DNA from: Thermomicrobiales bacterium
GTDB taxonomy: Bacteria > Chloroflexota > Chloroflexia > Thermomicrobiales > CFX8
Assembly: GCA_023954495.1 (NCBI GenBank)
Contig: JAMLIA010000001.1
Coordinates: forward strand, 1 to 64,000
Direction: 5' to 3'
DNA length: 64,000 nt
The notes under the pieces are model-generated. The model was given only the letters and a program-made list of their open reading frames with translations, did no database searches and was not told the DNA's origin. The position numbers and the translations under genes were made by a program. Shown one piece after another: positions 1-64,000 of the stretch. Each line of letters begins with the position of its first letter. The first letter of the stretch is position 1.

Positions 1-1153
1 ACTTGCCGGATCGCACCAGGGAAACCAGCTCCTGGATCTGGTCCGGGGCAAGCGGGAGCTCGTCAACCGCCATCGAGCGCGAGCGAGCAAGCCCCATGAT
101 GTCGTTGACGATCCAGTTCGCCGTCGCCTGGTAGGCCTCCGGCTCATCGACATTCGCGACCGCCGCCTCGAACACGTCGGCAATTGGCCGCTCGTTGGTC
201 AGGATGGCGGCGTCGGCACCGTTCAGGGCAAAGTCGCTGACAAAGCGCTGGTATCGCGCCGCCGGCAGCTCCGGCAACGACGCGCGCACGCGCTCGCGCA
301 TCGGATCGTCGACCGTCAGTGGCGGCAAGTCCGGCTCCGGGAAATACCGGTAGTCGTGCGCCTGCTCCTTCGTGCGCTGCGATAGGGTGACCCCGCGGGC
401 CTCGTTCCAGCCTCGGGTCTCCTGGGCAAGCGTCTCACCGGCCGCCACGGCCTCTCGCTGTCGCACTTCTTCGAACCGCAGCGCCCGCTCCACCGCGCGG
501 AACGAGTTCATGTTCTTGATCTCGACCTTGGCACCAACAACACTGCCGTCGGTCGTGCGCTGCGAGATGTTTGCATCACAGCGGAACTGGCCCTCTTCCA
601 TGTTGGCGTTTGAGGCACCGATGTAGCGCAGAATCCGCCGCAGCTCGATCAGCAGTTCCCGAGCCTCTTGCGGCGAGCGAAGGTCCGGCTCGGACACGAT
701 CTCCATCAGCGGGACGCCGGAGCGATTGACATCGACCAGGCTGTATCCGCTACCGTGCGACAGGCGGGCAGTGTCCTCTTCGAGATGCACACGCGTGATG
801 CCGACGCGGCGTGTTTCGCCGTCGACCTCAATGTCCACCTGACCGCCCAGCGCCATCGGCAGGTCATATTGGGAGACCTGGTAGCCCTTCATCAGGTCAG
901 GGTAGATGTAGTTCTTGCGATCGAACTTGTTGAACTGCGGGATCTCCGCGCCAAGGGCGAGACCGGTCATGATGGTCTTGCGCACTGCTTCACGGTTGAT
1001 GACCGGCAGGACACCGGGCATACCGAGGCAAATCGGGCAGACGTGCGTATTGGGCGGCGCGCTCGGGTAGTCCGACGAGCAGCCGCAGAACATCTTGCTG
1101 TTCGTCGCAACCTGGACGTGAACTTCCAGGCCAATGATCGTTTCGAACTCCAC
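1..1153 (-). CDS. gatB: Asp/Glu-tRNA(Asn/Gln) amidotransferase subunit B, C-terminus outside window
   Basis: Subunit B of the GatCAB amidotransferase, which converts misacylated Glu-tRNA(Gln) or Asp-tRNA(Asn) to the correct aminoacyl-tRNA. The GTG start at 1153 has a GGGAGGA ribosome site just upstream. The visible 384 codons open with the family signature IIGLEVHVQ, then the zinc-type cysteines FCGCS and CPICLG, the block YPDLMKGYQVSQYD and the DYRYFPEPDLPP motif. The family is usually about 470-500 residues, so roughly the last 90-110 residues (the tail of the helical/YqeY-like region) lie beyond position 1. gatA and gatC are not visible. A TATACT -10-like hexamer on the minus strand (1206-1201) could serve it, but no good -35 is seen. 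Confidence 0.94.
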   Translation of the reverse strand, partial: MEFETIIGLEVHVQVATNSKMFCGCSSDYPSAPPNTHVCPICLGMPGVLPVINREAVRKTIMTGLALGAEIPQFNKFDRKNYIYPDLMKGYQVSQYDLPMALGGQVDIEVDGETRRVGITRVHLEEDTARLSHGSGYSLVDVNRSGVPLMEIVSEPDLRSPQEARELLIELRRILRYIGASNANMEEGQFRCDANISQRTTDGSVVGAKVEIKNMNSFRAVERALRFEEVRQREAVAAGETLAQETRGWNEARGVTLSQRTKEQAHDYRYFPEPDLPPLTVDDPMRERVRASLPELPAARYQRFVSDFALNGADAAILTNERPIADVFEAAVANVDEPEAYQATANWIVNDIMGLARSRSMAVDELPLAPDQIQELVSLVRSGK

Positions 1154-1254
1154 GCGTCCTCCCGCACAAGACCGCAATTCCGCAGCAATTTTGCCGCACG
1201 AGTATAGCACGGAGCCGTCCCCTTCCCGGCCGCCTGGCCACTCGAAAACTCGGT

Positions 1255-1284
1255 TTGACATCAATCGCTGCGACGCATTACGAT
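1255..1284 (+). promoter_or_regulatory. Sigma70-type promoter for the Fe-binding lipoprotein gene
   Basis: TTGACA (1255-1260) and TACGAT (1279-1284) are separated by 18 nt, a near-consensus housekeeping promoter about 80 nt upstream of the lipoprotein start codon. Confidence 0.6.
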
Positions 1285-1342
1285 AATCCCGACTTAATCC
1301 ATCGGGATTTGCTGGAAGGAACGATCCTGAGGTTCAGGATCG
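1285..1342 (+). promoter_or_regulatory. Two consecutive inverted repeats between promoter and lipoprotein start
   Basis: The first repeat is AATCCCGA (1285-1292) with TCGGGATT (1302-1309), touching the -10 and probable transcription start. The second is CGATCCTGA (1322-1330), a 3-nt centre, and TCAGGATCG (1334-1342). Both are perfect. They could be operators for a metal regulator or hairpins in the leader; neither matches a Fur or DtxR consensus that I recognise. Confidence 0.5.
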
Positions 1343-1361
1343 CTGTCGGAATGGAGAATGG

Positions 1362-2444
1362 ATGGGACCGGGGATGCTGAATATTGCAGCGCAGCCGATG
1401 ACCAGACCGAGCGACTGGACCAGCGAAGAGTGGGATGCGCTCGTCGCAGCCCTCACCCGTCGGCGGTTCCTGTCAACGAGTGCGGCGTTCGCGCTTGCGG
1501 CGATGCTGGCAGCTTGCGGCGGCGACGATGCAGCGCCAACGACGACGCCGGAACCGAACTGGCAGTACACCGACGACCTTGGCGTGACCGTGAACCTGCC
1601 CCGTCGACCGGAGCGGGTTGTCTGCTCCGTCAACATGGCATCGTCGCTGTGGGATCTCGGCATTCGACCAATCGCCATCTTCGGTTCATTCACGAGGACT
1701 GACGGCACCAACGAACCCATGCTCGGGTCAGTCGACGTGAGCAGTCTCGAGCTGCTCACCGAAGGCTGGGGCGAGTTGGATCTCTAAAAGCTGGCAACGC
1801 TCAAACCGGACATCATCATCACGCACACCTTTGGCAGCGATCCGATTCTGGCTATGGCAGCGCCGGAAACTGTCACCGAAATCTGCCCAGTTACAACGGT
1901 CAGCTTCGTCGAGCGTACGGCGCTGGAGCTCATGGATCGCATCGAGGAGCTTGCCGGTACTTTGGGGGCGGACCTCACATCTGATCTCGTGAAATCCGCC
2001 CACGCAGACTTCGACAAGGCTTCCGACGATCTCAAGGCCGCCATCGTCGAGAAGCCTGACCTGAGCACGATGTTTGTCGTTGGCTACGTCGGTGACAACC
2101 TGTACGTTGGCAACTCCCGGACATTCACCCAACTCAATTACTACAAATCGCTTGGACTCAACATCGTGCCGCAGGATATCCCGCTTGACAGCAACTGGGA
2201 GACACTGAGTTGGGAGCAGGTCAACAAGTACCCTGTCGACCTCGTCTTTCAGGATCACCGTGGTGAACCTGACAATGCGCCGGGCCAGCTCATGTCGATC
2301 GCGACCTGGGCATCGCATCCCGCAGTCAAGGCCGGGCAAGTCGGCAATTGGGACACAGACTTCGTCGCAAGTCGCCGAGCGTTCGTCGCGTACCTCGAAT
2401 ACATGACCCAGACGATCAACGGCGCACGAGACGACATCGTCTAG
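1362..2444 (+). pseudogene. Tat-exported Fe-siderophore ABC transporter substrate-binding lipoprotein, interrupted by one in-frame stop
   Basis: Extracellular solute-binding protein of the FecB/FepB (periplasmic-binding type III) class. Translation from ATG 1362 (GGAG 5 nt upstream) gives a twin-arginine stretch TRRRFLSTSAAF, a hydrophobic run and a lipobox LAACGG, then the typical start of the binding domain (DDLGVTVNLPRRPERVVC). A TAA at 1785-1787 interrupts the frame. The same frame continues without shift through KLATLKPDIIITHTF to the natural stop at 2444, giving a normal family length of about 360 codons. The expected residue at the stop is probably Glu or Gln, one base change from TAA. 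No permease or ATPase gene is adjacent, so it is an orphan binding protein. It is either a recent nonsense mutation or a sequencing error. Confidence 0.8.
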
Positions 2445-2791
2445 GCGCGGCACACGACCATGTACCGGCACTCTCGTCTCGCGTGCTGAAGTCGAACTGA
2501 CGAGGTCCGTGAACACGAAGCCGGGCAGTTCCTCACACTCGGGGCGATGAAGAGCATCTGCCCCGAGTAATTCCGTGCCCATTTTGTGAGGCATTCGGCG
2601 TGTCGTGCTAGAATCGACGCGGATAGAGCGCACGGTCGATTTGTGCGCCGTCGTGCGTGTTCCGTCGTCTTCATCCTGCATCGTCCACATTCCATCGACG
2701 GACATTGCCGAACCGATTCAACCGAACGACGGTGTCATTCCACCGCCGCCGGCCGGAGCAACCGGAGCATGAGGAGACGGGGCAGCCAGAG
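2445..2791. other. Intergenic region, 347 bp, with one strong hairpin
   Basis: No convincing gene. It holds the hairpin described separately (2537-2568) and a weak promoter-like pair TTGTGA (2584-2589) and TAGAAT (2609-2614) with 19-nt spacing, which may drive the nuoG-like gene. Confidence 0.4.
2537..2568 (+). terminator. Hairpin after the lipoprotein gene, terminator-like
   Basis: ACTCGGGGC (2537-2545) pairs with GCCCCGAGT (2560-2568). The inner GATG and CATC extend the stem to about 13 bp with a single bulged T and a 5-nt loop. No U-tract follows, so it may be a Rho-dependent or purely structural element. Confidence 0.45.
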
Positions 2792-5170
2792 ATGGTGGTG
2801 AATACCGAAACGAAGCTCGTCACGTGCACGATCGACGGGCAAGAGGTGACCGTTCCCGCAGGCACCTATATTCTTCAGGCGGCAGAGGCTGCCGGTATTG
2901 AATTGCCTAACCTCTGTTATCAGCCGCTTCTGCGACCGTGGGGATCGTGCCGCTTGTGCACGGTCGAAATCCTCGGTGCGCGCGGCGGCCTGATTGAGTC
3001 GTGCGCGACGCCGGTACGCGACGGGATGGAAGTTTCGACGCATTCACCGGCTGTCATCGAGGCGCGCCAGTTCATCCTGCGAATGTACCTGATTGACCAC
3101 GCTCTGGACTGCCCGACGTGCGACAAGTCCGGCGAGTGCTACCTGCAGGACAACACCTACCTGCACAACGTCAACAGCAGCCCATACCTGCGACCGAAGA
3201 TCGCTCAGCCGTACCGTCACCTTCGGGAGACGATCGACTACAAGTGGGATCGCTGCATCATCTGCGCGCGCTGCACGCGCGTCTGCGATGAGATGATCGG
3301 CGTCACGGCGATCACGATCGCCGGGCGAGGTCTCGAAGCCGAGGTCACTACATCCTATGGCGCGGACCTGCGCGAAACTGCCTGCACGAACTGCGGCATG
3401 TGCATCGCGGTCTGCCCGGTCGGCGCGCTGACCGATCGCCACTTCGGCCACCACCCGTGGGAGTTGGACGCCGTCGAGACGGTCTGCGGTTTTTGCGACG
3501 TTGGTTGCACCCTGAATGTTGAGCACAACCGTGGGCTGGTTCGCCGCGTTACCCATCTGTGGGATCGTGGCGTCAACGAAGGCTACACCTGCGAAAAGGG
3601 CAAGTGGGGCCACGAGGTTGTACAGGACCCGATGCGGCTGCGCTACCCGATGATCCGCGAAGTCGATGGCTTCATCGAAGTCGAGATGGATGAGGCGCTG
3701 GAGACAGCCGCCGACAAGTTGAAGCACTTCCAGGGACCATCGTTCGCTGCGCTCGTCTCACCTGACAACACCAACGAAGAGAACTACGTCCTGCAGCAGT
3801 TCAGCCGTGCCGTCATGGGCTCGAACAACATTGATCGCCTGATGACTCGCAGCCAGGCAGACGTTGAAAAGGCGTTGCTGGAATCGTTCGGTGTCGGCGC
3901 GTCACCGGCAGGCATGCAGGAGATGCGCACCGATTCGCACATGGCACTCGTCGTTGGCCCGGACATCGGCGTCACCGAGCCGATCGCGTCGTACTGGCTC
4001 TTCTGGGCGCTCCGCTATCGTGAATTGAAGATGGTTGTCGTTCGACCAGAGCACTCCTATATGTGTGATCGGTCGGATCACTGGATCCCGACGCCGGCCG
4101 GCACCGAAGCCGATGTGCTCAACGCCATGGCCAAGATCATCATCAGCGAAGGGCTAGCGTCCCCGTCTGCAGATGTTGATGCACTGCGAAGCGCGGTTGA
4201 TTCGGTTGACGTCGGCAAGGTTGCCGAAGCGGCCGGCGTGACTGTCGACTTCCTGCGTACCTGCGCCGAGCTGTACGCGACAGGCGGAGTTGGCAAGAAG
4301 GACGGTGTCACCGAGTACCCGCCAAGCACCATCTGGCACACCGCGGCGAGCCGCACCAGCGGAGACGCCGGCGCGATCGCAACGGCTGCTCACAACCTGT
4401 CCGTCCTGACCGGCAACGTTGGCCGGCCCGGCGGCGGCGTGCTGGCCGGTCGAGGTAACGCCAACATGCAGGGTAGCTACGATGTCGGCTGCCATCCGGC
4501 TCTGCTTCCGGGCGGAGCGCTGGTAAGCGACACGACATCCCGCGCCGCCGTCGCCGAGATGTGGCGCGATCGCTGGGCTGCGACGGTCGCCAGCGACAAC
4601 GGCTTCGGCCCGATCGTTGATCTGCCGACCGAGCCGGGCGTTGGCATCGCCGATCTTGTCGACGCAATCGAGTCTGGCAACGTCCGCGCAATGTACATCA
4701 CGGCGCAGTCGCACAAGTGGAGCAAGTCGGTTGATCCAGCCCTGCTCGCGGCGCTGGACAAGCTGGAACTGCTGATCGTTGAAGACTGCTTCGAGAGCGA
4801 GTTGACGCGCCGCGCCGACATCGTGCTGCCAGCCGCGATGTTCCTGGAGAAGGACGGTTCGTTCACCAGTCTCGATCGAACCGTGCAGCGGCTCCGATTC
4901 GCGGTGTCCGCCCCGGGCGAGTCGCATCCGTCGACGTACTACGCTGCCGAAATCGCGCAGCGTCTCGGCTATACGTTCGGCTACCTCAACTCCGCTTCAA
5001 TTCTTGACGAGATCTCCATGACCGTTCCGGAGTACGCGGGCATCTCATATCCGCGCCTGGAGCGCAACGGCATGCAGTGGCCCGTCTCCGGATTCGGCAC
5101 TGCCGGTACGGTTCGGCTTGCAGTTGGCCACGGGCTGGTGGCTGATGAGATTCGGATCGTCGCCGACTAG
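2792..5170 (+). CDS. nuoG: NADH-quinone oxidoreductase subunit G-like iron-sulfur protein
   Basis: 793-residue electron-transfer subunit of complex I or a related NADH-linked complex. Domains in order: an N-terminal [2Fe-2S] domain (Cys42, 53, 56, 71), the NuoG His/Cys3 cluster HALDCPTCDKSGEC (His103, Cys107, 110, 116), two CxxCxxCxxxC ferredoxin motifs (CIICARCTRVC and CTNCGMCIAVC), an N7-type cluster (CGFCDVGC with a later Cys) and a molybdopterin-oxidoreductase fold. In formate dehydrogenases a Cys/Sec-His pair ligates molybdenum after NNVD; here the corresponding segment is NNIDRLMTRSQ, so the ligand is absent. The C-terminal molybdopterin-binding domain is also missing, which points to a non-catalytic NuoG-type protein. 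ATG 2792 is chosen because homology begins there; the ribosome site is weak. A NuoI-like gene follows after 36 nt. Confidence 0.82.
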   Translation: MVVNTETKLVTCTIDGQEVTVPAGTYILQAAEAAGIELPNLCYQPLLRPWGSCRLCTVEILGARGGLIESCATPVRDGMEVSTHSPAVIEARQFILRMYLIDHALDCPTCDKSGECYLQDNTYLHNVNSSPYLRPKIAQPYRHLRETIDYKWDRCIICARCTRVCDEMIGVTAITIAGRGLEAEVTTSYGADLRETACTNCGMCIAVCPVGALTDRHFGHHPWELDAVETVCGFCDVGCTLNVEHNRGLVRRVTHLWDRGVNEGYTCEKGKWGHEVVQDPMRLRYPMIREVDGFIEVEMDEALETAADKLKHFQGPSFAALVSPDNTNEENYVLQQFSRAVMGSNNIDRLMTRSQADVEKALLESFGVGASPAGMQEMRTDSHMALVVGPDIGVTEPIASYWLFWALRYRELKMVVVRPEHSYMCDRSDHWIPTPAGTEADVLNAMAKIIISEGLASPSADVDALRSAVDSVDVGKVAEAAGVTVDFLRTCAELYATGGVGKKDGVTEYPPSTIWHTAASRTSGDAGAIATAAHNLSVLTGNVGRPGGGVLAGRGNANMQGSYDVGCHPALLPGGALVSDTTSRAAVAEMWRDRWAATVASDNGFGPIVDLPTEPGVGIADLVDAIESGNVRAMYITAQSHKWSKSVDPALLAALDKLELLIVEDCFESELTRRADIVLPAAMFLEKDGSFTSLDRTVQRLRFAVSAPGESHPSTYYAAEIAQRLGYTFGYLNSASILDEISMTVPEYAGISYPRLERNGMQWPVSGFGTAGTVRLAVGHGLVADEIRIVAD

Positions 5171-5206
5171 GCAGAGCCAACTCGGGCAGAAAGGTGTCCT
5201 GACACG

Positions 5207-5661
5207 ATGTTTGATGAGTTCAAGGGCTTTGCCGTCACGTTGAAGCGACTTGGCCGTAAGCCCCTCACATTTGAGTACCCGGACGAGAAGCGACCGATGC
5301 CGCCGCGTTTCCGCGGGCTGCCGTCGCTGCGGGCCGATCCGGATACCGGCGAGGCGCTGTGCGTCGCCTGCGGGCTGTGTGCGCGCATCTGCCCGACTGC
5401 ATGGTACGTCTGGAGATGCACGTCGTGCCGTCCGAAGAAGGCGACCGCGAGCTTGGGAGTTTATCCTGCGTTCGGGACGTTGCCTGTTCTGGCGGCTTCT
5501 GCGCCCAGGTCTGCCCGGTCGACGCAATCACGAGCGGCGCATTCGAGCGCTCGGTCATGGACCGCGACGGCCTGATCTACACCAAGACCGAACTTGCCGC
5601 CTTTGGTGCGCAGAATGAAACGTGGTGGGGCGCAGACACGCCCACGTTCTCGCAGAACTAG
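5207..5661 (+). pseudogene. nuoI: NuoI-like 2x[4Fe-4S] ferredoxin, broken by three single-base indels
   Basis: The frame from ATG 5207 reads as complex I subunit I, including CVACGLCARICP. It then loses the reading frame. Conserved sequence resumes in the next frame (RLEMHVVPSEEGDRELG), moves again (EFILRSGRCLF) and returns (GFCAQVCPVDAI...) to the stop at 5661. The pattern is explained by one missing base near 5403, one missing G in the GGG run at 5455-5457 and one extra G near 5491. Correcting these restores both four-cysteine motifs and a product of about 150 residues. It lies 36 nt downstream of the nuoG-like gene, and both would belong to the same electron-transfer complex. Three lesions within 90 bp in a conserved gene suggest local sequence error or decay. 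Confidence 0.8.
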
Positions 5662-5687
5662 CGCGGTGGTACACAGAGTCAAGCAGT

Positions 5688-5718
5688 AGGGGCGCGTGGG
5701 ATTTACCGACGCGCCCCT
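5688..5718 (+). terminator. Hairpin terminator after the nuoI-like gene
   Basis: AGGGGCGCGT (5688-5697) pairs perfectly with ACGCGCCCCT (5709-5718) around an 11-nt loop, and is followed by GTTCGC. It lies between the nuoI-like remnant and the next aldehyde dehydrogenase. Confidence 0.55.
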
Positions 5719-5757
5719 GTTCGCATGTAGACTGACCTTTGGAGAGAGGAGATCGCC

Positions 5758-7185
5758 GTGCCAAAGACGTATCAGTTCTATTGCGCAGGGGAGTGGAGGT
5801 CGAGCGACCAGCCACTTGAGGTGCGCAACCCGTGGAATGACGAGGTCGTCGGCGTCACATCATTCGCCACCGATAAGGACCTCGAAGACGCAATTGTCGC
5901 TGCCGAAGAAGCCTTCGAAACCATGAAGGTCATGCCGGCCTACGAACGAGCCGCTGCGCTTGATCGCCTCGCGGACCGCCTCGAGGAGCGCGGCGAAGAG
6001 ATTGCCGAGCTCATTGCTCGCGAAGCAGCCAAGCCGCTGCGCGACGCGCGCACCGAAGTCATGCGCGGCGTTTTCACCTTACGTATTGCGTCCGAAGAGG
6101 CGAAGCGCATCGGTGGCGAGATGATCCCGCTCGATCTGCTGCCAAGCTCCAAGGGCCGCTTCGGTGTTACCCGCAAGGTGCCCGTTGGCCCCATCGCTGC
6201 GATCTCGCCGTTCAACTTCCCGCTGAACCTGGCGCTGCACAAGATCGCACCGGCAATTGCGTCGGGCAACACTGTCGTGCTCAAGCCGCCCACAGTCGAC
6301 CCGCTCACGATGCTGGTCTTCGCCGAGATGATCGACGAGCTCGACCTGCCAAAGGGCGCAGTGTCAATCATGCCGATGGACCGCAAGACCGGCGACCGGC
6401 TGGTAACCGACGATCGCTTCAAGGTGCTTTCGTTCACCGGCTCGCCGGATGTTGGCTGGGAGATGAAGTCGCGCGCCGGCAAGAAGAAGGTCGTTCTTGA
6501 GCTGGGCGGCAATGCTGGCGTCATTATCGACGCGGGTGCCGACATAGAGCTGGCGGCCAAGCGCGTGCGCGCCGGAGCGTTCGCTTACGCAGGTCAGGTC
6601 TGCATCTCCGTCCAGCGCGTCTATGTGCATCGTGAGATTTACGATCAGTTCTGCGCGAAGCTGGTCGAAGAAGTCCGGTCGATCAAGAACGGCGATCCAC
6701 TCGATCCCGAGACCGAAGTCGGACCGATGATTAACGCCAAAGCCGCCGAGCGGATTGATTCGTGGGTCAAGACAGCCACGAATGAAGGTGCCCTGCTACT
6801 TACCGGTGGCAAGGTGAATGGCCGGTTCTACGAGCCGACCATCATCGTCAACGCTGCCAAGGATTCGTTCGTCTGCTCGCGCGAAGCATTTGCGCCGATC
6901 GTCACCGTCTTCCCGGTCGATAGCTTCGACACTGCCCTGAAAGCCGCCAATGATTCCGTCTTCGGGCTGCAGGCGGGTGTGTTCACGAATAACGTCGAGA
7001 ACGCATTCAAGGCGTTCGATCAGCTCGACGTCGGCGGTGTGATTCTGAATGACATTCCGGTGTACCGCATCGACCACATGCCGTACGGCGGCGTGAAGGA
7101 TTCGGGCCTCAGTCGCGAAGGCGTGCGTTACGCCATCGAGGACATGACCGAGACCCGCCTGCTCGTCGTTAATCGTCTGTCGTAA
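5758..7185 (+). CDS. NAD(P)-dependent aldehyde dehydrogenase
   Basis: 475-residue cytosolic enzyme of the aldehyde dehydrogenase superfamily, oxidising an aldehyde to the acid with NAD(P). The GTG start at 5758 follows an excellent GGAGAGAGGAG site. Visible signatures are the cofactor/substrate segment SPFNFPLNLALHKIAPA, the general-base motif LELGGN, the nucleophile Cys in GQVCISVQ and the C-terminal YGGVKDSGLSREG. The FTGSPDVGWEM and ELGGNAGVII stretches resemble the lactaldehyde/non-phosphorylating glyceraldehyde-3-phosphate group, but the substrate cannot be fixed from sequence. The 3' end overlaps the convergent endonuclease IV gene by 17 bp. Confidence 0.9.
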   Translation: MPKTYQFYCAGEWRSSDQPLEVRNPWNDEVVGVTSFATDKDLEDAIVAAEEAFETMKVMPAYERAAALDRLADRLEERGEEIAELIAREAAKPLRDARTEVMRGVFTLRIASEEAKRIGGEMIPLDLLPSSKGRFGVTRKVPVGPIAAISPFNFPLNLALHKIAPAIASGNTVVLKPPTVDPLTMLVFAEMIDELDLPKGAVSIMPMDRKTGDRLVTDDRFKVLSFTGSPDVGWEMKSRAGKKKVVLELGGNAGVIIDAGADIELAAKRVRAGAFAYAGQVCISVQRVYVHREIYDQFCAKLVEEVRSIKNGDPLDPETEVGPMINAKAAERIDSWVKTATNEGALLLTGGKVNGRFYEPTIIVNAAKDSFVCSREAFAPIVTVFPVDSFDTALKAANDSVFGLQAGVFTNNVENAFKAFDQLDVGGVILNDIPVYRIDHMPYGGVKDSGLSREGVRYAIEDMTETRLLVVNRLS

Positions 7186-8053
7186 GCGCGTCCTCCGGGA
7201 ACGGCGCTCCGATCATGCTACGCAACAGGGCGATGGCTTCGCGATCTTCCGCGAGGTCATTGCCCTTCTCCGTTTCAAGGAGACCGGGCACACCTTCGAG
7301 CCGAGCATCGTTCATCAGGTGCCAGAAGCCGCAAACGCCGATCGTGCCCTGACCAATCAGATGATGGCGATCCTTCTTCGAGCCGTGTGGCTGCTTGGCG
7401 TCGTTGAGGTGAATCGCCTTGATCTGGTCAATGCCGATCAATGAATCGAACTGCGACATCGTCTCGGCGTAGGCTTCCTGCGAGCGGATGTCGTAGCCAG
7501 CGACGAAGATGTGGCAAGTGTCGAAGCAGATCGCTACGCGGCTCCTGTCGTGAATACCGGCGAGCATCGCCCGCAACTCTTCGAACGTTGAGCCCAGGTT
7601 CGATCCCTGTCCAGCGGTCGTCTCCAGAAGCGTGATGGCCTTGATGTCCGGCGCTTCCTCGTGCACGCGATTCATTGCTTCGATGATGCGCGCGATGCCG
7701 GCCTCTGTCCCGCTGCCCGTGTGCGAGCCTGGGTGCGTCACCAGGTATGGGACGCCGAGGAGATCGCAGCGCTCCAGCTCATCACGAAACGCGGCGATTG
7801 ACTTCTCCCAGAGCTCGTCCTTCGGCGATGCCAGGTTGATCAGGTACGAGTCGTGCGCGACGACAGGTCCGATCTGATATTCCTCCAAAGCCGCCTTGAA
7901 CCGCGTTGCCGCATCCGGATCAATCGGCTTCGCCTTCCACTGGTTCTGGTTCTTGGTGAAGATCTGCAACGCGTCGGACTCTACGGAATGCGCGCGTTCA
8001 ACCGCCTTGTCGTATCCACCGGCAATCGACATGTGAGCACCAAGTCGGAGCAT
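7169..8053 (-). CDS. nfo: Endonuclease IV (apurinic/apyrimidinic endonuclease)
   Basis: 294-residue zinc-dependent AP endonuclease of base-excision repair, a TIM-barrel fold. The metal-ligand motifs run in order: HDSYLINLASP, HPGSH, ETTAGQG, CFDTCH, HLNDAKQPHGSKKDRHHLIG and LLETEKG. Length matches the family (about 280-300). It lies 5 nt downstream of the ArsC/Spx-like gene on the same strand and is probably cotranscribed with it. The last codons overlap the convergent aldehyde dehydrogenase. ATG 8053 is the first start consistent with the conserved LRLGAHMSIAGG opening. Confidence 0.95.
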   Translation of the reverse strand: MLRLGAHMSIAGGYDKAVERAHSVESDALQIFTKNQNQWKAKPIDPDAATRFKAALEEYQIGPVVAHDSYLINLASPKDELWEKSIAAFRDELERCDLLGVPYLVTHPGSHTGSGTEAGIARIIEAMNRVHEEAPDIKAITLLETTAGQGSNLGSTFEELRAMLAGIHDRSRVAICFDTCHIFVAGYDIRSQEAYAETMSQFDSLIGIDQIKAIHLNDAKQPHGSKKDRHHLIGQGTIGVCGFWHLMNDARLEGVPGLLETEKGNDLAEDREAIALLRSMIGAPFPEDALTTDD

Positions 8054-8058
8054 GCACC

Positions 8059-8427
8059 CTATCCTGTCTGTTCTGACTGCTCGGCGAGCGCCGCCAGTCC
8101 CTTTTTGTCAAAGCCAACAACAAGTCTCTGGTTGTCGAGAATGAGCGGACGCCGGATCAACGTGGGCTCAACAATCATCTCTGCCAATAATTCATCGGCC
8201 GTCATGGCGTCAATCTCGTCCTTGTGCGATTGGTAGACGCGCGATCGACGAGAAAGGATGTCAGACGGGGAGACATTGGCGCTTTTCAGAATGGCGCGCA
8301 ATTCGTCGATGGTGAGGCGATTGCGGAAAAAGTCGCGGCGATCGTATTCAATGTCAGCGTTGGCGAGGAACTCCTCAGCCTTTTTGCAGCTCGTTCAGGT
8401 TGGGTGAACGAAGGCTCGAACAGTCAT
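8059..8427 (-). CDS. ArsC/Spx-family thioredoxin-fold protein with in-frame UGA at the first redox Cys (candidate selenoprotein)
   Basis: From ATG 8427 (GGAGGAG just upstream) the reading is MTVRAFVHPT, then UGA (8397-8395), then TSCKKAEEFL and onward to the stop at 8059. That is 122 residues, the normal size of the arsenate reductase/Spx family. Family members have CxxC here (Spx-type CTSCRKA), so the UGA sits exactly at the first Cys, giving U11-x-x-C14. The rest is intact, including the IRRPL motif (Arg92/Arg93) and LVVGF. A SECIS-like hairpin starts 14 nt after the UGA. If UGA is read as selenocysteine, this is a redox enzyme acting on disulfides or arsenate. If not, it is a nonsense mutant or sequence error, and only an 80-residue C-terminal piece from a TTG at 8301 could be made. 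No sel genes are in the window. Confidence 0.72.
8362..8380 (-). promoter_or_regulatory. SECIS-like stem-loop downstream of the in-frame UGA
   Basis: On the transcript (minus strand) the 19-nt sequence GGCUGAGGAGUUCCUCGCC folds as GGC/GCC, a bulged U, GAGG/CCUC and a 4-nt loop AGUU. Fourteen nt separate it from the UGA, and 22 nt separate the UGA from the apical loop. A G in the first two loop positions and a bulged U below the upper stem are features of bacterial SECIS elements bound by SelB. GAG GAG UUC CUC also simply encodes Glu-Glu-Phe-Leu, so chance remains possible. Confidence 0.5.
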
Positions 8428-8444
8428 CGCTCCTCCATTTGCTA

Positions 8445-8454
8445 TGTACGTACA
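8445..8454. promoter_or_regulatory. TGTACGTACA palindrome in a divergent intergenic region
   Basis: A perfect 10-bp palindrome in the 84-bp gap between the divergent ArsC/Spx-like gene and rmlD. It could be an operator for either gene. No regulator can be assigned. Confidence 0.25.
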
Positions 8455-8511
8455 CATCATCCGGCATTGTATCATCCAGAGTCGGGCTTCCTGTTGAAGC
8501 ATGGAGGGCGA

Positions 8512-9348
8512 ATGGCGCGGGCGACAGTTGCAATAACCGGAAGCACTGGCCAACTCGGCGAATCGATGCTGCGGCTCTGGGAGAGCCGCTGGGACGTCAC
8601 CCCCTTGGGCGGGCAATCGCTCGACCTGACATCGTGGAGCGCAGTGCGCGATGCAATCGCACACGTTCAGCCCGACATCGTTATCCACGCCGCTGCAGCG
8701 ACTGACGTCGATAGATGTGAGCGAGAACCAGACTGGGCCTTTCGAATCAATGCGCTCGGCACCCGCAACGTCGCGCAGGCGACAGCTGCAGTCGGTGCCA
8801 GGCTTGTCGCCATCTCCACCAACTACGTCTTCGACGGCATGAGCCCATCGCCTTACCACGAGTTCGATGCCACCAACCCAATCAGCGTCTACGGCGCGTC
8901 CAAGCACGCCGGTGACCGCGAAGCTCTGGCAGTGTCAAATTCCATCATCGTCCGGACCGCTTGGCTCTATGGCCGGACCGGCCGAAACTTCGTCGCGACG
9001 ATGCGACGACTCATGAGCGAGCGCGATTCGCTGACGGTCGTCAACGACCAGTTCGGCAATCCGACATTCACCGATGATCTGGCCACTGCGGTTGAAGCGC
9101 TGATGGTTGACGCGCCGTCCGGCGTCTATCACGCCGTCAATAACGGCATTGCGTCATGGTTCGATTGGGCGACCGAAATCGCGGCGCTGACAGCAACTAC
9201 AACCGACGTGCAGCCTATCCCCGGTTCGGAGTATCCCCGCGCCGCGACACCGCCCACGAACGGCGCGATGACGTCGCTCGCGTTACCGATCCTTGGTATC
9301 GAGCTACCAGATTGGCGGGACGCATTGCGACGGTGCATCAGCACATGA
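8512..9348 (+). CDS. rmlD: dTDP-4-dehydrorhamnose reductase
   Basis: 278-residue short-chain-dehydrogenase-type reductase that makes dTDP-L-rhamnose in the last step of the rhamnose donor pathway. The ATG at 8512 follows GGAGGG. The NAD(P)-binding motif GSTGQLG, STNYVFDG and the catalytic YxxxK (YGASK) are present, as are the RTAWLYG and QFGNPTFTDDLA blocks typical of RmlD. It is followed with a 4-nt ATGA overlap by a rhamnosyltransferase-like GT2 gene and then a second GT2, so a surface-polysaccharide role is likely. rmlA, rmlB and rmlC are not in the window. Confidence 0.92.
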   Translation: MARATVAITGSTGQLGESMLRLWESRWDVTPLGGQSLDLTSWSAVRDAIAHVQPDIVIHAAAATDVDRCEREPDWAFRINALGTRNVAQATAAVGARLVAISTNYVFDGMSPSPYHEFDATNPISVYGASKHAGDREALAVSNSIIVRTAWLYGRTGRNFVATMRRLMSERDSLTVVNDQFGNPTFTDDLATAVEALMVDAPSGVYHAVNNGIASWFDWATEIAALTATTTDVQPIPGSEYPRAATPPTNGAMTSLALPILGIELPDWRDALRRCIST

Positions 9349-10370
9349 CGCGTGTCGATCTCATCATCCCAACCTACAACGGCTCCGATCTCCTGCGAGC
9401 GTGCCTGCGGAGCCTGGCAACGTCCGCGTTCACCGACTATCAGCTCTGGGTGGTCGATGACGGGTCGACAGAGGACATCCGCGCTGTCGTTTCAGCATGC
9501 GCTCCATCAGCCCAAGTCATCCGCTTCGAGCAGAATGTTGGACTCGCGCGCGGACTGAACGTCGCGATGAGCCGAGGTAACGCCGAGTACGTCGTGCTGC
9601 TAAATAACGACACGGACGTTGAAGACACCTGGTTGGCGGCCCTTGTTGCCTGTGCCGACGCGAACCCGTCCGCCGGAAGTGTTGCCTCAAAGATGCGCCT
9701 GATGAGCGATCGCGCACGCCTGCATTCTGCAGGTGATTACTACTCGGTACGCGGCATGCCGGGCAACCGTGGCGTATGGATGCTCGACACCGGGCAGTAC
9801 GACGCGATGCGCACAACATTCAGCGCCTGCGGTGGAGCTGCGCTGTACCGTCGAGCTGCCCTCAATGATGTCGCACTCAGCGACGGCGAGATCTTTGACG
9901 AGCGTTTGTTCATGTACTGCGAGGATGTTGACCTCGGCTGGCGACTCTGGCGGGCCGACTGGGAATGCGTCTTCTGCCCCGAGGCGGTCGTCTATCACGC
10001 TCTGTCAGCGACCGGCGGCGGCATCTTGGCGAGCTACTACGTCTCGCGAAACGTCTGGCTGGTGATCGCTCGCTCGATTCCGGCTGGCGTCCTGCCGGAT
10101 TGGCGACGGGTGGCTGCCTATCATTTCGGGCGATTCCTGCGCGATCTACACCACGCTCGAGAACCGGCAGCACGCGCGTCGCTTCGAGGAACGGTAGCCG
10201 GACTCTGGCAGGCTGCGCGCGCCTGGAGCGACCGCCCCAGAGTACCGGTCCGTGAACAGGAGCGCTTGCGCAGCCTGTTGACCGATCATCGATTGCGACC
10301 GGGCCTGCCGGACGCTGCTACACTTCACGAATCACTGACGAGTGACGATTCGGCGACAAGATCTGGTTGA
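9345..10370 (+). CDS. GT2 glycosyltransferase, rhamnosyltransferase-like
   Basis: 341-residue family 2 glycosyltransferase (GT-A fold) probably transferring a sugar such as rhamnose onto a surface glycan. The start ATG 9345 overlaps the rmlD stop (ATGA), indicating translational coupling. It has the opening DLIIPTYNGSDLLRACLRSL, the VVDDGS nucleotide-binding strand, LLNNDTDVE as the DxD-equivalent and the acceptor-side EDVDLGWRLW motif that is characteristic of WbbL-type rhamnosyltransferases. No membrane segments are evident. The C-terminal 70 residues are Arg/Ala-rich. The acceptor is unknown. Confidence 0.87.
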   Translation: MTRVDLIIPTYNGSDLLRACLRSLATSAFTDYQLWVVDDGSTEDIRAVVSACAPSAQVIRFEQNVGLARGLNVAMSRGNAEYVVLLNNDTDVEDTWLAALVACADANPSAGSVASKMRLMSDRARLHSAGDYYSVRGMPGNRGVWMLDTGQYDAMRTTFSACGGAALYRRAALNDVALSDGEIFDERLFMYCEDVDLGWRLWRADWECVFCPEAVVYHALSATGGGILASYYVSRNVWLVIARSIPAGVLPDWRRVAAYHFGRFLRDLHHAREPAARASLRGTVAGLWQAARAWSDRPRVPVREQERLRSLLTDHRLRPGLPDAATLHESLTSDDSATRSG

Positions 10371-10386
10371 TCGGCTTCTGCCAAGA

Positions 10387-11169
10387 GTGAACAACGAGCA
10401 GCCCGACCTCACCATCGTAATTCCGGCCTACAACGAAGAATCTCGCCTGCCGGCAACCCTCGCTGCGATCGACAGCTATCTTCAGGCTACCCAAACGACG
10501 GCCCAGCTCATCGTCGCCGACGACGGCAGCACCGATCGCACCGCTCAGGTTGCTCGCGAGTTCCAGCCAGTCGCGTCGACCATCACTGTCCTGCAGCTCC
10601 CCCACCGCGGCAAAGCGTACGCAGTAAGGGACGGCATCCTGCAGGCTAAAACTGATTATGTCCTGTTCACTGATGCTGATCTGTCAACACCGATGGAGTT
10701 TGCGCCGCAGTTGCTGGCTGAGCTTGAGCAGGGCGCGAGCATCGCGATCGGTTCCCGCGAAGGCATTGGCGCGCGGCGCGTTGGTGAACCGGCCTATCGG
10801 CACCTGATGGGGCGCGTGTTCAACGCCGTTGTGCAGCTCCTCGCCGTCCCCGGTATCGACGACACACAGTGCGGCTTCAAAGCCTTCCAGCGTGACGCCG
10901 CGCAGGAGATCTTCGCGCTCACGCGCCTGCACGATCCGGGTGAAATCAGAGGGCCGCGCGTCAGCGGCTTTGACGTGGAGGTCCTGTTCATCGCTCGCCG
11001 ACTTGGATACCGGATCGCGACGGTACCGGTGTATTGGGAGCACGTTCGAGGCAGCAAGGTTCGGCCCGTTCAGGACGCAGCCCTGATGTTCATCGATGTC
11101 GTCCGCGTGCGTATCAATGCATTACGCGGCCTCTACGATAAGGCGCTCGACAAGACAGTGACAGACTAA
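10387..11169 (+). CDS. GT2 glycosyltransferase, dolichyl/polyprenyl-phosphate sugar synthase-like
   Basis: About 260-residue cytoplasmic glycosyltransferase of the Alg5/DPM1-like branch, expected to move a sugar from a nucleotide donor to polyprenyl phosphate. Motifs: TIVIPAYNEESRLP, IVADDGSTDRT, the DxD in LFTDADLSTP, and DDTQCGFKAF, which is typical of this branch. No C-terminal membrane domain is present. Two starts are possible: GTG 10342, overlapping the upstream GT2 by 29 nt, or GTG 10387; I list 10387 because it begins closest to conserved sequence. With rmlD and the preceding GT2 it forms a three-gene glycan cluster. Confidence 0.85.
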   Translation: MNNEQPDLTIVIPAYNEESRLPATLAAIDSYLQATQTTAQLIVADDGSTDRTAQVAREFQPVASTITVLQLPHRGKAYAVRDGILQAKTDYVLFTDADLSTPMEFAPQLLAELEQGASIAIGSREGIGARRVGEPAYRHLMGRVFNAVVQLLAVPGIDDTQCGFKAFQRDAAQEIFALTRLHDPGEIRGPRVSGFDVEVLFIARRLGYRIATVPVYWEHVRGSKVRPVQDAALMFIDVVRVRINALRGLYDKALDKTVTD

Positions 11170-11216
11170 GCCAGCTCGCCGGCCGCGGCCAGAGCGGATG
11201 CGGTAGTCCACTGTCG

Positions 11217-11897
11217 TCAGCGCGCGCCGACAGGCTGCTGCGCAGTTGCCGTCATCTCGCCGAGAATCGCTCCGACAACGCCATTGGCGAGGAACACAGG
11301 TCCGTCGAATTCCGCGCGTGCCTGTGCGAGCATCACTCGATCGAAGCCCATGCAATCGAGGACAATCGCATCAGCGCCGCTCGTCCGCAGTGTCGCCACA
11401 ACTTCATCGACGCTGCCACCCGCATACGGCGACACCGAGCCAGTCAGCACGCGGCGATCAGGGGATGTCCATTTCTCGATCATCGTGGCGTGCTGGCCGG
11501 GATGCGGCATGACGACGCCGAGCGTGCCGCGCGGAAGCGTCGCGTCAACGACGCCGAACAGGAGTCGATCGGGAAACACAAGCAGGACAGGCGCAGTGAG
11601 CTCCGGAAACGCGCCGGTGCAGAGCACGCAGACGACCGTCGCGCCGTGCGCGACAACACGATCTGCGGCGGACTGGACGCGTGCCAGCAGGCGCTCCTTC
11701 GCCACGACAACCTCACGACCGTCAGTAAGTCTCGTCACCAGCACGTGGTCGCTACCAGACGGAGCAAGCGCCGCAATCTCATCATCGTTCAGGCCATCCA
11801 GTGCTCCCGCTTCGACGAAGTCGACTCCGCCGGAACCGAACATGGACGCCGTTACATCATTCCGCGGTGATTGCCCGATCGTGACAAGGCCAAGCAT
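11217..11897 (-). CDS. aroM: AroM family protein
   Basis: 226-residue protein matching the AroM family, whose biochemical function is unsettled. The ATG at 11897 has AGGAGG 6 nt upstream, a better choice than the longer frame from 11936. The family opening LGLVTIGQSPRNDV is clear, followed by EAGALDGL and a racemase-like C-terminal part (VLDCMGFDRVM, a Cys that may be functional). In E. coli the gene neighbours aroL, but here it stands alone between a glycan cluster and mutL, so context gives no extra hint. Rossmann-like, cytosolic, no signal peptide. Confidence 0.8.
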   Translation of the reverse strand: MLGLVTIGQSPRNDVTASMFGSGGVDFVEAGALDGLNDDEIAALAPSGSDHVLVTRLTDGREVVVAKERLLARVQSAADRVVAHGATVVCVLCTGAFPELTAPVLLVFPDRLLFGVVDATLPRGTLGVVMPHPGQHATMIEKWTSPDRRVLTGSVSPYAGGSVDEVVATLRTSGADAIVLDCMGFDRVMLAQARAEFDGPVFLANGVVGAILGEMTATAQQPVGAR

Positions 11898-11952
11898 GCA
11901 TTCCCTCCTCATTGCAGATTCCACGACCGCATACATACCCTGCGGTGCGCAC

Positions 11953-13692
11953 CTAGCGCCGCGAGAACTGCTTCGCGAGCTCGTCGGCGGTCATGCGAAT
12001 CATCGTTGGTCGGCCATGGCCGCAGGCCAGCGGCGACGAGCACTGCTCAAGCTGCACAACCAGCTCGCGCATCTCCAACAACGAGAGCGCCTGGTTGGCG
12101 CGAATCGAAGCGTGGCAAGCGGCGCTGATCGCCAGCGACTCTAGCCGCGACTCGCCACGTCCGCCACCCGCGATTTCGTCAAGGATCGTCTCCAGCATCC
12201 GACCCGGGTTGCGGACCTTCAGCGTCGCCGGCACGCCGCGCATCAGGATCGTCGTTCCGCCGAACTCGTCGAGATCGAAGCCCAGCCCCAGCAAATCCTC
12301 GCGGCTGGCCACGTACATCTCCCATAAGCGCGGGGAAAGCTCCAGTGTGACCGGCTCCAGCAGCATCTGAGTATCAGGCGACCGCGCGACGAAATCAGTC
12401 ATCAGCTTCTCGAACATGATGCGCTCGTGGGCTGCATGCTGATCGACCATGTACATGCCGTCCGGGCCCTCAGCGATGATGAACGACGACGCCACCTGCC
12501 CGAGAACCCGTAACACCGGCAGTCTGTGGCCTCCAGCGACGACCGGCTCGACAGAAGGCGAGTCAACAGATGGACTCTGTGAAGCAACCGGATGCTGGTA
12601 TTGCTGGCTGCGCTCCGGATTTGCCAACGCGAACCGACGCTGGACGTTCCAATCACTGAGTGGTGAAGCGATGACGGTCGGAATCGTCGGGAGTGGTGCA
12701 TGCGCCACAATCGCCTCGCGGACGGCACGCTGGACGAGCGCGAACACCAAGCGCTCCTCGGCGAAGCGGACTTCTGCCTTTGTCGGATGCACGTTGACAT
12801 CGATCTTGTCCGGTGGAACGGTCATGCAAATACAACCGACCGGATGCCGACCGACCATTAGCAGCGTTTGGTACGCCTGCTCGAACGCCGCGCCAATCTG
12901 GCGACTGTTGATATAGCGCCCCTGCGCGAACAGGTGCTGCGTCTGCCGGGTCGCTCTGTCGACGTGGGGCAGCGAGACAACGCCCGAAACCGCATAGCCT
13001 TCGTGCGAATCATCGGGCGTACGCAGCTCAACCAGCGCACCGGCGATCTCGTCGCCCCAGACGCCGACAGCCGCCGAGATGCGGTCCCCGCGCCCGTCTG
13101 TCTGGATCGTCGACCGGCCGTCGACCTCCAGGGTGAATGCGACGTGCGGATAGGCCAGCGCGTACGAACCGACGACACGACTGACGTAGGCCGATTCTGT
13201 CTGTGGCTGGCGCAGGAACTTACGCCGCGCCGGAACGTTCTCGAACAGATAGCGCGCAGAGACTGCCGTGCCTCCGGCCCAGGCGATTCGCTCAACCGGC
13301 TGCCCGTTGCCAAACCGCACGCGCCGCGTCCAGCCGGCATAGTCGGTCGCGTTGAGCGTGCGAATCGTCAGATCGCTCACCGCCGCCAGCGATGCCAACG
13401 CTTCGCCGCGGAACCCGAGTGTGGTCAGCGACATCAGGTCTTCAATCGCGGTGATCTTCGATGTCGCATGGCGTTCGACGGCTAGAATCAGATCCTCGTC
13501 GGACATGCCCAGGCCGTTGTCGCGCACGTCGATGAGCTCGACACCACCACCGGCGATTGACACAACGATTGACGTAGCACCGGCGTCTAGCGCGTTTTCG
13601 ATGAGCTCTTTGACCGCAGCGGCTGGACGCTCGATGACCTCACCGGCGGCGATCCGCCCGATCATGTCTTCCGGCAGGCGTTTGATGCTCAT
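11953..13692 (-). CDS. mutL: DNA mismatch repair protein MutL (endonuclease type)
   Basis: 579-residue mismatch-repair coordinator. The ATG 13692 overlaps the upstream stop as TGATG and has AGGAG 8 nt upstream. The GHKL ATPase motifs are intact: the catalytic Glu in ELIENALDAGA, DNGLGM and TLGFRGEAL. The C-terminal domain carries the metal endonuclease motif DQHAAHERIMFE (DQHAx2Ex4E), plus ACHASIRAN and a CGHGRPT variant of the usual CPHGRP. This shows a nicking MutL of the kind found where MutH is absent. It is the last gene of the valS-mpg-mutL operon. mutS is not in the window. Confidence 0.96.
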   Translation of the reverse strand: MSIKRLPEDMIGRIAAGEVIERPAAAVKELIENALDAGATSIVVSIAGGGVELIDVRDNGLGMSDEDLILAVERHATSKITAIEDLMSLTTLGFRGEALASLAAVSDLTIRTLNATDYAGWTRRVRFGNGQPVERIAWAGGTAVSARYLFENVPARRKFLRQPQTESAYVSRVVGSYALAYPHVAFTLEVDGRSTIQTDGRGDRISAAVGVWGDEIAGALVELRTPDDSHEGYAVSGVVSLPHVDRATRQTQHLFAQGRYINSRQIGAAFEQAYQTLLMVGRHPVGCICMTVPPDKIDVNVHPTKAEVRFAEERLVFALVQRAVREAIVAHAPLPTIPTVIASPLSDWNVQRRFALANPERSQQYQHPVASQSPSVDSPSVEPVVAGGHRLPVLRVLGQVASSFIIAEGPDGMYMVDQHAAHERIMFEKLMTDFVARSPDTQMLLEPVTLELSPRLWEMYVASREDLLGLGFDLDEFGGTTILMRGVPATLKVRNPGRMLETILDEIAGGGRGESRLESLAISAACHASIRANQALSLLEMRELVVQLEQCSSPLACGHGRPTMIRMTADELAKQFSRR

Positions 13693-14213
13693 CAGATTGC
13701 TCCTGCCATTACCTGACCGACAAAGCGCCACGGGACATCAACACCGCGAGTAATCCCGATTCTGGGCGTTTGTACAATGCGGCACGGCAGTCGATCAACA
13801 CTGACCGAAAATCGCGCGTCCGGCACCTGTCGACCGTGGTCGGCCAGCGAGATACCCAGCGCCCGACTGGTACGACCCGGTCCGTTGATCGATCTGGGTG
13901 TACCCACGATCTGCACGCTGCGCAGCAACACTGCCGATGCTTCACCAACCGGACCAGTTACGATGTTGAAGCACGGATAGACACCGTAGGCAGCGTAGAC
14001 ATAGATGTGCCCGGCCTCAGCCGCCATGAGCGCTGCACGGCCGCCCGGACGAAAGGCTGCGTGCGACGCAGAATCATCCGGACCTCCGTACGCCTCGGTC
14101 TCCAGGATGATCGCACAGGTCGTCCCGCCGACCGACAGTCGTCGTCCGATCAGCTCGCGTGCCACCGTCACGACATCGGCCGCAAACCAGGACGCGGCGA
14201 GCCAACCTGCCAT
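13692..14213 (-). CDS. mpg: 3-methyladenine DNA glycosylase (AAG/MPG family)
   Basis: 173-residue alkylpurine DNA glycosylase of base-excision repair. ATG 14213 lies 1 nt after the valS stop, and the TGA at 13692-13694 overlaps the mutL ATG. Conserved features are ARELIGRRL, the catalytic Glu in LETEAYGGPDDSASHA, GHIYVYAAYGVYPCFNIV, the INGPGR loop and RALGIS. Length fits small bacterial AAG proteins (about 180-200), slightly short at the C-terminus. Coupling to mutL suggests two DNA-repair proteins translated from the valS transcript. Confidence 0.93.
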   Translation of the reverse strand: MAGWLAASWFAADVVTVARELIGRRLSVGGTTCAIILETEAYGGPDDSASHAAFRPGGRAALMAAEAGHIYVYAAYGVYPCFNIVTGPVGEASAVLLRSVQIVGTPRSINGPGRTSRALGISLADHGRQVPDARFSVSVDRLPCRIVQTPRIGITRGVDVPWRFVGQVMAGAI

Positions 14214-14214
14214 A

Positions 14215-16887
14215 TCAGCCGAGCTCCGCGAGACTCCTGCGCAGCAGCGCCAGCCGCTCGACCGCGCGCTCGCGGCGTTCGCGCTGGGCGGCAACAACCT
14301 TCTCCGGCGCTTTCTCGACGAACTGGGCGTTGCCAAGCATGGCATCAACGCGTGCAATCTCCGCCTCAGCCTCAGCGATCTCCTTCTCCAGGCGTCCCTG
14401 CTCAGCCACCAGATCGACCATGCCGGCGAGCGGCAAGTAGATCGTCGCACCGCTCACCACGATCGCCGCACTCTTGCCCGGTGCCTCCGGCTCGCCATCG
14501 TGGATCTCGTACGCCTCTGGATCGATCCGGCCAAAGAACTGCAACTCGGCAGCAAGCGCTTCGAACGCAGCCCGATGGCTGCCCGGGTAGATCACCGCCT
14601 TAATACGTCGTCCGTGGTCAACCCCGTGCTCGCTGCGAGCGTTGCGGATTTCGCGCGCAGCTTCGCGCAAGAGCTCGAAGGCCGCCTCGCCGTCAGCGTA
14701 GGTAGCTCCGGCGCTCGGCCAGTTCGCGACGATCAGTGCATCGCCGGGATGCGGCAGCTGCTGCCAGAGCTCCTCGGTCACGAACGGCATGAACGGATGC
14801 AGGAGCGTCAGCGTCTGCTCCAGCACGTAAGCAAGTGTTTGCGGCACGACCGGATCCGGCGGCGTCGCATACAGCCGCACCTTCACGGCCTCGATGTACC
14901 AGTCGCAGAACTCCGACCAGATGAATTCGTACAGAGACCGGCCGGCCTCGTGCAGCTGGTACTCGTCGATCTGACGTGTCACCTCGCGCGTCGTTGCCGC
15001 CAACCGGCTGAGGATCCACTCGTCAGGGATCGAAAGATCGCCGTCGGCCGGACGCAGCGGCGCGCCGGATTCGTCGCGCTTGATCTCCGCGCCCTCGATC
15101 GCGCGCAAGGCGAAGCGCGTCGCGTTGAACAGCTTGTTGGCGAAGTTGCGCATCGATTCAACACGCTCGATCGACAGCTTCAGGTCACTGCCAGGCCCGG
15201 ATGCAGTCAGCAACGCAAACCGCAGCGCATCGGTGCCGTACTCGGCGGTGATCGTCGTCGGATCGAGAACGTTACCCTTGGTCTTGCTCATGCGCTGGCC
15301 GTGCTGATCGCGCACGGTGCCGTGCAGGTACACATCCCGGAACGGCGGCTCACCCATGAGCTCGATCCCAAAGAAGATCATGCGGGCAACCCAGTGGAAG
15401 ATGATGTCGTAGCCCGTCTCCATCAGGTGGCCGGGGTAGTACATCTCCAGATCCGGTGTCTGTTCCGGCCAGCCCAGCGTCGAGAACGGCCACAGACCCG
15501 AGGAGAACCAGGTGTCAAGAACGTCCGGATCCTGGCGGATATTGGTCGACGCGCAGGCAGGGCACTCCGTCAGCAATTCCAGGTCGGTGGCAGTCACCTC
15601 GCCGCAGTCGTCGCAATACCAGATTGAATGCGGTGGCCCCACCACAGCTGTCGTGAGATACACCAGTCGTGGATGCTCCATCCAGTTGAGATAGACACTC
15701 GCGAACCGCGCCGGATAGAACTTCACCTCGCCGGACTTCACAACATCAATCGCCGGACGGGCAAGCGGCTCCATCTGAACGAACCACTGCTTCGAAATTA
15801 GCGGCTCAACCACGGTGCCGCAGCGGTCGCAATGCCCGACTGAATGCGTGTGTGGCTCGACTCGCTCGAGCGCACCATCACGATCCAGGCGCTTGACAAC
15901 CGCCTCGCGCGCTTCGGCGATCGTCAGGCCCTCAAACTCCCCTGCCTCGGCATTCATCGTGCCATCGAGATTCATGACCGTGATCTTCGGCAGATCGTGT
16001 CGCTGGCCGATCTCGAAGTCGTTGGGATCGTGCGCCGGTGTGACTTTGACCGCGCCGCTGCCGAACTCGCGATCCACGGAAGCGTCAGCAACGATCGGAA
16101 TGCGCCGACCCAGAATCGGCAGGCTCAGTTCCTGGCCGATCAAGTCGCTATATCGCGCGTCATCCGGATGAACCGCGACGGCTGTATCGCCGAGCATCGT
16201 CTCAGGCCGGGTCGTCGCGACCTCAATCACGCCCTCGCCGCTGGCAAGCGGATAGCGCAGGTGCCAGAGAAACGATTGCTCTTCCTCGTGGATCACCTCA
16301 AGGTCGGACAGCGCGGTCATGCAGCGCGGGCACCAGGAGATCAGGCGCTCACCGCGATAGATCAGCCCCTTGTCGTACAGATGCTTGAACGCGACGCGCA
16401 CAGCACGAGCCGGTCCGGGATCCATCGTGAACACGTAGCGCGACCAGTCGCACGACGCGCCGAGCGATTGCAGCTGGCCTTTGATGCGTTCCTGATACGA
16501 TTCCATCCAGTCCCAGACGCGCGAGATGAACTCTTCGCGACCCAGGTCATGGCGAGTCAGATTCTCCTTAGCCAGCTCCTTCTCGACCACCCATTGCCCT
16601 GCGATACCGGCGTGGTCGGCACCCGGCAGCCACAACGCCGCGAAGCCGCGCATGCGGTGGTAGCGCGTCATCAGATCCTCGACCGAGGAGAACAGCGCGT
16701 GGCCCATGTGGAGCTCGCCGGTGACGTTCGGCGGCGGCATCACCACGACGTACGGCCCCTGACCACGATCGATCGGCTTGAAGTAGCCGCGCGAATGCCA
16801 GAACTCGTACCAGCGTGCTTCGCTCGACGACGGATCGTACGCCTTGGCAAGGCCGCCGGCCTCGTTCATTTGCTCGTCTGTCGTCAT
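14215..16887 (-). CDS. valS: Valyl-tRNA synthetase
   Basis: 890-residue class Ia synthetase charging tRNA-Val. ATG 16887 is preceded by a GAGGAGGAG site. The HIGH-type motif appears as [12 protein letters not shown] and the KMSKS-type as RMSKTKGN. The editing (CP1) domain includes [17 protein letters not shown], and zinc-like pairs occur at CDRCG and CDDCG. The C-terminal 70 residues form the ValRS coiled-coil arm ([18 protein letters not shown] onward). First gene of valS-mpg-mutL. Its leader contains an intrinsic-terminator hairpin 64 nt before the start codon, which suggests transcription attenuation. Confidence 0.96.
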
Positions 16888-16951
16888 CCGCGCTCTCCTC
16901 CTCGGACCGATAGCCCCGACCCAGCATCTACCAGCATTGCAAAGACGAAAA

Positions 16952-16973
16952 ACCCGTCCTGCCAAGGACGGGT
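16952..16973 (-). terminator. Intrinsic terminator in the valS leader (attenuator candidate)
   Basis: On the minus strand ACCCGTCC, loop TTGGCA and GGACGGGT form a perfect 8-bp stem followed by TTTTTCGTCTTT. It lies inside the 5' leader, 64 nt upstream of the valS ATG, so unregulated readthrough would be low. An upstream GGACAGG could pair with the 5' arm as an antiterminator with one mismatch. The segment GTGATGCCGC resembles, but does not match, the T-box core. Confidence 0.7.
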
Positions 16974-17264
16974 CGACCTGCGGCATCACAACGTTTCGCC
17001 TGTCCGCTCCGCGCAAATTCGCGTCGGCGGACTCGTTGGCGACGACCGGTGAATGAACGACGCGGAAGCCTTTACGGTCGACCAGATGACCTCAAGTGCG
17101 GACGCGACTGTGGTCATACAAACCGCTCGCCAGCGCCCCGAACAACCGGCCATTTTCCCCGACAGTGAGCCTGAACCGGCGGCACTTTCGCTCCTTCTAA
17201 TGATAGCAGTCCCGTCCATCTGAAATTGCGCCACGAGGACAGGTGCAGCCAGTACGGACGGTGT

Positions 17265-17293
17265 TACAATTCGATATTGCGAATGAATGTTCT
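17265..17293 (+). promoter_or_regulatory. uvrA -10 element and SOS-box-like operator
   Basis: TACAAT (17265-17270) is followed by CGAATGAATGTTCT (17280-17293). The Gram-positive LexA box is CGAACRNRYGTTYC; the site fits except for T instead of C at position 5 and T at the last base. Placement at the transcription start of a DNA-repair gene supports LexA control. Confidence 0.5.
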
Positions 17294-17349
17294 ACGCTTG
17301 AAGCGACCCGCTCACTGCCAATCGATCCCAACAAACAACCGGAGACCAC

Positions 17350-20229
17350 ATGCCGACTGACAAAATCGTTGTACGAGGCGCACGCGAACACAACCTGAAG
17401 AACATTGATGTTGAAATACCGCGTGACAAATTCGTCGTCCTCACCGGATTGTCCGGTTCCGGCAAGTCATCACTCGCCTTTGACACTATCTATGCCGAAG
17501 GGCAGCGGCGCTACGTAGAGTCGCTCTCCGCATACGCCCGCCAATTCCTGGGGCAGATGGAGAAGCCGGACGTCGACCTGATCGACGGACTCTCTCCGGC
17601 CATCTCAATCGACCAGAAGGGCTCCAGCCGCAACCCGCGCTCGACCGTTGGGACCGTCACTGAAATCTATGACCACCTCCGTCTGCTCTACGCACGCATT
17701 GGACACCCACATTGCCCGAAGTGTGGTCGCGAGATTTCGCAGCAGTCGGTCCAGCAGATGGCCGAGTCGATTCTGGCGCTCGAAGAGGGCTCGCGGCTAC
17801 TGATTCTCGGGCCGGTGATTCGCGACCGTAAGGGCGAACATCAGGGCGTCCTGGAGCAGATCCGCAAGGGTGGCTTTGTTCGCGTTCGCGTCGATGGCGA
17901 AACACGCGACCTCGAAGACACCATCAAGTTGGCGAAGACCAAGAAGCACACCATCGAGGTCGTCGTCGACCGACTGGTGGTGCAGCATGAATCTGACGAA
18001 GACCTCCATGCCCTCCGCATCCGGCTGATCGATTCGCTGGAGACTGCGCTGAGACTCGGCGAGGGCAACGTGACTGTCCAGGTAGTCGACGGGCCGGAGC
18101 TGCCGTTCTCCGAACAGTTTGCTTGCCCAGTGTGCGGCATATCGATTGGCGAGATTGAGCCGCGATCTTTCTCGTTCAACAGCCCACACGGTGCGTGCCC
18201 GACCTGCACCGGACTCGGCATTGCCATGGAGTTTGATGAATCGCTCATCGTCCCCGATCCGGATCTCAGCATCGCTAATGGTGCGATTGCACCGTGGTCG
18301 CGGCCCGGTCGTGACGCCAACGCCTGGTACGAAGCGATGCTGCAGACGCTGGCAGAAGCCAAAGACATCCCGCTGGACGTCCCGTTTCGGAAGTTGAGCG
18401 ACGAACAGCGGAACATTGTCCTGCAGGGAACTGGCCGCCCAACTCTCACCGTGCGGTACACGGCACGGAGTGGACGGCGGCGACAATACACCGTCAAGTA
18501 CGAAGGGGTCATCCCCTACCTGGAACGGCGATTGCGCCAGACCTCGTCGGATTTCATCCGCCAGGAGATGTCGCAATATATGGCCTCGCGTCCGTGCCCG
18601 ACATGTAAGGGCGCGAGACTTCGACCCGAGATCATCGCTGTCACGATCGACGACCACTCGATTGTCGACATCGCCGGCATGTCGGTGCAGGATGCGCTGA
18701 ATTTTGCTGAGCGCTTACAGTCCGGAGTGTTGTCAGATCGCGAGCTTCTCATCGCCCGCCAGGTTCTGAAGGAAATCCGCGAGCGACTCGGTTTCCTCGT
18801 TGATGTCGGCCTCGACTACCTGACACTCAACCGCGGAGCCGCGAGCCTCTCGGGTGGTGAGGCGCAACGCATCCGTCTGGCAACCCAGATCGGCAGCCGC
18901 CTGATGGGCGTCATGTACGTGCTGGATGAGCCGTCGATCGGCCTGCACCATCGCGACAACGCGCGGCTGATCGGCACGCTGGAGCACCTGCGTGACATCG
19001 GCAATACATTACTCATCGTTGAGCACGATGAAGAGACGATGCGCTCGGCGGACTGGATCATTGACATTGGACCGGGCGCCGGTGAGCACGGCGGCCACAT
19101 CGTTGCGGCTGGTACCTACCCCGAGATCGTCGCCAACCCGGACTCGATCACCGGAGACTACCTCAGCGGCCGGCGTAGCATTCCGATGCCTGAGGAGCGG
19201 CGGATTGGCAACGGCCTTCAGCTCGTCCTGCGCGGAGCACGCGAGAATAACCTGAAGGATGTCACGGCAGAGTTCCCGCTTGGGACGTTCATCTGCGTTA
19301 CCGGCGTGTCCGGCTCCGGCAAGAGCACGCTCATCACCGACACGCTCTACCGGCGCATCGCACAGGTGCTGTATCGCGCCCACGAGCGACCGGGAGCGTT
19401 TGACCGGCTGGACGGTATCGAGCACATCGACAAAGTGATCGATATCGATCAGAGCCCGATCGGACGCACGCCGCGCTCGAACCCTGCGACCTACACCGGC
19501 GTCTTCACCCACATCCGCGAGCTGTTCGCTGCGATGCCGGAAGCGAAGACGCGCGGGTATAAGGCGGGACGCTTCTCATTCAACGTCAAGGGCGGACGCT
19601 GCGAAGCGTGCTCCGGCGACGGCATAGTCAAGATCGAGATGCAGTTCCTGCCGGACGTGTACGTGCCGTGTGAGGTCTGCCACGGCAAGCGCTACAATCG
19701 CGAGGCGCTTGAGATTGAATACAAGGACAAGAACATCGCCGATGTCCTCGACATGACAGTCGAAGAATCACTGGAGTTTTTCGCGAACATCCCGAAGATC
19801 CGCAACAAGATGCAGACGCTCTACGATGTCGGCCTCGGTTACGTCCATCTCGGCCAACCTGCCACGCAGTTGTCTGGCGGCGAGGCACAGCGCGTCAAGT
19901 TGGCGTCCGAGCTATCGCGCCGCGCAACCGGCAAGACGCTCTACATCCTTGATGAGCCGACGACTGGATTGCACTTCGCAGACATTGAACGTCTGCTCGG
20001 CGTCCTCCAGCGGCTGACTGACGCTGGGAACACCGTCCTGGTCATCGAGCACAATCTTGATGTCATCAAGTCCGCCGACTGGATCATCGATCTCGGCCCG
20101 GAAGGCGGGCATCGCGGTGGCCAGATCATCGCGCAGGGGACTCCGGAAGAGGTCGCCGCCATCGCGTCGTCGTATACAGGGCAGGCGCTCCAGTCGATCC
20201 TGTCTGCACCGGCGATGGCTGCCGACTAG
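17350..20229 (+). CDS. uvrA: Excinuclease ABC subunit A
   Basis: 959-residue damage-sensing ATPase of nucleotide-excision repair, full length. ATG 17350 has GGAG 6 nt upstream. Two ABC modules: Walker [10 protein letters not shown] near residue 38 and GVSGSGKST near residue 655, with signature LSGGEAQR twice. The zinc modules are visible (HCPKCG, CPVCG with a later CPTC pair, and CEACSGDG with CEVCHGKRY). A terminator-like hairpin follows the stop. uvrB is about 12 kb away on the same strand. An SOS-like box overlaps the promoter region. Confidence 0.98.
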
Positions 20230-20232
20230 CAG

Positions 20233-20255
20233 ACTCTGACCGCGTTGGTCAGAGT
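20233..20255 (+). terminator. Hairpin terminator after uvrA
   Basis: ACTCTGACC (20233-20241) pairs perfectly with GGTCAGAGT (20247-20255) around GCGTT. The downstream T-content is poor (GTTCGTACG). Confidence 0.55.
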
Positions 20256-20392
20256 GTTCGTACGCTCTGTCCGCGTTCATCGTTCGGTACTTGCGTCATG
20301 CCGCCGGTGATTGCTATCATCGGTCAGTGCGAGCCAGTATCCAGTGTCTGTATGCACGCTCAGTGCGAGAGCGGCCTGGAAGCATAACGCCG

Positions 20393-20980
20393 ATGTCGCA
20401 ACGATCGGAACCACACCAACCCGCTGCCATTCGCAGGATGGTCCTGGTACTCAACCAGAACTATGAGCCACTGAATGTCTGCAATATGCGCCGCGCCATC
20501 GGCCTCGTCCTCCACGACAAGGCCGAGATTCTGGACGTCTATCAGTCATCGATTGCAACGTCGTCCCGGACGTTCGAAGCGCCCTGCGTCATACGCCTCA
20601 GCCATCTGATCCGGCGACCGCATCCGCGCGTGAAGCTCACGCGGCGTGAGATCTTCATTCGCGACAACTACACATGTCAGTACTGCGGCGTTCATACCGG
20701 CGATCTGACGATCGACCACATCGTTCCACGGTCGCGCGGCGGCGAGCATTCCTGGGAGAATCTCGTGTCGGCCTGTCGATCCTGCAACCATCGCAAGGGT
20801 GGGAAGCTGCTGATCGACTCGAAGATGCGGCTGCGTCGTGAGCCGTTCGAGCCGAAGGCCGGTCGGTACTACACGATTCAGCGGAGAATCAATTCCTCGG
20901 TGTCAGACGCGTGGCTGCGATTCATCCCCGGATTTGAGCAGATGCCGCGCGCGTATTCCCACAGTAGCGCCAGCGACTGA
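20393..20980 (+). CDS. HNH endonuclease
   Basis: 195-residue HNH nuclease family protein of the small chromosomal type often annotated only as HNH endonuclease. The opening MVLVLNQNYEPLNVCNMRRA (from residue 16) is typical. The nuclease core is CQYCG, DHIVPRSRGGEHSWENLVSACRSCNHRKG, with two zinc-binding CxxC pairs and the catalytic His in DHIVP. The start is uncertain: ATG 20393 has a weak site, and ATG 20438 begins exactly at the conserved segment. It stands between uvrA and serS with a terminator on each side, so it is probably monocistronic. Cellular role unknown; a DNA-repair or restriction role is only inference. Confidence 0.85.
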   Translation: MSQRSEPHQPAAIRRMVLVLNQNYEPLNVCNMRRAIGLVLHDKAEILDVYQSSIATSSRTFEAPCVIRLSHLIRRPHPRVKLTRREIFIRDNYTCQYCGVHTGDLTIDHIVPRSRGGEHSWENLVSACRSCNHRKGGKLLIDSKMRLRREPFEPKAGRYYTIQRRINSSVSDAWLRFIPGFEQMPRAYSHSSASD

Positions 20981-21013
20981 GCAGCAGCCTGTCAACTGAA
21001 GGCCGCTGCTCAC

Positions 21014-21036
21014 GACGTCCTACCTGGTAGGGCGTC
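21014..21036 (+). terminator. Intrinsic terminator after the HNH gene
   Basis: GACGTCCTAC and GTAGGGCGTC form a 10-bp stem (one G-U pair) around CTG, followed by TTTCGTTGTT. It lies 34 nt after the HNH stop and 190 nt before serS. Confidence 0.7.
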
Positions 21037-21225
21037 TTTCGTTGTTCAATCGCGATGAACGATCGGCAGGTATGTCAGAATGTATGGTCGAGTAAGTGAA
21101 GCTCCGAACAGGCGATTCGACAGCCGTGCGCGGGGCTGGCCTGGCACACGCGGCGGAATCAGCTGCAGTCGTCCTCACCTTGCCGGCCTGATTGATGATC
21201 GAACGGACTGAGAAGGAGACCGACA

Positions 21226-22491
21226 ATGCTGGACTTACGGCTGATCCGCGAAAAGCCCGAGTTTGTCAAAGAGCAGATCGCCAAGCTGCACACGACCGCG
21301 CCGATCGACGAGATCGTCGAGCTGGACGAGCGCCGACGAGCATTGCTGACCGAGGTTGAGACAATGCGCGCGACGCTCAACGAGGGCTCGCGCCAGACCG
21401 GCAAGGTCCCTGCCGGCGCAGAGCGCGACGCGCACATCGCAAAGATGCGGCAGCTCGGCGACGAGATCTCGACGCAGAACGAGACCGTCGCCGCGCTCGA
21501 CAAGGAGCTCCTGCACCTGCAGCTTCTCGTTCCAAATCTCCCAGCGCCGGAAGCACCGGTCGGCGCAGACGAGAACGACAATATTGTGACGAGCACCTGG
21601 GGGACGCCGCGCACGTTCGATTTCCAGCCGCGCCCACACTGGGAGCTCGGCGAGCAGCTCGGAATCATCGACTTCGAGCGTGGCGTCAAAGTCTCGGGCT
21701 CACGCTTCAACTTCCTGCGTGGCGACGGTGCTCGACTCCAGCGCGCGATCATTTCCTGGATGCTCGATCTGCACCGCGAACAGGGCTACGACGAGGTCTA
21801 TCCTCCGTATCTCGTGCGCCGCGAAGCCATGGTCGGCACCGGTAACCTGCCAAAGTTCGAGGACACACTGTTCCGCGACGAAGCGGAAGATCTCTGGATG
21901 ATTCCAACTGCCGAGGTGCCGGTCACAAACATGTATCGAGATGAGATCCTCGACGGTGCGCAACTGCCGATTAACCACACGGCCTACTCGGCCTGCTTCC
22001 GGAACGAAAAGGCCAGCGCAGGTCGCGATGTTCGCGGCATCAAGCGCCTGTTCCAGTTCGACAAGGTCGAGATGGTCATGTTTGTCCGGCCCGAAGAATC
22101 AAGCGACGCCCACGCTCGGTTGGTCCGTGACGCCGCCGAGACGCTGGAGCGTCTGGAGTTGCCATACCGCAACCTGGAGATCTGCACCGGTGACCTGTCG
22201 TTCGTCGCCGCACGCAAGGTCGATCTGGAAGTCTGGGCACCGGGCGTCGATGAGTGGCTGGAAGTGTCGTCCTGCTCAAACTTCCGCGACTTTCAGGCGC
22301 GCCGATCGAACATCCGGTTCCGACCGGCAGAAGGCCAGCGACCGCAGTTCGTCCACACACTAAACGGCTCGGGCCTCGGCATGCCGCGAACGATGATCGC
22401 GGTCATGGAGAACTACCAGAACGAAGACGGGTCGATCACCATTCCGACGGTCCTCCGGCCATACATGGGCGGCCAGGAACGCATCGGTTAA
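21226..22491 (+). CDS. serS: Seryl-tRNA synthetase
   Basis: 421-residue class IIa synthetase. ATG 21226 follows GAAGGAGACCGACA. The N-terminal LDLRLIREKPEFVKEQI begins the tRNA-binding coiled-coil arm (about residues 1-100). The catalytic core shows motif 2 (FRNEKASAGRDVRGIKRLFQF), the ATP/serine-binding EVSSCSNFRDFQARR and motif 3 (LNGSGLGMPRTMIAVMENYQ). A tRNA-Ser(UGA) gene lies 74 nt downstream on the same strand, so enzyme and substrate may be cotranscribed. Confidence 0.97.
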   Translation: MLDLRLIREKPEFVKEQIAKLHTTAPIDEIVELDERRRALLTEVETMRATLNEGSRQTGKVPAGAERDAHIAKMRQLGDEISTQNETVAALDKELLHLQLLVPNLPAPEAPVGADENDNIVTSTWGTPRTFDFQPRPHWELGEQLGIIDFERGVKVSGSRFNFLRGDGARLQRAIISWMLDLHREQGYDEVYPPYLVRREAMVGTGNLPKFEDTLFRDEAEDLWMIPTAEVPVTNMYRDEILDGAQLPINHTAYSACFRNEKASAGRDVRGIKRLFQFDKVEMVMFVRPEESSDAHARLVRDAAETLERLELPYRNLEICTGDLSFVAARKVDLEVWAPGVDEWLEVSSCSNFRDFQARRSNIRFRPAEGQRPQFVHTLNGSGLGMPRTMIAVMENYQNEDGSITIPTVLRPYMGGQERIG

Positions 22492-22564
22492 CCGGGCTGA
22501 AGTCCTGAAGCAGGCAGTGTAAAATCCAGGGAGCGTCCGTCACAATCGTGGCGGGCGCGACATT

Positions 22565-22648
22565 GGAGAGGTGGCCGAGTGGTTTAAGGCGGCTGTCTTG
22601 AAAACAGTTGAGTGATGAGCTCCGGGGGTTCGAATCCCTCCCTCTCCG
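22565..22648 (+). tRNA. tRNA-Ser (anticodon UGA)
   Basis: Acceptor stem GGAGAGG (22565-22571) pairs with CCTCTCC (22641-22647), discriminator G. Anticodon loop CTTGAAA gives UGA, reading UCA codons. A long variable arm and the GGTTCGAATCC T-arm are present. CCA is not encoded. Confidence 0.97.
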
Positions 22649-22661
22649 CAGCAATAATGCA

Positions 22662-22697
22662 GACAAGCGCTCGGTTCGTATGAACCGAGCGCTTGTC
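22662..22697. terminator. Bidirectional hairpin between tRNA-Ser and the DUF2249 gene
   Basis: GACAAGCGCTCGGTTC (22662-22677) and GAACCGAGCGCTTGTC (22682-22697) form a perfect 16-bp stem with loop GTAT between convergent units. Confidence 0.75.
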
Positions 22698-22727
22698 ATT
22701 GAGGGCTGAGTTCGCCCAGCCGGTTGT

Positions 22728-22970
22728 CTACTGCTTGGTCATCCGAACCTGCCAGACTTCCGGGCCTTCTTCGAGGTATTCCCAGGCGATTGCGCCCGGA
22801 CGCTCGGCCATCAGCTGGTAATAGAGCGGCTTCGGATCGTGGTCGTTAACCAGCCGCATCGTCTCGCCGGCCGCCAGACCGTCAATCTTCTCGAAGATCA
22901 TCGGATGCCGATCGCGCGGCACCATCCCGCGAACATCCACAACGACCGTCTCACTCGCTTGCGATGACAT
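22728..22970 (-). CDS. DUF2249 domain protein
   Basis: 80-residue single-domain protein of the DUF2249 family (TusA-like fold by family knowledge). VVVDVRGMVPRDRHPMIFEKIDGL and the DHDPKPLYYQL block are diagnostic. ATG 22970; the gene overlaps the end of the upstream membrane-protein gene by 20 nt, the tightest possible operon link. DUF2249 proteins commonly sit in nitrogen-oxide or denitrification loci, so a role with the haem-copper-like protein is inferred, not shown. Confidence 0.85.
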   Translation of the reverse strand: MSSQASETVVVDVRGMVPRDRHPMIFEKIDGLAAGETMRLVNDHDPKPLYYQLMAERPGAIAWEYLEEGPEVWQVRMTKQ

Positions 22971-24330
22971 GGCCTACCCTTTCTCCACCTGCCGCGCGTC
23001 GACTCCGGCGCATGCGGCCGATAACACGATCGAGCGGTCCGGACTGCCAGTGACTGGCGATCCGAACGACGTTGCTCAGGAAGCAGCCGATCCCGCCAGC
23101 GGCGAGCAGTCCGCCCGCCGTTACAAGAAGATCGACACCCAAGAGAATCCCTGAAGCCGAGGTAATCAGCGCTGCGAGCCAGCAGATCCAGCCGATCCGC
23201 GCAACTCGCAGCTTGTAGAGCTCTTCCAGTCGCGGCACCTTCTGGCGGCCAGCAACTGGCGCGTAGCGATTGAGCCAGACGAGGAATGTCGCAATCTTGT
23301 AGAAGAAGCCCTGAATGGCGCTAATCATCATCCCGGCGATGCCCAGCCAGACTGCCACCACCCATAACTCGCCTGCTGGGCCGTCACCGCGGATGAAGCC
23401 AATGAACAACGCCAGTCCGGCAAGCACACCGCAGCTGGCGGCCGTCATTGCGAATGGAATGTGGACATCGATCTGCCGTCGACGACGCGCGTGATACATG
23501 TGGGCGAGCTGGACGAAGAATAGCGCCTGCCCGATCAACACGAGCGCCGATGCCATGATGAACACCGGTCGTGAATGAAATAGCAGGAAGCTCGTCGCCA
23601 GTGTCCAGCCGCCGACAAGCGTGAACCCAAGCTCGGCCCAGGCAACGCGATGCCAGAGGCGATCTTCGCTGAGCGTGAACATGCCGACCAGCCGATAGGC
23701 GACGCCGAACAGGAGCGGCGTGATCCAGCACAGGATCATCAGTGTCGCGTGGGCGGCCAGCAGCGACAGCGTCCGCCCCTCCAGAAAGCCGGTTGTCTTG
23801 TTCAGCGCCAACAGCAGACCCGCAGCAACGCCGAGCGGCAATCCAACGACCGCAGCAGCGATGTGCCAGCGGATGACGCCGCGCTCGGGCGCGGATGCCA
23901 GCGTCATCCAGACGATGGCTGCGTACAGGAGCAACGCGGCGAACAGGAGTGTTCCGCCGATTCCCAGGCCGATTTGCCAGGTTGCTACCAAAGATGGCAG
24001 GAACAGCAGAACGCCGACGAGATATACCCAGAATGAGAAGCGCGCGACGCGCGGCGCAGCAAGCGGCTCCTGCAACACCACCGGCACGAGCTGATAGCTC
24101 GCACCAACGACCAGCGGCGCGACGATGCCGAGCGTGTGGAGATGCACAAACGCCAGCAGCTTCGGCGCGTAAAACGACTCCAGCAGGAGCGGATACGCCA
24201 CAACGCCGATAATCCCCGTGACCAGCAGCCCGAACATCGCGAGTGCCATGAAGCGCGCTGGAATGTCCAGATCAGGGGCGTGGGCGGAACTGATGCCCCC
24301 ACTCGGTCGAGGGATCGCAGCTGGCTTCAC
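22951..24330 (-). CDS. Haem-copper-oxidase-subunit-I-like / NnrS-like polytopic membrane protein
   Basis: 459-residue inner-membrane protein with about 12 predicted helices. Segments such as FVHLHTLGIVAPLVVGASYQ and LLAAHATLMILCWITPLLFG resemble the histidine-bearing helices of cytochrome cbb3/NO-reductase catalytic subunits (HLHxLG...). The full set of CuB ligands is not evident, so a reduced haem-binding relative is more likely than a true oxidase. The start ATG overlaps the stop of the upstream tandem DUF2249 gene (ATGA). It is flanked by DUF2249 genes on both sides. A role in nitric oxide handling or anaerobic respiration is inferred from context. Confidence 0.65.
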   Translation of the reverse strand: MKPAAIPRPSGGISSAHAPDLDIPARFMALAMFGLLVTGIIGVVAYPLLLESFYAPKLLAFVHLHTLGIVAPLVVGASYQLVPVVLQEPLAAPRVARFSFWVYLVGVLLFLPSLVATWQIGLGIGGTLLFAALLLYAAIVWMTLASAPERGVIRWHIAAAVVGLPLGVAAGLLLALNKTTGFLEGRTLSLLAAHATLMILCWITPLLFGVAYRLVGMFTLSEDRLWHRVAWAELGFTLVGGWTLATSFLLFHSRPVFIMASALVLIGQALFFVQLAHMYHARRRRQIDVHIPFAMTAASCGVLAGLALFIGFIRGDGPAGELWVVAVWLGIAGMMISAIQGFFYKIATFLVWLNRYAPVAGRQKVPRLEELYKLRVARIGWICWLAALITSASGILLGVDLLVTAGGLLAAGGIGCFLSNVVRIASHWQSGPLDRVIGRMRRSRRAAGGERVGHVIASE

Positions 24331-25211
24331 GGCGCAGCCTCAGCGAACGGTGGCTTCTGGATCAGCACTTCAATCTGATCCGGTGCCAGCTCACGTGTGT
24401 CGTGGCGGTAGCCCATCGTATCGAGTTGCGGATAGAGATGCATCGGGCGCCGGACGTGGTGGACGAGCAATGACGAGCCATCCGGCAACGACTCCAGTGC
24501 TTCCATGATCTTGATCAACGGCTCTGGCGGAACCAGCTCGCTCACGTCGATCGTGACGCTGGCGTCAGCACTCCCCCAATCCGATTCGGAAACTGGTGGC
24601 GCAGGTTGCTTCCGCTCACCGGCAGTCTTCGGCGCGAGCTTCTTGCCCGAGTGGAAGAACCAGATGCGCCATTCGTCCGGCGCGTTGAACTCTGTCCAAT
24701 GCTCAAAGCCGCGCATGCCCAACACGTCGTACAGCGGAACCGGCTCGAAGCTGTTCAGCAGCAGGAACGCCTGCCCCTCCGGTATCTGCCGCGACACTTC
24801 CATGATGGCGCTGAACGGCTCCTCGCCTCGCTCCTGGAATGGACGCGCGTCTAGCTCCTGCGCGACTGTTACGTCGTCGAGCCACGTCGGTTGATCGGAA
24901 GCGACAGGAGTGTCGTCCTCAGAATCCGGGTCGTCGTCGGTTGCTACATCGAGACCGGCGGCAGCATTCAGCCGCGAAATGAGCGCCCTTGGTTCAATTC
25001 CCGCAATCCCGGCCGCCTGCTCAACAGTGATGAGCCGCGATTGCACCTTGCGTAGCGCTGGATTACGCAGCTTCTCAAAGGCCGGAGTAGTCTCAACCAG
25101 AGTGTCGAGCAGATCAGGATAGATCTTCAGGACATCGCTGATCCTCCACTGCCCAGTTACTGGCTGCCCGACTTCGAGGTCAGACTCCTTCTTCCTGGAT
25201 ATGAGCCGCAT
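24327..25211 (-). CDS. DUF1858-like plus tandem DUF2249 protein
   Basis: About 294-residue soluble protein. The N-terminal part (residues 25-90: WRISDVLKIYPDLLDTLVE and EQAAGIAGIEPRALISRLN) resembles DUF1858/DUF542-type helical domains. Two DUF2249 domains follow: one around LDARPFQERGEEPFSAIME...LLLNSFEPVPLYDVLGMRGF and one around IDVSELVPPEPLIKIMEAL...LVHHVRRPMHLYPQLDTMGY. An acidic linker (DDDPDSEDD) separates them. The ATG 25211 overlaps the DUF59 stop (TAATG). A GTG at 25220 has a better-spaced GGAG site and may be the true start. Downstream genes overlap as well, so the operon is translationally coupled throughout. Confidence 0.75.
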   Translation of the reverse strand: MRLISRKKESDLEVGQPVTGQWRISDVLKIYPDLLDTLVETTPAFEKLRNPALRKVQSRLITVEQAAGIAGIEPRALISRLNAAAGLDVATDDDPDSEDDTPVASDQPTWLDDVTVAQELDARPFQERGEEPFSAIMEVSRQIPEGQAFLLLNSFEPVPLYDVLGMRGFEHWTEFNAPDEWRIWFFHSGKKLAPKTAGERKQPAPPVSESDWGSADASVTIDVSELVPPEPLIKIMEALESLPDGSSLLVHHVRRPMHLYPQLDTMGYRHDTRELAPDQIEVLIQKPPFAEAAP

Positions 25212-25525
25212 TACCACCACCCCAACTCCTGCTTACCCTCATCGGAGATTCGGTCCGGCGTCCATGGCGGATACCAGACCAGGTTCACTTCGACACCGTC
25301 GACACCCGGCACGCGCGATCGGACTGCCGAGTCAACCGCGTCGGTCAGCACATCGTGGAGCGGGCAGCCGGGCGTCGTCAGTGTCATCGTGACGCGGACA
25401 TCGTTGTTGCTGATCTCGACTCCATAGACGAGTCCCAGGTCGACGACGTTCACGCCGAGCTCGGGGTCGTAGACCTCCTTGAGAATCGCGAGGATCATGT
25501 CCTCGTTCATGAGTGCCGATAGCAT
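25211..25525 (-). CDS. DUF59/MIP18-family metal-sulfur assembly protein
   Basis: 104-residue protein of the MIP18 (PaaD/SufT) family, generally linked to Fe-S cluster assembly or maturation. Diagnostic: ILKEVYDPELGVNVVDLGLVYGV, then TLTTPGCPLHDVLTDAV with the conserved Cys in PGCP, and VEVNLVWYPPWTPDRIS at the end. ATG 25525 or the internal ATG 25510 could start it. It sits between the DUF1858 gene (20 nt upstream) and the tandem DUF2249 gene (overlapping), suggesting it matures a metal centre of the operon. Confidence 0.9.
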   Translation of the reverse strand: MLSALMNEDMILAILKEVYDPELGVNVVDLGLVYGVEISNNDVRVTMTLTTPGCPLHDVLTDAVDSAVRSRVPGVDGVEVNLVWYPPWTPDRISDEGKQELGWW

Positions 25526-25545
25526 GACGACACGCTGCCTCTCAT

Positions 25546-25776
25546 CTATGTCGTGCCTGATGAAGATGACTTGCTGTTGATCGCGGCGCTGAGCTCGGCC
25601 AGTAATGCGTGCGTTGGCTGCCCATAGATTCGGCAGGCGTCACCGATGCTCTCGAATTTCGCAAGGTCGCAACTGAAGCAAAGCATCCGCCGCCGGACGA
25701 ATACCCAGGTGACCTCCGGATGGCGCGACAGCAGGTCTTCAAGGTTGGTATCGGCAGTGATGTGGTCGTCAGCCAA
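25546..25776 (-). CDS. DUF1858-like small protein
   Basis: 76-residue protein of the DUF1858 type: ITADTNLEDLLSRHPEVTWVFVRRRM then LCFSCDLAKFESIGDAC. The paired cysteines (CFSC and a later Cys) are the family hallmark and may bind a metal or take part in redox chemistry. The start is a TTG at 25776 with GGAAGGA 9 nt upstream. First gene of the operon running down to 22728. An 18-bp palindrome lies about 70 nt upstream, and the Crp/Fnr gene precedes it. Confidence 0.8.
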   Translation of the reverse strand: MADDHITADTNLEDLLSRHPEVTWVFVRRRMLCFSCDLAKFESIGDACRIYGQPTHALLAELSAAINSKSSSSGTT

Positions 25777-25844
25777 CGTCGAAAGTCCTTCCGGAACTCT
25801 CCGTCGCTCGTCATCCTGGTTATGCCAGTTGCGGTTGCCGACGT

Positions 25845-25862
25845 CTTTGCGCTAGCGCAAAG
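25845..25862. promoter_or_regulatory. 18-bp perfect palindrome, FNR-spaced operator candidate
   Basis: CTTTGCGCTAGCGCAAAG. Its core TTGCG-N4-CGCAA has the same half-site spacing as the FNR box TTGAT-N4-ATCAA. It lies between the Crp/Fnr gene stop (25871) and the DUF1858 start (25776), where a regulator of the operon would bind. Confidence 0.55.
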
Positions 25863-25870
25863 AGGCGTGG

Positions 25871-26602
25871 TCAGGCGGAATCGCTAACTGCGTCATCGGC
25901 GATGGCAACGAGCTCATGCGTGCGCACGATGACAACGTGCTCGCGGGCTGAAATGAGGATGCCGCGTTGATCCCACGAGGCCAGAATGCGGCTGGCAGTA
26001 CTGAGTGTCGTCCCACACAGGTCAGCGATCGCTTGCCGGGACAGCGTCGCGTCAATCTCGATACCCTGCTCGATGCGGCGTCCGGTACGGTTCGCCAGGC
26101 GCATGAGCATTCGTGCGATGCGTCGTTCGACGCGCTCGGTCTGCAGCTCCTGAATTCGAGATTCTGCTTCCCGGAGTCGCATACTGAGTTCCCGAATGAG
26201 GCCCGTCGCAAAAGCAGGATGCTCCTCGATCAGGCGCGAAAACTCGGTTGCGGCAAGCGCGAGCACGTCAGACCGTGCCGAAGCAATCGTCGTCGCTGGG
26301 TAGTGCGACGCGCCCCAGCCACCTGCGCCACCAAACAGCTCTCCGGGCCGGATGAGGCGCAAAATCACCTCGCGCGCGTCGTCTGTCTCACGAACAACGC
26401 GAACCTCGCCATCGGCAAGCACGTAGATTGCGCCGGCAGGTTGACCCTCAACGAAGATGATCTCGCCCTTCTGGAACGAGCGGACGCGACATTGACTCGC
26501 AACGCTGTTCAGCACATCCCGATCGAGCTGGCTAAATGGTCGTACCCAACTCAGCAGATCTGCGCGCCGTTCGAGATCCCATGATGACTGGTGCCCTGTC
26601 AC
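25871..26602 (-). CDS. Crp/Fnr family transcriptional regulator
   Basis: 243-residue regulator: an N-terminal cyclic-nucleotide-type beta-barrel (about 20-140, with GEIIFVEGQPAGAIYVLADGEVRVV and RPGELFGGAGG), a long dimerisation helix and a C-terminal winged helix (about 170-235, LSRQAIADLCGTTLSTASRILASWDQRGIL). No N-terminal CxxC cluster cysteines as in FNR are seen; the only cysteines are one in SQCRV and one in DLCGT, so it is not a classical Fe-S FNR and may sense haem/NO or another ligand. GTG start at 26602, since no ATG is available. It is immediately upstream of the DUF1858-DUF59-DUF2249 operon in the same direction. Confidence 0.9.
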   Translation of the reverse strand: MTGHQSSWDLERRADLLSWVRPFSQLDRDVLNSVASQCRVRSFQKGEIIFVEGQPAGAIYVLADGEVRVVRETDDAREVILRLIRPGELFGGAGGWGASHYPATTIASARSDVLALAATEFSRLIEEHPAFATGLIRELSMRLREAESRIQELQTERVERRIARMLMRLANRTGRRIEQGIEIDATLSRQAIADLCGTTLSTASRILASWDQRGILISAREHVVIVRTHELVAIADDAVSDSA

Positions 26603-26816
26603 GTCGCAAACGGCCTCTTTCCAGCGCGTCTACCAATGCGAGGAGAATGGATGACTAGCCTTCCGAGGCAACCATAATATGCACCAGCATCGACTTGCCA
26701 GATTCCGGCGTTCGCCGCTGTGGGCTCTGCTATACTTCAGCGCGGCCTGCGGTGTCTCGCACGTGAGTGCGCGCGCCGGATCAATAGCGCTACTGGCGTT
26801 GTTGAGTGCCGAACCT

Positions 26817-26906
26817 GGGAAGGTGCCAGAGTGGTCGAATGGGGCCGCCTGCTAAGCGGTTGTGGGCCGTAAAAGTCTACCGAGGGTTCGAATCCCTCCC
26901 TTCCCG
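26817..26906 (+). tRNA. tRNA-Ser (anticodon GCU)
   Basis: Acceptor stem GGGAAGG (26817-26823) pairs with CCTTCCC (26899-26905), discriminator G. Anticodon stem-loop CCGC-CTGCTAA-GCGG gives GCU (AGC/AGU codons). It has a long class II variable arm and the GGTTCGAATCC T-arm. A TATACT hexamer at 26731-26736 may be its -10. Confidence 0.97.
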
Positions 26907-26911
26907 CGCGG

Positions 26912-26946
26912 AGCGGTCGGGCGTAATGCCCGACCGCTTTCTTTTT
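26912..26946 (+). terminator. Intrinsic terminator after tRNA-Ser(GCU)
   Basis: AGCGGTCGGGC (26912-26922) and GCCCGACCGCT (26928-26938) form an 11-bp stem with loop GTAAT, followed by TTCTTTTT. Confidence 0.88.
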
Positions 26947-26975
26947 CGGCGCAGATGTCGATGGGAGCAATCGAG

Positions 26976-27410
26976 ATGACTGAGCAACGGAGCGTGCAGG
27001 ACATTATTGACGACGCAGTCAACCGCAAGGTCTGGGCGATCGTCGGTGCCTCTGAGAATACGGAGAAGTTCGGCTACAAGATCTATCGCAACATGAAGCA
27101 AGCCGGCTACACCGTTTACGGTGTGAACCCGAATGCCGAGACAGCAGACGGCGATCCCGTCTATGCGACGCTGTCAGACCTGCCGGAGAAGCCGGATGTC
27201 GTTGACGTTGTCGTGCCGTCGTGGGTGGGGCGGCGTGTGGCGACCGAGGCCGCCGAGATCGGCATTCCGATCTTCTGGTTACAGCCGGGTGCCGAGAGCG
27301 ACGAGCTGATCGAATATGCCACTGGCCTTGGACTGGATGTCGTTCATCACCGCTGTGCCATGGTCGAGAAGCGCATCTGGCCGAACGGCATCAACGAGCC
27401 GCCGCACTGA
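26976..27410 (+). CDS. CoA-binding domain protein
   Basis: 144-residue single CoA-binding (Rossmann) domain protein of the YccU/COG1832 type. Features: VWAIVGASENTEKFGYKIYRNM (nucleotide loop), GVNPN, VDVVVPSWVGRRVATEAAEIGI and FWLQPGAESDELIEYA. ATG 26976 has GGGAG about 8 nt upstream. Family members bind CoA, but the cellular role is not known. It follows the tRNA-Ser terminator, so it needs its own promoter in the short gap or readthrough. It is convergent with the aldehyde dehydrogenase behind a long hairpin. Confidence 0.88.
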   Translation: MTEQRSVQDIIDDAVNRKVWAIVGASENTEKFGYKIYRNMKQAGYTVYGVNPNAETADGDPVYATLSDLPEKPDVVDVVVPSWVGRRVATEAAEIGIPIFWLQPGAESDELIEYATGLGLDVVHHRCAMVEKRIWPNGINEPPH

Positions 27411-27508
27411 GTTCCACCGCAGCTGTCGTCGCCTCAATGCCATTCAACTCGGTGTCGGGCATGGGTCTGAGAAGTCTCTCCTGCATTGGACTACGTCGAA
27501 CGCAACTG

Positions 27509-27544
27509 AAGAGCGCAGGATCGGTGCTCCGACCCTGCGCTCTT
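27509..27544. terminator. Bidirectional hairpin between convergent genes
   Basis: AAGAGCGCAGG (27509-27519) pairs with CCTGCGCTCTT (27534-27544); an inner TCGG/CCGA stem closes a short loop. It separates the CoA-binding gene from the convergent aldehyde dehydrogenase. Confidence 0.65.
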
Positions 27545-27571
27545 GCGGTTCAAATCCGTGACGGAGCGCTC

Positions 27572-29061
27572 TTACTCCACGTTGGACACGTCGTCGATCT
27601 GCGCACGCTGCAGGCGGCCGCTGTAGTCGACGTAGATTGACTGCCACTCGGTGACAACATCGAGGCCAGCCTGGCCAGCCTCGCGGTGACCGTTGCCGGT
27701 CGCCTTGGTGCCGCCGAACGGTAGCTGGATTTCTGCGCCAATCGTGCCGGCGTTGATGTAGCAGATGCCGGTGTAGATGTCCTGCATCGCCCGGAACGCG
27801 CGATTCACATCCTGCGTATAGATGGACGCGGACAGTCCGTACTTGACGTTGTTTGCCACGTCGATCGCCTGATCGAGACCATCGACCGGGATCACCGCCG
27901 TCACCGGACCGAAGATCTCTTCCTGGGCAATGCGCATGTCCGGCTTCACGTTGCCAAACACGGTCGGCTGGTGGAAGTGGCCCTTCGCCAGATCGTCCCA
28001 GTCAGCAACCCGGCCACCGACTGCAAGGTCGGCACCCTCTTCCTTGCCAATGACGATGTAGGACTGGATGCGCTCAAGCTGCGACTTGCTGACAACGGGG
28101 CCAACATCAGTCGAGGCATCGAGTCCATCACCCAACCGCATGGCTTCGGCGCGATCGGCGATCTTCTGCGTCACTTCGTCCGCCACACGCTTGTCGGCGA
28201 TCACGCGGCTGGCGGCCGTGCAGCGCTGGCCGGAGGTGCCGAACGCACTCCAGACGATGCCCTCGACGGCGAGATCGACATCGGCATCGTCCATCACGAT
28301 GATGGCGTTCTTGCCACCCAGCTCAAGCGACACGCGCTTCAGCGACCGCGCCGCCTCGACGTTGATGTGCGTGCCGGTCTCGGTCGAGCCGGTGAATGAG
28401 ATGAGCGCGACGTCGGGGTGCTCAAGTAGAACTTCGCCGGCCTCCTGGCCGCTACCGATCACGAGGTTCAGGACGCCCTTCGGCAGTCCGGCTTCCTCGA
28501 AGATCTCGACCAGTCGTACGGCCATGCGCGGCGTGTACGAAGCCGGCTTCAGGACAACCGTGTTTCCGGCTACGAGTGCGGGCATGATTTTCCAGGTGGG
28601 AATCGCCATCGGGAAGTTCCACGGCGTGATCGCAGCGACGACACCGAGCGGCTTGCGGATCGACATCGCCCACTTGTTGGGGAGCTCGGCCGGCACGGTG
28701 TGACCGAACATGCGACGCCCTTCGCCGCCCATGTAGAACGCCATGTCGATGCCCTCCTGGACATCGCCCTTGGCCTCAGTCAGTACCTTGCCCATCTCCT
28801 CGGTCATCTCGCGACCGAGCTGTTCTTTCTGCTCCATCATGAGTTGACCAACACGATAGAGGATCTCGCCATCGCCGGCTGGAGGCGCCTCCAGCTATCG
28901 AACGCGTTGTTGGCAGCTTCGACAAGGACGACGTCATCGGTGGCCGTGCCTTTGGTGTAGGTGGCCACCAACTCGCCAGTGGCCGGGTTGTGGCGCGTAA
29001 AGGTCTCGCCAGAAGCGGATTCTTTCCAGGCACCATTGATGTAGTTCTTGAAATCCGTCAT
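27572..29061 (-). pseudogene. Aldehyde dehydrogenase with one frameshift near its N-terminus
   Basis: Two adjoining frames encode one NAD(P)-dependent aldehyde dehydrogenase of about 496 residues. The N-terminal part from ATG 29061 (AAGGA 8 nt upstream) reads MTDFKNYINGAWKESASGE and on to FDSWRRLQPA. The frame then fails near 28873-28876 and conserved sequence continues one frame over as DGEILYRVGQLMMEQKEQ. One missing base explains this. The remainder is intact: TPWNFPMAIP, LELGGKN, the nucleophile in GQRCTAASR and FGGTKATGNGHREAG. The latter style is common in semialdehyde dehydrogenases acting in sugar-acid catabolism, but the substrate is unproven. It could be a sequencing error rather than a dead gene. 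Confidence 0.8.
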
Positions 29062-29237
29062 CAAAACCATCCTTTTCCGGCGAATCGACACTCCGTCGTG
29101 TCGGGCGCAAGCCCTGCAATATGCTAAACGGCAGTGTAGCAAACGCGCTGACCGGGAAAATCCGCGTCGCTGCTATGCTTTCGGACATCAGGCGCTTCGC
29201 ACGACGATGTAGTTGGGAAATTCGACAGGGAATGCCA

Positions 29238-29444
29238 GTGAACGAGGGTTCGTCTCACCACTCCCGCCGCGACAAACTCGTCGCCCCGGCGCTTGCCATC
29301 GCCATCTGTATCCTGATTACGATGTTTGTCGTGCTTTACGTTGCGCTCGATCCGCTCCTCAGCGATCTCACCTCAACCGGCGCGGATCCGACCATCACGA
29401 TCACGACAGTGCAAGAGACTCCCACGGGCTCGCCTGAACCATGA
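29238..29444 (+). CDS. Small single-pass membrane protein
   Basis: About 68 residues from GTG 29238 (AGGG 7 nt upstream). An Arg/His/Lys-rich N-terminus is followed by one strong membrane helix (APALAIAICILITMFVVLYVAL) and a Thr/Pro-rich tail (TVQETPTGSPEP), which would lie outside the cell. Not recognised. It precedes tyrA by about 100 nt. A longer start at 29121 or 29232 is possible but has no ribosome site. Confidence 0.55.
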   Translation: MNEGSSHHSRRDKLVAPALAIAICILITMFVVLYVALDPLLSDLTSTGADPTITITTVQETPTGSPEP

Positions 29445-29541
29445 GCCAGCCGCGAGACGCTGCAATCCGCTTGGTATACTTTCCGCGTCAGAATGCACTT
29501 TCGACCGACGAATTTCCCAACCCAACAATGAAGGAGACATC

Positions 29542-30585
29542 ATGCAGAGGGTGACGATTATCGGCCTCGGGCTGATCGGCTCGTCAATCGGTCTTGGACT
29601 TCGCCGATGGGCAACGAAGGACGGCAATCGCGACTCGGTGCTTCACGTCACCGGCTTCGATCTCGATCTCGAGCACCAGAACTACAGCAAGAAGATCAAA
29701 GCGGTAGACAACACCGAGTGGGATCTTTCGCGTGCGGTAACAGATGCCGACCTGGTTATTCTTGCCGTCCCGCCGCTCGCGACTAAAGAAGTCATGGAAT
29801 CGATCGCACCACACTTGAAAAGCGGTGCTGTCGTTACAGACACAACGTCGACTAAGTCCGACGTGATGGAGTGGGCAAAGGCACAGCTTCCGAGCACGGT
29901 CAGCTTTATCGGTGGACACCCGATGGCCGGGAAGACGCAGAGTGTTGAGGGTGCCGAAGCTGACCTCTTCAAGGACGCTACCTGGTGCGTCGTCCCGCAG
30001 GTCGACGCCGACGAGGCGGCTGTCCAGACGGTCCTGGGTATGGTGAACGCGCTCGGCGCTGAGCCGCTGTTCATCGACGCGGTCGAGCACGACGCCTATG
30101 TCGCGGGAATCAGCCACCTGCCGTTCCTGTTGTCGGTCGCACTCATGCGCTCCGTCAGCCGGGATGCAGGCTGGCGCGACATGAAGTACCTCAGCGCCGG
30201 AGGGTTCCGCGACGCGTCACGCCTGTCAGCCGGCAGCCCGGAGATGCACCGCGACATCTGCGCGACAAACCGCGGCGCGATTCTGCGCTGGATCGACACC
30301 GTAATGGAAGAGTTGGATCATCAGCGGACGTTGATCGCTTCGGCATCTCCGGAAGCTGATGAGGCGCTACTGGCCAACTTCACTGAAGCACGTGACGCGC
30401 GCGCGGACTGGGCGACGACTGAGCGCCGCGAGGGCCAGCTGGTGCAGCAGACGCAATCCGAGCTCTCGCAAGGGTCCGTCAGCGACCAGATGTCGCAGAT
30501 GCTCTTCGGGGGCATGTTCCGTCGCCGCCCGCGGATGGATTCGCCGGCCGATCGCAAGGCAGCAGTCCGCAAGGATCGCCAGTAG
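29542..30585 (+). CDS. tyrA: Prephenate dehydrogenase
   Basis: 347-residue NAD(P)-dependent dehydrogenase of tyrosine synthesis, converting prephenate to 4-hydroxyphenylpyruvate (or arogenate to tyrosine). ATG 29542 follows AAGGAGACATC. The Rossmann motif VTIIGLGLIGSSIGLGL, DADLVILAVPP, the substrate-site GGHPMAGKTQSVEGA, the catalytic His in EHDAYVAGISHLPFLLS and the GGFRDASRLSAGSPEMHRDI block are present. The C-terminal 90 residues form an extended helical tail ending in basic residues. No ACT domain is visible. A TATACT at 29475-29480 may be its -10. Confidence 0.9.
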   Translation: MQRVTIIGLGLIGSSIGLGLRRWATKDGNRDSVLHVTGFDLDLEHQNYSKKIKAVDNTEWDLSRAVTDADLVILAVPPLATKEVMESIAPHLKSGAVVTDTTSTKSDVMEWAKAQLPSTVSFIGGHPMAGKTQSVEGAEADLFKDATWCVVPQVDADEAAVQTVLGMVNALGAEPLFIDAVEHDAYVAGISHLPFLLSVALMRSVSRDAGWRDMKYLSAGGFRDASRLSAGSPEMHRDICATNRGAILRWIDTVMEELDHQRTLIASASPEADEALLANFTEARDARADWATTERREGQLVQQTQSELSQGSVSDQMSQMLFGGMFRRRPRMDSPADRKAAVRKDRQ

Positions 30586-30602
30586 ATCCGACGAGTTGTG
30601 GC

Positions 30603-31079
30603 CTACGGAACGATTGACCACTCGGACGGGAGATCGTAGAAGTAGAGCACGCGAGTGGGATGCCCTCCAGCGCGTATGCGACCGCGATCCTTGCGCTGAA
30701 TTTCGGAGTAGCTGTTCTGGACCTGCACGATCCGCTTTGATCCCAGGTTGAAGACGATGAGACCCGTACGGCCCGGCTGCGTGCTCGCGCGCCGGGTCGC
30801 GTCGTTGTAGACCCGAAACGGCGGCCAGTCCAACGGCGACTCGTTCGCCATGATCGACTCAATCTGGCTGGTGTTCCCACGAAGATTGTGTTCATCGAAC
30901 ACGGCGAGACCGTTGAGAATCGCATTCGGAAACTGATCGTCATATCGGCGGGCGAATTCGAGCAGCTCGGCCAACGTCGACGCGCCACGCGCGCAGGCGG
31001 CAACCAGCATCTTTAGCGCGTGGGCTGGCCCAAGAAAGCTGACAGTGCCATCGGCATCGGCAACGGTATAGCGGAACAT
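30603..31079 (-). CDS. Conserved-looking hypothetical protein
   Basis: 158-residue soluble protein that I do not recognise. It opens MFRYTVADADGTVSFLGPAHALKMLVAACARG, has a helical middle (STLAELLEFARRYDDQF), then a beta-rich C-terminal half (TGLIVFNLGSKRIVQVQNSYSEI, RVLYFYDLPSEWSIVP). No signal peptide, membrane helix or obvious catalytic motif. Codon use looks coding. It faces the tyrA gene convergently with a 17-nt gap and is divergent from the small membrane protein at 31352. Confidence 0.6.
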   Translation of the reverse strand: MFRYTVADADGTVSFLGPAHALKMLVAACARGASTLAELLEFARRYDDQFPNAILNGLAVFDEHNLRGNTSQIESIMANESPLDWPPFRVYNDATRRASTQPGRTGLIVFNLGSKRIVQVQNSYSEIQRKDRGRIRAGGHPTRVLYFYDLPSEWSIVP

Positions 31080-31351
31080 AGACCTATCCAGTGAAGTGGT
31101 ACGACCGCTGAGCAGAAGATCTCAGCGCAAGGCAAAACACGAGTGTAACATCGAACGATCATACGGAGATCGTACGACCGAACAAGGCTGAAACGGAAGG
31201 CGTGTCGTACACTACAAACACGATCGCTGTTCTGTTCGCGAGTCCATGCATCAATCCTGTTATCGTCGGTGGCGTCCAGAATCGCGCGGAATCACGTCGG
31301 AATCTTGATTCCGTCCCCGTGCTCCGCATCTCCTTCGCGGAGGAGGCTGCA

Positions 31352-31777
31352 ATGCCGGACAAGAAATACACCAAGGTCGAAGAAGAGATCATCCAGATTC
31401 TGGATCGCATGGGAGATGATCCTGCCCCTCAGCGTCCACCGAACCTGCGTCTCGTTCACTCACAGAAGCCGAAACGACGCAAGCTGTCTTCGCTCCCACG
31501 CGTCCCGGGAATTTCGCCAACCATCATCCTTGGCGGCGTCTTCCTGTTTGCGTTCGTTGCGCTGATGACGAGCGGAGTGATCCAGATTGTCGCGGCGGTG
31601 CTGGCGCTCGTTTGCTTTGTTGCGATGCTTCTCGGTCGCGGACGAGCACCGCGCGGCGGAACAGCGCCCAACTTCGGTCCCCAAACATGGCGCGGACGCG
31701 ACATCACTCTCTCGTCGGAACCGACGACTCCGATTGGCGACCGCATTTCAGCCTTGTTCCGTCGGTTCAGGCGCTGA
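31352..31777 (+). CDS. Small membrane protein upstream of uvrB
   Basis: 141 residues from ATG 31352 with a perfect GGAGGAGG site. The cytosolic N-terminus (about 1-55) is charged and Pro/Arg-rich. Two membrane helices follow (about 58-80 [16 protein letters not shown] and 80-100 [16 protein letters not shown]), then a basic Arg-rich tail ending RFRR. Function unknown. A small hairpin (CTCCGC 31322-31327 with GCGGAG 31337-31342) abuts the ribosome site and could tune translation. It lies about 150 nt before uvrB. Confidence 0.6.
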
Positions 31778-31853
31778 TCAAACCTGGTCGTGGACCACAC
31801 ATTCGACCACTGGATTATCACGTGTTCGACCGGGGGCACGCGACATCACGGGG

Positions 31854-31894
31854 TATAATGAGACTGACTCTGCCGACCGGAATCGCGGTCGGCA
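31854..31894 (+). promoter_or_regulatory. uvrB -10 and leader hairpin
   Basis: TATAAT (31854-31859) is a consensus -10, with no good -35. In the expected leader, TGCCGACCG (31871-31879) pairs perfectly with CGGTCGGCA (31886-31894), placing a 9-bp hairpin just upstream of the ribosome-binding region. Confidence 0.45.
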
Positions 31895-31925
31895 TCTTCA
31901 TCCCTCCGGAATGGAGCAACCCAGC

Positions 31926-33920
31926 ATGCCAGCCTTCCGCATCGTCTCCGATCTGCAACCGACCGGCGATCAGCCACAAGCCATTGAGGAGATCGTTGCC
32001 GGTCTCAATGCAGGGATGGCCAAGCAAACCCTCCTCGGCGTCACCGGCTCAGGCAAGACATTCACGATGGCCAACGTCATCGAACGTATTCAAAAGCCGA
32101 CGCTGGTGCTGGCGCACAACAAGACGCTCGCCGCCCAGCTTTATAGCGAGTTCAAGGAATTCTTCCCGGACAACGCCGTCGAGTACTTCGTGTCCTACTA
32201 CGATTACTATCAGCCGGAAGCCTATATCGCGCGGACTGATACCTACATCGAGAAGGACGCGCAGATCAATGATGAGATCGACAAACTGCGCCACGCCGCG
32301 ACGCGCGCACTGCGCACCCGCGATGACGTTGTGATCGTCGCGTCCGTCTCCTGCATCTATGGCCTCGGCTCACCATCGGACTATGAGCAGCAGGTCGTCA
32401 GTCTCAAGCGTGGTCAGGCGATCAGACGCGATCGCGTGCTTCGACATCTTATCGACGTGCAATACGATCGCAACGACATGACGCTCGTGCGCGGCACCTT
32501 TCGTGTGCGCGGCGACACGCTGGAGATCTACCCGGTCTACGACGAGCTGGCCATCCGCGTGGAATTCTTCGGAGACGAGGTCGATCGCATCGTCGAGCTC
32601 GACCCACTCACCGGCGAGATTCTTGCCGAGCGAGACAGCACCGAGATCTATCCGGCCAAGCACTTCGTCACCACCGACGACAAGCTCAAGGTCGCCATCG
32701 TCGACATTCTGGCGGAGCTTGATGATCGCCTCGCACAGCTCGATCGTGAGGGCAAGGTACTGGAAGCCGCCCGCCTCAGGCAGCGCACGATGTATGACGT
32801 CGAGATGTTGCAGCAAGCGGGCTATTGCGCGGGCGTCGAGAACTACTCAATGCACCTCGGCCGCCGCCACCCGGGCCAGAAACCGTGGACGCTCCTCGAC
32901 TACTTCCCCGCCGACTTCCTGCTCTTTGTCGACGAGTCGCACATCTCACTGCCGCAGGTTCGCGGCATGTATCACGGCGACAAAGCCCGTAAGGATGTCC
33001 TGATCGATCACGGCTTCCGGCTGCCGTCAGCCCGTGACAACCGACCGCTCACGTTCGACGAATTCCTCGAGACGATTCACCAGGTGGTCCATGTGACGGC
33101 GACACCGGGGCCGTTCGAGATGGAGCACTCCGAGCAGATCGTCGAGCAGATCATTCGACCCACTGGTCTGCTTGACCCGCAGATCTCGGTGCGACCGACG
33201 AAGGGCCAGATCGACGATCTGCTGCACGAGATCAACGAGCGGATCGCCCACGGCGAGCGCATTCTGGTCACGACCCTGACCAAAAAGATGGCCGAGGATC
33301 TGTCCGATTACCTCAAAGAGATGGGTATTCGTACCCATTACCTGCACTCCGAGATTGAGACATTGGAGCGGATAGAGATCCTGCGCGACCTGCGACTCGG
33401 CATCTACGATGTCGTCGTCGGCATCAACCTGTTGCGAGAGGGGCTTGATCTTCCCGAAGTGTCGCTCGTGGCGATCCTTGACGCAGACAAGGAAGGCTAC
33501 CTGCGGTCGTACGGATCGCTGATCCAGACCGTTGGGCGTGCCGCCCGGCACGTCGACGGCATGGCGATCATGTACGCGGACAACATGACCGTCTCGATGC
33601 AAAAGGCGATCGAGGAAACGTATCGACGTCGTGACAAGCAGATCGCGCATAACAGCGAGCATGGCATTGTCCCGCGCACGATCGTCAAGGAGATCCGCGA
33701 CCTGACCGATCGGGTCAAGATGGCGGCCGAGGAATCACCTGAGTACGCGGCAGGCTCGCCGGATGGCGAGATCGCGATGATTCCGCCAGATGAGCTGGCA
33801 CGTCTCATCAGCGACCTGGAGCGCCAGATGAAGGACGCCGCCAAGATGCTCGAATACGAGCGAGCGGCACTGCTTCGCGACCAGATCGTTCAACTGCGCC
33901 GCATCCAGGAAGTGGTGTAG
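31926..33920 (+). CDS. uvrB: Excinuclease ABC subunit B
   Basis: 664-residue helicase-like damage-verification subunit of nucleotide-excision repair. Motifs: GDQPQAI, Walker [14 protein letters not shown], the DNA-wedging beta-hairpin ([13 protein letters not shown]), [26 protein letters not shown] and the QTVGRAARH box. The C-terminal UVR domain is complete ([30 protein letters not shown]), needed for UvrC contact. ATG 31926 is chosen from homology; ATG 31911 in the same frame is possible. uvrA lies upstream on the same strand, uvrC is not visible. Confidence 0.98.
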
Positions 33921-34006
33921 GCTTCCGAATCGTGCTCTGCCCGCCGTCCCCATCGACGATCGTTGGGGAGCATTCGCCTGGGTAGACGGTGAAAGGACAT
34001 ATCTGA

Positions 34007-35269
34007 TTGCGAGACCGCCGCACGTACGACGAGCGACGACCGCCGACTCGCGGCCGCGACACGTCGCAACGCAACGCGTTGATTGCGATCGCCTTCTTCC
34101 TCGCCGCCTTTGCATTTGTCGGAGTCATGCTGCTTACCGACCGCGGTAACGATGACAATCCGTCGCGGGCCAATGCGGCGAATACCCCCAGCTTCAGTGG
34201 CGTTGTTGGCAGCACGGTAACACCGGACCTCTCAACCGCTACCCAGTCGATCGCTGGAATTCAGCCAACCGTCACGCCACAAGCTCCGCCCACCGAAACT
34301 GTCGGTTCGGCCGAACCAACGTCAACCGACGAGGTTGTCGTTGAGGAAGAGGAGTCGACTGAACACATTATCGAAGACCCGACCGAAGAAATCGTCGATG
34401 AACCAGTCGACGAGGAGCCAACGCCTGAGCCGTTGATCGGCGACTTTGGCTCGTTACCGCCTGCGCAGATCGTCAGCGGCGGACTAGCGCGCGGCCTGAC
34501 GCTCGACTATGTCCTCGACCGGTCCGCTGTGAGTGCACCGATCACTGGTACCGTTTACAAATTCATCTGGCCGGAATACAGCGCCGACGATGTCGCGGTC
34601 ATGGCCGCAAACGTCGGCGTCGATGGCGACGTCACAACCAACAGCAGCACGTCGTACAGCGTCGTCGGCTCGTCCAGCTCTTTGTACGTCCGTACACGGT
34701 CCATCCAGTACAGCGATTCTTCAGCAACCACCGCACCGCTGGCCGATGATGACACGCTGATTGCATCTGCCGAGAGCTGGCTGGCAAACAGCGGGCTGGT
34801 CAGCACCAGCGTCGGTAGTGGGCAGATCATCGGACGCAACGACGACGCCGACATCGCCGTTGTCTTCGTGCAGCCGGCCAATCCGTCACCGCTACTGGCA
34901 GCCTTCCCGTCTGCATCGGTCACAGTCACTGGTGCTGGTGTCGTTCGTGAGGCCAACATTCAGTGGCCGGTTGATTACGTTGGCTCCGAATATGGTATGC
35001 GATCGCTCTCGGAGGTCTGGAACCAGGTCGTGGCTGGACAGGGCGCGATCGAAGCCGATATGAGCGATGTACCCGGCACCGGCTCGGTCTACGCGAAATT
35101 CACCGTTGAGAGAATCGGCATCGCCTATTCCGTCGGGTCGGGCAGCGAAGGCGAGTTCCTGCTGCCGATCATGGTCTTTAGCGGCACAGCGGTCACGGAC
35201 GACGGATCCGCCTTCCCGGTCTGGGTCTATATGTCTGCCGTGCAAGGAGAGGCCTCGGCTGCTGGATGA
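34007..35269 (+). CDS. Membrane-anchored extracellular protein, unknown function
   Basis: About 420 residues from a TTG at 34007 (AAAGGA 10 nt upstream). A short Arg-rich cytosolic segment (1-22) and one membrane helix (about 24-44, LIAIAFFLAAFAFVGVMLL) are followed by a long low-complexity Thr/Pro/Glu linker (about 60-145, with VVVEEEESTEH) and an extracellular beta-rich domain. No catalytic motif is recognised. The stop overlaps the start of the GH18 gene (ATGA), so the two are translationally coupled and may act together at the cell surface. Confidence 0.65.
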   Translation: MRDRRTYDERRPPTRGRDTSQRNALIAIAFFLAAFAFVGVMLLTDRGNDDNPSRANAANTPSFSGVVGSTVTPDLSTATQSIAGIQPTVTPQAPPTETVGSAEPTSTDEVVVEEEESTEHIIEDPTEEIVDEPVDEEPTPEPLIGDFGSLPPAQIVSGGLARGLTLDYVLDRSAVSAPITGTVYKFIWPEYSADDVAVMAANVGVDGDVTTNSSTSYSVVGSSSSLYVRTRSIQYSDSSATTAPLADDDTLIASAESWLANSGLVSTSVGSGQIIGRNDDADIAVVFVQPANPSPLLAAFPSASVTVTGAGVVREANIQWPVDYVGSEYGMRSLSEVWNQVVAGQGAIEADMSDVPGTGSVYAKFTVERIGIAYSVGSGSEGEFLLPIMVFSGTAVTDDGSAFPVWVYMSAVQGEASAAG

Positions 35270-36915
35270 AACGACATCAACGCAATCGCGAGCGCGCAAT
35301 TGCCGGGATCGCCTGCCTCGTTCTCGTCGCGCTGGGGGTCAGCCTGCTGCCGCTCTGGCGTGATAGCGACGTCGCACGCGCGCGAGACATCGACAAGTGG
35401 GCGTATTACGTCGGCAACGATCCGACATCGCGCGCGTCGCTCGAACAGAACATCGAGCAGATCGATGTCGTTTCACCCTACTTCTACCACCTGACACCGA
35501 ATGGCTCGATCAAGACATTCGCCCAACCGGATGTCACAGCGTTTGTGAAGGCGCACGGCAAGAAGGTTGTCCCGCTGATCCAGAACGAAGCGCGCTGGGA
35601 CGACTTCTCGAAGCAGATCGACACACCAGAAGAGCGCGACGCCATCGTCGCGAAGCTGGTTGAGGTCGTCGCTACCAACGGCTATGACGGTATCCACATC
35701 GACTTCGAGGGCCTGAACCAGACTGACCGTGAAGCACTGACCGATTTCATGCGGCGACTCAACCTCTCATTCAAGCCACGCGGCTGGATCGTGAGCCAGG
35801 CTGTCATCGCTCGCACGAGCGACGCACCATCGACCTGGGGCGGTGTCTACGACTACAAGGCGCTGGCAGCGGTCAATGATTATGTCGCGATCATGGCCTA
35901 CGACTGGGGCTACGCCGGACGGCCCGATCCCGCGCCGGTCGCGCCGATCTGGTGGGTGCGAGATGTCCTGACCTACGCGCGCAAACAGATGCCCGACAAT
36001 CGCATCCTCCTCGGCATCCCCTATTACGGATACGACTGGAACACCACCAAGGGCCCGCCGGCCACGTCAGTCACGTTTGCTAAGGCAGCAACGTTGGCAG
36101 CGCAAGACGGCGCGGAGAGTGGCTACGACGAGGATGAGGGCTCACCGTGGATTCGATACACAGACGCCGCTGGTGACCAACACACCGTCTGGTACGAGAA
36201 TGCGGCCAGCTTCGAGGAAAAGATCTCGCTCGTCCTCGACCGCAACATCGCCGGCTACGCGACGTGGCGTCTTGGGCATGAGGATCCATCGAGCTGGTAT
36301 GTCGTCAATAGCCTGGCGACACCGGCCGCGAGAGTCCCAGCCTTCAACAGCACCGCAGACCGACTGTACTTTTCAGAAACCGGGCACAGCCTCGCTTACG
36401 GGTTTCTGACCTATTGGCAGCAGAATGGTGGACTCGCTCGGTTCGGTTACCCAAAGACCGAGGAGTTCACCGAATACGACCCGCTTGTCGGCAAGAGCTA
36501 CACAGTTCAGTACTTTGAGCGAGCGCGGTTCGAATATCACCCGGAATTTGCGGGTTCAGAATTTGAGGTGCTGCTCGGCCATATGGGCCGCTGGGCGTTG
36601 GCAAAGCGCGGCATCGATCCGTGGGCATCTGCAACCTCACCGAAGACCGGACTCACCTACTTTGCTGAAACGGGCCACAATATGGGAGCAGAATTTCAAC
36701 AGTACTGGACAATGCACGGCGGTCTGATGTCGTTCGGCTTTCCGATCAGCGAGCCGGTCCGAGAGCGCAATCAGGAAGATGGCAGGACATATCTCGTTCA
36801 ATATTTCGAGCGCGCTCGATTTGAATATCATCCTGAATACGCCGGGACTGATTCAGAAGTTCTTCTCGGATTACTGGGCAATGAGATGCTTCGCGAGCGA
36901 GGATGGGTACGGTGA
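35266..36915 (+). CDS. GH18-family cell-surface protein with two C-terminal repeats
   Basis: 549 residues: a short cytosolic tail, one N-terminal helix serving as signal anchor (about 11-31), then a GH18 TIM-barrel (about 42-340) and two tandem repeats of about 80 residues (about 360-440 and 455-545). The catalytic DxxxDxE motif appears as DGIHIDFEG. The repeats share YF-ETGH...YW--GGL--FG-P--E...VQYFERARFEYHPE-AG...EVLLG, and each contains an LGFP-like core (FGYPKTEEF, FGFPISEPV). The barrel resembles spore-germination YaaH-type GH18 enzymes that act on peptidoglycan, so a cell-wall role is inferred. Confidence 0.85.
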   Translation: MKRHQRNRERAIAGIACLVLVALGVSLLPLWRDSDVARARDIDKWAYYVGNDPTSRASLEQNIEQIDVVSPYFYHLTPNGSIKTFAQPDVTAFVKAHGKKVVPLIQNEARWDDFSKQIDTPEERDAIVAKLVEVVATNGYDGIHIDFEGLNQTDREALTDFMRRLNLSFKPRGWIVSQAVIARTSDAPSTWGGVYDYKALAAVNDYVAIMAYDWGYAGRPDPAPVAPIWWVRDVLTYARKQMPDNRILLGIPYYGYDWNTTKGPPATSVTFAKAATLAAQDGAESGYDEDEGSPWIRYTDAAGDQHTVWYENAASFEEKISLVLDRNIAGYATWRLGHEDPSSWYVVNSLATPAARVPAFNSTADRLYFSETGHSLAYGFLTYWQQNGGLARFGYPKTEEFTEYDPLVGKSYTVQYFERARFEYHPEFAGSEFEVLLGHMGRWALAKRGIDPWASATSPKTGLTYFAETGHNMGAEFQQYWTMHGGLMSFGFPISEPVRERNQEDGRTYLVQYFERARFEYHPEYAGTDSEVLLGLLGNEMLRERGWVR

Positions 36916-37391
36916 GCGAATCAACCAGACAGCAGCCGCTGATTCTTGTGCTGCACGGACCGAATCTCAATCTCCTCGGAAAACGCGAGCCGGAAATCTA
37001 CGGCGCAACCACCCTCGATGAGATCGACCAGCGCCTGACGCACATCGCAGCCGAGCATGGCGCCGAGCTATCCATCACGCAGTCCAACTACGAAGGCGCG
37101 CTCGTCGACCAGATTCATCGCTACGGCTGGATTGCCGCTGGTATCATCATTAATCCGGGCGCGCTAACGCACTACAGCATCGCCTTGCGAGACGCAATTG
37201 CTGCGGTTCCCGCGCCGGCAATTGAGATTCATCTCTCAAATGTCGCCGCTCGTGAGCCGTTCCGCCACCACTCCGTCATCGCAGCAGTCGCGCGCGGGAC
37301 ACTTACCGGGTTCGGCGCGACCGGGTATGAGATGGCGCTCCACTACTTGCTGGATACCATCAAGCAGGATGGGAAGGCTCACATTGACTGA
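36912..37391 (+). CDS. aroQ: 3-dehydroquinate dehydratase, type II
   Basis: 159-residue dodecameric-type dehydratase of the shikimate pathway. The GTG at 36912 overlaps the GH18 stop (GTGA). It has the family opening LILVLHGPNLNLLGKREPEIYG (with the catalytic Tyr), SNYEGALVDQIH (the His usual in SNHEG is Tyr here), NPGALTHYSIALRDA and EIHLSNVAAREPFRHHS with the catalytic His. ATG 36903 is an alternative. It is followed by an overlapping Xaa-Pro peptidase gene, a common pairing with efp in many bacteria. Confidence 0.93.
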   Translation: MSESTRQQPLILVLHGPNLNLLGKREPEIYGATTLDEIDQRLTHIAAEHGAELSITQSNYEGALVDQIHRYGWIAAGIIINPGALTHYSIALRDAIAAVPAPAIEIHLSNVAAREPFRHHSVIAAVARGTLTGFGATGYEMALHYLLDTIKQDGKAHID

Positions 37392-38487
37392 AACCGCGCA
37401 ACGTGTGGATCAAGTGCGACAGGCGCTGAAGGATCAGGGCTTGGACGCAGTGCTGATTACGCACCCTTCGAACCGACTGTACCTGACCGGGTTCACCGGC
37501 GAGGATATTGCCCCGAACGAATCGTCGGGTCACCTGCTGATTACGGCAACCAACGCCGTGCTCGTAACCGGCTCGGTCAACGTCACGCAGGCCGAGGCGC
37601 AAGCGCCGCATGTCCGCGTTGTCCAGCGCGAAGGCGGTTGGGGAACAGCCGATGCCGCCGCCATCCTCGAATCTGGCGCGCATCGTATCGGCTATGAATC
37701 GCAGGCGATGTTCGACGGCGTCCTGCGTGGCATCAACGAGCGCTTGGGCTCCGAGAGCTACGCGGTGGACTGGGTGCCAGTCGATGGTCTCGTTGAGGAA
37801 TTTCGCGCCATCAAGACGGACAGCGAGATCGAGCTGCTCCGCAAGGCGTTCGAGATCACTAACGCAGCATTTGAGCGGGTCGCCCCCACGATCAAAGCCG
37901 GCCAGACTGAGCACGAGGTCGCCTGGAAGATCCACGTTGCGTTCGTTGAGCTTGGTGCCGAGGGGCCGTCGTTCCCGACGATTGTCGCCGCCGGAACACA
38001 CGCTGCTCGTCCACACCATGAGCCTGGTGACCGCGTGATTGAGGATGGCGTGCCGATCGTCATTGACATGGGCGCGCGCTACAAGGGCTATTGCGCCGAT
38101 CTCACGCGTACCGTCTGGGTAGGTGAGCCGGATGAGAAGCTCCGCGAGATCTACCCGATCGTCGCGCAAGCGGTCGAAGAGGTTCTGGAGCGCGTGCAGC
38201 CGGGCATGACCGGCCGAGAAATGGACGCCGTCGCGCGTTCATACATCGCAGAGCGAGGTTACGGTCGCGAGTTCAGCCACAGCCTCGGACACGGAGTTGG
38301 CGTCCGCGTCCACGAAGCGCCATCGGCGAGTACCGCGTCAACCGACACACTGCGACCGGGCAATGTCATCACCGTTGAGCCAGGCATCTACCTGCCCGAA
38401 TGGGGCGGCGTTCGAGTCGAGGACGTCATCCTGATAACGGAAGACGGCATCGAAGTCCTGACATCTGCAAGTAAGATGTCTATCTGA
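37384..38487 (+). CDS. pepQ: M24 Xaa-Pro peptidase
   Basis: About 367-residue proline-specific metallopeptidase of the creatinase/prolidase fold. The metal ligands are present in order: VIDMGARYKGYCADLTRT (two Asp), HSLGHGVGVRVHE (His), TVEPGIYLPEWGG (Glu) and VRVEDVILIT (Glu). The N-terminal domain starts RVDQVRQALKDQGLDAVLITHPSNRLYLTGFTG. The start is probably the TTG at 37384 (GGGAAGG 6 nt upstream, overlapping aroQ); ATG 37369 is possible. Gene order aroQ-pepQ-efp-accB is a widespread conserved string. The symbol is by family, not proof of substrate. Confidence 0.9.
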   Translation: MTETAQRVDQVRQALKDQGLDAVLITHPSNRLYLTGFTGEDIAPNESSGHLLITATNAVLVTGSVNVTQAEAQAPHVRVVQREGGWGTADAAAILESGAHRIGYESQAMFDGVLRGINERLGSESYAVDWVPVDGLVEEFRAIKTDSEIELLRKAFEITNAAFERVAPTIKAGQTEHEVAWKIHVAFVELGAEGPSFPTIVAAGTHAARPHHEPGDRVIEDGVPIVIDMGARYKGYCADLTRTVWVGEPDEKLREIYPIVAQAVEEVLERVQPGMTGREMDAVARSYIAERGYGREFSHSLGHGVGVRVHEAPSASTASTDTLRPGNVITVEPGIYLPEWGGVRVEDVILITEDGIEVLTSASKMSI

Positions 38488-38513
38488 TAGAAGCGTTGAG
38501 GAGAACGACCACA

Positions 38514-39074
38514 ATGATCGAAACTGGTGATCTGCGCAAAGGCCTCATTATCGAGCACGACGGTGCCCTGCAACGCATCGTTGAATATCAGCATGTAAAG
38601 CAGGGTCGTGGCAGCGCCTTTGTACGGCTCACCATGCGGAACCTACGGACTGGCTCGACGACCAACCAGACGTTCCAGGCCGGCAGCAGGTTCCCGCTCG
38701 TGCGACTTGAGCGCCAGCGTGTGCAGTTCCTCTACCCTGAAGACGAGAATTACATCTTCATGGACCTCGACACCTTCGAGCAGATTCCCCTGTCGAAGGA
38801 GACGCTCGGCGACGCACTGAAGTACCTGAAGGAGCAGGAGACGATCGACCTCTTGACGTATCAGGATGAGCCGATCGATATCGAGCTGCCAATCACTGTC
38901 GAGCTGGTCGTCACCCAGACTGATCCCGGATTCCGCGGAGACACCGCGACCGGCGGCAACAAGCCGGCCACGCTCGAAACGGGCGTCGTCGTCAACGTAC
39001 CATTGTTCATCAACGAAGGTGACACGCTGAAGATCGACACACGCAGTGGCGATTACCTTGAGCGCGTCTCATAG
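38514..39074 (+). CDS. efp: Translation elongation factor P
   Basis: 186-residue factor that rescues ribosomes stalled on polyproline. ATG 38514 follows GAGGAGAACGACCACA. The three-domain structure is complete (KOW-like N-terminus, OB domains, ending GDYLERVS). The tip loop that enters the peptidyl-transferase centre reads HVKQGRGSAFVR. The residue normally modified is Arg32, as in species that rhamnosylate EF-P, rather than Lys. No modification enzyme (EarP, EpmA/B) is in the window. Confidence 0.97.
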   Translation: MIETGDLRKGLIIEHDGALQRIVEYQHVKQGRGSAFVRLTMRNLRTGSTTNQTFQAGSRFPLVRLERQRVQFLYPEDENYIFMDLDTFEQIPLSKETLGDALKYLKEQETIDLLTYQDEPIDIELPITVELVVTQTDPGFRGDTATGGNKPATLETGVVVNVPLFINEGDTLKIDTRSGDYLERVS

Positions 39075-39084
39075 GAGCATGACG

Positions 39085-39588
39085 GTGGTCGAGGACAGTG
39101 CAGTGCAACGCGATCAGGCGATCAATAACCTTGGCTCGGACGAGCTTTCGACATTCATTCGATCGCTCATAACAATGATGCAGACTGGCGGCATTGAGAG
39201 CCTTGATATGGCGTACGGTGACCTCAGCGTCAGCCTGCGCGCGAAGTCAGGGGCAGTTCCGACCACCTACGTGGGCAACAGTGCGACCGATTCGTCTACG
39301 ACGCAATTCGCCAGTTCGCCGACCCCCATCGTAGAAGACGCTTCACACATCGTGAGCGCGCCGATGATCGGTACGTTCTACGTTGCGTCTGCGCCAAATG
39401 AACCGCCGTTCGTCCAGCCCGGCGACCGCGTCGAGGAGGGCCAGACAATCGGCATCATCGAGGCGATGAAGATCATGAATGAGATCGCCGCCGATCGATC
39501 CGGAACAATCGTCGAAGTCATCGCCGGTAACGCGCAGGCGGTCGAATATGGCAGCCCCCTCGTGGTGCTCAAACCAGACGACCAATAG
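39085..39588 (+). CDS. accB: Acetyl-CoA carboxylase biotin carboxyl carrier protein
   Basis: About 167-residue carrier that shuttles carboxybiotin in fatty-acid precursor synthesis. The C-terminal biotinyl domain has the biotin-lysine motif EAMKIMNEI and the usual IMSAPMIGTFY-type lead (SAPMIGTFYVASAPNEPPFVQPGDRVEEGQTIG). The N-terminal region is a short helix and flexible linker. ATG 39079 has its AGGAG only one nt away, so GTG 39085 is the better start. accC does not follow; xseA does, so the biotin carboxylase gene must lie elsewhere. Confidence 0.92.
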   Translation: MVEDSAVQRDQAINNLGSDELSTFIRSLITMMQTGGIESLDMAYGDLSVSLRAKSGAVPTTYVGNSATDSSTTQFASSPTPIVEDASHIVSAPMIGTFYVASAPNEPPFVQPGDRVEEGQTIGIIEAMKIMNEIAADRSGTIVEVIAGNAQAVEYGSPLVVLKPDDQ

Positions 39589-39592
39589 CGCC

Positions 39593-40804
39593 ATGTCCAT
39601 GCGCGTCCTGAGTGTCCTTGAGATCACCGCGTACCTGAAGGAACTGATCGAATGCGATCCGGTTCTTTCTGACATCTGGGTACGCGGCGAGGTCACCAAC
39701 TTCTCGCGCTCCGCTGCGGGCCACATCTACTTTTCACTTACCAGTGAAAGTCTCCAGATCAGCTGCGTACTGTTCAGGGGCAAGCAGAAGGGTCTCCTCG
39801 CCATGCCACGCAGCGGCGAGGAAGTGCTGGTGCACGGGCGCATCACGCTCTACGAGATGCGTGGCCAATACCAGGTCATGGTTGACAACGTCGCGCCGAT
39901 TGGCATCGGCGTTATGCAACTGCAATTCGAGGAAGTGCGGCGGCGTCTCGAAGCCGAAGGGCTGTTCGCGCCGGACCGGAAGCGCCCGCTGCCGGAAATG
40001 CCCGCAACAATTGGCGTCGTCACCTCGGCGCAAGGCGCAGTGTGGCACGACATCCAGAATGTTGTCGCCCGTCGATTCCCGCTCACCGAGTTGATTCTGG
40101 CCCCCAGCGCCGTGCAAGGTCCGGACGCAGCGCTGGATCTCGCCCGTGCGCTCCGCAAGCTCGACGCGTTCGGCGGTTGCGACATCATCATCATTGGGCG
40201 CGGCGGCGGCTCAGCCGAAGACCTGGCGGCATTCAATGACGAGGGCCTGGCTCGCGCGATCTATGCAGCGCGCACGCCAATCGTCAGCGCCGTCGGCCAC
40301 GAGACCGACACCTGCATCGCTGACCTCGTTGCCGACGTTCGCGCGCCGACACCGAGTGCGGCGGCCGAACTCTGCGTGCCCGACCGCGATGAGATCGTTG
40401 CGCAATTGGGATTCGCAGTGATGCGCGCACAGGCGAACGCGATTTCGAGTCTGCAATCCGCGCGTCAATTCGTGCAGCAGGCTACGCTGTCGACACGCCA
40501 TCGACATCCATCCCGGTCGCTTGATTCTGCGCGACAAGTCGTTGACGAAGCCGAGCGGGCCGCAGTTGCCAACGTACCGCGGAGGCTGACGAACCACCGA
40601 CGTGACATCGCGGCACTAGCGGCAGCATCGGCGCTGCTGGATCCGCGCGCGATCCTGCAACGTGGCTACGCGCTTGTGTCAACATCGACTCCAGATGGGA
40701 GCAGGCGAGTCAGATCTGCGGTCGTTGCGGCAGGTGCCGGCGAATTACAAATCGAATTTGCAGACGGGGCCGTCAAGGCGACCGTGCGTCAGGAGCGACA
40801 ATGA
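39593..40804 (+). CDS. xseA: Exodeoxyribonuclease VII large subunit
   Basis: About 403-residue large subunit of the ssDNA-specific exonuclease VII. An N-terminal OB-fold (VSVLEITAYLKELIE..., WVRGEVTNFSRSAAGHIYFSL) is followed by the catalytic domain with GVVTSAQGAVWHDI, IIIIGRGGGSAEDLAAFNDE and SAVGHETDTCIADLVAD. A long helical C-terminal segment ends in a beta tail with LQRGYALV. Start ATG 39593 or 39599, both with weak ribosome sites 5-11 nt after accB. The stop overlaps the xseB start. Confidence 0.94.
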   Translation: MSMRVLSVLEITAYLKELIECDPVLSDIWVRGEVTNFSRSAAGHIYFSLTSESLQISCVLFRGKQKGLLAMPRSGEEVLVHGRITLYEMRGQYQVMVDNVAPIGIGVMQLQFEEVRRRLEAEGLFAPDRKRPLPEMPATIGVVTSAQGAVWHDIQNVVARRFPLTELILAPSAVQGPDAALDLARALRKLDAFGGCDIIIIGRGGGSAEDLAAFNDEGLARAIYAARTPIVSAVGHETDTCIADLVADVRAPTPSAAAELCVPDRDEIVAQLGFAVMRAQANAISSLQSARQFVQQATLSTRHRHPSRSLDSARQVVDEAERAAVANVPRRLTNHRRDIAALAAASALLDPRAILQRGYALVSTSTPDGSRRVRSAVVAAGAGELQIEFADGAVKATVRQERQ

Positions 40805-41121
40805 GCAGCGACGACAATGGCACGCCTTCGCTAAAACAATTCGAGGCGCGAATCGAGCAGCTGCAAAGGGCTGTCAAGCGGCTTGAGGAAGATGATCTGA
40901 CGCTTGCCGATACGATCGACGCCTACGAGGAAGCCGTGTCGCTGGCCAACAGCTGCAACGCGATGCTCGACGCGGCTGAGTTGCGCGTGCGCAAGATCGA
41001 CGATTCGGCCCGCGCTTTGCGTGAAGAAGTCGTGCGCTATGAGTACAGCGAAAGCCGCGTCGCCCAGCTACTACTGGGCGACGACGATGAGCTTGCAGAC
41101 CTGCTGGACGACGAAGAGTAA
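40801..41121 (+). CDS. xseB: Exodeoxyribonuclease VII small subunit
   Basis: 106-residue helical subunit that binds the XseA coiled coil. The ATG overlaps the xseA stop (ATGA). The core FEARIEQLQRAVKRLEEDDLTLADTIDAYEEAVSLANSCN fits XseB, followed by an unusually acidic tail (GDDDELADLLDDEE). The family is usually 60-85 residues, so the tail is an extension. Last gene of the aroQ-to-xseB string, 7 nt from the convergent proS. Confidence 0.9.
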   Translation: MSSDDNGTPSLKQFEARIEQLQRAVKRLEEDDLTLADTIDAYEEAVSLANSCNAMLDAAELRVRKIDDSARALREEVVRYEYSESRVAQLLLGDDDELADLLDDEE

Positions 41122-41128
41122 TCCAACG

Positions 41129-42591
41129 CTAATATGCGCGCGCGAAGATCGCTTCGGTCACACCCGGCTTGCCGCACACAATACACGGGCCATGTTCGTT
41201 CGGCTGCTCGAACGGCAGGCAGCGAATCGTCGCCTTCGACGCTTCTTTGACGGTCGCTTCGCAGGCCTTGTCCCCACACCACGACGCCACTGAGAACCCG
41301 GCATTCGACGACGCGCGGTCATACAGCTCTTCGAGCGATGTCACCGCGACGGTGTGCGCGTTTTGGCGCTCAAGAGCCATGTTGTACAAGTTCGCCTGAA
41401 TGTCCACGAGCAGGTCAGCTACGACCCTGCCGAGCTGATCGACGGCTACGACCTGCTTTTCGCGCGTATCGCGCCGCACGACAACAGCGTTGCCGCTCTG
41501 GACATCGCGCGGGCCAACTTCGATGCGCAGCGGAACTCCGCGCAGCTCCCACTCGTTGAATTTCCAGCCGGGGGTCTTGTCGTCGCGTCGGTCAACGAAC
41601 GTGCGGACATCGCCGAGTGCCTCAATGACGCGCGCAACGTGCTCCTCGACTCCGTCACGCTCGGTCTCTTTGCGCCAGATCGGGATGACGACGGCCTGGA
41701 TCGGGGCCACGCGGGGCGGCAGCTTCAATCCGGCATCGTCACCATGAACCATGACGACCGCGCCAACAGTTCTGTGGCTCAGGCCCCAGCTCGTGCCGTG
41801 CGCATACTTGCGCTCGCCGTCTTTATCGAGGAAATCAATGCCGAACGCCTTCGAAAAGTTCTCTCCGAGATAGTGCGAAGTGCCGGACTGGAGCGCCCAG
41901 TGCTTGCCTCCCATCATCGCCTCGACCGTGTAAGTGCGAACGGCGCCGGCGAACTTCTCCGACTCGCTCTTCACGCCAGGGATGACCGGAATAGCCAGTT
42001 CCTGCTCAAGGAAGTCTCGATAGATGCCAAGCATCATCCGCGAGCGTGCGTCGGCCTCATCCGGCGTGGCGTGCGCCGTATGACCCTCCTGCCAGAGGAA
42101 TTCGCTGGTACGCAGGAACGCTCGTGGGCGGTTCTCCCAGCGCAAGACTGAACACCACTGATTCACGATGATCGGCAGGTCGCGGTATGACTGCACCCAC
42201 TCACCGAGCTTTGAGCAGATGATCGCCTCAGAAGTCGGGCGGATCGCGAGTGGCTCTTCGAGATCACTCTTTCCGCCGCGCGTCACCCAGGCAACTTCCG
42301 GCGCGAAGCCTTCAACGTGCTCTGCCTCGCGCTCCATCATGTGCTGCGGGATCAGCATCGGGAAGTAGGCATTCTGGACGCCAGTGGCTTTGAATCGACG
42401 GTCGAGTGAGGACTGGAAGTTCTCCCACAACGCATAGCCGTAGGGCCGAATGACCTTGCAGCCACGCACCGGCGCATCATCCGCCAGCTCGGCCCGCTTG
42501 ACGACATCGACGTACCAACGATCGAAGTCATCGTCCTGATCGATCAGCTCCTCAACGAAGCCGCGGCTTCGAGTCGTGTTGTCTTCCTCCA
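41129..42591 (-). CDS. proS: Prolyl-tRNA synthetase, archaeal/eukaryotic type
   Basis: About 487-residue class II synthetase of the ProS3 type lacking the bacterial editing insertion. Motifs: RGCKVIRPYGYALWE, motif 2 with NQWCSVLRWENRPRAFLRTSEFLWQEGHTAH, and motif 3 region GTSWGLSHRTVGAVVMVHGDDAGLKLPP. The anticodon domain and the zinc-type C-terminal end (ASWCGDKACE...GPCIVCGKPG) are typical of this subtype. The GTG at 42591 is chosen; a longer frame reaches ATG 42685, but TATAAT (minus, 42702-42697) lies just 12 nt above that, too close for a leadered start. Confidence 0.93.
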
Positions 42592-42759
42592 CGGTCGCCC
42601 CATCTGTGTGCCCGGCGGGTGCCGGAAAATTGCAATCCTGGCAGTCATGTAGAATCGACGTTTGGACACCGGTATGCAATGTCATGCCAGCGGATCATTA
42701 TAGCAACCATCACCGCCGCCAGATCTGCCTCTTTTACTGTAACAAGGTATCGGAGAATC

Positions 42760-43842
42760 ATGACGAGGACCATCGCCGTGATGACAGGCGGCGGCGACTG
42801 CCCCGGACTCAACGCCGCAATTCGGGCAATCACGCGCATTGCAACGCATGATTATGGCTACCGCGTCATCGGCATTCACGATGGCTACGAGGGACTGGTC
42901 GAGGGCCGGCTCCGTGAGCTGACGTTCGCAGACACACGCGGCATTCTGCGAGTTGGCGGCACGATCCTGGGTTCCTCCAATCGCACCGACCTCTCGCACT
43001 ATGTCGCCCCAGGCGAGTCGGAGCCGCGCGATCGGCGGGCAGATGCTTTCGAGACTCTCCGCGAGGCCGGCGTCGTGGCGCTGATCGTAATCGGTGGCGA
43101 TGGGACCATGCGCCTGACCTATGAGTTCGCCGATGGTCGACTACCGGTGATCGGCGTGCCGAAGACGATCGACAACGACGTGCACGGCACTGACTACGCA
43201 ATCGGCTTTCAGACGTGCATAACGACCGTCGCCGACGCCATCGACAAGTTGCACACGACGGCGGAATCGCACCATCGCATTCTGCTACTGGAAGTCATGG
43301 GACGTCACGCCGGTTGGGTTGCGCTGCACGCCGGCGTCGCAGGCGGCGCAGACGTCGTACTGATCCCTGAGCGGTCCTACTCTCTTGATGGCATCGTTGA
43401 CACGATCCGTCGCCGCGAAGATCGTGGCAGCCGCTTTACGATTGGCGTGGTCGCTGAGGGCGTCCAATCACCAAGCGGCGAGATGGTCTATCGCGCGCGC
43501 GACGGGGCCTCCCACTCGTGGCGACTTGGTGGTGTCTGCGATCAATTGGCTGTCAGTTTGGCCGACCGCACCGGCAGTGAGGTGCGGTCGATCTCGCTCG
43601 GGCATATTCAACGCGGAGGTTCACCCGTCGTTGCTGACCGACTGCTGGCAACGGTGTTGGGAGCCGCCGCTGTCGAGGCGGTGCATCAGCGTCAGAACGG
43701 CGTGATGGTCGGAGTTGACGGCGAACGCGTGCAATATACATCGCTCGACCAGGTCGCTGCTGGTCCACGAGTTGTGCCGCAGGATCACGCGCTCCTGCGA
43801 GCAGCGCATATGATGGGGATGTACGTTGGCGAATCGAGATGA
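42760..43842 (+). CDS. pfkA: 6-phosphofructokinase
   Basis: 360-residue group A phosphofructokinase of glycolysis. ATG 42760 with CGGAG 5 nt upstream. Conserved MTGGGDCPGLNAAIR, VIGGDGT, PKTIDND and EVMGRHAGWVAL blocks. Gly in GGDG argues for ATP as donor, while Lys in PKTIDND is the residue usual in PPi-dependent and some actinobacterial ATP enzymes; the combination is seen in actinobacterial ATP-PFKs. The stop region overlaps the following gene by 17 nt. It is divergent from proS. Confidence 0.93.
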   Translation: MTRTIAVMTGGGDCPGLNAAIRAITRIATHDYGYRVIGIHDGYEGLVEGRLRELTFADTRGILRVGGTILGSSNRTDLSHYVAPGESEPRDRRADAFETLREAGVVALIVIGGDGTMRLTYEFADGRLPVIGVPKTIDNDVHGTDYAIGFQTCITTVADAIDKLHTTAESHHRILLLEVMGRHAGWVALHAGVAGGADVVLIPERSYSLDGIVDTIRRREDRGSRFTIGVVAEGVQSPSGEMVYRARDGASHSWRLGGVCDQLAVSLADRTGSEVRSISLGHIQRGGSPVVADRLLATVLGAAAVEAVHQRQNGVMVGVDGERVQYTSLDQVAAGPRVVPQDHALLRAAHMMGMYVGESR

Positions 43843-44884
43843 GCTTCTACCGGCCGGGAAGCTGCCGGGCGAATTGCTGGGCAGCCTGCTCGGACACTAC
43901 ATCAGCCCGGACCCCGCCGTCCTGATCGGACCGGGCATCGGGCGCGATGCCGCTGCAATTCAGGTCGACGAGACAGCACTAGTCGTCAAGACCGACCCGA
44001 TCACGTTCTCGACGAACGACGCAGGGCGATACCTTGTCAACGTCAACGCCAACGACATCACCTGCATGGGCGCGAGCCCGCGCTGGCTCCTCGTAACGGC
44101 GCTCTTCCCGGACGGCAAGACGACACCGGCAATGGTTGAAGACACGTTCGCTTCGTTGGCGACCGCCGCCAGCGAAATCGGTGTTGCCCTTGTCGGAGGG
44201 CACACGGAGATCACGATCGGACTCGATCGCCTCATCCTGGTTGGCCAGATGATCGGTACTTGCGCCCCTTCGGATCTTTACGATCTAAGCAGGGCCGAGC
44301 CCGGTGACGCAGTGTTGCTAGCGTCCGGCATCGCAATCGAGGGCACGTCCATCCTCGCCCACGAGGCGCATGATGAGCTCGTTGACCGCATTGACGCGGA
44401 GCTGCTTGCGAGCGCCGAGCGCTTCCTTGAATCCCCCGGGATCTCCGTCATCCCAGCTGCACGCGCACTGCAGAACGCCGGCGTGGCGATTCGCGGTTTA
44501 CACGACCCGACTGAAGGGGGGCTCGCGACCGCTCTCGGCGAGCTGGCCGCTGCGGCGTCTCTGGGCATCGAGGTCGACGGGGACGCAATTCCAATTCGCG
44601 ACGAGACGCGCGCCATCTGCAGCGCGTTGGGCATCGACCCACTCGGCCTCATCGCCAGCGGTGCGCTGCTTGCCGTGGTCGACGGCGCAGACGCAGACCG
44701 CGGAATTGCCGCACTGAACAGCGCAGGGATCCCGGCCGGCATCATCGGGCACATAATTGCGGATGGGTCGTGTTCGATGGTTCGTGATGGTCGGCGACAG
44801 CCGCTGCCAGTATTCGCCGTCGACGAAATCGCGCGATTCTTTGCTGAACGCGAATCCGCACAAAGCAACGAGAATCGGCCATAA
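43826..44884 (+). CDS. AIR-synthase-related ATP-binding protein (HypE/ThiL-like)
   Basis: 352-residue protein of the PurM/HypE/ThiL/SelD superfamily. TTG start at 43826 (GGGG 7 nt upstream) overlapping pfkA. Motifs: IGPGIGRDAAAI, VVKTDPITFS, GRYLVNVNANDITCMGASP, VGGHTEITIG and HDPTEGGLATALGEL. It lacks the C-terminal PRIC tail of HypE and the N-terminal Cys/Sec-Lys loop of SelD, so neither function can be assigned. No hydrogenase genes are nearby. Convergent with rho. Confidence 0.75.
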   Translation: MANRDELLPAGKLPGELLGSLLGHYISPDPAVLIGPGIGRDAAAIQVDETALVVKTDPITFSTNDAGRYLVNVNANDITCMGASPRWLLVTALFPDGKTTPAMVEDTFASLATAASEIGVALVGGHTEITIGLDRLILVGQMIGTCAPSDLYDLSRAEPGDAVLLASGIAIEGTSILAHEAHDELVDRIDAELLASAERFLESPGISVIPAARALQNAGVAIRGLHDPTEGGLATALGELAAAASLGIEVDGDAIPIRDETRAICSALGIDPLGLIASGALLAVVDGADADRGIAALNSAGIPAGIIGHIIADGSCSMVRDGRRQPLPVFAVDEIARFFAERESAQSNENRP

Positions 44885-44898
44885 CGGCCGACTCTCGT
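44868..44898. terminator. Terminator hairpin overlapping the AIR-synthase-like stop codon
   Basis: ACGAGA (44868-44873) and TCGGCC (44875-44880) pair with GGCCGA (44886-44891) and TCTCGT (44893-44898), one A-C mismatch, loop ATAAC. It serves convergent genes. Confidence 0.6.
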
Positions 44899-44922
44899 GC
44901 TTGTTCGAGCTAACGCGGTGGG

Positions 44923-46710
44923 CTAGATGTCCTTTGTCAGCGTCACCAGGAACTCGGCGTTGTTCTGCGTCTTCGCCAGCCGCCCGACGACGAGCTCGGT
45001 GCCCTCGGTTCCGCCGAGCATTGAGACCATGCGGCGCATCGTATACACCTGCCGGAGCGCATTCTCGTCCAGCAACAGGTCTTCGCGGCGCGTGCCGGAG
45101 CGCTGGATGTCGATAGCGGGATAGATGCGGCGCTCGGCGAGCTTGCGGTCAAGGTGCAATTCCATATTACCGGTGCCCTTGAACTCCTCGTAGATGACGT
45201 CGTCCATACGAGAACCAGTGTCGACCAGGCAGGTCGCGATGATCGTCAGGCTACCGCCACCCTCAATGTTTCGAGCAGCGCCGAAGAAGCGCTTCGGTGG
45301 GTAAAGTGCAATCGGGTCGATACCGCCGGACAGCGTACGACCGCTGGGTGGCACAGCCAGGTTGTAGGCGCGCGCGAGGCGCGTGATCGAGTCGAGCAGG
45401 ATCACCACGTCTCGACCGCCCTCGACCAGACGCTTGGCACGTTCCAGGACCATCTCGGCAACCTTAGTGTGGTCCTCAACCGGCTCATCGAACGTGGACG
45501 AGACAACCTCGCCATCAACCGACCGCTTCATGTCGGTAACTTCTTCCGGACGCTCGCCGATGAGGCAGACGATCAGATGAATGTCGGCGCAGTTCGTAGT
45601 AACGCCGTTGGCAATCGCCTTCAGGATGATCGTCTTGCCCGCCTTCGGCGGCGAAACGATCAAGCCACGCTGCCCGCGACCGATCGGCGCGACGAGATTC
45701 ACCAGCCGCGTCGAGAGGATATGTGGTTGCGTTTCGAGATCAATGAGCTCAAGTGGGAAGATCGGTGTCAACGTATCGAAACCCGGTCGTCGACGCGCAG
45801 TCTCAGGATCGAGGCCATTGACTGCTTCAACACGCAGCAGCGAGTGGAACTTCTCGTTGTCCTTCGGCGGGCGAATCTGGCCGGCAACCTTGTCACCGGT
45901 GCGCAGGCCGAAGCGGCGAATCTGCGACTGTGAGACGTAGATATCGTCCGGACCCGGCAGATAGCGCTCGCCGCGCAGGAAGCCGAAGCCGTCTTCGATA
46001 ACGTCGAGGACGCCCTCGCCCCACTTATAGCCGGCAGCCTCAGTCTGCGCCTGCAGGATGCGGTTCATCAGGTCGGCCTTCTTGAAGCGCTGGGGGTTTT
46101 GCACCTCCATCGTTCGAGCCAGCTCCTGAAGCTCCGGCATCTCCTTCTGCATCAGATCGAGGATGTTATGTGATGGGCCGTCGCGCTGGATCAGGTCCAT
46201 GTCGCGTTCGCGTTCGCGGAACTGGCCACGCGGTCGACCATTGTTGCGGTGACCATCGTGCGACTGGCGATCGCCGTCTGGCCGGTCGCGCCGTGGCTGA
46301 CGCTGTGGCCGTGGCTGCTGTTGAGCACGATTACGGTCGCGAGGAGCGTTGTCGTGCTGCCCATCGGCTGCGGCTGCTGGGGGTTCAGCCGACGTTGCTG
46401 AAGTCGGCTCTGTAGCAGGCTCGCTCGCGACCTTCGGTTCCTCAGCCGGCGCTGCAGCCTGAGGCGCATCGCTACTCGCTACCGTCTCGGCAGGCGTCGA
46501 AACCTCAGCGCTTACAGGTGTTTCGGCCGGAGCCGGGGCCTGTGCGGCAGGTGCTTCGACGGCTGGTTGTTCGTCTGTGGATGTTGTTGGTGTGGATTCG
46601 ATAGCTGCCTCAACTTTGGCGGGCTTTCGACGAGGCGCGCGTCGAGGTTTGGGTTTCTCGACTTCCTCTGATGCCTCGACGACGACATCGGAACTGGTTT
46701 CCTGGGACAT
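44923..46710 (-). CDS. rho: Transcription termination factor Rho with long disordered N-terminus
   Basis: 595-residue hexameric RNA helicase that ends transcription. The core from about residue 180 is complete: [16 protein letters not shown] (Rho N-domain), the RNA-binding domain with GFGFLRG, Walker A PPKAGKT, Walker [17 protein letters not shown] and the Q/R-loop [21 protein letters not shown]. The first 170 residues are low-complexity: Pro/Ala/Glu/Thr-rich, then Arg/Gln/Asp-rich ([17 protein letters not shown]). Such insertions occur in Actinobacteria and other lineages and bind RNA. ATG 46710 has only a weak ribosome site. It lies downstream of glpX behind a structured leader. Confidence 0.96.
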
Positions 46711-46875
46711 GATTCACCGTTTACGTTCGCGCCATCGCGGCGCATGCGGCCCTGGTACGGGCAACCATCAAACCTGACTCATATGAAATCGTCGTGGCAA
46801 TGTTCACGACGTGGGCTTAGGAACAGATCGCGCGGAAGGGCTCATTTATAGCTGTTGATGCATTGTGTTTGAGAT

Positions 46876-46953
46876 GTGGCGCTGAAACAAGCCCGAGGTC
46901 AGGACAGCAGACAACTGTCCCTGCAACGCAGTGTAACAGTATTTCAGCGCCAC
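46876..46953 (-). ncRNA. Structured element between glpX and rho
   Basis: On the minus strand GTGGCGCTGAAA (46953-46942) pairs perfectly over 12 bp with TTTCAGCGCCAC (46887-46876), enclosing an inner hairpin CAGGGACAG / CTGTCCTG (one bulge). It ends about 165 nt before the rho ATG. It may be a rho leader element or a glpX 3' end; there is no U-tract. A smaller CGTCGTG/CACGACG hairpin lies at 46790-46811. Confidence 0.5.
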
Positions 46954-46969
46954 GTCAAATGTGAGAATC

Positions 46970-47962
46970 CTAGTACTCTGTGACCGAGAATTGCTGTAGC
47001 TTATCGAGACGATGCGATGCCGAAATCCTGCGAATCGTGCCGGACTTTGAGCGCATCACCAGCGACTCAGTCGAAGCGCCGCGTTGTGTGTAATGCACGC
47101 CGCGAAGCAACTCTCCATCGGTAATCCCTGTCGCCGAAAAGAACACGTTGTCGCACGAGACAAGGTCATCCATTGTGTACACCTTGGTCGTGTCCAGATT
47201 CTCTTCCCGTACGATCCGCCACTCATCATCGTTGCGTGGCCAGATGCGGCACTGCATGTTGCCGCCCATGCACTTGAGCGCGCAGACCGAGATGGTGCCC
47301 TCCGGGCCGCCGCCGATGCCCAGCAACAAATCGACGCCAGTTTCGGGCATGGCCGTCATCAACGCTCCTGCAACGTCGCCATCCATAATGAGCTTGATGC
47401 GTGCTCCGACCTGCCGGATCTCGTCGATAATTGCGGAGTGTCGCGGTCGATCCAGAATGACGACGGTGAGATCGCGAACAGCCATCCCCTTTGCCTTCGC
47501 CACACGCTCCAGGTTCTCCGTGACGGATCGCTCAATGTCGATCGCGTCGGCAGCCTCCGGCCCAGTCGCGATCTTTTCCATGTACGCGATGTGCGGCGGA
47601 TAGTGCATCGTACCGCGCTCTGACAGCGCCACGACCGCCAACGCATTCGGCATACCATTCGAGAGGAGTCGGGTGCCGTCAATCGGATCCACCGCGATGT
47701 CGACCTTCGGGTCCGAGCCGGAGCCGACTTGCTCGCCAATATAGAGCATCGGCGCTTCGTCCTTCTCACCCTCGCCGATGACGACGACCCATCCATTTCG
47801 ATCCGATGTAGCGTCGTGCTAGCGCGTCGACAGCAGCCTGGTCGGATCCTCCTTGTTGCCACGGCCCATCCAGCGGGCAGCAGAAAGTGCTGCGGCCTCT
47901 GTCGCCCGGGCCAGCTCAAGTGCCAGATTACGATCTGGCTGCGTCGGTTGCGAATTGCTCAT
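46970..47962 (-). pseudogene. glpX: Class II fructose-1,6-bisphosphatase with three single-base deletions
   Basis: Gluconeogenic phosphatase of the GlpX family. From ATG 47962 (AGAGGA upstream) the frame reads [39 protein letters not shown]. It is then broken by missing bases near 47845, 47815 and in the G-run at 47788-47790. With these restored the sequence is [20 protein letters not shown] and VVVIGEGEKDEAPMLYIGE, and the remaining 259 residues are intact, including VDPIDGTRLLSNG, LDRPRHSAIIDEIR and GIGGGPEGT. Three -1 lesions within 60 bp, net -3, in an essential-type enzyme look more like local sequence error than decay. Confidence 0.85.
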
Positions 47963-47984
47963 CTCGCTGTCCTCTCTGTGTAAT

Positions 47985-50909
47985 TCATGTTGGAAACGCA
48001 TTCTGCGCCTCACTTGGTGACTCGTCCAGATATTCCTCGATGATGTACGCCGCATCCTCGGTTGATCCACGTTCGACGCGACACTCGGGCAGCGACGCGA
48101 TGAACGACTGTCCGTAGCGCCGCGTCACTATGCGCCGATCGAGGACTGCGCAGACGCCGCGGTCTTCGGAGCTCCGAATCAGGCGCCCGAACCCCTGCTT
48201 GAAGCGCAGGATCGACTGCGGCACCGCGTAATGTCCGAACGGATCGTCGAACAGCTCGCTCCGCGCAGCGAACACCGGGTCGGACGGAACCGGGAACGGA
48301 AGCTTGGTGATCACCAGCAAACTCAATGCACCGCCGACGATGTCAACGCCCTCCCAGAACGAGTTAGTGCCGAGCACCACCGTGCGCGGATTCGCCCGCA
48401 GCCGCTCGATAAGCTGTCGCGGCGATCCGTCAATCCGCTGTCCCAGCACGAGGATGTTGTCAGCTTCGAGCTGGCGCTTCACTGCGCGGTAGGTGGCTTG
48501 CAGCGCGCTGTGCGAGGTGAAGAGCACCATCGCCCGACCCTGCGACGCGCGGCAGAGTTGCACAACGGCATCGTGCAACTTCTTCTGGTGGCCGGATTCA
48601 CCCGGCTCAGGCACGTCGTCGACGAGCGACAACAAGACAGATCGCTCATAGTCAAAGGGCGACGCAACCCGGAACTCGTCGGCGTGATCGAGCGACAGGC
48701 GATCGCGAATGTAATCGAACGAACCGTCGGTCGTCAGCGTTGCCGAGGTCAGCGTCACACTGTCGCAGCGCTGAAACAGACGCTCATTGAGAATTTCGCC
48801 AACGTGCAACGGCGCGGTGTGTCCGCTCGTCTCATCAGACGACACCCGGCGGCTGAGCCAGTAGATCGTTTCAGGATCCGGGTTAGACACAAACCCGGTC
48901 ATGCGCATGCGGAAGAGCTCCAACTCCTGCTGCAGCAATTCCAGCTCGGTAATGATCTCGGGACGGGTTGGCAGGTCTTCATCGGAGCATTGCTGCACGA
49001 CAGCATCAAACTGGCGCATGGACTCGAACAAACGGCCAAGGGGCAGGGTCAGATCGTCCCACTCAATTTCCAGCTGAGACCACCCCGGGTCACGCCGCGC
49101 TGCTGGCGTGACCAGCGTCTGGCGATCGTAACCGCTCGACGAGCGCTCATAGCGTTCCAGGAAATCGCCGAGCGCTACATAGAATCCATCGATCCGAGTG
49201 ACGCATTCGCGCGCTGCATCCAGCCCCGCATCAAGATGCGCTTGCAACGACGCTGCCTGCGCTCTGGCCAGATCGCTCGGCGAGGACGCGATCGAGCGGA
49301 ACGATAATCCCAGCACGCCTGTGACGCCGACCGGCGGCGTGTCTGCAACGACGCGATGAACCAGGTCAAGCGCGTGAGATCGCGACAACGCGTAGCCGAC
49401 TTGCGACGTCGCCTCTGCCTCAAGATGATGAGCCTCATCAACAATCAGGTGGCGGAAGGGCGGAATGACCGAGTGCCGCGCCTGCATGTCCGAAAGCAGC
49501 AGCGAGTGATTGACGACAACGACGTGTGCCGCTTCGGCTTCGTGACGCGCGCGGAACAGGAAGCACTGATTACGGCGATGGAAGATGCACTGACCCGGAA
49601 TGCAGGCACCCTCTTCTTCAGCGAGCTGGCTCCAATATGGTCGCTGGTCGGGAGATAGATGCAGTTCCGCAGAGTCACCCGTCTCCGTCTGCTGCAACCA
49701 GGCGATGACCTTCGCGTAGAGCTGTGCCTGCGGCTCGGATGTCGGCGCTTCACGCTGCGCGAGGAACCAGCGCCGCAGGCAGAGATAGTTCGCGCGGCCC
49801 TTCAACGCAGAGACACGAAGGTTGCGCAGCTTGCGTAACTCTGCATCTTCACTGCCGGTTCCGGCCGCCTCTGCTGCCGCCATCAACGCCGGCAGATCCT
49901 TCTTCATCAGCTGGTCCTGCAACGCGATCGTGGCCGTCGAGACGACAACGCGCTCGCCGCGCTCGACTGCGTGCAGGGCAGCCGGAAGTAGATAGCCAAG
50001 GGACTTGCCGGTCCCGGTCCCGGCCTCCAGCATCAGTGCGCCACCCTGGTTCAGGTTCGACGCAACCGCGTGCATCATCTCGACCTGCTGCGGGCGCACT
50101 TCGTAGCCGGGGATCATCCGGGCTACTGGGCCCTCGGGAGCCATCGCAGCGTCGAGCGCTTCCAGCGAAACGAGCCCTTCGCTACCGGTCGGCTCCAGCC
50201 GTTCGGGCCGCTCGCGGGGCAGCAGGAACTTCGCCTCGGAACTTGACGTGGGAGCGCTGGACATTTGCGCCATCAGCTGCGCGCCAATCGAGGACCCGCC
50301 AAACTCCATCGCTTCCTGGCGCCGCTCACGCAGGATCGAGCGAAACAGTCGCCCGATATGCGTGCCACCAGCCGCAGCGACCGTGACGAGTCGTTCCAGC
50401 GTGGCGTCGTCAAATCGATCTGCGCGCTCGACGAGTCGATTGAAGACCGCCTGCGTTGTCTCGGCATCGACGACCGCACGATGCGAACTCGGCACATCAA
50501 CGCCGAGCGCGGCTGCGACGGTAGCGAGGTTGTAGGCCGGGAGTTCGGGGAGCAGGACGGTTGCCAGCTCGAAGGTGTCGTAGCGCGTATTCGGGAATCG
50601 CAACCCGGCAGCTTCGAGCATCGCCAGGTCCATGCTTACCGACTGTCCGACGATCGGTGCTTGCCCGACAAAATCGCGCAGTCGTGGCGCAACGAGCGGA
50701 AACAGCGGCGCGCGGCGCAAATCGTCGTTGGCCAGGCCAGTTAGCGACTGGATACTGAGTGTGATTGGCGATGACGGTCGAACGAGAGACTCGAATCGAT
50801 CGATGACGCGCGCTCCGCGAAACTTCACCGCTCCGATTTCGATGATTTCGTCGCGGCCAGGTTCCATGCCTGTCGCCTCGAGATCGAGTGCGACACAGAC
50901 GTCGGTCAT
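47985..50909 (-). CDS. dinG: DnaQ-type exonuclease fused to DinG-family helicase
   Basis: About 974-residue fusion. The N-terminal 170 residues form a DEDD 3'-5' exonuclease ([44 protein letters not shown]). From about 260 a superfamily 2 helicase follows: Walker [24 protein letters not shown], four cysteines of an Fe-S cluster (NYLCLRR, ACIPGQC, NQC), [29 protein letters not shown] and [11 protein letters not shown]. This matches the DinG/DnaQ architecture of many Gram-positive bacteria. ATG 50909 follows the M20 stop by 6 nt. Role in DNA repair or R-loop removal by family. Confidence 0.93.
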
Positions 50910-50915
50910 CAAAAT

Positions 50916-52067
50916 CTATCCAGACGTTGAATCGGTTTCGATAGCAGAACCGGCAGCTAACAGGATGAGTTGCGACAGCCCGAGCTCGATCGGCTCGACC
51001 TGTATCGATTCGTTGACGGTGTGGCCACCCTCGCCACGTGACACACCAACGCAGACGGCCGGGATGCCCAGGCTGATCGGGATGTTCGCGTCCGTGCTCG
51101 ACGCTTCGAACACAGGCTCGACTCCGAGCGCGCGCAGAACATCGCCGGATGCGCGGACAAACGGATGCTCGACCGGGATGGCACCTGCTGGTCGCTCGCC
51201 GATGACTTCTACCTCAACAGTCAGACCTTCGCCGGCAGCGGTGTCGGCGATGTGCCCGATACGATCGACCAGATTGTTCAGGGAATCGGGATCGACTGAC
51301 CGCATGTCTATAACAGCCGTCGCGCTCGCGGCGATGGTGTTGACGGACGTTCCGCCATCCACGAGGCCGACGTTGTAGGTCGTCTTCGGCTTTGTCGGCA
51401 CATTCAGCTTGGCGATCTCGGCGATGATGCGGCCGATGCCATGGATGGCGCTGGGCTTGCCAAACGCTCCCCAGGAGTGACCACCGGGGCCAGTGACGGT
51501 AACCTTCCAGCGCACCGATCCGACGGCAGCATGGGTGATGCGGCCGACGTTGTGGCCTTCCACTGCGATGACTCCGGCGAGCTGATCCTGATAGCGACGG
51601 ACGGCCTCGCGCACGCCGCGCAGGTTCCCCAGCCCTTCTTCACCAACGGTCGCCGCAGCGATGATGTCGTACTCCGTCTCAATACCCAGGTCGTCCAGCG
51701 CGATCAATGTACCGATCATGGCGGCGACACCGAGTGAGTTGTCGCCAATGCCCGGGCCGCTCAGCGTGCCGTTGTTGCGCGCGACGGTGATCGGGACGCC
51801 GGCCGGAAAAACGGTATCCGTGTGCGCCGCGAGCATCAGCACCTTGCCGCCACGTGATCCTCGGCGAGCGTAGACATTGCCAACGTCATCGATCTCAGCG
51901 TCATAGCCAACATCGTTGAATAGTTGCGCCACAAAGCGCGCACGGTCCATCTCCTGCCCCGACGGGGCGGGAACCGCGCAGATTCGCAATGCGAGCTCAG
52001 CAACGACTTGCACATGCTTCTCAGCGGTGGCACGCACGTGCTCCAGCTGACGCTGACTCGGCGACAC
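50916..52067 (-). CDS. M20 family metallopeptidase
   Basis: 383-residue di-zinc amidohydrolase/peptidase. GTG 52067 has GGAGGACGA directly upstream. Zinc-site motifs: LAAHTDTVFP, GPGIGDNSLG, TVGEEGLGNLRG and the C-terminal GHTVNESI; the lid dimerisation domain lies around 190-300 with GPGGHSWGAFGKPSAI. The AHTDTVFPAG and DGGTSVNTIA features resemble tripeptidase/carboxypeptidase-like members, but the substrate is undetermined. It is cotranscribed with dinG (7 nt apart). A TATACT (minus, 52171-52166) may be the -10. Confidence 0.9.
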   Translation of the reverse strand: MSPSQRQLEHVRATAEKHVQVVAELALRICAVPAPSGQEMDRARFVAQLFNDVGYDAEIDDVGNVYARRGSRGGKVLMLAAHTDTVFPAGVPITVARNNGTLSGPGIGDNSLGVAAMIGTLIALDDLGIETEYDIIAAATVGEEGLGNLRGVREAVRRYQDQLAGVIAVEGHNVGRITHAAVGSVRWKVTVTGPGGHSWGAFGKPSAIHGIGRIIAEIAKLNVPTKPKTTYNVGLVDGGTSVNTIAASATAVIDMRSVDPDSLNNLVDRIGHIADTAAGEGLTVEVEVIGERPAGAIPVEHPFVRASGDVLRALGVEPVFEASSTDANIPISLGIPAVCVGVSRGEGGHTVNESIQVEPIELGLSQLILLAAGSAIETDSTSG

Positions 52068-52230
52068 TCGTCCTCCTGCTATCCTGCAACGGCTGAATTG
52101 GGCATGCGCCCGGCGATTTTGGGGTCGCCCCAGAGGTTGAAAACCACGCTGTGGAACGCGAGGGCAGTATAGCATGGAGCCGCGCAATCACGCGCAGGAT
52201 CGCGCTGAATGCTCGACGAACAAGTTATCA

Positions 52231-52259
52231 TTGACACAGCGCGCGGGGGTTCGTACAGT
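52231..52259 (+). promoter_or_regulatory. Sigma70 promoter of the sdhCDAB operon
   Basis: TTGACA (52231-52236), 17-nt spacer and TACAGT (52254-52259). The leader to the sdhC ATG at 52362 would be about 95 nt. Confidence 0.75.
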
Positions 52260-52361
52260 GAGACACGCGAGTGCGCTTCTAGCCGGGCACCAACCTCAAC
52301 CGTTTTTGCCGCTCGACTCGGGCGTTCATGTCGTGTGTAACGTTGCGGGGGAAGGTGGCAG

Positions 52362-52721
52362 ATGCAGCGGATCTACCGAGGCGATCGAGGCATGCTCGCA
52401 TGGGCGCTTCACCGGTTAACCGGGTTGGGTGTCCTGCTGTTTCTGCTCGTTCACATCGCCGACATTTTTGTCATCAGCTACGGGGCAGAGGAGTTCAATT
52501 CGCTCCTCTTCATTTACCACTCACTTGGCTTCCGGCTGATGGAAGTTCTGCTGGTTGGTGCGCTGTATTACCACGCGCTCAACGGCATTCGCATTATCCT
52601 GATCGACTTCTGGGATCGTGCGTCGCTGATTCAGCAGCAGCTCTTCAACGCGACAATCATCCTGTTCTTCCTCACATTCATACCAACAGCTGTCCTGATG
52701 ATCCGGCCATTGTTCGACTGA
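52362..52721 (+). CDS. sdhC: Succinate dehydrogenase cytochrome b subunit
   Basis: 119-residue membrane anchor of complex II with three helices. GGAAGGTGGCAG precedes the ATG. The conserved ALHRLTGLGVLLFLLVHIADI segment contains the quinone-site Arg and haem-type His, and the second helix has YYHALNGIRIILIDFW. First gene of sdhC-D-A-B. Confidence 0.92.
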   Translation: MQRIYRGDRGMLAWALHRLTGLGVLLFLLVHIADIFVISYGAEEFNSLLFIYHSLGFRLMEVLLVGALYYHALNGIRIILIDFWDRASLIQQQLFNATIILFFLTFIPTAVLMIRPLFD

Positions 52722-52743
52722 ATTTGAGAGGGGTGCGTTAGGC

Positions 52744-53157
52744 ATGCTCAGTCGTGGTGGTGGCCGGTCAAAGCCGGCCGATACAAACAGCGTCGAAATG
52801 TTTTCCTGGTACTTCTTCCGGGTCAGCGGATTGCTCCTGGTTATTCTGGCGATCCTGCACGTCGTCATCATGCACATCGTGAACACCGTCGATAAGATTG
52901 ACTACGCCTTCGTCGCCGACCGCTGGGGCTCGCCATTCTGGCGCGTGTATGACTTTCTGCTTCTGGCACTAGCGCTGCTGCACGGCGTAAACGGTGCGCG
53001 CGTCAGCATTGAGGACTACATCCGCAAGCCGGGTTGGCGCATCGCAGCACACACGACGTTGGCCGTCATTACTCTGGTATTCCTCATCATTGGCGGGCTC
53101 GCCATCGTAACGTTCACGCCACAGGCTCTGGAAGCCGCTCAGGCAGCAGGGAGATAG
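52744..53157 (+). CDS. sdhD: Succinate dehydrogenase membrane anchor subunit
   Basis: 137-residue partner anchor of complex II. Three membrane helices (about 20-45, 68-90, 102-125). FSWYFFRVSGLLLVILAILHVVIMH and LLALALLHGVNGARVSIEDYI are typical SdhD segments with haem/quinone His. 22 nt after sdhC and 3 nt before sdhA. Confidence 0.9.
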   Translation: MLSRGGGRSKPADTNSVEMFSWYFFRVSGLLLVILAILHVVIMHIVNTVDKIDYAFVADRWGSPFWRVYDFLLLALALLHGVNGARVSIEDYIRKPGWRIAAHTTLAVITLVFLIIGGLAIVTFTPQALEAAQAAGR

Positions 53158-53160
53158 ATC

Positions 53161-54891
53161 ATGTACCACCGATATGACGCACTCGTCATTGGCGCCGGTG
53201 GTGCCGGGCTCATGGCAGCAGCCCAGCTCGCCGGGAAGTGCAAGTCCGCTGTTATCTCGAAGCTCTATCCGCCGCGCTCGCACACGGGCGCAGCCCAGGG
53301 TGGCATCGCCGCCGCACTCGGCAACGTCGAGGAAGACCACTGGGTCTGGCACATGTTCGACACCGTCAAGGGTGGCGACTACCTCGTCGACCAGGACGCA
53401 GCCGAAGTGCTCGCCCGCGAAGCAATCGACGCGGTGATCGAGATGGAGCACATGGGGCTCCCCTTCAACCGCACGCCGGAAGGCAAGATCGACCAGCGGC
53501 GCTTCGGCGGTCACACGCGGAATTTTGGTGAGGAGCCGGTCCGTCGGGCCTGCTACTCAGCCGACCGCACCGGCCACATGATCCTCTACACGCTCTACCA
53601 GACCTGCATCAAGCACGACGTCGAGTTCTACGACGAGTTTCATCTGCTCGATCTGATCATGACCGACGACGGCGTCTGCAATGGCGTCGTTGCGATGGAA
53701 GTGCTGACCGGCGAAATCCACGTCTTCCACGCCAAGGCCATCATTCTCGCCACCGGCGGCTTTGGTCGCGCATTCCAGATTACGTCAAACGCGATGGCCG
53801 CGACTGGTGACGGCATGGCGATCGCGTTCCGGCGTGGACTTCCGTTACAGGACATGGAGTTCTACCAGTTCCACCCGACCGGCATTTACAAGAAGGGCAT
53901 CCTGCTGACTGAGGGTGCCAGAGGCGAGGGCGGCATTCTCCGCAATGTCGAGGGTGAGCGCTTTATGGAGCGTTACACGCCGACGTTGAAGGACCTGGCA
54001 CCGCGCGACATCGTCTCGCGCTACATCTGGCAGGAGATCCGCGAAGGTCGTGGCGCTGGGCCGAACAAGGACTACGTCACCCTCGACCTGACCCACCTGC
54101 CGCCGGGCGCGCTGGAAGCCAAGCTTCCGGACATCACCGAGTTCGTTGAGACCTATCTCGGCATCGATCCACACGTGGAGCCGATCCCGATCCAGCCGAC
54201 CGCGCACTACGCCATGGGCGGCTTGCCGACCGACGTCGAGGGTCGGGTCACAATTGACGAGCAGAACACGGTGCTGCCGGGACTCTACGCTGCCGGCGAA
54301 GTTGCCTGCGTCTCCGTCCACGGCGCAAATCGTCTCGGCACTAACTCGCTCGTCGACCTCGTCGTCTGTGGACGGCGCGCCGGGCGGCACGCGCTGCAAT
54401 ACATCGCCGAGAACGACCTTGAGCCGCTGCCACCGGAACCGGAGTTCCGCGGACGCGCCGAGGTCGCCAACATCCTGGAGCGCACAAAGGGCGAGAACGT
54501 CGCGGATATTCGCCAGACGCTACAGTTCGAGATGATGGACAAGGCCAGTGTCTTCCGCACCGGCGAGCATCTTGCCGAAGTCCAACAAACCGTCCGAGAT
54601 CTGAAGGATCGTTACCATCACATCGCCATCACCGATAAGGGCGATGTGTTCAATATGGATCTGCTGGAAGCCCTTGAGCTTGGCTACCTGCTAGATTGCG
54701 CTGAGGCGCTCGTCGCAGGCGCGGTCACTCGCCAGGAAAGTCGTGGTGCGCACATGCGGGAAGATTTCCCGGACCGCGACGACACCAACTGGCTGAAGCA
54801 TACGCTCGCCTACCGAACGTCCGGCGGCTTACAGATGCGGTACAAGCCGGTCGTGCTGACCCGCTTTGAGCCGAAGGAGCGAAAGTACTAA
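53161..54891 (+). CDS. sdhA: Succinate dehydrogenase flavoprotein subunit
   Basis: 576-residue FAD subunit oxidising succinate to fumarate. ATG 53161 after GGGAGATAGATC. Features: FAD-binding VIGAGGAGLMAAAQLAG, the covalent-FAD His in RSHTGAAQGGIAAALGN, substrate-site HPTGIYKKGILLTEGARGEGG, TAHYAMGG and NRLGTNSLVDLVVCGRRAG. The stop TAA overlaps the sdhB start (TAATG). Confidence 0.97.
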   Translation: MYHRYDALVIGAGGAGLMAAAQLAGKCKSAVISKLYPPRSHTGAAQGGIAAALGNVEEDHWVWHMFDTVKGGDYLVDQDAAEVLAREAIDAVIEMEHMGLPFNRTPEGKIDQRRFGGHTRNFGEEPVRRACYSADRTGHMILYTLYQTCIKHDVEFYDEFHLLDLIMTDDGVCNGVVAMEVLTGEIHVFHAKAIILATGGFGRAFQITSNAMAATGDGMAIAFRRGLPLQDMEFYQFHPTGIYKKGILLTEGARGEGGILRNVEGERFMERYTPTLKDLAPRDIVSRYIWQEIREGRGAGPNKDYVTLDLTHLPPGALEAKLPDITEFVETYLGIDPHVEPIPIQPTAHYAMGGLPTDVEGRVTIDEQNTVLPGLYAAGEVACVSVHGANRLGTNSLVDLVVCGRRAGRHALQYIAENDLEPLPPEPEFRGRAEVANILERTKGENVADIRQTLQFEMMDKASVFRTGEHLAEVQQTVRDLKDRYHHIAITDKGDVFNMDLLEALELGYLLDCAEALVAGAVTRQESRGAHMREDFPDRDDTNWLKHTLAYRTSGGLQMRYKPVVLTRFEPKERKY

Positions 54892-55589
54892 TGCAAGTAA
54901 CGGTGAAGGTGCTCCGGTTTAACCCGGAGGCCGATAGCAAGCCGCATTACGAGACATATACGGTCGAACAGGAGCCATCGGATCGCGTTCTCGACGCGCT
55001 GAACACGATCAAATGGCATGTTGACGGCACGCTAACGTACCGCCGCTCGTGTGCGCACGGCGTTTGCGGTTCGGATGCCATGCGCATCAACGGGCGTAAC
55101 CGGCTTGCCTGCAAGCTGCTGATCAAGGACGTGGGTTCCACGATCACCGTCGAGCCGATCATGGGATTCGAGGTCATCAAGGATCTCGTCGTCGACATGG
55201 AACCGTTCTTCGATAGCTACAAGAAGATCAAGCCGTTCCTGATTAACGACGATGCCCCACCTGTTGGCAGCGAGCGCTTCCAGTCTGCCGAAGACCGCGC
55301 TCGCTTTGATGACACGACGAAGTGCATCCTGTGCGCGTGCTGCACAACGTCGTGCCCGATCGTCTGGTCTAACGAGGGCTATGTCGGACCGGCAACGATT
55401 GTCAACGCGCACCGGTTCATCTACGACAGCCGCGACCAGGGTTCCGAGCAGCGCTTGAACATTCTGAACGATCGCAATGGCGTCTGGCGTTGCCGCACGA
55501 TCTTCAACTGCACCGACGCATGCCCACGCGGTATCAAGGTGACGCAGGCAATTGAACAGGTGAAGCGCACACTGATGACCGGCGAATAA
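54891..55589 (+). CDS. sdhB: Succinate dehydrogenase iron-sulfur subunit
   Basis: 232-residue electron-transfer subunit linking the flavoprotein to quinone. Start overlaps the sdhA stop. A plant-type [2Fe-2S] site (SCAHGVCGSDAMRINGRNRLAC) and the [4Fe-4S]/[3Fe-4S] ligands in CILCACCTTSCPIVW and CRTIFNCTDACPRGI are complete. Last gene before a strong hairpin. Confidence 0.97.
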   Translation: MQVTVKVLRFNPEADSKPHYETYTVEQEPSDRVLDALNTIKWHVDGTLTYRRSCAHGVCGSDAMRINGRNRLACKLLIKDVGSTITVEPIMGFEVIKDLVVDMEPFFDSYKKIKPFLINDDAPPVGSERFQSAEDRARFDDTTKCILCACCTTSCPIVWSNEGYVGPATIVNAHRFIYDSRDQGSEQRLNILNDRNGVWRCRTIFNCTDACPRGIKVTQAIEQVKRTLMTGE

Positions 55590-55601
55590 TTCGAACGATG
55601 G

Positions 55602-55651
55602 AGCGTCCGTAGCGGAGCTGACCTGCATGGTCGCGCTCTGCTACGGACGCT
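55602..55651 (+). terminator. Terminator of the sdh operon
   Basis: AGCGTCCGTAGC (55602-55613) pairs over 12 bp with GCTACGGACGCT (55640-55651), partly extended inside. It is directly followed by TATACT (55655-55660), a likely -10 for the next gene. Confidence 0.7.
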
Positions 55652-55698
55652 GTGTATACTGCGGCTCTTGACCCGCGCATGCCATGGAGGCCGCCTCA

Positions 55699-56145
55699 AT
55701 GACGAACCCGTTTGACTGGAGCTATCTGACAGCAACGACGCGGGAAACCCCTGTGTTTGGTCCCCTGTCGGTGACCTACCTGATCGTATTCGGCGGGTTG
55801 TTCATCCTGAGTGCACTTGCCTATTACGACGCACCACGCCGCTTCAAGTCCGATCGCATTCGCCGCGATGCGGTTCGCAAGGGTTCGGAGCTACTGCTCT
55901 GGGTCACGGGCGTTGGCCTGGTCTTCTTCGGCATCCGCGTCATGCAGTTCGAGTTTCTGACCTTTGAGCGCCGCATCTGGCTGTACCTGATGATGCTGAT
56001 TCTGGTTGCCGTGCTCGCCTACTTTGTCTATTACGCGCGCACTATCCTGCCGGCCCAACTCGCCGAGCGAGAGCGGCATCGCGTGCGCAAGCAGTACATT
56101 CCGCCGCACGGCTCCAGCAAGTCACGCAAGCGCACTGCGCGCTGA
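55699..56145 (+). CDS. Three-helix membrane protein, unknown
   Basis: 148 residues from ATG 55699 with GGAGG 8 nt upstream. Helices near 24-42 (VTYLIVFGGLFILSALAYY), 64-85 (ELLLWVTGVGLVFFGIRVM) and 92-115 (IWLYLMMLILVAVLAYFVYYA), then a strongly basic cytosolic tail (ERERHRVRKQY, SRKRTAR). Not recognised. It sits between the sdh terminator and the SRP RNA terminator and probably has its own promoter. Confidence 0.6.
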   Translation: MTNPFDWSYLTATTRETPVFGPLSVTYLIVFGGLFILSALAYYDAPRRFKSDRIRRDAVRKGSELLLWVTGVGLVFFGIRVMQFEFLTFERRIWLYLMMLILVAVLAYFVYYARTILPAQLAERERHRVRKQYIPPHGSSKSRKRTAR

Positions 56146-56165
56146 TTCATCTTCAATGAAACGAC

Positions 56166-56201
56166 GAAAGAGCCGCCGGTCGATCGACCAGCGGCTCTTT
56201 C
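56166..56201. terminator. Bidirectional intrinsic terminator (SRP RNA / membrane protein)
   Basis: GAAAGAGCCGC (56166-56176) pairs with GCGGCTCTTTC (56191-56201), extended inside by GGTC/GACC around GATC with one C-A mismatch. It is T-rich on both flanks and serves the convergent SRP RNA and the membrane protein gene. Confidence 0.85.
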
Positions 56202-56223
56202 ATTCGCTGTCCTGATGAGGGTT

Positions 56224-56490
56224 GGCCGTGCACCCTCTGTTGACCGCGACCCTCCAGCTTACACCGAGCAGTTAGCTCCGGCAGGGTTTCCCCACGTCAC
56301 CCACGGGTGACCACTTAGGGCTGCTTCCTTCCGGATCTGACCCGGTTCGCGGGTCCGCGCCGCGCGGGACCCGGCCTTCAACACCACTTACACGGGCAGT
56401 CCCAAAGGATCGGGCCGAGAAAGGGGATTCCGTCCCGCTAGAGCGGATTGCGGGTATAGGGCACCGCTAGTTCCCCACCTAGCACGACCG
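56224..56490 (-). ncRNA. ffs: Signal recognition particle RNA, long form with Alu domain
   Basis: About 267-nt SRP RNA. The 5' end GGTCGTGC pairs with 3' GCACGGCC. The Alu-domain block CGTGCTAGGTGGGGAACTAG and GCAATCCGCTCTAGCGGG closely matches the Bacillus-type scRNA. The S-domain helix 8 carries GGTCAGATCCGGAAGGAAGC, the Ffh-binding motif. TATACT (minus, 56501-56496) is the -10. A terminator follows at 56166-56201. The long type, as in many Gram-positive bacteria, differs from the 4.5S RNA of Proteobacteria. Confidence 0.95.
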
Positions 56491-56586
56491 CGAAGAGTAT
56501 AACACGATGCTCTCCCGGATCTGGCCGATCTGGAGGGGTACAATCGGTCGAGTGTCGAGCCGTTGCGGCGTTGAGAGTGAGCGTTT

Positions 56587-57813
56587 GTGAGACTACTTCG
56601 TACCGCGATGATGATCGTGTTTGCGGCTATTCTGCTCATTCCAGCCACGGCAATTGCAGATACGAACGGACGCATCTCGGGCACAGTCACCAACGGAACA
56701 ACCAGCACTCCGCTAGCAGACGCGACCGTCACAGCATCCCGTTTCGATCAGATGCCATCGGGTGGAACTGTGCCGGAAAGCGTCGATGTCACGACAACGA
56801 CTGCTTCCGACGGAACCTACGCATTCGACGGACTCGATACATCAGACGGGCTTGTGTACGCCATCTCGGTGACCTATGAAGGTGTGCTGTACTCCTCCGG
56901 CATGGTGCAGATCAGCACGACTCCGGAGCAGACGTCTGACATCACGGTTTACGAGACGACTGCAGATCAGTCGACGATTACTCTCGCCTCTCGCGGGATC
57001 CTGCTCAATGCAGTCGATCAGGAATCTGGTGCGGTCACGATTACGGATGTGTTCTCGTTCGAGAACACCGGCAACCGGACGATCGTCGCCGACGAGGACG
57101 GGCGCACGCTTCGCTTCAGCGTCCCGGCCAACTCTGCCGAAGTTGGTCCGCGTGCCGGGTTTGACTTCGGAACACCCAGTCTGGAGGGAACGACCGTCTT
57201 TGCGACGTCTCCGCTCCGCCCCGGTGTCGCCAACCCGGCATCGCTTAACTACACAATCCCCTACACCAGCACCACGTTCGACATTGCGCTGGTGGCCGAC
57301 TATCCGACCAGCGAGATGCGCCTGCTGCTGCCGGTCGATGCAAACGGCGACGGCCCGACTGTCGCTGCCGAATCGCGACAGCTGCTCGACAACGGCATCG
57401 TGCCAATTGGCGACGCGCAATACCACGTCTGGTCGACCGGTTCGCTGGAAGCAGGAGACACGATCCGTCTGCGCTTCGGTAATTTGCCGAGTGCCTCATC
57501 GACCGGACGCTCACTGTCCACCGTCGCCCCCGCGCTCATTGCGCTACTTGCACTCATTGCTGCTGCAACTGTCGCCGGCATGATCATTTCCCGCCGCAAG
57601 CTGGACGCGCCGCGGCCCGTCACCGTATCGCCACTCGTCGCCGAAACGATCGGCGAACGCCGCGACATCCTCACCAATGAGCTGCGCGCACTCGAAGTCG
57701 CCCACGAACGTGGCGACGTTGATGACGAGTCCTACTCTTCGACTCGGCGCGCGATCCTGGAGGACCTGCGCAGAATCTCGCGCGCGATGCGTGGACTCGG
57801 CGATGACGAATAG
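56587..57813 (+). CDS. Secreted/membrane protein with carboxypeptidase-regulatory-like domain
   Basis: 408 residues from GTG 56587. Signal peptide (1-24, ending ATAIA), a carboxypeptidase-regulatory-like beta domain (about 28-125, GRISGTVTNGTTSTPLADATVTAS, DGTYAFDGL), a second extracellular beta domain (about 125-305) and a membrane helix (about 312-338). The cytosolic tail of about 70 residues is charged and helical (ILTNELRALEVAHERGDVDDESYSSTRRAILEDLRR), resembling the short coiled-coil tails seen in CcmI/SHOCT-type proteins. The substrate is unknown; a surface role is likely. It is about 100 nt past the SRP RNA promoter, divergent from it. Confidence 0.7.
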   Translation: MRLLRTAMMIVFAAILLIPATAIADTNGRISGTVTNGTTSTPLADATVTASRFDQMPSGGTVPESVDVTTTTASDGTYAFDGLDTSDGLVYAISVTYEGVLYSSGMVQISTTPEQTSDITVYETTADQSTITLASRGILLNAVDQESGAVTITDVFSFENTGNRTIVADEDGRTLRFSVPANSAEVGPRAGFDFGTPSLEGTTVFATSPLRPGVANPASLNYTIPYTSTTFDIALVADYPTSEMRLLLPVDANGDGPTVAAESRQLLDNGIVPIGDAQYHVWSTGSLEAGDTIRLRFGNLPSASSTGRSLSTVAPALIALLALIAAATVAGMIISRRKLDAPRPVTVSPLVAETIGERRDILTNELRALEVAHERGDVDDESYSSTRRAILEDLRRISRAMRGLGDDE

Positions 57814-57876
57814 TCTCCAGAACCGTGCTACGATACGCAGCGCTTTACAACCCTGAGGGAGGAGACATCGAAACCT

Positions 57877-59862
57877 ATGGGAAACGCTGGAGTTCGAGGG
57901 ATTAACGCAGAGGATCTCTACGGCCTGAAGCTCATTTCGGAGCCGCAGTTCGCGCCGGACGGATCGCAGGTCGCGTACGCAGTCACAACGATTGAGCAGG
58001 ACAAGGACGACTATCGCTCGTCGATTTATGTCAGCGCAGCGGATGGATCAAAGTCGCGTCGACTGACGCACGCAGACGCCAAGGATTCGGCTCCGCGATG
58101 GTCTTCTGACGGCAAGCACATCGCGTTCCTGTCCAACCGCGATGACAAGGGTCAGATCTGGCTGCTGCGGACCGATGGTGGCGAAGCCTGGCAAGTGACG
58201 ACACTGCCCGAGGGTGTCATGAGCTTCGCCTGGTCACCCGACGGCCAGAGTTTCGTCGCTGTCTCGAAGTCGGTAGAAGCGAAGGCGTCCGAGGACGACG
58301 ACAGCGAAAAGTCGGACGTCAAGCACATCACGAAGATTCGCTACAAATTCGACGGCGAGGGCTTTCTTGATCTGAAGCCGAAGCATCTTTGGATCGTACC
58401 CGCTTTCGGCGGCGAGCCACGCCGCTTGACTGATGGCGATTTCGACAACGTCAACCCGGTCTGGTCACCGAACGGTCAGGAAATCGCATTCGTCAGCAAT
58501 CGGACCGACGGTCGTGAGATGGAGACCATCGGCGTCTCCGAGATCTGGGCCATCCACGCCAACGGCAAGGAAGAGCGGCGCGTTCTCGGCGGCGACACTG
58601 CATCGTTCAACTCGCCGAGCTGGTCGCCGGACGGTACGCAGATCGCTGTCGTCGGCAATAACAACGCGAAGTCCGGCGGCGCGATTGACGACGACCTCTG
58701 GACTGTCGGCGCCGGTGGCGGCGAGGCGACGGCGCTAACTGAAAGCCACGACCGATCCATCGGTGACTCGGCAATGAGCGATGTCTACGCATCGTCGGCG
58801 ACTCGCCCAATCTGGTCGCCCGACGGCTCAACCATCTACGTCCTGAGCAGCCGCAACGGATCAACTCATCTCTATGCAGTCCCGTCCAAGGGCGGGGCCG
58901 CGAAGCAGATCACCGAGGGCGACCGCCGGATCTCAGCCGTGTCGCTGTCAGCAGACGGCAAACGCATCGCCTACATCGCCGCCGATGCGACGAATCCTGG
59001 CGACCTCTACGTTGCTGATGTCGATGGCAGCAACGAGCAGCAGCTCACCGAACTGAATAAGGACTTCCTGGGTGGCATCGCGCTATCGACGCCTGAGGAG
59101 TTCACGGTCAAGTCGCCGGACGGTCTCGAGATTCAAGGCTGGATCATGAAGCCGATCGGCTTCGTCGAAGGTCGCAAGTACCCGATGATCCTTGAGATCC
59201 ACGGCGGCCCGCACGGCATGTACGCAAACGCGATGATGCACGAGTTCCAGATGATGGCGGCCCGCGGGTATGTCGTGCTTTACACCAACCCACGCGGCTC
59301 TGCCGGCTACGGCGAAGCATTCACGACGGCGTCACACATGGCCTGGGGCGAGACTGACATGCCAGACGTCATGGCGGCAGTCGACTGGGCGCTAGAGCAG
59401 GGCTACGTCGACGAAAACCGCATGGGTGTCACAGGCGGATCGTACGGCGGCTACATGACGCTGTGGGTCATCGGCCACACCGATCGCTTCAAGGCCGCTG
59501 TGACCCAGCGCTGCGTCTCGAACCTGTTCTCGTTCTATGGCACGAGCGACATCGGGTTTACCTTTGGCGAGTACGAGTTTGGCGGCACTCCGTGGGAAGA
59601 GCGCGAGCGCCTGATGAAGTACTCCCCGATCACCTACGTCAAGGACATGACGACGCCGTTGCTGATTGTTCACTCGGAGCAGGACTACCGCTGCCCGATC
59701 GAGCAAGCGGAGCAGGTGTTCATCTCGCTGAAGCGGCTCGGTCGTGACGTTGAGTTCGTGCGCATTCCGAACGAAAGCCACAACCTCTCACGAACCGGCA
59801 AGCCGAAGCATCGAATCGAGCGGCTGGAGCACATCATCGGCTGGTTCGACCGCTACCTGTAA
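57877..59862 (+). CDS. S9C-type prolyl oligopeptidase / acylaminoacyl-peptidase
   Basis: 661-residue serine peptidase with an N-terminal beta-propeller (about 15-385, repeating APRWSSDGKHIAFLS-type blades) and a C-terminal alpha/beta-hydrolase (about 400-661). The nucleophile is in GGSYGGYM near residue 521, the acid Asp in HSEQDYRCP near 602 and the His in ESHNLS near 634. No signal peptide, so it is cytosolic. GGAGGAG lies about 12 nt before the ATG. A role in releasing N-blocked amino acids or degrading peptides is by family only. Confidence 0.92.
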   Translation: MGNAGVRGINAEDLYGLKLISEPQFAPDGSQVAYAVTTIEQDKDDYRSSIYVSAADGSKSRRLTHADAKDSAPRWSSDGKHIAFLSNRDDKGQIWLLRTDGGEAWQVTTLPEGVMSFAWSPDGQSFVAVSKSVEAKASEDDDSEKSDVKHITKIRYKFDGEGFLDLKPKHLWIVPAFGGEPRRLTDGDFDNVNPVWSPNGQEIAFVSNRTDGREMETIGVSEIWAIHANGKEERRVLGGDTASFNSPSWSPDGTQIAVVGNNNAKSGGAIDDDLWTVGAGGGEATALTESHDRSIGDSAMSDVYASSATRPIWSPDGSTIYVLSSRNGSTHLYAVPSKGGAAKQITEGDRRISAVSLSADGKRIAYIAADATNPGDLYVADVDGSNEQQLTELNKDFLGGIALSTPEEFTVKSPDGLEIQGWIMKPIGFVEGRKYPMILEIHGGPHGMYANAMMHEFQMMAARGYVVLYTNPRGSAGYGEAFTTASHMAWGETDMPDVMAAVDWALEQGYVDENRMGVTGGSYGGYMTLWVIGHTDRFKAAVTQRCVSNLFSFYGTSDIGFTFGEYEFGGTPWEERERLMKYSPITYVKDMTTPLLIVHSEQDYRCPIEQAEQVFISLKRLGRDVEFVRIPNESHNLSRTGKPKHRIERLEHIIGWFDRYL

Positions 59863-59877
59863 GTCACCAGACACAGA

Positions 59878-59912
59878 AACGGGGCCGAGCGTCAGATGCG
59901 CTCGGCCCCGTT
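59878..59912. terminator. Bidirectional terminator between S9 peptidase and creatininase
   Basis: AACGGGGCCGAGCG (59878-59891) and CGCTCGGCCCCGTT (59899-59912) form a perfect 14-bp stem with a 7-nt loop, serving convergent genes. Confidence 0.8.
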
Positions 59913-59926
59913 GCTGTACCTGCGTT

Positions 59927-60715
59927 TTACGGAATTCGCTCTCGAATCCACTCAGCGAGCATGTCGGCCATCCGGTCGCGATAGGCAAAGCCGCGCGCTT
60001 CCGTCGCCGGACGTGCATCGCCCAGGATGCCGTTATTCGTCAGCGCCACCATGCCCTGCTCGAAGATGATCTTCTGCGCATCAGGTCCGAAGTCGCCAAC
60101 GTAGCCTTCCTCGGCGTATTCCATCTCGACGAGTGAGCCGTTCGCGGCCAGCACGAGCGATGTCTCAGCTTCGCCCGCATGTGCGCCGGCTTGTGCCGCC
60201 GTCAGGCCATCTGCCTCAGCAACCTCGAACATCGGCTTGATGAACTCGTTCAGGTCACTATAGGCGATGAAGCGCGCGCCGCCGATCTTGCCGCCGGTCT
60301 CGTCCTCAAGCGCACGCAGCGGCAGGAAGTTGCCACCGTGACTCGGCACGATGATGATCGTTTCGAAGCCGTGCGCCGCCAGGCTGGCGACATACTGCTT
60401 GACGACAGTCTTGAACGTCTCAGTGTCGAGCGTGATCGTGCCGGCAAACGGCATGTGATGCTCAGACACACCGAACGGAATCGTCGGGCCACGCAGGACG
60501 CCCGGCAGACGCTCAACGATCGCGTCGGCCAGGAACGTGCCGAGCAGCGTGTCGGTCTGCATCGGCATGTGCGGGCCGTGCTGCTCCATCGACCCTGCTG
60601 CAGCGACGATTGTGCGCTGCCCGCCGTCGATCGCCGCCTTCACCTGCGGCCACGACATCTCCTCCAACCGACGACGATCCGTCGATCGCCCTTCGGCCTT
60701 ACTGACATCAACCAC
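59927..60715 (-). CDS. Creatininase family amidohydrolase
   Basis: 262-residue metal-dependent hydrolase of the creatininase/MftE superfamily. Metal ligands: GSMEQHGPHMPMQTDT (Glu, His, Asp), PSHGGNFLPLRA and the HAGEAETSLVLA motif with His/Glu. GTG start at 60715, overlapping the mre11-like stop by 8 nt. The product could act on creatinine-like, urea or peptide-linked substrates; there are no mycofactocin genes nearby. It is the last gene of the HerA-Mre11 transcript. Confidence 0.85.
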   Translation of the reverse strand: MVDVSKAEGRSTDRRRLEEMSWPQVKAAIDGGQRTIVAAAGSMEQHGPHMPMQTDTLLGTFLADAIVERLPGVLRGPTIPFGVSEHHMPFAGTITLDTETFKTVVKQYVASLAAHGFETIIIVPSHGGNFLPLRALEDETGGKIGGARFIAYSDLNEFIKPMFEVAEADGLTAAQAGAHAGEAETSLVLAANGSLVEMEYAEEGYVGDFGPDAQKIIFEQGMVALTNNGILGDARPATEARGFAYRDRMADMLAEWIRERIP

Positions 60716-61967
60716 TTTCGCCGCGCCCTTCCGTCTCTTGTCGATGTTGCGTGATCATCTCCAGCCCCATGGACTTGACTCGCGTCTTCAGTTTCGCATC
60801 ATACTGCTTCTGCTCCAGCCAGCGACCCAGCATCGTGGCTGCGTCACGCGCGATTTCCTCGTCCAGCTCGGCCCGAGCGCGCGACACAGTGTCGCTTTCG
60901 ATCGTCACATATGCGACCGAGAATGCACCGGCTGCCTGCAGCGCGCGGCGGATCTCGACTGCTGAGACGCTCCCCTCCCGCCCAGGATCGACCTGGACGA
61001 TGCAGCGCACAACCGCGTCACGAATTCGCTCCGCATCTCGACTGAGCTCGTGCATCACGACGCGGTCCGGCGTGTCGCCGCCGGCCTTGATGCGAATCGT
61101 CTCAAAGCGTCGCGCCGGCAGCGCCACGAACGTGAACGACGTCTCGCGCTCCGGTCCCGTCGTGTCGATTTCAACCTCGACATAGCCCTTCGGCTCATGC
61201 TCCTCGCCGAAGTCCACGCGCTCCGGGCTGCCGGCATAGACAACCGGCGGGTGCGTGCCGATGACCTGATGCTTGTGGATGTGGCCCAGCGCAACATAGT
61301 CGAACCCGCGCGCATGCAGGTCGTCGCGCCCGACCGTGACATCGCGACCGAGCATGATCGACTGCTCGTAGCCGAGAGTTGCCCCCTGCAAACTGACGTG
61401 CGCCATCAGAATAGAGGGGAGGGAGGAATCAATATGCTCAAGTTCCTCACTAACGAGCTCCGATACCACCTGCCGCTGCCTGCGATCCAACTCCTCATCC
61501 GTCATGTGACGATGCATTTCCAGATTTAGCAGGAGTGAGCGAGTGATCCACGGTAGCGCAACTATCTGGAGTGGCCCGCTCTTCGTATCGAGCACGAACG
61601 ACTCGATATTGCGGCTGACGTGCACTCTGGGGATTTCGAGGACCTTATACAGTTCGACCGGCGTTGCGCGACTCGCCATATTGGGGAGGTCATGGTTGCC
61701 AACCAGAATTGCGATTGGCACGTTCGCCTGAGCGAGCCGAAGAACGCGACGTGCAAACTCTCGCTGCAATGTCGGGCTGGGATCACGATTCTTGAAGGCG
61801 TCACCCGTAAAGAGGACGGCGTCAAAATCATCACCAATTGCGCGATCAACAATCGCATCAAATGATCTGAGAAAGTCGAGTACGCGCGTCGACAGGCCAG
61901 TCGCAGGATCGAGCGAACCATGATTATCAATACCGAGATGCAGATCAGAAAAATGGATGATCTTCAC
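60708..61967 (-). CDS. Mre11/SbcD-family DNA repair nuclease
   Basis: 419-residue manganese phosphodiesterase acting on DNA ends. The five phosphoesterase motifs are intact: FSDLHLG, FTGDAFKNRDP, LVGNHD, LMAHVSLQG and ALGHIHKHQ. A C-terminal helical part (about 310-419) is likely the partner-binding region. 3 nt after HerA on the same strand, overlapping creatininase. No SbcC/Rad50 gene is in the window, so the ATPase partner is either elsewhere or HerA itself acts with it. Confidence 0.93.
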   Translation of the reverse strand: MKIIHFSDLHLGIDNHGSLDPATGLSTRVLDFLRSFDAIVDRAIGDDFDAVLFTGDAFKNRDPSPTLQREFARRVLRLAQANVPIAILVGNHDLPNMASRATPVELYKVLEIPRVHVSRNIESFVLDTKSGPLQIVALPWITRSLLLNLEMHRHMTDEELDRRQRQVVSELVSEELEHIDSSLPSILMAHVSLQGATLGYEQSIMLGRDVTVGRDDLHARGFDYVALGHIHKHQVIGTHPPVVYAGSPERVDFGEEHEPKGYVEVEIDTTGPERETSFTFVALPARRFETIRIKAGGDTPDRVVMHELSRDAERIRDAVVRCIVQVDPGREGSVSAVEIRRALQAAGAFSVAYVTIESDTVSRARAELDEEIARDAATMLGRWLEQKQYDAKLKTRVKSMGLEMITQHRQETEGRGESG

Positions 61968-61970
61968 GTC

Positions 61971-63581
61971 TCAGGAATCCCCTCCGACCCGCAATCCTCG
62001 CAGGAGAGCCTTGGCTGAACTGGTATCAAAATGATCCTGGCTCTTGTTCTCAGTAAGCAGCTTGCGGCTGTATTCTCGTGTCCGAACGACCATCGGCATC
62101 GGGATGGCATGTCCGACAACGAGGCACTGTTGCGTTGGCTCCAGGCTGGCCAGCATTGAGCGCAGTCCCGATCGGTCGCCCGTTCCGCTGAGGACCGCTC
62201 CGATGTCGTGCTCGTCGGTCAGCAAACCGCTGATGCGTGTTGCAAGCTGCGACATCACTTCCGAGTCGATCTGACTCGGGCGCTGGTCGACGACCATCAG
62301 AGAGACATCGAACTTGCGCATCTCGCGGGCGATGATGCCGAAGATCGATTGCCGTGCCGCCGACGGACTGAGGAATTTGTGCGCCTCCTCGAGCACGACT
62401 ACGAGCGAGCGCCCCTTATCGAACGTCTCATTCGTCCGACGCTTGTCCGCCGCCTCGCGATACTGCTCGTGAATGCGCCTCGTCAACAAATTCGCAACAA
62501 GCATGTAGTCGCGCAAATGATCCCAGCGACCGAACTGCACGATGACGTGCCGACCTTGTTGCAAGTGATGGACGATCTCCTGAATCTGATTGGCGGTTGC
62601 CTCCTGCACAACGTATTCTCGTTCGCCCAGATAGGCGAGCTTGCGCCGTAACCCATCTATCGCACCTTCGTGCGCTCCAGTCTTCGCAACGAACTCCTTG
62701 ATATCTTCAGCGTTTAGCGTCAGGAGCCTTGACAACCACTGGCTCTTATATTCTCGCTTGAGCAGAAATGTTGTGGCACTGAAGGTGTCCGTCAGGTTGA
62801 GCTCGTCTTCAAGCAGCGCGATGTCTTCAGGTTCGATCTGATTCATTCCAATTTGGATGTGGTAATCGGCGTCTGATGATTTGCGGTCAAGGCTATAGAC
62901 CTTGACTTCGGTCGATCCGAATAGATTGCGCAGACCAGGGATCTCTGGCTTGTCCTGCCGCGCATCGGCGTATTCGTCGTGCATGTCGAAGATCAGCGCT
63001 GACGCGATGTTGCTGCGGATCAGCCCGAACAGAATCAGACGGGTCAGGACACTCTTGCCGGTACCGGTCTGTCCAAATATCCCGCTCGGTCGCTCGACCA
63101 GTTTCTTGAGGTCGATCGTGACCTTGACGCCGTCCATCGCGATAGGCGCGCCGACCGAAAAGCGCCCGTCGCCTTCCTGTCCGAAGACAACATCGAAGTC
63201 CTCCTCGCGAGCACGGCGCATTTCTGCAAAGTGCGAGGGGATCGTGCGAACAGCGCGCGGCGCACCGCCTTCAAGCGAGTCCTTGTCCTCAACGACGAGA
63301 CTCGGACGAACCGTCGCGGCGGTAAAGGTGTGGATGCCCTGCAACGCGGCACGGATGAATGCGCTCTCGACCGGCGGGTCAGCGACAACTGTTGGGTCGG
63401 TCGTGCGTAACTGCAAATCGTTGATCAAGCTGAAATAGCGGTCGCGGTTGCCTTCAAGGACGACAAAGCTGCCGACCTGTAGGTCCTCGGCATAATTCCC
63501 GTTCAATCGCACCGTCAGGCCCGCGCTGAAGCTGCCTTCAGTGACCACGCCGAGCACGTCGTCACGGCTACCTGAATCCAT
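61971..63581 (-). CDS. HerA-like hexameric ATPase/DNA translocase
   Basis: 536-residue HerA/FtsK-superfamily ATPase. N-terminal HAS-barrel (about 1-100, GVVTEGSFSAGLTVRLN), then Walker A IFGQTGTGKSVLTR (residues 170-177), IFDMHDEYAD, a helical insertion and Walker B VVLEEAHKFLSP, with the MVVDQRPSQID sensor. It is typically paired with NurA and Mre11 in archaea. Here only Mre11 follows; no NurA is apparent. It is the first gene of herA-mre11-creatininase, and divergent from the unknown gene at 63668. Confidence 0.93.
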   Translation of the reverse strand: MDSGSRDDVLGVVTEGSFSAGLTVRLNGNYAEDLQVGSFVVLEGNRDRYFSLINDLQLRTTDPTVVADPPVESAFIRAALQGIHTFTAATVRPSLVVEDKDSLEGGAPRAVRTIPSHFAEMRRAREEDFDVVFGQEGDGRFSVGAPIAMDGVKVTIDLKKLVERPSGIFGQTGTGKSVLTRLILFGLIRSNIASALIFDMHDEYADARQDKPEIPGLRNLFGSTEVKVYSLDRKSSDADYHIQIGMNQIEPEDIALLEDELNLTDTFSATTFLLKREYKSQWLSRLLTLNAEDIKEFVAKTGAHEGAIDGLRRKLAYLGEREYVVQEATANQIQEIVHHLQQGRHVIVQFGRWDHLRDYMLVANLLTRRIHEQYREAADKRRTNETFDKGRSLVVVLEEAHKFLSPSAARQSIFGIIAREMRKFDVSLMVVDQRPSQIDSEVMSQLATRISGLLTDEHDIGAVLSGTGDRSGLRSMLASLEPTQQCLVVGHAIPMPMVVRTREYSRKLLTENKSQDHFDTSSAKALLRGLRVGGDS

Positions 63582-63667
63582 GAGTCCTCCGGCCTGACAC
63601 AGTGTCCGTACGCATCAGAAGTGTATCATCGCCCCATACTGACCCATTGGCGACAAGGGGGATGTCA

Positions 63668-64000
63668 ATGGCTGACGCGAAGATCGCGCCGATTGATGCA
63701 CTGACGCAGTTTCTTGAAACTATTCAACCAGAGCCGACGCAAGCCGGCACACAAGCAAAACGTGCTGCGTATCGGCTCGGCGCATCGTGCGCCGAAGCTG
63801 ACCTGACGATTGAAGAGACGTTTGAGTTGCTGGAGCAAAGCGCCGCTGACCTGCTCGCGGTGCTCAGTGCCGATACGCTCGGCTCGATCGTCCGCGGCTA
63901 CGTCGATCAGGTCGTCCGCATGCGCGGCACGACGCACCGACCGCCCGGCCGGCTCTCCAGCCACGTCGCCCGCCTCGCCGCGCTGCACCGAATCAACCGC
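63668..64000 (+). CDS. Start of an unrecognised soluble protein, truncated by window end
   Basis: 111 codons visible from ATG 63668 (AAGGGGG 6 nt upstream; ATG 63662 is also possible). The sequence is helical and acidic: PIDALTQFLETIQPE, RAAYRLGASCAEADLTIEETFELLEQSAADLL, then RLSSHVARLAALHRINR at the cut-off. The last segment resembles the helix that often precedes GAF domains in signalling proteins, but this is a weak hint. It is divergent from herA, 86 nt apart. Confidence 0.6.
   Translation, partial: MADAKIAPIDALTQFLETIQPEPTQAGTQAKRAAYRLGASCAEADLTIEETFELLEQSAADLLAVLSADTLGSIVRGYVDQVVRMRGTTHRPPGRLSSHVARLAALHRINR

Follow-up and report, generated by a model that had tools for sequence, protein, structure and literature searches.

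A candidate selenocysteine-containing ArsC/Spx-family protein encoded beside endonuclease IV in Thermomicrobiales-like Chloroflexota

The ArsC family includes the domain class cd03032, which we take to be its Spx subfamily. Selenoproteins of the ArsC family have been predicted before: 'Arsenate reductase 2' (cd03032; 42 sequences), with selenocysteine (Sec) in a UxxC motif, was predicted in 2008 from ocean metagenomes, and 'Arsenate reductase 1' (pfam03960) carries UxxS (both PMC2398784). The UxxC family is listed again, as Arsenate reductase-like (COG1393), in a 2022 review (PMC9312934). The UxxC selenoprotein of ArsC type considered here is therefore of a kind already predicted; the new parts are the lineage, the comparison of Sec with Cys forms, and the linkage to nfo, the gene for endonuclease IV. 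In the open-licence literature, no paper was found in which Spx is connected with selenoproteins in a way that bears on this gene, or in which such a selenoprotein gene is linked to endonuclease IV.

The gene occupies positions 8059-8427 on the minus strand of the window, the whole 64-kb stretch of DNA that was analysed. Translation from ATG 8427 gives 122 codons followed by a TAG stop (8061-8059), and the sole internal stop is a TGA at codon 11 (8397-8395), predicted to be read as Sec; it takes the first position of a UxxC motif (U11-T-S-C14), and an IRRPL motif is present. A ribosome-binding site, GGAGGA, read off the sequence at 8431-8436 (-), lies 3 nt ahead of the ATG. The match to the ArsC model PF03960 runs across the TGA (55.6 bits, cut-off 24; one TGA inside), and no second PF03960 match was found in the genome (3.36 Mb, 152 contigs). 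The first-pass annotation had described a frame intact save for one UGA, placed at the first Cys of CxxC and followed by T-S-C, with IRRPL present; translation and the PF03960 match bear this description out in all details checked. The program-made list of open reading frames had started the gene late, as 80 aa from TTG 8301, and genes of this sort are likely to be called pseudogenes or given late starts by annotation pipelines. A scan of the window for further UGA read-through frames with Sec-like motifs returned a long list, in which the Spx-like gene alone was credible by eye.

Orthologues were read codon by codon in a survey of 61 genomes of the order (Thermomicrobiales-like Chloroflexota) and were present in 26. 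TGA falls exactly at the first CxxC position in 16 of them, which represent several genera and families, always as UTSC or UTGC and with no other stops; a 17th copy (G006) shares the TGA but is frameshifted beyond it. Cys (TGC or TGT) fills this column in eight orthologues and in a broken copy in G047. One TGA is likewise found within the orthologue of the sole other genome of the genus (the congener, G001) and within those of two of the family's three further genomes; the closest relatives, whose codon the first-pass annotation had proposed to compare, retain the UGA without decay. Named database records put orthologues in Thermomicrobiales and in other Chloroflexota, but the motif used to scan them contained Cys, so that UGA forms are under-represented there, and the counts given here come from the survey of the order. 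On the tree, about four changes between Sec and Cys are needed, with many of the forks weak.

Downstream of the UGA, dN/dS is 0.04-0.21 in six pairs of close relatives, and third positions vary most; between the window's own genome and its congener dS is saturated. These ratios, with the concentration of change at third positions, indicate that purifying selection acts on the codons past the UGA, which are thus translated and useful. They also bear on the reading of the gene as a pseudogene or a sequencing error, in which a nonsense change would have struck the catalytic Cys codon of a gene once intact. The contig is not free of errors or decay, as a frame-split nuoI-like gene nearby (5207-5661) shows, but the UGA recurs in 16 separate genomes with frames otherwise intact, dN/dS past it is well below 1, and the Sec machinery described below is present, all of which leave this explanation extremely improbable. 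A base-call error is excluded, since the identical UGA is found in independent assemblies. The earlier argument that a UGA at just this catalytic codon is not a matter of chance is thus upheld by its recurrence in intact orthologues and by the selection downstream.

A search for a bacterial SECIS element, also proposed at first pass, found a SECIS-type hairpin with a G in its apical loop. The sequence behind the UGA, GGCUGAGGAGUUCCUCGCC, forms a stem with an AGUU loop at 8380-8362 (-), written GGC-U-GAGG-AGUU-CCUCGCC, the apical loop (8372-8369) lying about 22 nt past the UGA. Most UGA orthologues have a similar hairpin, with G in the loop. Stability was judged against 1000 synonymous recodings per sequence: UGA forms fold more stably than their recodings (mean z -1.41, combined p 8e-6), which does not hold for Cys forms (mean z +0.64), and the two differ with p 1.6e-5, both p values being optimistic because the sequences are related. 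For the window gene by itself the result is suggestive (z -1.72, p 0.10). Counting of hairpin pairs in a single register gave no covariation above shuffles, since the pairing is shifted by one base in some clades, and no Rfam family matches the hairpin.

The genome encodes SelB (327.6 bits, cut-off 242), SelA (407 bits) and SelD (355 bits; G000:C99:7789-8727, minus strand). SelD carries an in-frame UGA of its own at CAG-U-AAKL, the canonical Sec position in SelD, and is a second, independent selenoprotein of the same cell; SelB and the UGA-containing SelD are found in the congener as well. Across the order, SelB is present with the UGA form in 15 of 17 cases and with the Cys form in three of nine (Fisher p 0.008, kinship uncorrected). 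One UGA form (G039:C201:5610-5939, minus strand) occurs in a genome that is 75% complete, where SelB, SelD and tRNA-Sec were not found; the missing factors probably reflect the incompleteness of that genome.

The proposed search for Sec machinery thus succeeded for the three proteins and failed for tRNA-Sec. Neither the window's genome nor its congener yielded this tRNA to Rfam RF01852, to an order-specific model or to ARAGORN run on chosen loci, the best matches being tRNA-Ser, tRNA-Leu and others; a search for the CTTCA/T-loop pattern, made in the window's own genome, likewise found nothing. In three other members of the family (G002, G003 and G004) a tRNA-Sec with a UCA anticodon is clearly present (75-78 bits), but its neighbourhood is not common to the three, and gene order gave no location for it in the window's genome. 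A strong tRNA-Sec match is absent from 15 of the 45 SelB-positive assemblies of the order, or from 13 of 43 if the window's genome and its congener are set aside, and a gap in the draft assembly is therefore the likeliest reason for its absence; the genus may instead have a divergent tRNA-Sec.

The missing tRNA is what speaks for reading of the UGA as Cys, Trp or another residue, through a suppressor tRNA or low-level read-through, rather than as Sec. Such decoding is very unlikely given SelA, SelB and the UGA-containing SelD, the UCA-anticodon tRNA-Sec of the three other family members, and a hairpin placed as SelB-dependent decoding would have it; moreover, no other tRNA with a UCA anticodon appeared among the matches checked. 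On this genomic evidence, decoding of the codon-11 UGA as Sec is predicted with near certainty, and we infer that Sec is actually inserted there. The proposal of a candidate UxxC selenoprotein is accordingly supported by conservation of the UGA, by the SECIS-type hairpin and by SelA, SelB and SelD. That this is a functional selenoprotein gene, as regards Sec decoding and the Spx/ArsC fold together, is highly likely.

The protein stands closest to Spx within the ArsC family. Its score is above the cut-off of the Spx/MgsR model TIGR01617 (86.9 bits vs 75.05) and too low for the stricter Spx models (94.4 bits vs 123), the model for glutaredoxin-dependent arsenate reductase (TIGR00014; 45.3 bits, cut-off 106) and that for ArsC_rel_Se_1 (NF041106; 35.6 bits, cut-off 85). 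The solved structures nearest by sequence are those of Spx, and an AlphaFold model (pLDDT 90.5) has its best PDB match in Spx 1z3e (TM 0.81), with ArsC-related proteins about equal. Arg is invariant at Spx positions 60 and 92 (24 of 24 sequences), and Gly is found at Spx position 52 in none of the 24, which have T, S or another residue there. In Spx, Gly52 is absolutely required for activation through the RNA polymerase alpha subunit, where the protein binds the alpha C-terminal domain (PMC2801614).

These features bear on whether the protein is an enzyme or a Sec-containing transcription regulator of the Spx type, in which the U-C pair would be a redox switch for RNA polymerase binding. Its nearness to Spx in sequence and fold, the TIGR01617 score and the two invariant Arg residues favour a regulator, but absence of the Gly needed for contact with the alpha C-terminal domain and failure of the stricter models count against it, and a regulator is possible but doubtful. 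A more specific form, in which a Sec-based redox switch of the Spx/MgsR type controls transcription and is encoded alongside a DNA-repair enzyme that it perhaps regulates, is improbable. If true, it would be the first selenoprotein acting as a transcription regulator, none being known to us at present. Because Gly52 is absent, a role as a UxxC reductase is favoured over that of a regulator, and we give it about an even chance; the enzyme would probably be a UxxC disulfide reductase or an ArsC-like reductase.

The gene for endonuclease IV, nfo (294 aa; 7169-8053, minus strand), follows the selenoprotein gene after a gap of 5 nt and lies directly downstream on the same strand in 23 of the 26 genomes, the exceptions being G005, G006 and G053. 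Cotranscription of the two, as proposed in the first-pass annotation, is supported by the short gap and the conserved adjacency, and a bicistronic mRNA is predicted from this arrangement. Endonuclease IV repairs oxidative DNA damage, so a selenium-dependent oxidative-stress unit is a reasonable suggestion. On the other side, a divergent gene for an RmlD-like dTDP-sugar reductase (8512-9348, plus strand) keeps its place next to the selenoprotein gene in several relatives. Elsewhere in the window, the NuoI-like ferredoxin gene (plus strand) is broken up among two or three reading frames over some 300 bases, a pattern suggestive of several indels, whether sequencing errors or marks of a decayed gene; a 98-nt tRNA-Gln (CTG) called by ARAGORN at 35400-35497 (-) is not confirmed by Rfam and is probably false; and an ordinary bacterial large signal recognition particle RNA (190 bits) lies at 56226-56487 (-).

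With a UxxC reductase as the preferred reading, the locus may work as follows. SelB, attached to the hairpin that closely follows codon 11, would bring Sec-tRNA to its UGA, and translation would yield a full-length protein of 122 aa with the Spx/ArsC fold, in which selenocysteine is paired with cysteine (UTSC). Its selenol would be expected to attack a substrate that is oxidised or a disulfide, with resolution by Cys14, as in other UxxC reductases of the thioredoxin fold; made from one mRNA with endonuclease IV, the protein would act with it in an oxidative-stress unit. The occurrence of close Sec and Cys forms makes the exchange of Sec for Cys testable in one small protein.

Among known systems, the protein resembles 'Arsenate reductase 2' by description, as an ArsC-family protein in which Sec replaces the first Cys of CxxC. 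That family was described from metagenome reads, whereas the genomes used here are whole ones from an order of Chloroflexota, in which the Sec machinery was tested as well, so that a family of selenoproteins known chiefly as a prediction from ocean metagenomes is now placed in a whole bacterial order; unlike the earlier report, the present analysis also compares the SECIS-type hairpin with Cys forms and describes a conserved link to nfo. 'Arsenate reductase 1' shares Sec at the catalytic Cys of ArsC, but its UxxS motif is without the resolving Cys that UxxC provides. ArsC_rel_Se_1 is likewise a selenoprotein of the ArsC fold, of which the present protein, scoring below the cut-off, is not a member. 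Spx/MgsR proteins (TIGR01617; B. subtilis Spx, PDB 1z3e) share the fold, the position of CxxC and the invariant Arg60 and Arg92, but the protein differs from B. subtilis Spx in having Sec for Cys10 and in that Gly52 is not conserved. Thioredoxin and glutaredoxin selenoproteins with UxxC have the same U-x-x-C pair on a thioredoxin-like fold; the protein described here belongs to a different subfamily and has the additional helical domain of ArsC/Spx.
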